From a virus: a DNA stretch of 32,428 nt. Where the stretch lies: positions 1-32,428 of IMG/VR virus record IMGVR_UViG_3300035664_000049, one strand, 5' to 3'. The position numbers and the translations under genes were made by a program. Positions 1 to 32,428 of the stretch are shown one piece after another (the stretch's first letter is position 1; each line of letters opens with the position of its first letter). The notes below the pieces were generated by a model. The model was not told where the DNA came from, did no database searches, and saw only the letters and a program-made list of their open reading frames with translations.

Positions 1-163
1 TACATGCCACACCCTAACCCCATGATATCGCTAGCCTTATCTTACTTTACGAGAACAAGATAACTAGTGAAGTATAACATATTGATTATATTTATTTTCT
101 TGGCCGTCCCCTGCCGCTCCCCAGCAGGATGTATATGTTAGGTGCTAAGGGGTTGAATGTATT
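1..163. repeat. Left copy of 163-bp terminal direct repeat
   Basis: The first 163 bases recur at 32266-32428 with two C/T differences, at positions 15 and 36. From position 37 to 163 the copies are identical over exactly 127 bp. The repeat shows that the sequence is circular or terminally redundant. A 127-bp exact overlap equals a common assembler k-mer size, so it may be an assembly overlap rather than a physical phage end. The repeat contains a small hairpin (CCTGC 110-114, GCAGG 124-128) and an AT-rich tract at about 70-100. Confidence 0.9.
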
Positions 164-294
164 GGCCTCTGCGAGTTTCTGGGGTCCCAGCCCCGATTTT
201 CGTTTCGGTTTCAATTTGAAAACAGTGGCGCGAGTAGAAGCGGCGGCATCTATCCTCCCATATAAAAATCCCCAACCTTTAACTAAACACAGTT
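164..294. other. Intergenic region upstream of the terminase genes
   Basis: No gene is visible here. A GC-rich hairpin (GGGG 181-184, CCCC 191-194) followed by a short ATTTT could be a weak terminator for transcripts arriving from the HTH gene across the circular junction. TATAAAAAT at 261-269 resembles a -10 box, but no good -35 lies at the right spacing and the gene at 295 lacks a clear Shine-Dalgarno. This is the natural place for a late promoter and a pac or cos site, but I cannot identify either from sequence alone. Confidence 0.35.
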
Positions 295-813
295 ATGACT
301 GACAAAACGGATATCCCTACCCAAGAAAGTGATTCTGCGATTGAGCCAGAGGTTGTGGTTGAGACTGGTGTTGAGCAAAAAAATTTATCGCCCAAAGTTT
401 ACTCTATGCCACCTCCGAGGGAGCAGCGGCGCAAGGATTACAGCAATCAGGTGTATGTTAAGGACCCTGAGATTATGGGGGCTGTGGAGCGGTTAGCGCG
501 GCTGGGCTTGAGTAAAAGTGCGGTGAGTATTGCCTGTAGGATTACCCCAGCGCAGTTAACGGCGCACTACCTGGAGGAGTATGGGAAGGGCCAAGCGGGG
601 ATGCAGGAGGTTGTTGCTAGGGGGTTAATGGACCAGGCCATGGCGGGAAATCCGCAGGTGTTGATGTACTTGGGTAAGTCTAAACTGGGTTGGACTGAAG
701 CGAATGTGGTTGAGCATGTAGGGGAGATACGAGCGGTTGTTAGTGCCAAGCCGCTTAGCCGAGAAGAGTTTGAGCAGCGTTATTTGAGGAAGGATGACGA
801 TGGAGAGCTTTGA
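295..813 (+). CDS. Terminase small subunit (putative)
   Basis: The 172-aa protein has a disordered acidic N-terminus (about 1-50) and then a helical region, about 60-135. That region reads like the helix-turn-helix DNA-recognition domain of small terminases: an ARLGLSKSAVSIACRITPAQ-type HTH followed by an oligomerisation helix and QVLMYLGKSKLGW. In this family the protein binds the packaging site and recruits the ATPase/nuclease large subunit. Here TerL lies about 2.1 kb downstream, separated by small genes. The ATG at 295 has no obvious RBS, and the ATG at residue 38 is an alternative. Assignment rests on fold-like pattern and position. Confidence 0.7.
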   Translation: MTDKTDIPTQESDSAIEPEVVVETGVEQKNLSPKVYSMPPPREQRRKDYSNQVYVKDPEIMGAVERLARLGLSKSAVSIACRITPAQLTAHYLEEYGKGQAGMQEVVARGLMDQAMAGNPQVLMYLGKSKLGWTEANVVEHVGEIRAVVSAKPLSREEFEQRYLRKDDDGEL

Positions 814-1075
814 TTATCATCATTTGCGGGAGGAGTACCTTGGTAAGTTAAACATTCCCAGCCCTATTTTGTATTGGTTGGACGTTCGGGAGATAGCGCC
901 GAAACCCTTTCGGGAGGTGTTGATTACAGGTCCTACGCAGAAGCATGCGGTCGCGTATTTGGATAGCATGGACAAGTGTTGGGTGTCTGGCGAGCAGCGG
1001 ATTGGGTTTAATGCTATGCCGCATTGGATGCATTTACCTAAAAGCCCGTTTTATGAAGAAGCGCAAAAGCGTTAG
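800..1075 (+). CDS. Small DUF551-like protein
   Basis: About 91 aa. The C-terminal HWMHLPKSP matches the HWMPLPxPP signature that ends DUF551 domains, though the N-terminal half is divergent. It overlaps the end of the small terminase gene. I chose the ATG at 800 over the one at 794 because GAGGAAGG at 786-793 is then spaced 6 nt from the start. Function is unknown; DUF551 proteins are common phage accessory proteins without an established role. It is the first of four such proteins in this block. Confidence 0.65.
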   Translation: MESFDYHHLREEYLGKLNIPSPILYWLDVREIAPKPFREVLITGPTQKHAVAYLDSMDKCWVSGEQRIGFNAMPHWMHLPKSPFYEEAQKR

Positions 1076-1256
1076 GTTGGCGGTGCCTGTTGATGTGTTT
1101 TACCGCTGTCCCAAGTGTAATTGGGTAGGGTATTGTGTAACGGATAGGTTTTACCTGCAGTGTGGCCAATGCAAGAGGGTATTTGGCTGGAGGGGTCGGG
1201 GTAGAACTGTGACTAAGGAGACATATGACAAGCGATACCAAGTTGGAATGGACTAG
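1053..1256 (+). CDS. Small zinc-ribbon protein
   Basis: A 67-aa basic protein with two CxxC knuckles (CPKC and CGQC, about residues 18-40) that should hold one zinc ion, followed by an Arg-rich tail. It may bind nucleic acid, but this is inference. A longer reading frame begins at 945; the ATG at 1053 is preferred because the extra N-terminus would lie almost wholly inside the upstream gene. It overlaps the upstream gene by 23 bp and the downstream gene by 32 bp, as expected for translationally coupled small phage genes. Confidence 0.6.
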   Translation: MKKRKSVRLAVPVDVFYRCPKCNWVGYCVTDRFYLQCGQCKRVFGWRGRGRTVTKETYDKRYQVGMD

Positions 1257-1422
1257 TGTTTGGGATGCCCTACCGGAGACGGATGAGGATATTATTTGGT
1301 GCAATCCGCATAGCGGGATTGTGATTGTAGCGCCGTACAATCGTTATTTTTGTGGTGAGTTAAGCGAGCAGTATTTTACGCATTGGATGGTTGTGCCTGA
1401 GATGCCGAAGGGGGAAGTATGA
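1225..1422 (+). CDS. DUF551-family protein
   Basis: A 65-aa protein that is essentially one DUF551 domain: it opens with WTSVWDALPE (compare WISVKERLPP) and closes with THWMVVPEMP. AAGGAG at 1215-1220 serves as RBS for the ATG at 1225. Function is unknown. It is the second of four tandem DUF551-type genes between the two terminase subunits and overlaps both neighbours, so the block is probably one transcript. Confidence 0.7.
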   Translation: MTSDTKLEWTSVWDALPETDEDIIWCNPHSGIVIVAPYNRYFCGELSEQYFTHWMVVPEMPKGEV

Positions 1423-1706
1423 AAACACCTGAAGAGTTGGCAGAGGAGTTGGCAGAGGAGTTGGCAGAGGAGTTTAGTAATTTCTTTACTGATGAACCTC
1501 GCAAAACGATGGCTAAAAACAGTTGCGGGACTGGCTACGAAGCCGCACAGGAACAAGCTACTGAAAACTCTGCGAGCATTACACTTAAAGACATTCTTGG
1601 CATGACTATAGAAGAATATCTATTCAAACACAGCGAAGAGATTGCAGAAGAAGTGCTAAACAATAATCCACTACTAAAGGCTTTAAAAGATGAGCAAGAC
1701 ACCTGA
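1419..1706 (+). CDS. Small acidic protein with capsid N-arm-like tail
   Basis: A 95-aa acidic protein of unknown function that begins in an ATGA overlap with the previous gene. The N-terminus carries three ELAE repeats encoded by a perfect 12-bp tandem repeat. Its first residues (KTPEELAEE) match those of the next gene, so the two share ancestry at the 5' end. Residues about 68-90 (YLFKHSEEIAEEVL then NNNPLLKAL) closely resemble residues about 12-34 of the major capsid protein encoded at 8265, with 14 of 23 positions identical. This suggests interaction with, or derivation from, the capsid N-arm, but the role is inferred. Confidence 0.6.
   Translation: MKTPEELAEELAEELAEEFSNFFTDEPRKTMAKNSCGTGYEAAQEQATENSASITLKDILGMTIEEYLFKHSEEIAEEVLNNNPLLKALKDEQDT
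1434..1469 (+). repeat. 12-bp tandem repeat, three perfect units
   Basis: The unit GAGTTGGCAGAG occurs three times without change and adds three ELAE units to the N-terminus of the gene at 1419. The next gene carries the same sequence once, within a 20-bp identity at 1426-1445 and 1699-1718. Slippage expansion is the likely origin, and copy number may vary between strains. Confidence 0.85.
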
Positions 1707-2121
1707 AGAGTTGGCAGAAGAGTATTTACGATATGAGAACGAGTCTCACTATTGGGCTAAACATGCTTTTCTCGCTGGCTACCAAGCCGCAGCAACGGAA
1801 TACCAAGAAAAACTAAATCAGATTAGGTTAGACCGTCCTGCGTTCAAAAAGCATGAAATAGAAAACCTTTTAAGCCAAGCTAATTCAGATGGTTTTAAGC
1901 GAGGATATGAGCAAGGTAAAATTGTTCAAAGCGAATGGATTAGCGTTAAGGATAAGCTGCCAGATAGTACGCCAATGGTATTAGCTATGTGCATTAATGG
2001 TTACGAGCTGGCTTATTATGGCAATTACGGCAAAGGACAATGGACTAATACGTTAGGCACTGAACATCTTAATGTCACCCACTGGATGCCGCTACCTGCG
2101 CCGCCGAAGGAGGAAGAATGA
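1690..2121 (+). CDS. DUF551-family protein with N-terminal helical domain
   Basis: A 143-aa protein with two parts. Residues 1-75 are charged and helical, starting like the preceding protein (KTPEELAEE). The C-terminal DUF551 domain starts at WISVKDKLPD (about residue 83) and ends THWMPLPAPP. Function is unknown. It starts 17 bp before the end of the previous gene. The DNA encoding the WISVK and THWMPLP segments nearly repeats in the next gene, suggesting fairly recent duplication of the DUF551 module. Confidence 0.75.
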   Translation: MSKTPEELAEEYLRYENESHYWAKHAFLAGYQAAATEYQEKLNQIRLDRPAFKKHEIENLLSQANSDGFKRGYEQGKIVQSEWISVKDKLPDSTPMVLAMCINGYELAYYGNYGKGQWTNTLGTEHLNVTHWMPLPAPPKEEE

Positions 2122-2390
2122 AAACATTTGAGCAGTTTTCGGCAGATTTTATTGCTGGCTTACAACCCGCAGCGCCGCAGTGGATTAGCGTTAAGGAGCG
2201 GCTGCCGCCACCGCAAGCAAACGTTTTATGGTGGAATGAAACAGCGGATCAAGCAGGAGTTTCTAGCTATAAATATATGTCGCATTGCAATGACACCATG
2301 ATTGAGTGGGGAGACGCTGGTAATATTTCAATAAAAAACTTCACCCACTGGATGCCGCTGCCTAAGCCACCGGAAGATGCTAAGGAGTAG
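2118..2390 (+). CDS. DUF551-family protein
   Basis: A 90-aa protein consisting of a short leader (about 1-20) and a DUF551 domain from WISVKERLPP to THWMPLPKPP. It starts in an ATGA overlap with the upstream gene, with AGGAGGAAG just before the start, so it is probably strongly and coupledly translated. Function is unknown. It is the last and most canonical of the four DUF551-type genes in this block. Confidence 0.75.
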   Translation: MKTFEQFSADFIAGLQPAAPQWISVKERLPPPQANVLWWNETADQAGVSSYKYMSHCNDTMIEWGDAGNISIKNFTHWMPLPKPPEDAKE

Positions 2391-2494
2391 TTGCGGCTGG
2401 TTGTCTAGTGGTGGGCGTTTTTGCTGTTTCCTGCCCCGGTAGGCATTTGTTGAAAACTGAAGATTAACAGCGTCAAGTTTCGGACAGCCGCACA
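2391..2494. other. Structured spacer between DUF551 block and nuclease-like gene
   Basis: This 104-bp spacer is flanked by a perfect 8-bp inverted repeat (TGCGGCTG 2392-2399, CAGCCGCA 2485-2492) and contains a GC-rich hairpin near 2431-2444. The arrangement recalls a tRNA acceptor stem, but no T-loop or clean cloverleaf is present. There is no U-run, so it is not a standard terminator. It could be an RNA processing or folding element between two translational units. Confidence 0.35.
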
Positions 2495-2971
2495 ATGAAA
2501 ACGCAAGCTCAATTCATTCAGGCGTTGCAAGAGTCTCAAACATACGTCAATGCGGTAGCGTCGTGGATGGCAATGCATGATTGTGATGTAGTTATTAAGC
2601 CCACCTTAATAGCTCCTAGCACAGAAGTTAGGCATGAATACATTGACAGCGGCGACATTGAGATACGCCAGCGGGTGGAAGTAAAGCATATAAGTATTGG
2701 GTTTACTTGTGCAGAGGATTTTCCCTATTCAACTATTATCGTTGATGAAGTGCATAAGGTAGATCGTATTCCAAGGGGTCAACTTTGGGGGTATGTCATA
2801 GTAAATGAGGCGGGCACGCATGTTTGTTGTCTGCGTGCGGATACCAAGGGGCGATGGACCATTCAACGTAGGCATGACAAGAAAGAAGGAGCAGAACGCG
2901 CATTTTATGTGTGCCCGGTAGCAATTGGGATGTTTTGTGCTTTGCCTGCAAAAGTAATCAATGAGCATTGA
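2495..2971 (+). CDS. PD-(D/E)XK nuclease-like phage protein (putative)
   Basis: A 158-aa protein. Residues 54-64 read D-x7-E-V-K (D54, E62, K64), the spacing of a PD-(D/E)XK nuclease core, followed by hydrophobic strands (FPYSTIIVDEVHKVD, GYVIVN). From memory the overall pattern matches an uncharacterised family encoded beside terminase genes in many podoviruses. A role in packaging or DNA processing fits the position: it overlaps TerL by 11 bp. The nuclease call is an inference from motif spacing; a four-stranded core would need structure prediction. Confidence 0.5.
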   Translation: MKTQAQFIQALQESQTYVNAVASWMAMHDCDVVIKPTLIAPSTEVRHEYIDSGDIEIRQRVEVKHISIGFTCAEDFPYSTIIVDEVHKVDRIPRGQLWGYVIVNEAGTHVCCLRADTKGRWTIQRRHDKKEGAERAFYVCPVAIGMFCALPAKVINEH

Positions 2972-4364
2972 TGAGCGGGTTATCTGGAGTCCTCAGCCAG
3001 GCCCACAGGAGATGCTGGTTAATTGCCCTATTACTCTCATCGGCTACGGCGGGGCCAGAGGCGGGGGCAAAACCGATGGGGTGTTAGGTAAGATTGCCGT
3101 GGACCAGGAGAGGTACGGCGAGAACTTTAACGCTATTTTCTTCCGTAAAGAACTACCTCAAGCCGATGACTTAATAGAACGAGCCAAGCAGATTTACCTT
3201 CCGCTTAGGGCGCACTGGCAGGACCAAAAGAAGCAGTTTACGTTTCCCAATGGGGCGCGGTTACGGTTTAGACCGCTAGGCGATGATGGGGATGCCGAGA
3301 AGTACCAAGGGCAAAACCTAAGCATGGCTTGTGTGGAGGAAGCTGGAAACTTTGCGGATCCAAGTCCTATTTATAAGCTCTTTGGAGCTTTGCGCGGTAA
3401 GGGTAATCCACAGGTCATTCTTACGTTCAATCCTGGCGGTGTAGGGCATCACTGGCTAAAGGAGTTGTTCATTAGACCAGCCCCAGCGGGTAAGAAGGTT
3501 TTGACCAAGACCTTACCCAACAATGATGCGTTTCAGTACATCTACATCCCCTCAAAAATAGCTGACAATCAAATACTGTTGGCGCAGGATCCCGGTTATG
3601 TCAGCCGGCTACATATGGTGGGTAGTCCTGAGCTAGTCCGGGCATGGTTGGAGGGGGATTGGGAGATACATGAAGGGTCTTACTTTCCAGAGTTTAGTAG
3701 CCGCCATATCGTCCCTGCTTTTAATATCCCTAAGCATTGGCCTCGTTATCTCGGTTATGATTGGGGCTACCGTAGTCCTTTTGCCGCTGTGTGGGGGGCT
3801 GTTAGTAGCGGACGCGATGACAAAGGCAATGAGGTCCCTTACCCAAAAGGGGCTATGGTCATCTACCGGGAGATGCACGGTAAGGGAGTTGATAACGTTA
3901 CCCAAGCCACCCGAATTGCAGCCGCTTCAATTGGTGAAACCGTCCACGCCGCAGCCGATCCAAGCATTTTCAATACCCAAGGAGGACCAAGCATAGCTGA
4001 CCAATTTCATGCTGTGTTTGCAAAATACAAGCACCCTAGCTTTAGACATGCCGACAATGACAGGCAGTCCGGGTGGTCCCAGATCAGACAACGGTTGGTT
4101 GCAAAGCCAGCCTTGCTGTATATTACGACTCAGTGTCCCTATCTGCTTGAAACTTTACCGGCACTAGCAATTGATAAGCGGCATCCAGAGGATGCGGATT
4201 CTACAGGGGAGGATCATGCTTGTGATGCTTTACGGTATTTGTGCAAGGAACGGCTGATTGACAGCAGTTGGGAACAACCCGCTGAGATTATGAACAAGGG
4301 CATAGTAAAGTTGCAGGCATACATTGCCCAAGTTAGGGCCGAACAGACCAGAGCAAAAATATGA
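2961..4364 (+). CDS. terL: Terminase large subunit
   Basis: A 467-aa two-domain packaging motor. The N-terminal ATPase has a Walker A GARGGGKT at residues 31-38 and a Walker B with catalytic Glu at LSMACVEEA (about 120-128), followed by the FNPGG coupling motif. The C-terminal RNase H-like nuclease shows its acidic residues at D267 (GYDWGY), D333 (AADPS) and D418 (DHACDALRY). It cuts concatemers and drives DNA into the prohead. Length is normal for the family. It is followed by portal in an ATGA overlap. This is the firmest call in the window. Confidence 0.95.
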   Translation: MSIDERVIWSPQPGPQEMLVNCPITLIGYGGARGGGKTDGVLGKIAVDQERYGENFNAIFFRKELPQADDLIERAKQIYLPLRAHWQDQKKQFTFPNGARLRFRPLGDDGDAEKYQGQNLSMACVEEAGNFADPSPIYKLFGALRGKGNPQVILTFNPGGVGHHWLKELFIRPAPAGKKVLTKTLPNNDAFQYIYIPSKIADNQILLAQDPGYVSRLHMVGSPELVRAWLEGDWEIHEGSYFPEFSSRHIVPAFNIPKHWPRYLGYDWGYRSPFAAVWGAVSSGRDDKGNEVPYPKGAMVIYREMHGKGVDNVTQATRIAAASIGETVHAAADPSIFNTQGGPSIADQFHAVFAKYKHPSFRHADNDRQSGWSQIRQRLVAKPALLYITTQCPYLLETLPALAIDKRHPEDADSTGEDHACDALRYLCKERLIDSSWEQPAEIMNKGIVKLQAYIAQVRAEQTRAKI

Positions 4365-6826
4365 AAATAAAGCCATTAGTAGAACGATTTAGCGGCGCAT
4401 ACTGGAAGAGTGAGATCGGAAAGGCAGAGGAGCGCAGCAAGAAATTTGTTGAAATGGCGGAAGAGTCTATTCGTGTTTACAACGCGCAAAAGCAGGTTGG
4501 AATCCTAAATGATACTGAACGACGACTTAACAGTTGGTGGTATTGTGTTAATACTCTTTTGCCTGCTTACTATTCGTCCACCCCGAAAGCGGAAGTAGAC
4601 CTTCGCAAGCGTGCTGGTGGAGTTATTGAGGAAATTAGTGCAGTCCTGCTTGAGCGAAACATTCAGTACAGTATGGATGTTTCCTTCCCTTTTGACGCCG
4701 TAGGTTACAATGCTGCTTTGCAGTTTCTACTTACTGGCCGCGCCGTTCTTTGGGCCAGGTATGACGCTGAGATTTACGATGAGACTATAGAAATTGCTTT
4801 GTTCCAAGCACCCGATGGCAGTCTGATTGATGACAAGGGCCAGCCGTTTACTGGCGATACTAGCCAAGCCAAGCCGGGTACGGGTGGGCTGGTAATTGTT
4901 CCAGTAACTACCCCAGCAAAGAATGAGGAATACGCTACCCTAGATGTGATTCAGTACAATGATTACCTCTGCAGTGATGGGCGCAACGAGATGGAGGTTG
5001 AGTGGCGTGCAAGGCGAGCTTTTCTAACTCGTCCTCAAGCAGAGGATATGTTTGGCTCGGACATTTCTGACGATCTAACCTACGATTCGTTTCCCGACCG
5101 TAACAAGAAAGATTGGAACCGGGATGATTCCAAGTATGAGGGGAAAGCCGAGCTATACGAGATTTGGTGTGAGGAGACTAAAAAGGTTTACTGGCTTCAC
5201 AAGAATAGCGACAAGAGCGTAATTTACTCATCTGAGCCGCCCATTGATTTTGAGAACTTCTATCCCTGCAGCATTATAGCTCAAAGCACTGACCCTGACA
5301 GCGTTCTACCTGTTTCAGACTATGCCCATGTAAAGGATCAGATCCTTGAGGTTGAGCGGCTTACTACCCGTATTCATGCCGTTACTCAGGCAATTCGTAC
5401 CAATTCAGTGTACGATGCAACGCTTGGTAACAGCATGGAACAGTTGATGCAGGGGGATCTGAAAATGATTCCGTTGATGAACTGGCCTAGCTACAAGAGC
5501 CGTGGCGGGTTAGCTGCTGGTGTTGATACGATGGATATCACGCCATATGTAAATGCACTGCAAACGTTGCAAGCGGCACGGGAAACTGCACTAAACCAGC
5601 TGTACGAAACCCTGAAGGTATCTGACCTTTTGCGCGGCACTAGCGAGCAATACAAGTCTGCTACTGCTAACCGCTTAGAGAACGCTTGGTCATCACTTGG
5701 TTTGATCGTTCGCCAAAACATGTTTGCCAAGTTTGTTAGTGATGGCATTGCCAGATTAGGCGAGATCATTGCGACTCAGTTTGAGCCGGAATTAATTTTT
5801 GAGGTTGGAGATGTGGACCGTTTGTTGGTTCCGCTATTGCCAGAACCGCAGCCTGCCCCAGAGCCTCCTCCCGCTCCAGAGGAAGGGATGCCGATGGAAC
5901 AGGCCCCTCCAATGCCGCCGCCGCCACCGGATCCAGCTATTCTTATGGCTGGATTAAAGCAGCAGATCATTAACCTTTTCCGTAGCGATGATCGCCTGAC
6001 GTACCGCATACAAATTGCAAGTGACAGCATGGTTGCAATAGACCAGATGCAGCAGCAAGTTGAGGGTGCACAAATGATGCAAACCTGCGGAGACTTTTTC
6101 AATCAAATGCGTGGGTTGATTGAACAGTACCCACCGTTGCTTGGGTTTGGCATTGAGTTGTTTCAAAACGTAATTAAACGTTTCAAGAGTGGAAAGGAAC
6201 TAGATGGCATCTTTACCAAAGCATTTGCCCAAATCGGTGAAATCCTGCAAGCCCGCGAAGAAGCAGCTAAGCAACCGCCTCCCCCGGACCCAGTGCAGCA
6301 AGAAATGCAAGCTCGTATGCAAATCGCGCAAATGGAGTCTCAAGCACGTATTCAAGCTACTCAAATGCAAATGCAGGATGCTGCTCAAAAGAATCAGCTT
6401 GCGGCAGCCGATCAGCAAATGAAGATGCAACGGGCACAACTTGATGCCCAGCTTGCTATTCAGAAGCAGCAGTTTGACGAGTACATGGGCCAGCAGGAAT
6501 TGGCCATTAAGCAGCAGGAAGTACAAATTAAGGGAAGCAATGTACAGGCTGACGTTCTGAAAATTCAGGCAATGACTGAATCGGAACAGGCCAAGCATAA
6601 CATTCAGATGGAAGCTAACCGCATGAGCCAGATTTTGGATCTGCAAAAGCTAGAGCTTGAGCAAATGCGGATCAGAATGAGCGAGTCGGAAAAGTTGATG
6701 GAAGAGCGGCGTCTTTCTGCAGAAAATGAGATTGAGCGATTGCGCGTTTCTATGGAAACAATTCGCACTATGTCACAACCGCAAGCCACTACTGCAGCAA
6801 CACCAAGCGAAAGCAAATACGGATAA
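4361..6826 (+). CDS. Portal protein with long Q-rich C-terminal extension
   Basis: An 821-aa protein directly after TerL, overlapping it by 4 bp. The N-terminal two thirds read like a podoviral portal: helical wing, NSWWYCVNTLLPAYYS region, central stem/crown with LYETLKVSDLLRG. The portal ring is the DNA entry pore at the capsid vertex and docks the terminase. Residues about 488-530 are a Pro/Glu-rich linker, and about 620-800 form a Gln/Met-rich predicted coiled coil. The total is longer than typical portals of about 700 aa, and the extension probably makes the barrel that projects into the capsid. Confidence 0.88.
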   Translation: MKIKPLVERFSGAYWKSEIGKAEERSKKFVEMAEESIRVYNAQKQVGILNDTERRLNSWWYCVNTLLPAYYSSTPKAEVDLRKRAGGVIEEISAVLLERNIQYSMDVSFPFDAVGYNAALQFLLTGRAVLWARYDAEIYDETIEIALFQAPDGSLIDDKGQPFTGDTSQAKPGTGGLVIVPVTTPAKNEEYATLDVIQYNDYLCSDGRNEMEVEWRARRAFLTRPQAEDMFGSDISDDLTYDSFPDRNKKDWNRDDSKYEGKAELYEIWCEETKKVYWLHKNSDKSVIYSSEPPIDFENFYPCSIIAQSTDPDSVLPVSDYAHVKDQILEVERLTTRIHAVTQAIRTNSVYDATLGNSMEQLMQGDLKMIPLMNWPSYKSRGGLAAGVDTMDITPYVNALQTLQAARETALNQLYETLKVSDLLRGTSEQYKSATANRLENAWSSLGLIVRQNMFAKFVSDGIARLGEIIATQFEPELIFEVGDVDRLLVPLLPEPQPAPEPPPAPEEGMPMEQAPPMPPPPPDPAILMAGLKQQIINLFRSDDRLTYRIQIASDSMVAIDQMQQQVEGAQMMQTCGDFFNQMRGLIEQYPPLLGFGIELFQNVIKRFKSGKELDGIFTKAFAQIGEILQAREEAAKQPPPPDPVQQEMQARMQIAQMESQARIQATQMQMQDAAQKNQLAAADQQMKMQRAQLDAQLAIQKQQFDEYMGQQELAIKQQEVQIKGSNVQADVLKIQAMTESEQAKHNIQMEANRMSQILDLQKLELEQMRIRMSESEKLMEERRLSAENEIERLRVSMETIRTMSQPQATTAATPSESKYG

Positions 6827-6847
6827 TATTGTTGCTGTTAGCTATGG

Positions 6848-7171
6848 ATGATTATGAGTAAGTATAAATTGTTTCAATGGTGCCCCATTCAACTTAAGGT
6901 TGTTCCGATTGAGGAAGTACAGCGTCGGGTACAATCTAATGCGCGGGATTTGTTCATCCAGGATGAGATGGAACCAACCCGCAATCCACTAAACCCGAAG
7001 GAAATATACACAAGCAAAGCTAAACTGCGAGAAGCATACAAAGCTGCAGGAGCGGTAGAAATTGGCGATGCGTATGATCGGGGCTACGATCCACAAAAGG
7101 GATCGGAGCGTCGCCAAAGTGAGTTAGTTAAACGAGTAATGAGCCAAGTGAGGGATAGGCTAAATGGATAA
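6848..7171 (+). CDS. Small head-gene-cluster protein, unknown
   Basis: A 107-aa basic protein between portal and scaffold, a position where many podoviruses encode a small uncharacterised protein. The middle part (KLREAYKAAGAVEIGD) fits that group from memory. It has no membrane segment and no metal motif. A second ATG two codons in (6854) is an equally possible start, and the RBS is weak. It overlaps the scaffold gene by 8 bp, so a head-assembly role is plausible but unproven. Confidence 0.65.
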   Translation: MIMSKYKLFQWCPIQLKVVPIEEVQRRVQSNARDLFIQDEMEPTRNPLNPKEIYTSKAKLREAYKAAGAVEIGDAYDRGYDPQKGSERRQSELVKRVMSQVRDRLNG

Positions 7172-8222
7172 CATTGAAAACAATAACCAGGACCAGACCA
7201 CTAATACTGAGGTTACTACTGAACGGACTCAAGAGCCGCTTAGTTTTGGGCGTGCTCTAAAACAGAATTTTAAGGCAGAAGATGAGCAAGCGGCAGCTGG
7301 CAAAATGGATGTTCCAGAGGGAGCTGAGGAGGCTTCGTCAAAAGAAACGTCCCTAGAAGCTACAGCAACCCCTGCAGCCGAGGTAGTGCAGCTTGTTCCA
7401 CCTGCTGACATGAATAAGGCAGAAAAGGATGCGTTCCTGAACCCAAGCACTGCCAATGCCCATGTCTTGCAGCAGTATTTGAACCGTAGAGCTTACGAAA
7501 CCCGCAGCGATTACCAGCGCCGGGTGCAGGAAGTAGAGGACCTTAAAAAGCAAACTAGTGGTGTGTTTGATGCCATCAAGCAATACGAGGATGATTACGC
7601 CAAGCAGGGTATTACCATTAGCGATGTTGCTAGGCGAAGTATCGCCTGGGATCGTGCAATGCAGAAGGACCCCTACGCAACGGCAGTTGAATGGCTCAAT
7701 GCTTATGGTCTATCCGTCAACGATCTGATTCAGCAGCCAGAGCAGTATGGGTATAACCAGCAGCCTGTTGATTACCTTACCCGTGAAGATGCGGAGCGCA
7801 TTGCAGATGAAAAGCTACAGGCAGCACACCAAGCGCAAGAACAAAAAGCCGTTGCCTATTACAATGAGCGAGTCGTAGAATCATTTATAAAGAGCAAACC
7901 ACTGTTTAGGGACCCCGAAACAGCTTCGCAGTTAGAAGCAGAAATGGCCCCCATAGTAGCGGCGCTCTCACAGACCGGCAAATATAGCGGGCCAGAACAA
8001 GTTCTGGAAACCGCGTATAATTATGTAATTGCCGGAAACGCGACCTTTTCCAACCTCAGTAATGCGATGGTTGCAAAGTCGGTAGTTGATCAAAAGCAGG
8101 CCGTAGCTCAAAAAGCTAAAGCAGCCTCGCGCTCCATATCTGGCTCTGCAGGAAGCGGAACTCCCAGCGTACAAACAAAAGATATACGGGATAACCTGCG
8201 GCGCAGGATGACGGGCGATTAG
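7164..8222 (+). CDS. Scaffolding / capsid assembly protein (putative)
   Basis: A 352-aa protein immediately upstream of the major capsid gene. Its N-terminus (1-90) is acidic and low-complexity, its centre (100-260) is charged and helical, and its C-terminus is short and basic (KDIRDNLRRRMTGD). This acidic-helical-basic layout is that of phage scaffolds, whose basic tail binds the coat protein and which leave or are degraded before packaging. No protease gene was found nearby, so scaffold release rather than cleavage is more likely. The call rests on composition and gene order. Confidence 0.75.
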   Translation: MDNIENNNQDQTTNTEVTTERTQEPLSFGRALKQNFKAEDEQAAAGKMDVPEGAEEASSKETSLEATATPAAEVVQLVPPADMNKAEKDAFLNPSTANAHVLQQYLNRRAYETRSDYQRRVQEVEDLKKQTSGVFDAIKQYEDDYAKQGITISDVARRSIAWDRAMQKDPYATAVEWLNAYGLSVNDLIQQPEQYGYNQQPVDYLTREDAERIADEKLQAAHQAQEQKAVAYYNERVVESFIKSKPLFRDPETASQLEAEMAPIVAALSQTGKYSGPEQVLETAYNYVIAGNATFSNLSNAMVAKSVVDQKQAVAQKAKAASRSISGSAGSGTPSVQTKDIRDNLRRRMTGD

Positions 8223-8237
8223 CTCCAAACTGGCCGG

Positions 8238-8262
8238 GTTATCCATAAATTTTAAGGATAAC
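8238..8262 (+). promoter_or_regulatory. Hairpin that would occlude the major capsid gene RBS
   Basis: GTTATCC (8238-8244) and GGATAAC (8256-8262) form a perfect 7-bp stem around an 11-nt AT-rich loop. The 3' arm contains most of the AAGGA Shine-Dalgarno (8254-8258) for the ATG at 8265. Folding would hide the ribosome site, suggesting translational control or ribosome-dependent opening. The effect is inferred; only the pairing is seen. Confidence 0.5.
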
Positions 8263-8264
8263 AA

Positions 8265-9221
8265 ATGGCTAATTTGGAAGAGGCAATTGTAGCAACCCTC
8301 TTTGATCAGTCGGATTCTATTGCGGATGAGGTGCTTCACCACAACCCGCTTCTCAAGAGTCTTGATGATCAGGGTCTAATTCGTAAGTTTTCTGGTGGAT
8401 ATGAGCTTCGTAAGCCCATCATGTACAATGATGCAGCTGTAGGCGGTTTCTACTCAGGATTCTCGTCATTTAACCTTGATGCAATTGATGATGCTACCGC
8501 ATTTCGTTTTGCAATTAAGCAGTGCTATGAGCCAGTAGCAATTGCAGGGCGTGATCGCCGTGCAAACCGCGACCAGGCACAGCTGCTTGACCTTGCAGAA
8601 ATGAAGATGAAGGCAGCAATCAGCAGGCTTAAGAATACCGTTTCTACCTCGCTTCGTGGCGATGGCACAGGCAGCGGTGGACTTGAGTTTGATGGTATCA
8701 AGAAGGCTGTTTCTACTTCGCCGTCGTCGGGTACTTATGGACAGATTGATCGCTCTACCAATACTTGGGCACGCAATCTTGCTGTAAATACGACCCTTAC
8801 GGCAGCAAACGTACAGGAGACTATCACCGACACTTTGTCACAGGTTACCCGTGGCGATGAGATGCCGGATCTTGGTCTCATGGATCGTACTGCTTGGAAG
8901 TTCTTGCACAGCTCCCTTACGGCAATTCAGCGTATTCAGCTTCCTGCAAAGAAGGCTGTAGCTGGTTTCCGTTCTCTGTCCTATGACGGTTGCGACTTTG
9001 TGTTTGACGGTGGATTCGGCTCAACAGTGCTTGAGACAAATTCTTGCCGCCTTATGAACACCAAGTATTGGACGTTTGACATGGTTCGTGGAGCTGACTT
9101 CAAGCCCCTCGCTCCAGAGATGACTCGTCCGATTGACCAGGATGCTTTCTTTACGGTGATACTCGTAGAGGGCAATCTGTGTTGTTCTGCTCCCGCACTT
9201 CAGGCTGTTATTTACGCTTAA
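8265..9221 (+). CDS. Major capsid protein
   Basis: A 318-aa protein after the scaffold gene. The pattern fits HK97-fold coat proteins: an N-arm (1-36), then SGGYELRKPIMYND with GGFYSGF, a long helix (RANRDQAQLLDLAEMKMKAA), a GTGSGGLEFDGIKKAV segment that opens many phage coat proteins' A-domain, and MDRTAWKFL. It assembles into the icosahedral shell. Length is typical. The N-arm (TLFDQSDSIADEVL, HHNPLLKSL) has a look-alike in the small protein encoded at 1419. A RBS (AAGGA) precedes the start. Confidence 0.9.
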   Translation: MANLEEAIVATLFDQSDSIADEVLHHNPLLKSLDDQGLIRKFSGGYELRKPIMYNDAAVGGFYSGFSSFNLDAIDDATAFRFAIKQCYEPVAIAGRDRRANRDQAQLLDLAEMKMKAAISRLKNTVSTSLRGDGTGSGGLEFDGIKKAVSTSPSSGTYGQIDRSTNTWARNLAVNTTLTAANVQETITDTLSQVTRGDEMPDLGLMDRTAWKFLHSSLTAIQRIQLPAKKAVAGFRSLSYDGCDFVFDGGFGSTVLETNSCRLMNTKYWTFDMVRGADFKPLAPEMTRPIDQDAFFTVILVEGNLCCSAPALQAVIYA

Positions 9222-9239
9222 TTGTTGGAGGATTGAATT

Positions 9240-9725
9240 ATGGCACGTTCTGGATCATTTGGTGTTAATTACAAGAAGGTTTGGGATGGTACGACCATTC
9301 CGCTTCCTGCAAAGGTTGGCGATGTCGGTAGCGATATAAATGGTGAGTTTTTGTTTGTTCAGGCATCTGGTGCAATTGCACAGTATGCTTTCGTCGCAAT
9401 TTCCGACGATGGACAGGCAGCGGAGCTTACCACTACCAACGCTACGTCTGCTAATCTTCAGGTTGGCGCAGCGCAGGTTGCTGCAGCTGACAACGAGTAC
9501 CTTTGGGTATGGGTTGGCGGCTTGGGCGGCGGTGGAGTAGGTACGGGTATTAAGGGTAAGTGCGCTGCATCGTATGCAGCTGATGCAAACCTTAACACTA
9601 CTGCTACAGCTGGCGTAGCTGATGATGCTTCAACAACCAAAATTGCAAACGTTGTAGGGCTCACAACCCTTACGGGCGCTAGTACTGTTGAGCTTAAATC
9701 TACTGGCTTTCTTACGGTAAACTAA
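9240..9725 (+). CDS. Capsid decoration-type protein (putative)
   Basis: A 161-aa Ala/Gly/Thr-rich, beta-type protein directly after the major capsid gene, with a strong RBS (GGAGG). It contains a VGDVGSDINGEFLFVQASG opening, an AFVAISDDGQAAELTTTNA strand pair and a Gly-rich loop (GGLGGGGVGTG). Composition and position fit the head-decoration or stabilisation proteins that cap capsomers. I do not recognise a named family with certainty. It is followed by a terminator-like hairpin, as expected for a highly expressed capsid-decoration pair. Confidence 0.6.
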   Translation: MARSGSFGVNYKKVWDGTTIPLPAKVGDVGSDINGEFLFVQASGAIAQYAFVAISDDGQAAELTTTNATSANLQVGAAQVAAADNEYLWVWVGGLGGGGVGTGIKGKCAASYAADANLNTTATAGVADDASTTKIANVVGLTTLTGASTVELKSTGFLTVN

Positions 9726-9731
9726 GGCTAT

Positions 9732-9770
9732 AGGGGCTGGCTTGTATAGCAGCCCCTCCTTTTATAAGGA
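9732..9770 (+). terminator. Terminator-like hairpin after the decoration gene
   Basis: AGGGGCTG (9732-9739) pairs perfectly with CAGCCCCT (9750-9757) across a 10-nt loop, followed by CCTTTTAT. The U-tract is short, so this is likely a partial terminator that lowers expression of downstream genes relative to the capsid protein. A second small hairpin (TCCTT 9757-9761, AAGGA 9766-9770) covers the next gene's RBS. Confidence 0.65.
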
Positions 9771-9776
9771 TTTTAT

Positions 9777-10100
9777 ATGGCAGGAACTATTACGCTGATG
9801 GGATTGGGCATGCCGGGTGAACTGGCAAGCGCAGTAGCTGATGGCGTTTTTACTGGAACAGTTACTCCAACCGGACAGGTTGTAGCTACTGCTGCCGGTG
9901 TTCGCACCAAGCAGGCTATTAATAACGTGACTGATGCGCTGCCTACACAGGCAGAGATGGTTACTGCATTTGGAGCTGCTGCAACAACGGGGTCGGGCTT
10001 TTTTGGTGTTATCAAGGATAACGATGCCGATACAAACTTCTTCATCTGTTTTAGCAATGGTACTAGCTACTATGCTCATAAGATGACTAAGGGCGCGTAA
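9777..10100 (+). CDS. Head-region structural protein, unknown
   Basis: A 107-aa small Ala/Gly-rich protein. It opens with LMGLGMPGELASAVADG, which resembles the start of small proteins in other phage head clusters. The C-terminal half (LPTQAEMVTAFGAAATTGSGFFGVIKDN then FICFSNGTSYYAHKMTKG) looks like a beta-structured module seen in phage surface proteins. It lies between two terminator-like hairpins and directly before the spike-base gene, so a role in a head spike or fibre is possible. No enzymatic motif is visible. Confidence 0.6.
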   Translation: MAGTITLMGLGMPGELASAVADGVFTGTVTPTGQVVATAAGVRTKQAINNVTDALPTQAEMVTAFGAAATTGSGFFGVIKDNDADTNFFICFSNGTSYYAHKMTKGA

Positions 10101-10103
10101 CAA

Positions 10104-10130
10104 TGGGGGGAGCAATCCCCCCAACTTTTT
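10104..10130 (+). terminator. Rho-independent terminator with GCAA tetraloop
   Basis: TGGGGGGA (10104-10111) and TCCCCCCA (10116-10123) form a perfect 8-bp stem closed by a GCAA tetraloop and followed by ACTTTTT. This is the clearest intrinsic terminator in the structural block. The next gene starts 10 bp later without an obvious new promoter, so read-through must supply it. Confidence 0.85.
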
Positions 10131-10139
10131 GAGGATACT

Positions 10140-10394
10140 ATGCCAGATTTTACCCCTTCCAATCCAAGCGCCTTGTTTAGTGCTAGGCGACTTGCTGCAG
10201 TCACGCCAAGCGATTCCACTGACCTTACAGGAGCACGGGCTATCTGGGTTGGTGTTGCTGGCAATCTGGTACTTAAAGGTGTGGATGATTCATCTGCTGT
10301 AACTCTAGTAGTCCCTGCGGGTGTGTTGATTCCAGTGTTTGTTGCTCGCGTTATGGCAGCCACTACAGCAACCAGCCTTGTAGCATTGTACTAA
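10140..10394 (+). CDS. Spike base protein, RCAP_Rcc01079-like
   Basis: An 84-aa protein matching from memory the small spike-base family named after gene transfer agent protein Rcc01079. The pattern is AAVTPSDSTDLTGARAIWVGVAGNLVLK, then a hydrophobic VTLVVPAGVLIPVFVARVMA segment and a C-terminal ATTATSLVALY. In the Rhodobacter gene transfer agent this family contributes to head spikes used for attachment to capsular polysaccharide. Here it directly follows the capsid genes and precedes a lectin-like protein, which fits capsid-mounted spikes. The family call is from recalled pattern, not a search. Confidence 0.65.
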   Translation: MPDFTPSNPSALFSARRLAAVTPSDSTDLTGARAIWVGVAGNLVLKGVDDSSAVTLVVPAGVLIPVFVARVMAATTATSLVALY

Positions 10395-10396
10395 AT

Positions 10397-11167
10397 ATGT
10401 TGATTGGGGTTGGTGGAACAGCTCTAACCAGCACCGTAAGAGGTGCTTCGGTTTTTACACCAAAGAGTGTAAGCGGTCTGTTTTTGTGGCTAAAAGCGGA
10501 TGTCGGAGTTACTGCCGATGGTAGCAACAAAGTCAGTGCGTGGACTGATCAAAGCACTGCAGGTAACAATTTTTCGCAAAGCACAGCAGCAAATAAGCCC
10601 ACTTTAACAGCCAGCGCACAAAACAGTTTGCCAACCGTAGTGTTTGATGGCACTGCGGATTACATGACTGCGGGATCCATTTCTGTTGGTCCGTGGAGTA
10701 TGTTGGCAGTTGTTTCTAAGAATTGGACAACAGCGACTTACAGCGGCATTTGGTCTCATGCATTTCTTGGGACTTCTGGCCGAGGTTTTTCCACTACAGG
10801 CGGCGCTGCTAATGCGTGGTTTACTAAAGAGTTTTTGGGTGTCGGTAATGGGTTTAACAACGGGCAAAGTCCACAACTTGCGGGTCCTTATGGTGCGCTA
10901 ACTGACAACACCTATCACTTAGTTTCTGCTGGTGTAGGCGCTAGCTGTTTTTTACGTTTGAACAAAGCTAGCGTTATTCGTTTAAGCACAAATTCTGTAG
11001 CAACAACGGCCACTGCCACACTAGCCATTGGTACGCAAAGTGCTACGTTTGTTAATAACTTTTGGCCTGGCGGCATAGCTGAATTGTGCCTGTATAATTC
11101 ACGGTTGGCTGATGACGACGTTATTAAGGTAGAAGACTATCTGAAGGCAAAATGGGCAACGCCCTAA
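10397..11167 (+). CDS. LamG/concanavalin-like lectin-domain protein (probable head spike or fibre)
   Basis: A 256-aa protein with a leader of about 25 aa and then a jelly-roll LamG-like domain. It shows FLWLKADVGVT, VSAWTDQSTAGNNFSQ, LPTVVFDGTADYM and the closing strand GGIAELCLYNSRLADDDVIKVEDYLKAKW, all typical of concanavalin A-like lectin folds in phage surface proteins. Such domains bind glycans. It starts 3 nt after the spike-base stop, so the two are co-translated and probably act together on the capsid surface. The carbohydrate target is unknown. Confidence 0.75.
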   Translation: MLIGVGGTALTSTVRGASVFTPKSVSGLFLWLKADVGVTADGSNKVSAWTDQSTAGNNFSQSTAANKPTLTASAQNSLPTVVFDGTADYMTAGSISVGPWSMLAVVSKNWTTATYSGIWSHAFLGTSGRGFSTTGGAANAWFTKEFLGVGNGFNNGQSPQLAGPYGALTDNTYHLVSAGVGASCFLRLNKASVIRLSTNSVATTATATLAIGTQSATFVNNFWPGGIAELCLYNSRLADDDVIKVEDYLKAKWATP

Positions 11168-11168
11168 A

Positions 11169-11240
11169 TTTGGTGTCGGTGTGATGATTTAGCAAACGGT
11201 CCCCCTCATGGCAGTTAGTTGGCGTTATGCCGACACCAAA
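11169..11240 (+). promoter_or_regulatory. Long stem-loop before the AT-hook protein gene
   Basis: TTTGGTGTCGG (11169-11179) and CCGACACCAAA (11230-11240) are perfectly complementary over 11 bp with a 50-nt loop. No U-run follows, so it is not a simple terminator. It lies between the lectin gene and the 230-aa gene, where it could stabilise or separate mRNA segments, or mark a recombination joint. Confidence 0.55.
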
Positions 11241-11270
11241 CTTGAGGTGGGACATTTATGAGGGAAACAA

Positions 11271-11963
11271 ATGGCTACGATTGATTGGAACAGCATCATG
11301 GGTGTGGGCGCTCCTAAAAAGCGGTACTCAGGTGCAAACGTAAAATTTTTTAATGCTTATAACGAGAATAGAGAGAAAAGCGCGCAAGCTGGCCGTCCTA
11401 TTTTTGATGAAATTCCCAGTATTTCTATTCAGTGGCCAGGTGGTGATGAGACGGTTAGGCGCATTGAGCCGCAGGACGTTGCGGAATATCCGGAGCTTTA
11501 TGCAGGTTTTCAGGTAGGCAACACGCCTGTTGAGAGCGGGACTCCCCTATCTGAATGGCCGCTTATGAATGGTTCGGCTATGCGCGAGCTGCAGCATATC
11601 GGCTTTCGCACTGTTGAGCAGTTAGGAGAGGCATCCGATGAGGTAAAGCGTAAGCTAGGGCCTTTGTCCAAGTTTGTAAAAATGGCGCATGACTGGCTAG
11701 CTGCTGCCAATTCGTCTCAGTTTGAGGTGACTAAACTTAAGCAGTTGTTAGATCGTGAGCAAACTCGGACGGCACGGTTGGAGTGCCAACTGGAGCTTAT
11801 GCTGCAGCGCATTGAGGGCCTGGAAGGAACGGATCTGCGGCCTCAGAGAGCGCCAGTGCGCCATTTTGAGCCTGTAGAATTTGAGGCTGACAAAGCTGAG
11901 GAATCACTAGACAATGAACTAGCTGAAGCCCCTAAGCGACGAGGACGCCCTAGAAAAGTATGA
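11271..11963 (+). CDS. Head-tail region protein with C-terminal AT-hook-like motif
   Basis: A 230-aa protein found between the capsid and adaptor genes. The N-terminal part (YSGANVKFFNAYNENREK, then a compact domain with IQWPGGDETVRRIEPQDVAEYPELYAGF) matches from memory an uncharacterised podoviral family. An HhH-like segment (MRELQHIGFRTVEQLGEASDEV) and a coiled coil (about 160-190) follow. The tail ends in PKRRGRPRKV, an AT-hook core that could contact minor-groove DNA. Function is unknown; a DNA-contacting internal virion role is an inference. It overlaps the adaptor gene by 4 bp. Confidence 0.6.
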   Translation: MATIDWNSIMGVGAPKKRYSGANVKFFNAYNENREKSAQAGRPIFDEIPSISIQWPGGDETVRRIEPQDVAEYPELYAGFQVGNTPVESGTPLSEWPLMNGSAMRELQHIGFRTVEQLGEASDEVKRKLGPLSKFVKMAHDWLAAANSSQFEVTKLKQLLDREQTRTARLECQLELMLQRIEGLEGTDLRPQRAPVRHFEPVEFEADKAEESLDNELAEAPKRRGRPRKV

Positions 11964-12823
11964 CGCTTTCAACCGTTGTAACAAATGTCGCTAATGAAGC
12001 CGGGTACTCGGTTGAGTCAACCATAATGACTTCAACCGAAACGACTACGAAACAGTTGCGTACAATTGCACAACGGATCAACGATGAGTTGATGGATATG
12101 TATCCCTGGCCCAAGTTGTATGCCAGCGGATCATTCACACTTGTTGCGGGACAAGCTACCTATCAGTTGCCAGCGGCGTTTAGCTATTACCATTACGAAA
12201 CGTTTTGGAATAGCTCAACCCGCTGGCGCGTTCTTGGTCCAATGAGCGAACAGGAATACGCTGAAATTCGTGGCTACGGGTTAAACACTACAGTTTATCA
12301 GCGGTTTCAAATCAGGGGCGTTACCAATAGTGAATTGCTTATTAGCCCAACGCCTTCAGCAGCTAATAATGGGCAGATAATTATCTTTGAGTACATTGCC
12401 GACCGTGGAGTTCGTCCTGCAACGTGGGTGACTGCAACGTCATACGCCGCAGCTGCATACACTTTCTATAACGGCAATTACTATACAACTACAGCAGGCG
12501 GCATAAGTGGAGCTACTCCTCCTACTCATACAAGCGGTAGCGCCTCAGATGGCGGCGTTACTTGGGACTACTATGATGGCTCCTACAAGGCGTTCATTGC
12601 GGATACTGACATATCCCTTTTTAACGAGAAAACACTTGAGATGGGCATGCTAGAGCGGTTTGCTGAAATACATGGGCTGGATAACATTCAGCCAAGGTAT
12701 TTGGTGCAAGCCAATGAGGATTTTAGCAAGCAGAATCCAGGTAAAATAATTTACGCTGGCGGGCACACTAGGGCAGAACTATTTGCGCGTAGTGGGACCG
12801 CTGTATTTGGGACTTGGATCTAA
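11960..12823 (+). CDS. Head-tail adaptor (P22 gp4-like) with inserted domain
   Basis: A 287-aa protein starting in an ATGA overlap. The N-terminus (helical, with INDELMDMYPWPKLYASGSFTLVAGQATYQLP and LLISPTPSAANNGQIIIFEYIADRGV) and the C-terminus (LFNEKTLEMGMLERFAEIHGLD) match the podoviral adaptor that plugs under the portal. Between them, residues about 156-207, lies an extra beta module rich in Tyr, Thr and Gly (NYYTTTAGG, TPPTHTSG, DGGVTWDYYDG). It resembles the carbohydrate-binding-like repeats seen in other phage structural proteins, and a typical adaptor lacks it. Confidence 0.75.
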   Translation: MTLSTVVTNVANEAGYSVESTIMTSTETTTKQLRTIAQRINDELMDMYPWPKLYASGSFTLVAGQATYQLPAAFSYYHYETFWNSSTRWRVLGPMSEQEYAEIRGYGLNTTVYQRFQIRGVTNSELLISPTPSAANNGQIIIFEYIADRGVRPATWVTATSYAAAAYTFYNGNYYTTTAGGISGATPPTHTSGSASDGGVTWDYYDGSYKAFIADTDISLFNEKTLEMGMLERFAEIHGLDNIQPRYLVQANEDFSKQNPGKIIYAGGHTRAELFARSGTAVFGTWI

Positions 12824-14427
12824 TGGCTTTACCTCCTCCTCAATCTGGAATGACGCCGCAGCAGTATTACATGACACTGATCGGGCAAGGTGTCCGTAGT
12901 CAAGATGCGTATGCTGCTGTGCAACAGAATTTTGGGCCACCTAAAACCCCTGAAGAGCAAGCTAAGGAGCGAGCAGGGCAACAGCAAAATGCAGCGATTG
13001 TAGGTACGATAGGAAGTGTAGCAGGTCTTGCTACAACGGTTTTAGTATACGATTGGGCAAAAAAAGCTTGGAAGGATTTGACTACTGGACAGGAAGTTGC
13101 CAAGAAAACGGTAGAAACAGCTTTTAACGAGCAAGGTATTCCATATTCTCAAAGCGGAAAACTTACCATTACCCGCCCATTGCCGCCGCAAACAACCGTA
13201 GTTGATGGCTCACAGGCTGGTACACTTGATTTGAGCGGGGATACTACGGTTATTGATACCTCGGCAGGACCGCAAGAAGTGCCCGTGGAAGCTGCAAACG
13301 ATCCTGAATTTCTTAGTTCAGTTGATTGGGGTGCAGCTGGACAACTTGGCCTTGGTGCTTTGCAAATATATGGTGCATACAAAGCCTATAAATCTGGCGA
13401 CAAGCCCGGAGCTGCACTTGTTGGCGCAACCGGGGCTATTAATACATATGGTGGAGCAGCACAGTTAGCAGCAGGACAAGGCGCAACATATGCTGGAGCA
13501 GAAACTTTATCACAGGTTTTACCGGGATTAAACATAGCCGCAGGAGCATACGGCGGTTACAAAACTGCCGAGATGATTGGTGATACTGCAGCGGGAGCGG
13601 GACGAACAAAAAACGCAGCGTTAGGTGGAGCCTTGGCAGGTGCCAGCTTGGGCGCTGGAATCGGATCCTTTGTTCCTATTGTTGGAACCGGGATTGGGGC
13701 TGCAATTGGCGGTGCCGTTGGTGGTCTTGCTGGAGCTGTTGGATCGTGGACTGGAAGTGGCAAGGGACAAGCGCAGGTAGAACGGGATCAAGTTCGCGCT
13801 GTCATGAAAGATGCAGGTATTCTTGACGATAAGTATTTAGGTACTCTTGCTGATGGCAGCAAGTTTGACTTTGGCGTGGATGGCAAACCCTTAAGCTGGA
13901 AAGAGTTTGATAAGCGCATTGAAGAGACTCCTTCTTACAATGATACCGTTGCTCTTACTGGTGCAATGGTAACTGGCATGGGCTTAAGCGGCAGAAGCGG
14001 ATCGGACATAAACCTATTGTTTTCTCGCGCAGCTCAAAGCAATGCGGGTGATGATTACGGGATTGCTAAAAACAATGTGCTTCATTTTGCTAATCAGCTA
14101 GGCATTACTTCGGATGTAATCAAGGCAAGTACACAGAAACTGTTTGATGAAAACAATATAAGCCAGTCACAGTACGACACTTTTATGTCCCTGGCCAATC
14201 AGTTTCCTGCAGGACAATCATCTTCAGGACTAGAAAATGCTATCCCTGCTGCAAGTTCTGCTGCAGTTCCAATTCGTCCGGAAGAAGGTAACGCATTGCG
14301 CGTATCTCCTGGGCTATACCGGATTGATACAGGTGAAATGATTAAAGCCAAAAGTTTACGGGATGCTTTGGAGCAGGCTTATCTGCAACGTCCAGGCAAA
14401 CCACTAGAGCCATCACAGGGTAAGTAA
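12823..14427 (+). CDS. Internal virion / DNA-ejection protein with glycine-zipper membrane region
   Basis: A 534-aa protein. The ATG at 12823 overlaps the adaptor stop (TAATG) and is preferred to the upstream TTG at 12814. The N-terminal third contains a hydrophobic helix (NAAIVGTIGSVAGLATTVLVYDWAK, about residues 61-85). Residues about 190-320 are a long Gly/Ala-rich segment with glycine zippers (for example IGAAIGGAVGGLAGAVG) that could insert into membranes. This is typical of podoviral ejection proteins that form a channel through the envelope. The C-terminus carries RVSPGLYRIDTGEM, a motif also found in two neighbouring virion proteins. Confidence 0.65.
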   Translation: MALPPPQSGMTPQQYYMTLIGQGVRSQDAYAAVQQNFGPPKTPEEQAKERAGQQQNAAIVGTIGSVAGLATTVLVYDWAKKAWKDLTTGQEVAKKTVETAFNEQGIPYSQSGKLTITRPLPPQTTVVDGSQAGTLDLSGDTTVIDTSAGPQEVPVEAANDPEFLSSVDWGAAGQLGLGALQIYGAYKAYKSGDKPGAALVGATGAINTYGGAAQLAAGQGATYAGAETLSQVLPGLNIAAGAYGGYKTAEMIGDTAAGAGRTKNAALGGALAGASLGAGIGSFVPIVGTGIGAAIGGAVGGLAGAVGSWTGSGKGQAQVERDQVRAVMKDAGILDDKYLGTLADGSKFDFGVDGKPLSWKEFDKRIEETPSYNDTVALTGAMVTGMGLSGRSGSDINLLFSRAAQSNAGDDYGIAKNNVLHFANQLGITSDVIKASTQKLFDENNISQSQYDTFMSLANQFPAGQSSSGLENAIPAASSAAVPIRPEEGNALRVSPGLYRIDTGEMIKAKSLRDALEQAYLQRPGKPLEPSQGK

Positions 14428-14450
14428 TTTGTAACTGAAGGAATGAGAGT

Positions 14451-15320
14451 ATGAAGCCAATGCCACGATCAGCAATGCAGGTATCTCCCCAGCGGGCAGC
14501 TATAAGAGCCGAGCAGGGTAGCCAAGGTCTAAAGAAGTTTGACCAGGCTAACTACCAAAACCGGCAAGCAACAATGCAGCAGGCACAGCAAGGCATGGGG
14601 CAGCCATTTCTTGATCCAGACCAACTTACAAGACAGGGTATAAGAACATTTGAAGGCAATGCAGCATTGAAGCAGTACGATCAGGACATGTATAGACAAA
14701 AGCAAGATCCTTCTCAAAATGCAAGTCTTCAGTATCAAGCACAAAAAGCAGCTCAACAAATGTCATACGGCCAGGGGATGCCAGCAAATGTTGTTGGAGG
14801 TCTTGGATCGGGCATTGCTGCAGGTCTTGGTGGGCAAGCCTACGCTGGAGGCAATCCAAACTTTGATGAAAGAAGCGGGCAGTTTAACAACCTAATAAGG
14901 TATAACGATCCAAGGTCTGCACAGGGACCAGATAGAATGGGTATGCCTCAAGCCTATCCTGACCGCATAGCCGACCCTATGCGACCACAGGGAGATCGTG
15001 GACCACTAACACGGCTGTCTCCGGGGGTGTATCGCAACACGCAAGGACAACTAACAGGTCCGGGTGGGCGTGTTATGCCTAACCAGCCTAACCGCAATCC
15101 TGTACAGGGCTATGCAACGGATATGTATAACAACATGGTGCAGCAGCCTGGATATCCGAACGGCAAAGGACCCGCAAGGGATGTGTATTCCCCGATGGGA
15201 TCGGGTGGGTATGATCTAAATCAAGCGCAGAACCCAATTTATAGGTCTATTGGGTCTGGCTATAATTTGCCTCAAAACACCAATGTAATGCCGGGATATG
15301 GCAGGTATAGGGGTAGGTAG
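14451..15320 (+). CDS. Disordered Gln/Gly/Pro-rich virion protein
   Basis: A 289-aa low-complexity protein, rich in Gln, Gly, Pro, Asn and Tyr, between the glycine-zipper protein and the tail hub. A Gly-rich stretch (NVVGGLGSGIAAGLGGQAYAGG) could be membrane-active. Residues about 187-207 carry RLSPGVYRNTQGQLTGPGG, the same SPG-x-YR motif as the upstream gene. It is probably an internal or tail-associated virion protein, but composition gives no firm function. An AGAG just upstream of the ATG is a weak RBS. Confidence 0.55.
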   Translation: MKPMPRSAMQVSPQRAAIRAEQGSQGLKKFDQANYQNRQATMQQAQQGMGQPFLDPDQLTRQGIRTFEGNAALKQYDQDMYRQKQDPSQNASLQYQAQKAAQQMSYGQGMPANVVGGLGSGIAAGLGGQAYAGGNPNFDERSGQFNNLIRYNDPRSAQGPDRMGMPQAYPDRIADPMRPQGDRGPLTRLSPGVYRNTQGQLTGPGGRVMPNQPNRNPVQGYATDMYNNMVQQPGYPNGKGPARDVYSPMGSGGYDLNQAQNPIYRSIGSGYNLPQNTNVMPGYGRYRGR

Positions 15321-15325
15321 GTTTA

Positions 15326-16885
15326 ATGCCATTTCAAGGTTACACAATGCCGCCACCATCGTTGGGATTGGACCTAGTTAGTCCAATTGACAATATGGAT
15401 CCGGCTTGTGCCTTGGAACTTACCAACATCTTTCCCGGTGCTGGAGCGCCAACAGTGCGCTTGGGGTACGAGCAATTTGTTGACCTTGCAACCGCTAGTG
15501 GTGGCGTAGCTGGAGAAATCCAGTTTATGAAGGAGATGCCATTAGCTGATGGCACTTCACAGCTAATTGTTGGGCAAGCTACCCAACTATTTGCCATTGA
15601 TGAAAGTGGCGTCATCACAAACATTAGCAAGGTTGGTGGGTACAGTTCCGGGTATTGGGATTACGAGCTGTTTGCTGACAGAATTTACCTAACAAATGGA
15701 ATTGATACCCCGCAGGTTTATAGCGGTACAGGCATAGCTGCTGACATAACAGGAAGCGGAGTAGGGTTAGCATTAACGGATCTAATCAGCGTTTCGTCCT
15801 ACCGGGAGCGATTATATTTCGTAGAACAGCAATCCATGAAAATGTGGTATGTGGATTCCCCGGTTGGAGAAACATTTACAGCGGGAGCGCCGGTACTTAA
15901 GTCGCGTGATTTTACTTACGCCATGCGTAATGGTGGATCACTTTGTTTTACTGGTAGCTATACTAATCTAGCCAATGTCACTACTGATGATCTCCAATAT
16001 GCAATAAGCACAGAGGGGGAAATTCTTTTGTATCAAGGCAAATCGCCTGATGATACCGAGTATAAATTAGTTGCCCATTTCTTTATTGGTAAACCGCTTG
16101 GGCGTAGTGCGTTTGTTAACGTTAACAATGATGTTTGGATTCTTACCGAGCAGGGCGTAGTGCCATTGTCTGCTTTGTTTGAATTGGATCCAGAGCAAGC
16201 AGTTAACGTAGTATCCCAAAAAATTAACCCGCTTATCTCTGCATACGCTAAAATAACTCCTTTTAGTAACCTATGGACTGGATTTTACTGGCCTATCGGT
16301 AGGCGTGTGTATTTCACAGTACCAACGTCAGGGACAGGTTGCAGGTTTTTGGTGTACTCAATTGATTCCAAAGCGTGGACACTGTTTGCGCTTAACCAAG
16401 ATACCGATTGTCAATCAAGCGATACGTTTAACACGCTTCCATTCTATGGCTCATCTACCGGCATTGTCTGGCAGGGCGAGACTGGATATGCCGATGCCAA
16501 AACATCCACCTACACGGGAGGCGCGATCAGCTATGCTTTACGTAGTGCTTTTAGTTTTTATGGTAGCAGAGGCAATTTTAAACATTTTGTTGATATACGC
16601 CCACTACTTCAGGCCAAACGAGGTACGCAAGTTGCATTGGGACTAGACACTGATTTTAAGCGGCAATCAGTTATCACGACTAGCACTACATCCGGAGGTA
16701 CTTTTACTCCCTGGGGTAGTCCGTGGGGCAGTCCGTGGTCTGCTGACGTTGAGTACATTTACGATAGGTACTCTGCTAAGGGGCAAGGGCATTGTGCAGC
16801 TATTCGCTTCGGTGGGACTTTGGAAAATTCCCCGTTACAAATTATTGGCTTTGAAATACGGTACGATCTAGGCGGGCAGGTATAA
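15326..16885 (+). CDS. Tail hub / head-closure protein (P22 gp10-like, beta-propeller)
   Basis: A 519-aa beta-rich protein. The start (GYTMPPPSLGLDLVSPIDNMDPACALELTNIFPGAGAPTVR, read in pieces) and the repeated strand pattern (YWDYELFADRIYLTNGIDTPQVYSG, YRERLYFVEQQSMKMWYVDSPVG) fit the podoviral tail-hub family that closes the head after packaging and docks the tail spikes. A tandem WGSPWGSPW sits near residue 465. Length and gene order after the adaptor support it. The protein acts at the unique vertex in the mature virion. Confidence 0.75.
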   Translation: MPFQGYTMPPPSLGLDLVSPIDNMDPACALELTNIFPGAGAPTVRLGYEQFVDLATASGGVAGEIQFMKEMPLADGTSQLIVGQATQLFAIDESGVITNISKVGGYSSGYWDYELFADRIYLTNGIDTPQVYSGTGIAADITGSGVGLALTDLISVSSYRERLYFVEQQSMKMWYVDSPVGETFTAGAPVLKSRDFTYAMRNGGSLCFTGSYTNLANVTTDDLQYAISTEGEILLYQGKSPDDTEYKLVAHFFIGKPLGRSAFVNVNNDVWILTEQGVVPLSALFELDPEQAVNVVSQKINPLISAYAKITPFSNLWTGFYWPIGRRVYFTVPTSGTGCRFLVYSIDSKAWTLFALNQDTDCQSSDTFNTLPFYGSSTGIVWQGETGYADAKTSTYTGGAISYALRSAFSFYGSRGNFKHFVDIRPLLQAKRGTQVALGLDTDFKRQSVITTSTTSGGTFTPWGSPWGSPWSADVEYIYDRYSAKGQGHCAAIRFGGTLENSPLQIIGFEIRYDLGGQV

Positions 16886-16888
16886 CTT

Positions 16889-17821
16889 ATGGCACCAACA
16901 GCAGGTCAAACGGCAATGAAGAAGGACCCATCGGCAACATTAAAAGCCGATGCCTATACACGGGTTAGCCGGGGTCGCTGGAGAGATCCACAAGGTAACA
17001 TTATCAAAAGCTACGGAAATCCGGCCACTCAAGGGGCTGGAGGCAATCGGGGTGGTGGAGGCAATCGGGGATCTGGCGGTGGTAATGCTGCAAGCCGACG
17101 ACGGGATTTAGTTACTGAAGGGCAATGGAGAAATCAGCCCGACGAACGGCGCTTGGATGAAATGAGCATGGAAAGCATGTACGCCATGAACCGTGCAGGT
17201 GATCTAGCAGGTCAATTTAATCCGTATGATTTGTATGGCAAAGCCCCAGAGCAGGGATACGTGCAGGCACTAGAGCAGGCTCAAGCTAGCGTAATGGATC
17301 AATTCAACCGTCAGATGGACCCGCAGTTTGCACGGCAGAACCAAGATTTTCAGCAGCAGATGATGTCTCAAGGAATTGATCCAAACAGTGATGCATACAA
17401 ACTGCAATATGAAGCTATGCAGCGGTCACAAAACGATGCACGGTTGTCAGCGCAGTCCCAGGCATATCAGCTAGGCATGGAGTCACAAAAACAAGGTTTT
17501 GGACAATACATGCAAGGCTTGCAGTATCCGCTGCAGGCGGCAGACATTATGAAATCTGGTTGGCAGGTTCCATTAACATTTCAACAGGACGCGCAACAGC
17601 GAGAAAAGGATCGGCAAGCACAGCTACAAGCGCAGCGCATGTCATCTGGTGCATCCGTACAAGCCGCACAAATACAAGCGCAGGCGCAGCGTGATGCTAC
17701 AAATGCAGCTTTAATTCAGCAGTACGGAAACCCTCAACAGGGCACAAACTATGCCAATCAATTTGTCAGCAACTTTGTTGGTGGCATGGGCGGTGGAATA
17801 GGCCAAAGATTAACGAGATAA
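16889..17821 (+). CDS. Internal virion protein with Gln-rich helices
   Basis: A 310-aa protein. The N-terminus has RVSRGRWRDPQGN, related to the SPG-x-YR motif of two upstream genes, then a Gly/Arg-rich linker (about 48-70). The main part is long helices of Gln, Arg and Met (FNRQMDPQFARQNQDFQQQMM, DARLSAQSQAYQLGMES). From memory, similar helical proteins are annotated as internal or tail-associated virion proteins that leave the capsid ahead of DNA. Function is inferred from this and from its place between tail hub and the transglycosylase gene. Confidence 0.6.
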   Translation: MAPTAGQTAMKKDPSATLKADAYTRVSRGRWRDPQGNIIKSYGNPATQGAGGNRGGGGNRGSGGGNAASRRRDLVTEGQWRNQPDERRLDEMSMESMYAMNRAGDLAGQFNPYDLYGKAPEQGYVQALEQAQASVMDQFNRQMDPQFARQNQDFQQQMMSQGIDPNSDAYKLQYEAMQRSQNDARLSAQSQAYQLGMESQKQGFGQYMQGLQYPLQAADIMKSGWQVPLTFQQDAQQREKDRQAQLQAQRMSSGASVQAAQIQAQAQRDATNAALIQQYGNPQQGTNYANQFVSNFVGGMGGGIGQRLTR

Positions 17822-17823
17822 AT

Positions 17824-18999
17824 ATGGCTGATACCTTAACTCAAGCATTAACTGGATTGAATGTAGCTCCAAGTGAAACACCTTGGGGCATTGGCGCAAT
17901 GAGCTTGGCGCAAAGCAGTCCGTTGCTGATGAACCCATATAGCAGTTGGCAGCAAAACCTAGCCATTGGTTTAGGAGCTAACTTGGTTGCTGGGTTGCTT
18001 GGGTATCAAGCTAGGCAGTCAGCAATGGAGCAAAACCTTGCTTTGCAGCCTTACATTACCCAGGCACTTAAAGCTCCAAACATGGAATCCTTGGATACTA
18101 TCCTTGCTCAAGAAGACGCAGCGCCGCTTCGTGGGCTTGGGGCACAATTAAAAATGAACATCCTACAAAGGCAGGCAGCCGCTACGGAGCGCCAGCAGAA
18201 CTTGCGGGATTCTTTGTTAGTCGCTGCCATTAAGGAAGGTTATATCCCTAAGAGCTTGCAAACCGAGTATGGCACTATGATGGGTGGGCTTGGTAGTGGG
18301 GGATTAACACCAAGGCAACAGCAGGAATTGGATCTGTATGAAAGGCAACAAAAGATTAAAGAAGAGATTGAAGCGCCTGGAAGAAACGCAACAATGAAGT
18401 GGCAAAAAGATCAAGCTGGGATTTCGTTTGCCAATCAATTCCAGCAAAACCCGGTAGTAAAGGAATACGATAAAATTACCCGATTTAATGAAACAATTGC
18501 GGAGCTAGCTAAAAACCCGACCAGACCGAGTATAGATCAGTTGATTACGTTGTCTAAAAAAACCGTAGACCCTGATAGTGCGGTTGTGTTGGGTGAATTT
18601 GCACAAACAGTTGATCAGCAAAGTGCTGTGCAAAAGTTAAAAGCCTTTATAAGCAATTTAAGTTCGGCTACTCCTCGTATTGATCCGCAAATCATTACAG
18701 AAATAGCGCAAGCCTCTCAAGTTGTGGCTGATATGATGGGGCAAACATACAATAGACAATTGGATGCGACCTTAAAGCAAGCTAGAGCAAGTGGATTAGA
18801 AGATTTTAATGTGGAAAAATTAGGGCGCACCTACTACGGGCAGCAGGGAACGGTAGGTACTTCTTTTGACGATCCAAAAGTTATTCGCATGCGTGAGATT
18901 AAAGCCGAGTTGCAATCTGGAATAACCGATCCACAACGGATTAGGGCATTACAGATTGAGGCGCAGGGTATTTATCAAGGCGGTCAAAGTGGCAGGTGA
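17824..18999 (+). CDS. Internal virion / ejection-complex protein (putative)
   Basis: A 391-aa, mostly helical protein. Residues about 40-63 ([22 protein letters not shown]) are a short hydrophobic segment that could cross or dock to a membrane; the rest is charged helix without enzyme motifs. It begins 3 nt after the previous stop and overlaps the transglycosylase-bearing gene. By gene order it is probably one component of the ejection apparatus. No named family is recognised. Confidence 0.6.
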
Positions 19000-21751
19000 G
19001 TTAGACGCGCTGATGACAGACATCATGGGCTATGGCGGTAGCGTTAGTGCAGAGCCACTAAACTATACCCCTGCCAATCCAGCTTTGTTGCCTCCCGAAC
19101 AAAAGCAGGCGTTACTCAGTCAGTTGATAACTGAAAATGCTACGCGACAAGCTGCAATTGATGCACAGAAAAGCCGCCTTGGTTATTTGGATACAGGATT
19201 GGCATTTGGCAGCAACCTTGCCGATGCATTGGCTTTAGGCTTTGGGCGTGAAGCCGCAGCAGGACTGGAAGCTAGTTTAAGCCCACGAACATATCCAGAA
19301 ATTATGCGGGAATATGGGACAATGGGGCAGACACTAGCCCAACAATCCCCGTATGCATCTTTAGCGGGAAGTGTCGCTGGAGGCATTTTGCCGCTGGCAT
19401 TGACTGGACCAGCTACTAAAGCTGTTGGTTTGGGAAGCGAATTGCTTTTAGGGCAAACAGCAGCGGAAGTATCCCCCACGGTTTTCCAATTGGCTCGCAT
19501 TGGCGCAGCGCAAGGAGCTTTGCAGGGAGCTGGTGCTGCAGAACCCACGATGTCAACTCCAGCAGAGGAAGAGTTATCAAACCGTATAGTAGGTGGTTTG
19601 ATGGGCGGCGCTATTGGCGGCATTGGTACGCCCATATTAGCCAAAACGTTAGGTGGTGCTACATCCTATGTAGGCGGCAAGCTAGCAGAGGCAGGACTTA
19701 CTAAGGAGCGATTGGTTCAAGCATTAGCTAACGCTAGGTCATTGCCTCTTGCGTCAGAGCGCGGTGCAATGAACATTCCAAGCGGTACGGTTGCTGGCAT
19801 TAGTCCTGCAGACATTGTAGTTGCAAAAAAACTGTCAGAGGGAACACTAGGCGATATTGACACTGCTATTGCTCGCGCATTGGGAGCAGAGGCAGAAGGT
19901 ATTCCATTGTTCCTACCAGAAGCAGTGCAAAGCCCAGCAGTGTACCAATCGGCGAAACGCACTACCATTAGTCCGGGTGGGGTAACCTATGCTGGCAAGG
20001 CGATTGAGGGCCGCGCCGCTGAAGCTGGGAGCAGAATCAATGTACTGCTTGATAGGATTGCGCTACCTGTAAGTCCTACTCGCGGCACAAAGCAATTTAT
20101 TGAAGCAGCTGAAAGCATTGTTGACGACATTACGAAAGGCAGAAGCACAGAAGCAAACGAGTTGTATACTAAAGCGCGTTCTGAAGCTAAAAATATTGTT
20201 TCGGATGAGCTTGATCGCCTTATAGTTAAAGACAAATCATTAAAGTCGGCGATTCGCACGGTTAAAAAGTTCGGCGACAATGACAAACTGCCAGACAATT
20301 CTTTGGAGATTTTGGATCAAGCTAGACGTATCCTAAGCGATAAAATTGCTGCAGCAGGACCAAACGAGGCAAGACTATTAACCAAAACAAAGAACAAACT
20401 AACAGAGCATTTAGAAAATGCATCTAAAACATATAAAGATGCTCGTCTGGCATATACAAAAGCTAGCCAACCTCTCAATGAGTTGGAGGCTTCAAAGTTT
20501 TCATTGATAAGGGATTTTGATCCAGATCGTCCCGAAAGTTTGGGACAGATTTTTACACAGCGTCCTGAAATTATTGCATCATTGCGCGAAAACTTCGTTG
20601 AAGCTGGCAAACTGCAGCAATGGAATGAGGGCGTTCGTTCTTATCTACAAAACATTGCGGAGAAAGCCCCAGAAAATGCAGTGGGCCGTATTTCTCGTTT
20701 GGTGGAATCCAAGCTAGGCAAGGAGCGTATCCGCGCTGCCCTTGGAACCGAAGGCGAAAGCGTCGCTAAAGGTTTGCAAACGGAACTAGAAATTCTTCAG
20801 GGGCAACGAAAGTATTTTGTTGGATCGCCTACAGAACCTCTGCGAGCAGAAGGCGAAGACATTAAGCGCATTGCCAGTGCTGCACAGAAGGCGCTAGGTG
20901 GTAAATTTGCAGAAGCGTTAGGCAAAATTTTTGCGCCTGAAGATGCACAACTATACCGTCAATTGGCTGAAACGTATTTTACGCCGGGAACAGCTAGCGG
21001 AACTTTGATGCGCGTTCGTCCTTTGGTTGAAAGCTATCAGTTGTTAAATGCCCTATCAACAGGAGCGCAGCGTGGAACAGCAGCTAGTTTGCCAGAGGCG
21101 TTAGGACGATTACAATCAGTGTCGGAGAAGCCTGCAAGTTCATCACTAGGGGTGCCGCCTGCTACTACGCTTGGAATAGGTGGCATTGGCGCCGCTAGCA
21201 TGGCTGGAACAGAGATGGATAGTTTAATGGCTGACATCATGAACGTACAGCCAGATACTACTACCTTCAACTCAATTCCTAACATTACAAGTTCAATTAA
21301 TGATATTGAATTTATAGAACCCGCTGCTTTTGTTGAACGACAAAATGCACGAACGGTGCGTCCATCTTTAATCAAAGCCATTATCTTGCAGGAGTCTGGC
21401 GGCAATCCAAAAGCTATAAGTGAGGCTGGAGCTATTGGGCTAATGCAGTTAATGCCCGCCACTGCAGAAGCATTGGGAGTTGATCCGACTGACCCGGAGC
21501 AAAACGTAGAGGGCGGAACAAGATACCTCGGTCAATTGCTCAAGCAGTTTGGTGATGAAAAGTTAGCCCTTGCTGCTTACAATTGGGGGCCGGGCAATGT
21601 CAGAAAGTCCCTGAACTATTTGGACAAGAAAGGTAAAACAAAAACTTGGGCAAACATATTGCGCTATGCCGACCGGCTACCAAGGCGGTTGCCAGAGGAA
21701 ACAGCGCGGTACGTTGAGTCCGTACTAGCAAAAGAGAAACGATTTACTTAA
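18989..21751 (+). CDS. Large ejection protein with C-terminal lytic transglycosylase domain
   Basis: About 920 aa. GTG at 18989 is chosen because AAGGCGG lies just upstream and it overlaps the previous stop; a TTG at 18956 is the alternative. The N-terminal half has hydrophobic Ala/Gly-rich segments (for example [13 protein letters not shown]). The C-terminal 130 aa form an SLT lysozyme-like domain with the catalytic Glu in the QESGG motif (about residue 802 from GTG), GLMQLMP and AYNWGPG. It would cut peptidoglycan as the phage injects DNA. The motif E(L/M)D(A/S)LM(T/A)DIM occurs near the N-terminus and again just before the SLT domain. Confidence 0.85.
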
Positions 21752-21760
21752 AGGTGATTT

Positions 21761-22945
21761 ATGCCGTGGAGTGGTGGAGTTTACACAAAGGCGAACAATG
21801 CAACGGGTGGTTGGGCAGGCGATGCAGGGCTAGGTATTGGCATTGAAGCTGGCCGTCACGATACGCAGGACAATGATTTTACCACGGGGATTACCAGCTG
21901 TTTGAACAAGGATGGTAGCAACGCTGCTACTGGAAACCTTAATATCGGCAATTTCAAACTCACTAATCTTGGTAGTGGATCGGCGTCTACTGATTCGGTT
22001 ACTTATGGGCAAATTGTAGCGGGTGTATCCGTAAACAACACAAGCACGGACGTTGCATTTCGGCAATTTAGTGCTGATGTAAACGGGCCAACTTTGAGCT
22101 TGATGAAGAATCGGGCCGCTACTACTGCGGGCAATACTATTGTAAACAGCGGAGATAACCTTGGTAACCTTGTCTTTTGGGGTGCAAATGGTTCTGGATA
22201 TACGGCAGCGGCATCTATAACAGTTTCGGTGGATGGCACTCCTGGTGCTTCCGCTGACATGCCAGGACGCCTTGTCTTTGGAACTACTTCCGATGGGTCT
22301 GGTACCATTACAGAGCGTGGTCGCATTAACAGCTCCGGCCAGTTGTTAATGGGCCGTACTACAGCTATTACAACCACTGAAGTTATTGCTGCAGGAAGTG
22401 CAAGCGGCCAACAATATGTGTCAGTAGATGGCGGAACAAGTGGAACCGCTGGTGGTGGCGCTCTTGTTGCGCGCAATGGAGGTACCACTACTGTAGCAAT
22501 TGGTGGCTACAGTGCCATTATTGGTGGTGCGTATGATGCTACGCCGCTGCTTTTTTTCAATGCAGCTCCCAGAGTCCGGGGAATTGTTGCTGGCGCTGGT
22601 ACTTGGCCAATGAAGTGGAACACCACTACATTTGCTTGGACCTATGACACTTCCAAGAGATCAGCTAAAGAAAATATACGCCCTTCCAAGTATGGACTTG
22701 AGGACGTACTGCAGCTGAATCCTTGCCAATTTAATTATCATGCAAGCGAACAATCACGCGAAGATGTGGGATTTATTGCTGATGAAGTATTTGGAGTAAT
22801 TCCAGAACTAGCCCCTTGCGATGCAGATGGTGAGCCGGCTGGCGTAAGTTATGATCGTTTAACTGCTGTTTTGTGCAAAGCAATTCAGGAGCTAAACACA
22901 AAGGTTGAGGCGCTAGAAGCTCGCATTGCAGAGCTTGAGGCGTAA
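21761..22945 (+). CDS. Tail spike/fibre with C-terminal S74 intramolecular chaperone
   Basis: A 394-aa trimeric-fibre-type protein. The N-terminus (WSGGVYTKANNATGGWAGDAG) resembles virion-docking heads of spikes, and the middle is Gly/Ser/Thr-rich beta repeats. Residues about 298-394 are a peptidase S74 domain: S298-x4-K303 (SKRSAK) gives the Ser-Lys dyad, followed by ENIRP, NPCQFNY and VGFIADEV, then a C-terminal coiled coil (TKVEALEARIAELEA). Such domains fold the fibre and then cut themselves off. This is the likely receptor-binding protein. AAAGGTGA precedes the start. Confidence 0.85.
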   Translation: MPWSGGVYTKANNATGGWAGDAGLGIGIEAGRHDTQDNDFTTGITSCLNKDGSNAATGNLNIGNFKLTNLGSGSASTDSVTYGQIVAGVSVNNTSTDVAFRQFSADVNGPTLSLMKNRAATTAGNTIVNSGDNLGNLVFWGANGSGYTAAASITVSVDGTPGASADMPGRLVFGTTSDGSGTITERGRINSSGQLLMGRTTAITTTEVIAAGSASGQQYVSVDGGTSGTAGGGALVARNGGTTTVAIGGYSAIIGGAYDATPLLFFNAAPRVRGIVAGAGTWPMKWNTTTFAWTYDTSKRSAKENIRPSKYGLEDVLQLNPCQFNYHASEQSREDVGFIADEVFGVIPELAPCDADGEPAGVSYDRLTAVLCKAIQELNTKVEALEARIAELEA

Positions 22946-23331
22946 TGCTGAAGCTGGTGCGCGTAGCAGAGCATGACAATGCAACGCTAGGCGTTATGTG
23001 TCTGGATGGGCGTCCTATGTTTGTTACCCTGGAGGATGCATGGCGGCATAATGAGCGGGGCCGCTCTTGCATCCCGACCGGGATCTACGAGGTAGTAGCG
23101 CACAAATCGCCTAAATTTGGGCGATGCTACCATGTCCAGGATGTCCCTGGCCGAAGTGAGATCCTTATTCATGCAGGTAACACGCATGAGGATACGATGG
23201 GCTGTATCTTGCTAGGCATGATGTACGGAACGCTAGGCACTAACGCTGCAGTATTGTCTAGCCGTGCGGCAATGGCGTCCTTTTTGACAGCTTTGAAGGA
23301 CGTAGAACGCACTACGCTAGAGGTTGTATGA
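22945..23331 (+). CDS. DUF5675-family protein
   Basis: A 128-aa protein in TAATG overlap with the spike gene. It shows the family pattern TLEDAWRHNERGRSCIPTGIYEV, then VPGRSEILIHAGNTHEDTMGCILLG with His and Cys near the core. DUF5675 is a common phage family found near lysis and tail-end genes, with an uncharacterised activity. Conserved His/Cys in a small fold invites an enzymatic guess (cell-wall related), but nothing here proves it. Confidence 0.8.
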   Translation: MLKLVRVAEHDNATLGVMCLDGRPMFVTLEDAWRHNERGRSCIPTGIYEVVAHKSPKFGRCYHVQDVPGRSEILIHAGNTHEDTMGCILLGMMYGTLGTNAAVLSSRAAMASFLTALKDVERTTLEVV

Positions 23332-23567
23332 CGGGCGACATTACCGAAGTGAGGTATTGGATTGACCTGGCTATCAAGGGACTCATTGGGATTGTTGTTT
23401 CCATCGTTGGTATGGATTACAGGCAGGTCAAAAACAGCCTAGAAGAACTGCAGCAAAGTAAGTACCAGATCACCATGCAGGTACAGGTGATGCAAAGCGA
23501 ACTTGGTAGTATCAAGCAGCGGCTTGAGCGCATTGAGCAAAAACTGGATCAGGTTTTGGACCGATGA
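23328..23567 (+). CDS. Membrane-anchored coiled-coil protein (lysis-cassette)
   Basis: A 79-aa protein in ATGA overlap with the preceding gene. One hydrophobic segment at about 9-29 (WIDLAIKGLIGIVVSIVGM) is followed by a coiled coil with heptad Leu/Ile (LGSIKQRLERIEQKLDQVL). This layout is seen in XhlA-like haemolysin/holin partners and some spanin-like proteins. It probably helps lysis at the inner membrane; which role is uncertain. Confidence 0.65.
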   Translation: MTGDITEVRYWIDLAIKGLIGIVVSIVGMDYRQVKNSLEELQQSKYQITMQVQVMQSELGSIKQRLERIEQKLDQVLDR

Positions 23568-24352
23568 GAGTTTTGATTGTGCTGCTAGCGATGATAGCAA
23601 CGGCACAAGCGCAGGGCGTTAGTTACATTGGAATGTGCAATCCAACTTGGGATTGCGACAAGACGCTGCAGGCTTGGGGCGGCAAGCCAATAGTGTTTGG
23701 CTGGCTTGAGCAAAGTTTTGGCAATCGCTGCAGGTGCGTAGAGCAAGCATTGCAAGCACCACAGGCTAAGACTTTGCGCGTTCATTTAATCAACAGCCCG
23801 TGCTTGCGAAACAAGCGGTGTAATTTGCATGATGCTTTATACGGGTACACCATTGCTAGCGCCAACAAAGCTGCACGCAATCCACGAAGCCGACTAAGAA
23901 GAATGTTTCAACGTACAGTCATGAGGGTGCGCCATCGTTTATTGCGAGCTAACGGGCAAGTTGCTTGTTATGTCTCGCCATGTTTGGAATGTGATCTCAA
24001 TGACGCTGCTAGAAAAGTGTTGCTTGCTATCGTATCTCGCCATTTGCCTGATTGCGTTCCTGTGGACAATCCTTTGCGTGCGTCCTGTCTGTCCGGCTAC
24101 CCCTGTGAAAAACATGGACCAGATACAGATTTACGCAAGCCGTGCATCTATGACTTAGACGGCACTACGGTTACCAGTCAAACTGAACTGCGAGCGATAG
24201 GTAGGCAAGTTCGCCAATGCCATCTAAAGTTTTATTGGGAAGCATGGATGAATTGCAATGATGACAGCGGGCGCTTTGTTCTGCCATCATTACGGCAATG
24301 CAATAGCAGTTTAACGCAAATGAAAGAAGCAGGGAGCAAGAAATGGAATTAG
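23564..24352 (+). CDS. Exported cysteine-rich protein of the lysis cassette (unknown)
   Basis: A 262-aa protein. Residues 1-16 (MRVLIVLLAMIATAQA) are a textbook signal peptide with an A-x-A cleavage site. The mature part has 16 cysteines, suggesting a disulfide-bonded periplasmic protein, with Trp/Tyr-rich segments (FGWLEQSFGN, KFYWEAWMNC). I do not recognise its family. It lies between a membrane coiled-coil protein and the holin, where an endolysin would normally be, so it is the leading endolysin or lysis-factor candidate. No known lysozyme or amidase motif is visible. Confidence 0.65.
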   Translation: MRVLIVLLAMIATAQAQGVSYIGMCNPTWDCDKTLQAWGGKPIVFGWLEQSFGNRCRCVEQALQAPQAKTLRVHLINSPCLRNKRCNLHDALYGYTIASANKAARNPRSRLRRMFQRTVMRVRHRLLRANGQVACYVSPCLECDLNDAARKVLLAIVSRHLPDCVPVDNPLRASCLSGYPCEKHGPDTDLRKPCIYDLDGTTVTSQTELRAIGRQVRQCHLKFYWEAWMNCNDDSGRFVLPSLRQCNSSLTQMKEAGSKKWN

Positions 24353-24528
24353 TAATCTTTTCGGTAGTGCGGCATCTTCTCACGCTTGTAGCGGGTGGAT
24401 TGCTTACAATTGGTATTGGGGAGGCTGAAACCAATCAGCTTGCACAGGCCGTAACTCCGGTTGTGTCGGGTGCTGTGTTGTACGGCGTATCGCAAGTTTG
24501 GTCCCTCAAGGACAAGAAGCGCCGTTAA
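24343..24528 (+). CDS. Holin (putative)
   Basis: A 61-aa protein with two hydrophobic segments (VVRHLLTLVAGGLLTIGIG and LAQAVTPVVSGAVLYGVSQVW) separated by a polar turn, and a basic C-terminal tail (KDKKRR). This is the size and topology of small phage holins beginning with RHLL, which open the inner membrane at lysis. GGGAG precedes the start, and the gene overlaps the exported protein by 10 bp. It is the last gene of the right-going block. Confidence 0.8.
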   Translation: MELVIFSVVRHLLTLVAGGLLTIGIGEAETNQLAQAVTPVVSGAVLYGVSQVWSLKDKKRR

Positions 24529-25022
24529 TCCACAACAAGGCGGTACCGTTTGTGTCGCAAGGCAATTTCGGTATCCGCTGTATCCATCTTGTCTATCGCT
24601 ATGTTTTCGCGGACGTGTTGGGTGATGCGCTCAAACTTTTTAGCGGCCTCTGTTTCCAAGAAATGGCGCTTAAACTGCTTCATTGCGACAACCCGGATGG
24701 ATTGCGCGGCACCTTCTCCATCGTCGTAAAGTTGTTCGGCAAGGTACTCAAGGTTGAATGGCAGTTGTTCGCGTGTGAATAGAAACCATCGCAGCCTGTT
24801 AAGTTCAGCAATAGCCTTTAGGTGAAACGATTGGCGGTAGTTGTCATTCATTCTTTCGTAAATGACTAGGCTACCATTGCCAGTGTTCAACAAGCGGTCA
24901 AAGAAAAAGCAGTAATCTTTTAGGGCACGTTCTATTACCGCAAACCATAAGTTGCGTTCCGGTGTTTCAGGCACCATGTCAATGTCTTCAGCTATCAACA
25001 GCGTCGCCGGTTTGTCTTTCAC
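24525..25022 (-). CDS. Unknown early-operon protein
   Basis: A 165-aa protein starting with GTG. The pattern NLWFAVIERALKDY, then a basic/aromatic helix (NRLRWFLFTREQLPFNLEYLAEQLY) and GAAQSIR, recalls an uncharacterised phage family with LWxAVI motifs, but I cannot name it. No catalytic motif is evident. Its stop and the holin stop share the palindrome TTAA (24525-24528), so the two opposed units meet with no spacer. It overlaps the resolvase-like gene by 35 bp. Confidence 0.6.
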   Translation of the reverse strand: MKDKPATLLIAEDIDMVPETPERNLWFAVIERALKDYCFFFDRLLNTGNGSLVIYERMNDNYRQSFHLKAIAELNRLRWFLFTREQLPFNLEYLAEQLYDDGEGAAQSIRVVAMKQFKRHFLETEAAKKFERITQHVRENIAIDKMDTADTEIALRHKRYRLVVD

Positions 25023-25326
25023 TTACAAGCCTGATCCAGTCTTCAAGAAACATAGTTACCAGCCAAGGTTTGTGATTCCTGCGGTGCATAACAGTAGGGG
25101 TTTTATCTTGGCAATCACGCAGGCTTTGGTCCATAGCTTGGTCTACGTTGAGGCGCTCTACTCGTTTGCACTCAATGTGGTACTCGCTAAGTTCCTGGCA
25201 GACAACATCACTATCCCCTGCAGCGCCGCAGAACTGTTGAGTACGGCGGGCGGTAAACCCATGCTCACGAAGTTTACCTGCTAGTTCGCGCTCTCCCGCG
25301 CTACCCTTTTGCTTGCCATTAACCAT
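24988..25326 (-). CDS. Hjc-like Holliday-junction resolvase / PD-(D/E)XK nuclease
   Basis: A 112-aa protein. The core reads KGSAGERELAGKLREHGF (E12), GAAGDSDVV (D40) and YHIECKRVE (E52-x-K54), the spacing of archaeal Hjc-type and related phage resolvases in the PD-(D/E)XK superfamily. These cut four-way junctions. With Bet in the same operon it would process recombination intermediates during concatemer formation. It starts in a TAATG overlap with the upstream gene. Length is near the family norm. Confidence 0.75.
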   Translation of the reverse strand: MVNGKQKGSAGERELAGKLREHGFTARRTQQFCGAAGDSDVVCQELSEYHIECKRVERLNVDQAMDQSLRDCQDKTPTVMHRRNHKPWLVTMFLEDWIRLVSERQTGDAVDS

Positions 25327-25934
25327 TAGTAAAATACCTCATCGGTATCAGCTACCGACCAGCGGTGGCTCGTTTCTGCGGTCCAGATTGTATCAATAGT
25401 TTTGTATCCTTTAGTTCCGGGCTTACCGTCATTGCCGATAAAAAAGGCGTCTTGGAAGGCGATTCTATTCGTAGGCAAAGCGCACAACTGTCCACTATCA
25501 AGGAGGAGGACGTGGGCGCATTTGTTTTGGTCGGGCTGCAGGACGTAGCCAGATTGCTGATCGCTATCAGGGAGCCAATCAACAGTGCAAAAGTAGGTGG
25601 CTGGTACTTCAGTTTTCGTTTTAAGGATTGCCCGGCATTCATAATCACGCAGGAAATCAAAAACAGTTACGATGGGTTTGTAGCTGTAACAGTCCCACAA
25701 TTGGAGTTGATCTAGATCATACATTTCGGAGGCGGTTGGTTGCCACAGTAACCAATGGATAGGGACGTGGCGAAAGTGTGCGCCACTTTGCAGCAGGACA
25801 TGAAATTGTAACGCCCTCCCCTTGTAGCTTTGTACTGCAAAAACATAACCAGCCTCGTGTCCTGTCGCATCCTCATTTTGCGTCAGGTGGCGGTTATGGA
25901 TCCAAACTTTTAGGGGTGGGCAATCAGCGTTCAT
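25326..25934 (-). CDS. Unknown conserved phage protein
   Basis: A 202-aa protein. The opening LKVWIHNRHLTQ, YVFAVQSYKGRALQFHVLLQSGA, LQLWDCYSYKPIVTVFDFL and TNRIAFQDAFF match from memory a conserved family encoded in early regions of aquatic phages, whose function is not established. The protein is mainly beta with no metal or nucleotide motif. It starts in an ATGA overlap with its upstream neighbour, so the group from about 26360 to 24525 is translationally coupled. Confidence 0.65.
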   Translation of the reverse strand: MNADCPPLKVWIHNRHLTQNEDATGHEAGYVFAVQSYKGRALQFHVLLQSGAHFRHVPIHWLLWQPTASEMYDLDQLQLWDCYSYKPIVTVFDFLRDYECRAILKTKTEVPATYFCTVDWLPDSDQQSGYVLQPDQNKCAHVLLLDSGQLCALPTNRIAFQDAFFIGNDGKPGTKGYKTIDTIWTAETSHRWSVADTDEVFY

Positions 25935-26140
25935 GCGTCCTCGCCATCGGGCTCATATTGCACAAGTTCAAGCAGGTCTTTGTTGCTTTGCGACATTTCG
26001 CCGACCTTAAATCCTGTAACAAAAGCCCGCACAACATCATTGCGGGTAATGGGGCCAATGTTTAGCGATAACAGCTGGCAATACTCTTCTGCAAAGGTTT
26101 CGGCTTTGTCGCGGGGTTTACTTTTCAACGTAAATACCAT
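25931..26140 (-). CDS. Small unknown early protein
   Basis: A 69-aa helical, acidic protein (AETFAEEYCQLLSLNIGPITRNDVVRAF). No domain is recognised. Its 5' end overlaps the upstream gene by 23 bp and its stop overlaps the next start (ATGA), so it is embedded in a coupled operon. A purely structural or regulatory role cannot be told from sequence. Confidence 0.5.
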   Translation of the reverse strand: MVFTLKSKPRDKAETFAEEYCQLLSLNIGPITRNDVVRAFVTGFKVGEMSQSNKDLLELVQYEPDGEDA

Positions 26141-26360
26141 TGCCGCTTAAGTTGTTAATTTGCACCCGCTCGCAATGCAGAACGTTGTTTAGGATAACGC
26201 CTGCTAATTCAAAGGGCGGTAGTTCGTAGTGGTCGGCAATTAGTTTTCTAAGGTCGGGACTGGACCAGTTGATAGCAGTGGTTTCGTCGGGCTGATAGAT
26301 CCAGAGGGTTATTTCCCATTTTCCGTCAACGACCCGATGCACAGAGAAAAATTGCTGCAT
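26118..26360 (-). CDS. Small unknown early protein
   Basis: An 80-aa protein with a mixed alpha/beta pattern (FFSVHRVVDGKWEITLWIYQ, then LRKLIADHYELPPFEL). A GGTGAG-type site precedes the ATG. No known family is recognised. It begins the tightly coupled block that runs left to the holin. Confidence 0.5.
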   Translation of the reverse strand: MQQFFSVHRVVDGKWEITLWIYQPDETTAINWSSPDLRKLIADHYELPPFELAGVILNNVLHCERVQINNLSGNGIYVEK

Positions 26361-26403
26361 GTCTCACCGTAGGGCAAGAACATGCAGCTGTCTACAGCAC
26401 TTT

Positions 26404-26631
26404 TTAGAACGGAACTTTATCATCCGTTGCTGGTGCAAGTTTCTTGATTGCAGTCACAAGCCATTTCACTTGGTCGCGCAGTTGTCGCAGCTCATGGGCA
26501 ATCAAAAGCGACTGTCCAGCCATGTTTTCTACTACAGCTTGGTACTGCTCTGAATAGGTTGTCAGCGCCTCACCTTCACGCAGAAGTGCCTCCTGCTCCC
26601 ATTCTGCTTTGGACTTTTTAGGATAGTTCAT
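26404..26631 (-). CDS. Small helical protein
   Basis: A 75-aa protein that is nearly all charged helix (QEALLREGEALTTYSEQYQAVVENMAGQSLL, then ELRQLRDQVKWLVTAIKK). It is coupled by ATGA to the upstream loader-like gene. It may form a coiled-coil partner of that protein; this is a guess from proximity. No family is recognised. Confidence 0.55.
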   Translation of the reverse strand: MNYPKKSKAEWEQEALLREGEALTTYSEQYQAVVENMAGQSLLIAHELRQLRDQVKWLVTAIKKLAPATDDKVPF

Positions 26632-27140
26632 TGGATCCTTTTGATAGGTTGTTTGTCTAGCAGGGCCGTAATGTGCGCGTTCGTAGCCTCAAACTGATCT
26701 ACGGTTTTGCGCGCTTCCAGCCTTTGCCGAAACTGAGCCCTGATTACTCCGATGTTTTCCGAATGACTGCAAGCCAATTCGCGCAAGCCTGTTGTCCCCC
26801 CAATTGCCCGCAATGCTTCAGGAGGAAGTTTTGCCCCCTCCTCCTCGGCATAATAACTGCTCCGTTGCGCTGCAGCCAACACCCTATCCCACAGGGTACC
26901 CCAGTCAGACTTAACGCCCTCACGGGCCTCCAGGACGGTCTGGTTTAGTTCCCCGACCGATGGCGGGAACTGACCTCCCTTGGATAGCAAAACTGCTACC
27001 GCTCGTTGAATCTCGTCAAACGTTGCATGGCCTAAGACCAGCATCCACAGCTTTACCCTTGGCTCGTCAATTAACACTTTATTGCCGTACTCAGCCCTCA
27101 ATACAGCCAATATCTGTCGTATATGTACTTCATTTACCAT
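26628..27140 (-). CDS. Helicase-loader-like protein (G39P-like, putative)
   Basis: A 170-aa protein. The N-terminal helices (HIRQILAVLRAEYGNK, RVKLWMLVLGHATFDEIQRAVAVLLSKGGQFPPSVGELNQTV) follow the pattern of G39P/G40P-type replicative-helicase loaders of phages: four short helices and an FPPS turn. A loader would recruit the host DnaB-type helicase to phage DNA. No phage helicase is encoded here, so it would have to act on the host enzyme. GGAGACAAAG precedes the start. The call is from recalled family pattern. Confidence 0.5.
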   Translation of the reverse strand: MVNEVHIRQILAVLRAEYGNKVLIDEPRVKLWMLVLGHATFDEIQRAVAVLLSKGGQFPPSVGELNQTVLEAREGVKSDWGTLWDRVLAAAQRSSYYAEEEGAKLPPEALRAIGGTTGLRELACSHSENIGVIRAQFRQRLEARKTVDQFEATNAHITALLDKQPIKRIQ

Positions 27141-27187
27141 TTTCTTTGTCTCCTTTGAAGATTTACTCTTGACAAGGGTTTTAATCT

Positions 27188-27221
27188 CCCCCCTAATACC
27201 CCTACCCCCAAAACACCCCCC
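27188..27221 (-). promoter_or_regulatory. G-quadruplex-forming motif
   Basis: On the minus strand four G-runs occur in a row: G6 (27216-27221), G5 (27205-27209), G4 (27199-27202) and G6 (27188-27193), with loops of 6, 2 and 5 nt. This satisfies the classic four-run G-quadruplex pattern. It lies just upstream of the loader-like gene (start 27140) on the transcribed strand, and it overlaps the end of a doubtful small ORF. It might slow polymerase, act as an mRNA control element or be part of an origin. Confidence 0.6.
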
Positions 27222-27426
27222 TTAACGCTCGCTTCGCTCGCTCTCTTGTTTCCCGCAATGCATCGCAGCTGAACTGCTCTTGCATTGCATTTCTAATGTT
27301 ATAAAAATTCTCCCCTTTTATTTTTACCAAGCTATTCGCTTGGTCAATGTTATTTAAGTTTTGAGTAAACATTTTTGAGTTACCTGATCTGCTTGAACCC
27401 GGAATCAGGTTGTCTCGCACCTTCAA
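27202..27426 (-). CDS. Doubtful small ORF
   Basis: A 74-aa frame starting with TTG; a shorter ATG start lies 18 codons in. The C-terminal half is basic and helical (FSCDALRETRERAKRALRG), but the last codons are made by a run of Gs that forms the G-quadruplex motif, and the RBS is weak. No family is recognised. It may be a real small gene or a chance frame in a regulatory region. Confidence 0.3.
   Translation of the reverse strand: MKVRDNLIPGSSRSGNSKMFTQNLNNIDQANSLVKIKGENFYNIRNAMQEQFSCDALRETRERAKRALRGVFWG
27255..27288 (-). repeat. Extended inverted repeat
   Basis: GCAATGCA (27255-27262) and TGCATTGC (27281-27288) form an 8-bp stem, with an inner GCAG/CTGC stem and a short loop. In RNA from either strand it would fold into a stable hairpin. 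It lies within the doubtful small ORF and next to the G-quadruplex motif and the antisense RNA. It may be part of an origin or control element. Confidence 0.5.
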
Positions 27427-27479
27427 TGGTGCGGTAAAAAGTTAAGTTGGTAACTAACCTGGGACAGCCTACGTGCAAG

Positions 27480-27509
27480 TTGTGGCTTGGTAAAAATTTA
27501 TGTTACAAT
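27480..27509 (+). promoter_or_regulatory. Promoter on the + strand, ahead of the small RNA
   Basis: TTGTGG (27480-27485) and TACAAT (27504-27509) are spaced by 18 nt. A TG at 27501-27502 gives an extended -10 (TGT-TACAAT). Transcription would start near 27516. This promoter faces against the early operon, and the next + strand gene is several kb away, past a strong terminator, which makes a short RNA the simplest product. Confidence 0.6.
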
Positions 27510-27515
27510 TGGTTT

Positions 27516-27583
27516 GTGTCTCCCCCGACTAGTCATCGGGATGGCCCCGCCCACAGCGTTAAAACTGTGAGCGGGGTTTTTTT
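27516..27583 (+). ncRNA. Candidate small RNA complementary to early-gene RBS leaders
   Basis: Between the promoter and a strong terminator lies about 65 nt without an ORF. It contains a 5' single-stranded GTGTCTCC (27516-27523), a hairpin (CCCGA 27524-27528, TCGGG 27536-27540) and the terminator. The 5' end is complementary to GGAGACAC, which lies directly before at least four early genes (starts 30848, 31211, 31574, 31832), so base-pairing there would block ribosomes. Alternatively the segment is a leftover leader module seen from the other strand, because GGAGACACAA is present in minus orientation with no ORF behind it. Confidence 0.45.
27545..27583 (+). terminator. Strong rho-independent terminator (+ strand)
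   Basis: CCCCGC (27545-27550) and CACAG (27552-27556) pair with CTGTG (27565-27569) and GCGGGG (27571-27576), with one mismatch and an 8-nt loop, followed by seven Ts (27577-27583). The T-run exists only in the + direction. Its last bases overlap the stop codon of the minus gene at 27582. Confidence 0.85.
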
Positions 27584-27908
27584 ATGACAATTTGGCGAGT
27601 AGGTAGTCGCGCATAGCCTGATCGCACCAAGCCTGGATGTCTTTAGCGTCAGACAGGGGCACAATGAAAACCAACGCCCCTTTAGGTAGGTTTGCAGCAA
27701 CAGTTGGAACGGTTGGTTTTGCAACCTTAACTGGTGCTTTTGGTTTGACTTTGCCCAGTAAACGCTGCCTTCGCTTGTAGTTTTTGGCACTCATTTTTGC
27801 ACAACATTTTTTGCAGTAGGGCTGACACCCATCTTTGCTTTTTGTCTTTTTGCTGAACAAAGATATAGGGTTGGTTTGATTACATTTTCCACACAGTTTT
27901 GTTTCCAT
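27582..27908 (-). CDS. Small zinc-finger protein
   Basis: A 108-aa protein. Residues 6-9 (CGKC) and the C28-x3-C32-x2-C35 region (CQPYCKKC), with a NPISLFSKKTKSKDG spacer, form a zinc-binding module common in phage early proteins. A basic, Pro/Val-rich linker follows (about 50-72). The role is unknown; DNA- or RNA-binding is a reasonable guess. GGAGACATAAATG gives the shared early-gene RBS. Confidence 0.65.
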   Translation of the reverse strand: METKLCGKCNQTNPISLFSKKTKSKDGCQPYCKKCCAKMSAKNYKRRQRLLGKVKPKAPVKVAKPTVPTVAANLPKGALVFIVPLSDAKDIQAWCDQAMRDYLLAKLS

Positions 27909-27926
27909 TTATGTCTCCTTTAGTCA

Positions 27927-28196
27927 TTACTCATTAACAAACAATTCTTCCATACAGCTCTGCAGCCACAAAATGCCGTCCAACTGACCTTTCTCAAACT
28001 CACTTGACCGCATTTCTTTGTTGCCTGCAGTGACAATCCCTACTAGCCGCCGCACCTCACTGTCTAAATGCCGTTTAAGGGCCTTAGCACCCGCAAGGTA
28101 AGCCCGTTCCATGCGCCGACGGTCGGTGGCATGGGTTAAAGGCACTTCAGGCGTTAGCGTGGATTCTGCGGCTTCTAACTCAATCTTCGTTTTCAA
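27927..28196 (-). CDS. Small unknown early protein
   Basis: An 89-aa mostly helical protein (RRRMERAYLAGAKALKRHLDSEVRRL). It starts with TTG and overlaps the upstream gene by 17 bp; an ATG lies 28 codons in. No family is recognised. A basic helix could bind nucleic acid, but this is a guess. Confidence 0.5.
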   Translation of the reverse strand: MKTKIELEAAESTLTPEVPLTHATDRRRMERAYLAGAKALKRHLDSEVRRLVGIVTAGNKEMRSSEFEKGQLDGILWLQSCMEELFVNE

Positions 28197-28374
28197 AGTT
28201 CACCCAATTTTTTAATGCTTCATCCAAAGCCATTTTCAAGTTTTTGTTTTCAGTCTCAGCGACAGCCTTAAACTGTTTTAAAACCTCAATCTGAACGTGG
28301 CATGACCATCGCCGCCAACCTGGAAGCGGTATGTCATGTCCTTTTCTGCGGCTTCTTTTTTTCTTGTTTTCCAC
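28180..28374 (-). CDS. Ribbon-helix-helix-like small protein (putative)
   Basis: About 64 aa from the GTG at 28374, 2 nt past the Bet stop; a TTG at 28392 is an alternative start. A basic N-terminus (KKKRSRRKGHD) precedes SCHVQIEVLKQFKAVAETENKNLKMALDEALKNWV, which reads as a short strand plus two helices, like CopG/Arc-type DNA-binding proteins. It may regulate the operon it sits in. The call is tentative. Confidence 0.5.
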   Translation of the reverse strand: MENKKKRSRRKGHDIPLPGWRRWSCHVQIEVLKQFKAVAETENKNLKMALDEALKNWVNFENED

Positions 28375-28376
28375 AG

Positions 28377-29156
28377 CTAATCCACAATGCAACTCGTGAG
28401 TTTCTCAAGCCTTATGGGACATTCCCACAGGTTATCCCCAACCTGTCTGCAGCTTGAGGCTGTTAGGTAGGCTTCAGCGATCTGCAGTTTTTCGTCCGCT
28501 AACCCGGAAACGTCGTACTTGGTTTTCTTGGCCTTGCTGCCAGCCTTTAGTGGAGCACCCTCCCAAGGCAATTCATCGCTCTGGCTCTTAACCTCACCTG
28601 TTTGCCGATCCACCTGAACCGTCTCAGTCGCAGATACAGGCAAAGACCCAACAGGCTTAACGTTATGACTAGAAAACTCATTTGGCATTTCCTCCGCTGT
28701 ATAAAGACCACCTAGTTCTTGAATAAACGCTTCCCTAATTGCTAATGACTTAGCGCACTTGCTAAGCATAACCGTCGGCATTTGCTTCCAGATCGGACTT
28801 GGCTTGGCATATTCATTCCAATAGGCCGTGGCCACCGATGGATATTTTCTATCCTTGCGGTGAACCTTCACAGTACAAGCCATAAGCGTTTTACCGTCCC
28901 ATTCGTAACTCACTTCCATCCCGTCAAATTGGGGATGAGAATTAGCAATCCGCAAGAACCCGTTGATGCCTGTCATGAGCTGCAATCTGCCGCCAGCCTT
29001 GATAGCCCAAACTTCCTTCGTCGCAGGGTTAAGACCAGTGGACTTGCAAATTTCAGCAAACAGTAAAAACTCTGCATCCGTCAGCCCAGGTGCTACCGTG
29101 TTTCGCAACGCATGCAGCATGTCTAAATTGCTTGTTGTCGTAAGTTCTTTCGTCAT
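28377..29156 (-). CDS. bet: Bet/RecT-type single-strand annealing recombinase
   Basis: A 259-aa protein from the ATG at 29156, preceded by AAAGGAGAC; a longer frame begins at 29189 but lacks an RBS. It has the Bet core: LTDAEFLLFAEICKSTGLNPATKEVWAIK, LQLMTGINGFLRIANSHPQFDGM, and WKQMPTVMLSKCAKSLAIREAF. It anneals complementary single strands and would support concatemer formation and repair. No exonuclease partner is evident nearby, though the small Hjc-like nuclease is in the same operon. A promoter overlapped by an operator-like repeat precedes it. Confidence 0.9.
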   Translation of the reverse strand: MTKELTTTSNLDMLHALRNTVAPGLTDAEFLLFAEICKSTGLNPATKEVWAIKAGGRLQLMTGINGFLRIANSHPQFDGMEVSYEWDGKTLMACTVKVHRKDRKYPSVATAYWNEYAKPSPIWKQMPTVMLSKCAKSLAIREAFIQELGGLYTAEEMPNEFSSHNVKPVGSLPVSATETVQVDRQTGEVKSQSDELPWEGAPLKAGSKAKKTKYDVSGLADEKLQIAEAYLTASSCRQVGDNLWECPIRLEKLTSCIVD

Positions 29157-29194
29157 TTTGTCTCCTTTTGTTTTGGGCTTTTGCCCCATTGAGT

Positions 29195-29226
29195 TGCCAG
29201 TATACTTTGGCTGTGTACTGGCACAA
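29195..29226 (-). promoter_or_regulatory. bet promoter with overlapping inverted-repeat operator
   Basis: Read on the minus strand, TTGTGC (29221-29226) and TATACT (29199-29204) are spaced by 16 nt, giving a start near 29192. The inverted repeat TGCCAGTA (29195-29202) and TACTGGCA (29216-29223) overlaps both boxes, an arrangement typical of repressor control. TGGCTGTGTACTGGCA (29208-29223) recurs with one change at 31903-31918 by the HTH gene. Confidence 0.65.
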
Positions 29227-29348
29227 GGGGTATTCTCACTTTTCCGAATTTTAAAACGAAAAAACCTAAAAAATTTTTGATGGGACTATGGAAAAAACAG
29301 GTTGGTTTCCGTGAATTTGCAAACTGCCTTTGACCTGCTACGCAATAA

Positions 29349-29376
29349 TTGCATAGCACTATGCAAAGTTTGCATA
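29349..29376. promoter_or_regulatory. TTGCATA palindrome cluster
   Basis: TTGCATA (29349-29355), GCAC and TATGCAA (29360-29366) form a perfect interrupted palindrome, and TTGCATA recurs at 29370-29376. This could be an operator pair or an iteron-type element. Confidence 0.5.
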
Positions 29377-29429
29377 GGTGAACACAAACGGCGTTTTGCC
29401 ATGCATAAAGCATGCCAAGTCTAGCCCGG

Positions 29430-29444
29430 TAGGTGATTCACCTA
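29430..29444. promoter_or_regulatory. 15-bp palindrome TAGGTGA-T-TCACCTA
   Basis: TAGGTGA (29430-29436) and TCACCTA (29438-29444) form a perfect palindrome around one base. The half-site TAGGTGA also occurs at 29374-29380. It is a plausible operator; the protein bound is not known. Confidence 0.5.
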
Positions 29445-29515
29445 GTGATACACGTTCGTTGTAGCAGGTTTAACCTACGCCATATTGATCTCCTTTATCC
29501 TGCTAGCCTTGCCGC

Positions 29516-29914
29516 TTACGGTAGGAAGTTGAGGCTTGGCCCTTGCATGGGTTGACCTAACGCATCGTTCGGCAGGATTGATGTCACCGTGCGCTTATAG
29601 GTGTGGTTGGGATCTCCTAAGCTCTTCCTTAGCCAGTCCGTAGACTCCCTTTCGGTTGTCACCACGCTATAACCCGTACCCCAGGGACCGGCATAACGCC
29701 CTTGCGGTATCGGTATCGCAGGTCCAAATGGGGGTGCGACAGGCACAATTGGAGCAGCGTACGGGTCAACGTACGGATCAACGTAAGGATTGACAGCGCC
29801 AAGCCTACCAAGACTGCCAACACCGTTAGCGGCAAGGTATGCCGCTGCGCTTTGCGCTTGAGCATGCGCACTGCTAGCGCAAGCAAGTAATATAGTCAGT
29901 GTAATGAATCGCAT
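29516..29914 (-). CDS. Exported Pro-rich small protein
   Basis: A 132-aa protein from the ATG at 29914, with GGAGAT 7 nt before; a longer frame from 29953 runs through the leader element and is unlikely. Residues 1-19 (MRFITLTILLACASSAHAQ) are a Sec signal peptide with AHA cleavage. A tandem PYVDPYVDPY and Pro-rich stretch follow, then a small C-terminal domain (about 75-132). It is probably periplasmic or outer-membrane acting. Function is unknown; an exclusion or host-envelope role is a guess. Expression would be tied to the leader element upstream. Confidence 0.6.
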   Translation of the reverse strand: MRFITLTILLACASSAHAQAQSAAAYLAANGVGSLGRLGAVNPYVDPYVDPYAAPIVPVAPPFGPAIPIPQGRYAGPWGTGYSVVTTERESTDWLRKSLGDPNHTYKRTVTSILPNDALGQPMQGPSLNFLP

Positions 29915-29933
29915 GTAAGTATCTCCGATGTGA

Positions 29934-29988
29934 ATCGGCACCATGCCGACCATGCACGCCCCCTCAAGAGCGTGGCTGGTCTACACGG
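29934..29988 (-). promoter_or_regulatory. 55-nt leader RNA element, copy 1
   Basis: On the minus strand this leader would fold as GACCA (29981-29977) with TGGTC (29952-29948), an internal loop, CACGC (29974-29970) with GCGTG (29959-29955) and a 10-nt G-rich loop. A second small GGCA/TGCC hairpin ends 19 nt before the start codon of the exported protein (29914). The same 55 nt recurs at 30199-30253 with three changes. Confidence 0.65.
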
Positions 29989-30181
29989 GCAAGATACGGA
30001 TGCGATTGTTTCGTACCTTAAAAATACTGTGTGCGCCGTCGCGGTGTTCTACAATTAATGTGCACGCGCCCCTACCTCTTGCCCATTCTTTTAACGTTTT
30101 TATACTGGCAAAATTGCAGGAATCAAACACGAGTCCTTGCGAGTTGCGTAACAACGCATGATACTTGGCAGTTATTAACAT
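29981..30181 (-). CDS. Small unknown early protein
   Basis: A 66-aa basic protein with the early RBS leader (GGAGACATATATG). It contains FDSCNFASIKTLKEWARGRGACTLIVEHRDGAHSIFKV, which looks like a compact alpha/beta domain, but I do not recognise a family. It sits between the two copies of the leader element: copy 2 lies upstream of its start, and its stop overlaps the base of copy 1 by 8 bp. Confidence 0.6.
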   Translation of the reverse strand: MLITAKYHALLRNSQGLVFDSCNFASIKTLKEWARGRGACTLIVEHRDGAHSIFKVRNNRIRILPV

Positions 30182-30198
30182 ATATGTCTCCTAGTCAG

Positions 30199-30253
30199 AT
30201 CGGCACCATGCCGACCATGCACACCCCCTCAAGGGTGTGGCTGGTCTACACGG
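30199..30253 (-). promoter_or_regulatory. 55-nt leader RNA element, copy 2
   Basis: Differs from copy 1 at three positions (30223, 30234, 30236). Two of these form one base pair, and the change there is compensatory: G-C (29958 with 29971) becomes A-T (30223 with 30236), so the inner stem CACAC/GTGTG is kept. The third change adds a possible C-G pair. It ends 17 nt before the ATG at 30181. Confidence 0.65.
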
Positions 30254-30343
30254 TTACAATGCGAACAAAAGAATGGCGAGTGGGTATGCGAGGACGATCA
30301 GCAACGTTGCGCCGATAGCTTCTTGTAGTGTTTCGTTTGTCAT
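30254..30343 (-). CDS. 29-aa membrane microprotein
   Basis: A short frame on the minus strand, from the ATG at 30343 to TAA at 30254, encodes a 29-aa peptide. Its first ten residues (MTNETLQEAI) are polar, and residues about 11-29 form one hydrophobic segment (GATLLIVLAYPLAILLFAL). GGGACACA lies just upstream of the ATG, close to the shared early leader. Its stop immediately precedes leader copy 2. It is probably a single-pass membrane microprotein of unknown role. Confidence 0.5.
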   Translation of the reverse strand: MTNETLQEAIGATLLIVLAYPLAILLFAL

Positions 30344-30365
30344 TGTGTCCCTTTAGTTTTACAAA

Positions 30366-30848
30366 TTAATAAATGCTGTCGCGCAAATGATCACAAACGC
30401 TATCCGGCGGGTACGAATTCCGACCTGAAAACATTGACAGCCCATTTTCCCGACACAATTCCATCCTTTCGCGCAACGACAATTCTTGCCAGAACGTTTC
30501 TATCGCTGTCATTTGCCGTTCTGTATAATCATCCTCATTAAATATGGGGTAATCATTGAGTGCTTGCACTATTGATACACACCGATCTAATAGTTGCGTG
30601 GGAGCATTCTCAGCAACCATTAAGTATTCAATCCACCCGCATGCCCAATGACGGTGACGGACAATGCTAACGTGTTCGCTCTCTCCGCCAAGGTGTTTCA
30701 AAATGCACTCCCAATTGCTTTCGCACAGAATAAAACTGTCCCTGTTTTTAGTGATAATGACGTAGCCGTTCGGAATTGTTCCTGCAAAATTGCTAGCACT
30801 ATCAAATGAGGTTGGATGTTCCCAGCGCTGTAGTATTGTCTGTGTCAT
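30366..30848 (-). CDS. Unknown conserved early protein
   Basis: A 160-aa protein. The segment IVRHRHWACGWIEYLMVAENAPTQLLDRCVSIVQALNDYPIFNEDDYTE matches from memory a conserved family in phage early regions whose function is unknown. It has no catalytic motif I recognise. It carries the shared leader AGGAGACACAACGATG. Confidence 0.7.
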   Translation of the reverse strand: MTQTILQRWEHPTSFDSASNFAGTIPNGYVIITKNRDSFILCESNWECILKHLGGESEHVSIVRHRHWACGWIEYLMVAENAPTQLLDRCVSIVQALNDYPIFNEDDYTERQMTAIETFWQELSLRERMELCRENGLSMFSGRNSYPPDSVCDHLRDSIY

Positions 30849-30863
30849 CGTTGTGTCTCCTTG

Positions 30864-31211
30864 CTAATCGTTAGTTGTTAGTGTGCTGACTGTTTCGTGT
30901 AATTTAATGAGGCGCTTTTCAAGTGTTGCGAAGCAATTGTGAAGCATATCCTCGTAATTATCGCCGGAAGTAACAAAATCCTTTTCGCTATCATACGAAC
31001 ATCCATCCAGATACTCGGATTCGCTGATCCCCTCAAACGTGACTTTTACGCGGATACAGCACCATGCCCATTCGTTCCATTCTGCCTTTTCCACGATCTC
31101 GGCAATGTCACGCGCATCATCAAAACAATCTTTGGGGTGAATGTGCTCAGGCTCACACGAAACTTTTACGGTTGCGTGCTCGCGCAGAAAGTCATTTAGT
31201 TTAGTTGTCAT
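30864..31211 (-). CDS. Unknown conserved early protein
   Basis: A 115-aa acidic protein. The core (WNEWAWCCIRVKVTFEGISESEYLDGCSYDSEKDFV) is familiar from early regions of other phages, but the function is not established. Its ATG follows the shared leader GGAGACACAATCATG. It lies between two similar small unknown genes in one left-going unit. Confidence 0.7.
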   Translation of the reverse strand: MTTKLNDFLREHATVKVSCEPEHIHPKDCFDDARDIAEIVEKAEWNEWAWCCIRVKVTFEGISESEYLDGCSYDSEKDFVTSGDNYEDMLHNCFATLEKRLIKLHETVSTLTTND

Positions 31212-31244
31212 GATTGTGTCTCCTAGTCTTAGTTAATTAGTTGG

Positions 31245-31574
31245 TTACAGTACGTTTGTTGCTAGGTAGCCGTGATTAGCAAACCATTTCTCAATGAGCC
31301 CAGCATCTAGATCGCGAGCTTGATCGTAGTTAAAACGCTCGCTCATGATAGCGCAAAGGTTGGAGTTAAATTTGTCGTAACCTCCACCCCCACGCGACGC
31401 GCGCATTTCTGTATCGCTTGCTAGCGAACCCGAGTAAATCCAGGCTTGCGTAGTACACGTACCGGCATCTGAAAAGTTGCTGATAATTTTCCCAGCAATT
31501 TCTTTAGTTGCTGCATCTTGCAGTACCCAGACAGATACAGACTGGCAATGCTTTAGTTGAGTTACTGGTTTCAT
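31245..31574 (-). CDS. Unknown early protein
   Basis: A 109-aa protein. It starts with VTQLKHCQSVSVWVLQDAATKEIAGKIISNF and ends RFNYDQARDLDAGLIEKWFANHGY. No family is recognised. It carries the leader GGAGACACAATCATG, identical in its core to the one before the next gene downstream. Confidence 0.6.
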   Translation of the reverse strand: MKPVTQLKHCQSVSVWVLQDAATKEIAGKIISNFSDAGTCTTQAWIYSGSLASDTEMRASRGGGGYDKFNSNLCAIMSERFNYDQARDLDAGLIEKWFANHGYLATNVL

Positions 31575-31607
31575 GATTGTGTCTCCCTAGTCTTAGTCGG
31601 TTAATCG

Positions 31608-31832
31608 TTAAACCCACATTCCGTCGTATTTCAGTATTGCTACCGCATCCCCCAAAGCATCTTCTTCACGTAATCGGTAAATCATTGTGTCCGTAGTAAA
31701 TAATAGAACGCCGTTATCTCTGTATTCAATTTTACCAACGTAAGTGCATGGTTCGTCGGACCAGTAACAAGCCACGGCTTTAATTGTCGCCTTGCACTGC
31801 TTAGCATCTTTTTTCGTATAAGTAGTTTTCAT
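31608..31832 (-). CDS. Small unknown early protein, first of the left-going operon
   Basis: A 74-aa protein, mostly beta in outlook (VGKIEYRDNGVLLFTTDTMIYRL). No family is recognised. It is the first gene of the left-going block, next to the control region at 31833-31985, and has GGAGACACACCTATG before its start. Confidence 0.6.
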   Translation of the reverse strand: MKTTYTKKDAKQCKATIKAVACYWSDEPCTYVGKIEYRDNGVLLFTTDTMIYRLREEDALGDAVAILKYDGMWV

Positions 31833-31985
31833 AGGTGTGTCTCCTGTTGTTAGTTACTCGGCTAGTCAGTGCCGAATGATCCTAGTATGGCAGAAGGGAG
31901 AGTGGCTGTATACTGGCAAATGGATTTATTTTCTGGTGTATGAGATGGCAGTGGCTTATAGCGTAAGATCGTGCACACTGTAGGA
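31833..31985. promoter_or_regulatory. Divergent control region with operator motif
   Basis: This spacer separates the left-going early genes from the right-going HTH gene. TGGCTGTATACTGGCA (31903-31918) repeats, with one change, the sequence in the bet promoter operator (29208-29223); the GTATACTGGCA core (31908-31918) also matches the other arm of that operator in reverse. Promoter boxes are not clear, though TATACT at 31909-31914 could be a + strand -10. The HTH protein is the natural candidate to bind this motif. Confidence 0.55.
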
Positions 31986-32255
31986 ATGACACAAGGTAAG
32001 GCGAGAAAGCCCCTCACAGCTCGCAGGTTGCGACAGGATAGGCGATATGCTGGTGTGCTATATAAGCTGGTGCGTGCAAGGCTTGGGCTCACACAGGAGC
32101 GCATGGGCGATTTGCTGGGGTGTAGTAGGTTCGGCATACTGCATCGTGAGCGCACTAAGCAGTTATATAGTTTGCAAGAGCTGGTAGCATTGCAGGAGCT
32201 TACAGGAATCCCCGATGCTGACTGGTGGGACATTATCAAAGAGGTAGCTAAGTAG
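31986..32255 (+). CDS. Cro/CI-type HTH regulator (putative)
   Basis: An 89-aa basic protein from the ATG at 31986; a GTG at 31971 is an alternative. The segment LYKLVRARLGLTQERMGDLLGCSRFGILHRERTKQLYSLQELVALQEL is a Cro/C1-type helix-turn-helix with a recognition helix at about CSRFGILHRER. It is short, with no dimerisation/cleavage domain, so it behaves more like Cro than CI. It is divergent from the early operon and would read into the late genes across the junction. It probably controls the 31903 and bet operators. Confidence 0.7.
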   Translation: MTQGKARKPLTARRLRQDRRYAGVLYKLVRARLGLTQERMGDLLGCSRFGILHRERTKQLYSLQELVALQELTGIPDADWWDIIKEVAK

Positions 32256-32265
32256 CTGATATACT

Positions 32266-32428
32266 TACATGCCACACCCCAACCCCATGATATCGCTAGC
32301 TTTATCTTACTTTACGAGAACAAGATAACTAGTGAAGTATAACATATTGATTATATTTATTTTCTTGGCCGTCCCCTGCCGCTCCCCAGCAGGATGTATA
32401 TGTTAGGTGCTAAGGGGTTGAATGTATT
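32266..32428. repeat. Right copy of 163-bp terminal direct repeat
   Basis: Matches 1-163 except for two positions (32280 and 32301, both C/T). The last 127 bp are identical to 37-163. With the left copy it closes the map; the non-redundant length is about 32,265 bp. Confidence 0.9.

Follow-up and report, generated by a model that had tools for sequence, protein, structure and literature searches.

In leader-peptide attenuators of the ermC kind, a short ORF lies upstream of alternative pairings that exclude one another, one of which masks the Shine-Dalgarno (SD) sequence. The element described here, a 55-nt sequence among the early genes of an uncultivated phage, likewise has a short upstream ORF and exclusive pairings, one of them SD masking, but differs in that this pairing is missing in four of nine versions and that the ORF resembles a membrane segment. 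A different parallel is offered by the early-gene boundaries of phage T7 that were folded here, which we take to be the RNase III sites R0.3, R0.5, R1, R1.1, and R1.3. Like these, the element forms one irregular hairpin of ~45 to 50 nt between early cistrons, shortly before the next start codon, and its anatomy resembles that of the T7 boundaries as folded, with their 9- to 12-bp upper stem and internal loop(s). The sequences are unrelated, however, and the element has a small internal loop plus a mismatch, whereas T7 has a large asymmetric loop; moreover, T7 sites lie at several early-operon boundaries, while the element occurs once per genome, or twice in two genomes.

The start-associated and extended start-associated sequences (SAS/ESAS) of cluster K mycobacteriophages are short repeats, some with inverted repeats, before the starts of unrelated nonstructural genes; the departures seen in the two ESAS arms give no support to RNA pairing, and DNA binding was the authors' preference (PMC3203893). 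The element resembles them in its position directly before the start codons of unrelated genes, but it keeps its pairing on the transcribed strand and is unrelated in sequence; by inspection, the 13-bp GGGATAGGAGCCC and the 17-bp inverted repeats of SAS/ESAS are absent from it. Conserved boundary sequences between phage modules have also been discussed (PMC3029335). Such boundaries are comparable in being short shared sequences at a mosaic junction, here duplicated around an inserted gene, and the element differs in having an RNA fold that appears to be under selection. HK022 put RNA is likewise a structured RNA in an early operon, but the element shows no two stable adjacent hairpins in its predicted folds, no clear downstream terminator, and no sequence match in the segment searched. 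Little literature was found on T7, put, and phage early-operon hairpins. Compared with these systems, the element appears to belong with structured intercistronic phage RNAs, a known kind, and its function is putative.

Results

Two copies of the element in a probably near-complete phage record

The window, meaning the whole stretch of DNA analyzed, corresponds to a virus record 32,428 bases long. Its ends are direct repeats (1-163 and 32266-32428; 161 of 163 positions match), and because they are near-identical over 163 nt, the record is probably close to complete; the terminal repeats suggest that the genome is almost complete or else circularly permuted. The rightward genes include those for terminase, portal, and the major head protein, and the leftward genes include those for a RecT-type annealing protein and a RusA-type resolvase. 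Adjoining the leftward operon is a divergent gene (31971-32255) with a weak helix-turn-helix match, a probable repressor gene as judged from sequence. The element and its neighbors are as follows.

29934-29988, minus strand: element copy 1, made up of the hairpin and a tail of 7 nt (UGCCGAU), 55 nt in all, preceding the 132-aa secreted-type gene
30199-30253, minus strand: element copy 2, 55 nt, starting directly after the stop of the 29-codon ORF and preceding the 66-aa gene
29516-29914, minus strand: 132-aa gene whose product appears to have a signal sequence at its N terminus; in most relatives it is the gene that follows the single element
29981-30181, minus strand: 66-aa gene between the copies, with a homolog only in contig 3300010885_021610
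30254-30343, minus strand: 29-codon ORF MTNETLQEAIGATLLIVLAYPLAILLFAL with a single hydrophobic segment, a homolog of which lies directly upstream in every relative

The two copies constitute direct repeat D2 (55 nt, 95% identical, three differences). Copy 1 lies 19 nt from the ATG at 29914 and copy 2 lies 17 nt from the ATG at 30181, on the minus strand, which reproduces the positions and spacing given in a first-pass annotation of this DNA. The stop codon of the 66-aa gene (UAG, 29981-29983) falls inside copy 1. A pattern of the two stems plus loop occurs twice in the window, at the two copies, and not once in 100 shuffles. Folding energies are −29.3 and −30.8 kcal/mol for copies 1 and 2 (z scores of −3.4 and −4.1 against dinucleotide shuffles), and in a scan of 12,950 segments of 55 nt from both strands of the record, the two copies fall within the six most stable.

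The most stable hairpin of the record is at 27524-27578 and reads CCCCGCCCACAG...CTGTGAGCGGGG followed by TTTTTTT on the plus strand. By these features, it is a strong intrinsic terminator for rightward transcripts; it has a close match in contig G017 and was missed by a consensus terminator scan.

Predicted fold

Minimum-energy prediction gave a single imperfect hairpin of 48 nt as the best fold, in the order CCGUGU, A, GACCA, a 2-nt internal loop, an 8-bp upper stem, the loop, and a complementary side ending in GCAUGG. The first-pass annotation had described an inner stem and an outer GACCA/UGGUC stem; the latter is present, but as part of this one hairpin, and the earlier fold was incomplete in that it left out the pairing of CCGUGU with GCAUGG beneath the GACCA/UGGUC stem. 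The structural parts and their alternatives are listed below.

29948-29981, minus strand: main hairpin (hp1) of copy 1, with the GACCA/UGGUC stem and a 2x2 internal loop GC/CA
30213-30246, minus strand: main hairpin (hp1) of copy 2, as the copy 1 stem but with CACACCCU/GGGGUGUG
29941-29946, minus strand: 3' strand GCAUGG of the copy 1 lower stem (P1), whose 5' strand CCGUGU is at 29983-29988
29937-29947, minus strand: alternative 3' hairpin (hp2) of copy 1, GGC-AUGGU-GCC, mutually exclusive with P1
29925-29938, minus strand: hairpin CCGAU-UCAC-AUCGG, copy 1 only, overlapping the SD sequence (CGGAG)

The upper stem of hp1 in copy 1 is CACGCUCU/GGGGCGUG (8 bp) with the loop UGAG. Between the copies, one pair changes from G-C to A-U, so that both sides change together and pairing is kept, as had been proposed earlier. 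These account for two of the three differences, as had also been said, but the third likewise lies in the stem (U·G to C-G), with pairing again kept.

P1 dominates the predicted folds, with hp2 at ≤0.09 in free RNA. When the first 12 nt are masked, hp2 forms at 0.62 to 1.00 in six of the nine versions found among related phages (see below) and at <0.2 in the other three. The SD-masking hairpin is in the minimum-energy fold of five of the nine. Behind the stem there is no U tract, and UGCCGAU comes next; an intrinsic terminator was ruled out on this ground, and the element is not among the scanned terminator sites. A CsrA/RsmA-type site was dropped by inspection, the loop being without a conserved GGA.

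Homologs and flanking genes

Searches of IMG/VR with DNA patterns and proteins located the element in related uncultivated phages, on eight contigs if the window is counted, with nine distinct sequences: copies 1 and 2 of the window; copies 1 and 2 of L032 (3300010885_021610); the single-copy versions of L034 (3300042938_001360) and L064 (3300043449_000702); those of L076/L038 (3300025896_000168) and L060/L007 (3300010370_004392); and that of L035, which also stands for L031 and L036, with the same element (L031 is identical to L035 over 1,604 nt and was counted with it). Three matches of the first viral pattern were unrelated coding sequence. Model R1, built from the nine versions, scores 66 to 85 bits on each. 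The genomes with two elements are those of the window and L032.

About 18 more distant relatives of the recT or secreted-type genes gave no convincing R1 match, and the low-scoring loci L085, L084, and L009 were rejected, the upper stem being missing or its pairs broken. Rfam returned no match at the gathering score, and a permissive search gave chance-level matches alone. None of 30 pattern matches in bacterial genomes was accepted as a relative; the top match, preselected by pattern and scored with R1, lay inside long ORFs, was good only in its 3' part, and was taken as chance. Among named phages, the early region matched nothing but a few chance-like pieces, and no T7 site was matched by R1 beyond chance (best match, E = 0.41).

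The element had been read as a leader of two early genes. Its constant neighbor proved instead to be the upstream ORF of 28 to 32 codons, while the downstream gene differs. This ORF has a hydrophobic segment, an invariant VLAYP, and an invariant C-terminal FAL, and it looks like one encoding a membrane peptide; the peptide has no Pfam match. The element starts 0 to 3 nt past the ORF stop codon in every contig whose junction was read, and a search with the peptide alone returned seven loci, all in element-bearing contigs. In most relatives the element is followed by the secreted-type gene; in two phages the 66-aa gene comes next, and L007 has an unrelated gene there, so that at least three unrelated genes have the element before their start codons. 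The ORF-element unit of L038 comes first behind the divergent repressor region.

Several early genes, also in L032, have in common an extended start-site leader (e.g., AACTAAGACTAGGAGACACAATC-ATG). These leaders are longer than an SD sequence and are reminiscent of start-associated sequences.

30185-30196, 30843-30861, 31206-31235, 31569-31597, and 31823-31856, minus strand: extended start-site leaders

Selection on RNA structure

Across the nine sequences, 116 of the 117 hp1 stem cells (99.3%) form standard pairs on the transcribed strand, which leaves one cell unpaired. Unpaired substitutions in the stems, which the first-pass annotation had named as grounds for refutation, are confined to this one cell. 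The opposite strand pairs 102 of 117 cells and folds ~4 to 10 kcal/mol less stably; pairing is poorer there because the G·U pairs of the transcript become A·C. Pair 11-42 is C-G in seven versions and U-A in two, and pair 19-34 is G-C, G-U, or A-U. Two hp1 pairs and one hp2 pair are changed on both sides among these nine sequences, a set of modest depth; the hp2 pair (G-C to A-U) covaries in L060 only. Seven of the 13 stem pairs are invariant and hence uninformative, and P1 is an invariant core carrying no covariation information. Shuffled 3' letters reached the observed covariation in 1 of 500 cases, a figure that relatedness can inflate. Random placement, over the stem columns, of stem changes equal in number and type breaks 8.1 cells on average versus 1 observed (P = 0.015), under a simple model that lends moderate statistical support.

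The apical loop varies (UGAG, UAAG, UUC, AUGGUU), while the helix length is constant. Because loops of 3, 4, and 6 nt occur, a plus-strand coding frame, which the first-pass annotation had named as another possible source of the conservation, would be broken, and a frame on either strand is excluded. Although noncoding, the element is 70 to 96% identical between phages versus 53 to 85% for the neighboring small ORF, in a comparison that leaves out the recombinant pair L076/L060 (ORF, 100%; element, 86%). The hairpin base (CGUGUAGA, GCAUG) is invariant in sequence, and the 2x2 internal loop is kept with an invariant A39, part of the loop being variable.

Because related phages keep the fold while the letters change, the element is very probably a conserved cis-acting structured RNA, a working part of the mRNA. 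The selection on RNA structure first proposed from two copies is borne out by nine versions that keep the stem, by two doubly changed pairs, and by strand specificity. Ligand binding, also proposed then, and recognition through the loop are disfavored by the variation of the apical loop in sequence and length; a protein may nevertheless bind the stem.

Duplication and gene insertion

The window and L032 correspond to the single-copy arrangement of L034 to which a second element and the 66-aa gene have been added. Copy 2 with its ORF aligns to the ORF-element stretch of L034, and copy 1 with the secreted-type gene aligns to the stretch from the L034 element to its secreted-type gene. By this alignment, the duplication is a local event common to two phages and tied to insertion of the 66-aa gene. 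A 160-nt block covering the ORF and the element is 97.5% identical in L038 and L007; the similarity breaks off within the element, and beyond that point L007 carries other genes. Therefore, the L034 versus window/L032 arrangements and the L038/L007 block together indicate two independent insertions at the element.

Discussion

Our preferred reading, held tentatively at a probability of roughly 0.4, is that of an intercistronic cis-acting hairpin for processing or decoupling, by analogy with the T7 early RNase III sites. On this view, the leftward early mRNA of a small group of related phages would contain the element as a cis-acting structured RNA, its hairpin placed directly behind the small-ORF stop and ~20 nt before the next start codon. 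The leftward transcript would run through it as one mRNA; the hairpin would then act as a double-stranded barrier, probably as an RNase III cleavage site, and part the upstream cistron from the next. The upstream 3' end may thereby be protected by the hairpin, and the downstream ribosome-binding site presented on its own, with an effect on stability or translation. Processing or decoupling fits the place of the element, past the stop codon of one cistron and ahead of the start of the next, and recognition as double-stranded RNA is favored because the loop is variable while the helix is constant. Counting against a T7-type reading is the single element per genome, compared with one T7 site at each of several early boundaries. 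Furthermore, the invariance of the hairpin base exceeds what an RNase III site needs, of which limited divergence could explain part.

The exclusive pairings could alternatively serve as a translation switch, the main alternative, which we regard as possible but unlikely. P1, hp2, and the SD-masking CCGAU:AUCGGAG pairing exclude one another, and termination at the small ORF would be coupled to the next initiation: a ribosome at the stop would cover CCGUGU, hp2 would form, and the ribosome-binding site would be freed. The tight spacing of 0 to 3 nt from stop to element in all contigs agrees with this, as do SD masking in the minimum-energy fold of five versions, formation of hp2 in six of nine once the first 12 nt are masked, and the covarying hp2 pair. 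However, that covariation comes from one sequence, hp2 stays below 0.2 in three versions, and the SD-masking hairpin, missing in four of nine, never covaries. Masking the first 12 nt barely shifts SD accessibility in four of the five SD-masking versions (e.g., 0.39 to 0.41), and the predicted value in L064 rises just from 0.26 to 0.40. An extended form, in which a switch made of the hydrophobic leader peptide of 28 to 32 codons and the exclusive pairings is carried with cassettes and controls any inserted early gene, would be improbable. An operator at which an RNA-binding protein of phage or host origin represses or activates the downstream gene is rather unlikely: the invariant hairpin base, the kept 2x2 loop with A39, and the placement before start codons would suit one, but the apical loop is variable, as is part of the internal loop, no RNA-binding protein emerged as a candidate, and the downstream genes are unrelated, hence there is no common regulated gene.

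Persistence of the element as shared homology where recombination inserts genes, that is, as a cassette-exchange boundary, is distinctly unlikely as the explanation, even though the window/L032 and L038/L007 junctions and a phage-encoded RecT-type annealing protein point toward it. It leaves the strand-specific G·U pairing and the compensatory changes unexplained, and since the locus has no gap other than the ORF-element junction, insertions would land in it anyway; besides, such a boundary is compatible with an RNA function and is not an alternative to it. That the repeat arose by chance and was kept without function by recent common descent is quite improbable. The few homologs and the seven uninformative pairs would allow it, but the element is more conserved than adjacent coding DNA, its pairing is strand specific, and it covaries. 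Least credible, and highly improbable, is a put-like antiterminator RNA of the phage HK022 type acting on RNA polymerase. The ORF and element of L038 do come first behind the divergent repressor region, and hp1 followed directly by hp2 would make two adjacent hairpins; yet P1 and not hp2 is dominant in the predicted folds, the two weak terminator-like minus-strand sites before recT are not above the count in shuffles, and the HK022 segment that was searched, from which the put sites may be missing, gave no R1 match.

Whichever mechanism applies, the element adds to the early operon of uncultivated phages a covariation-supported structured RNA that is absent from Rfam and tied to a conserved tiny ORF for a putative membrane peptide, and it offers a case of a structured element duplicated together with an inserted gene. 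If it acts on whatever gene follows, it would illustrate how newly gained phage genes can be placed under an RNA control that is already in place.

A conserved noncoding stretch (29190-29515) lies between recT and the secreted-type gene; it carries repeats of the ATGCAAA/TTTGCAT kind and an inverted repeat, TGCCAGTATAC...GTGTACTGGCA, and is possibly an operator or a replication origin.
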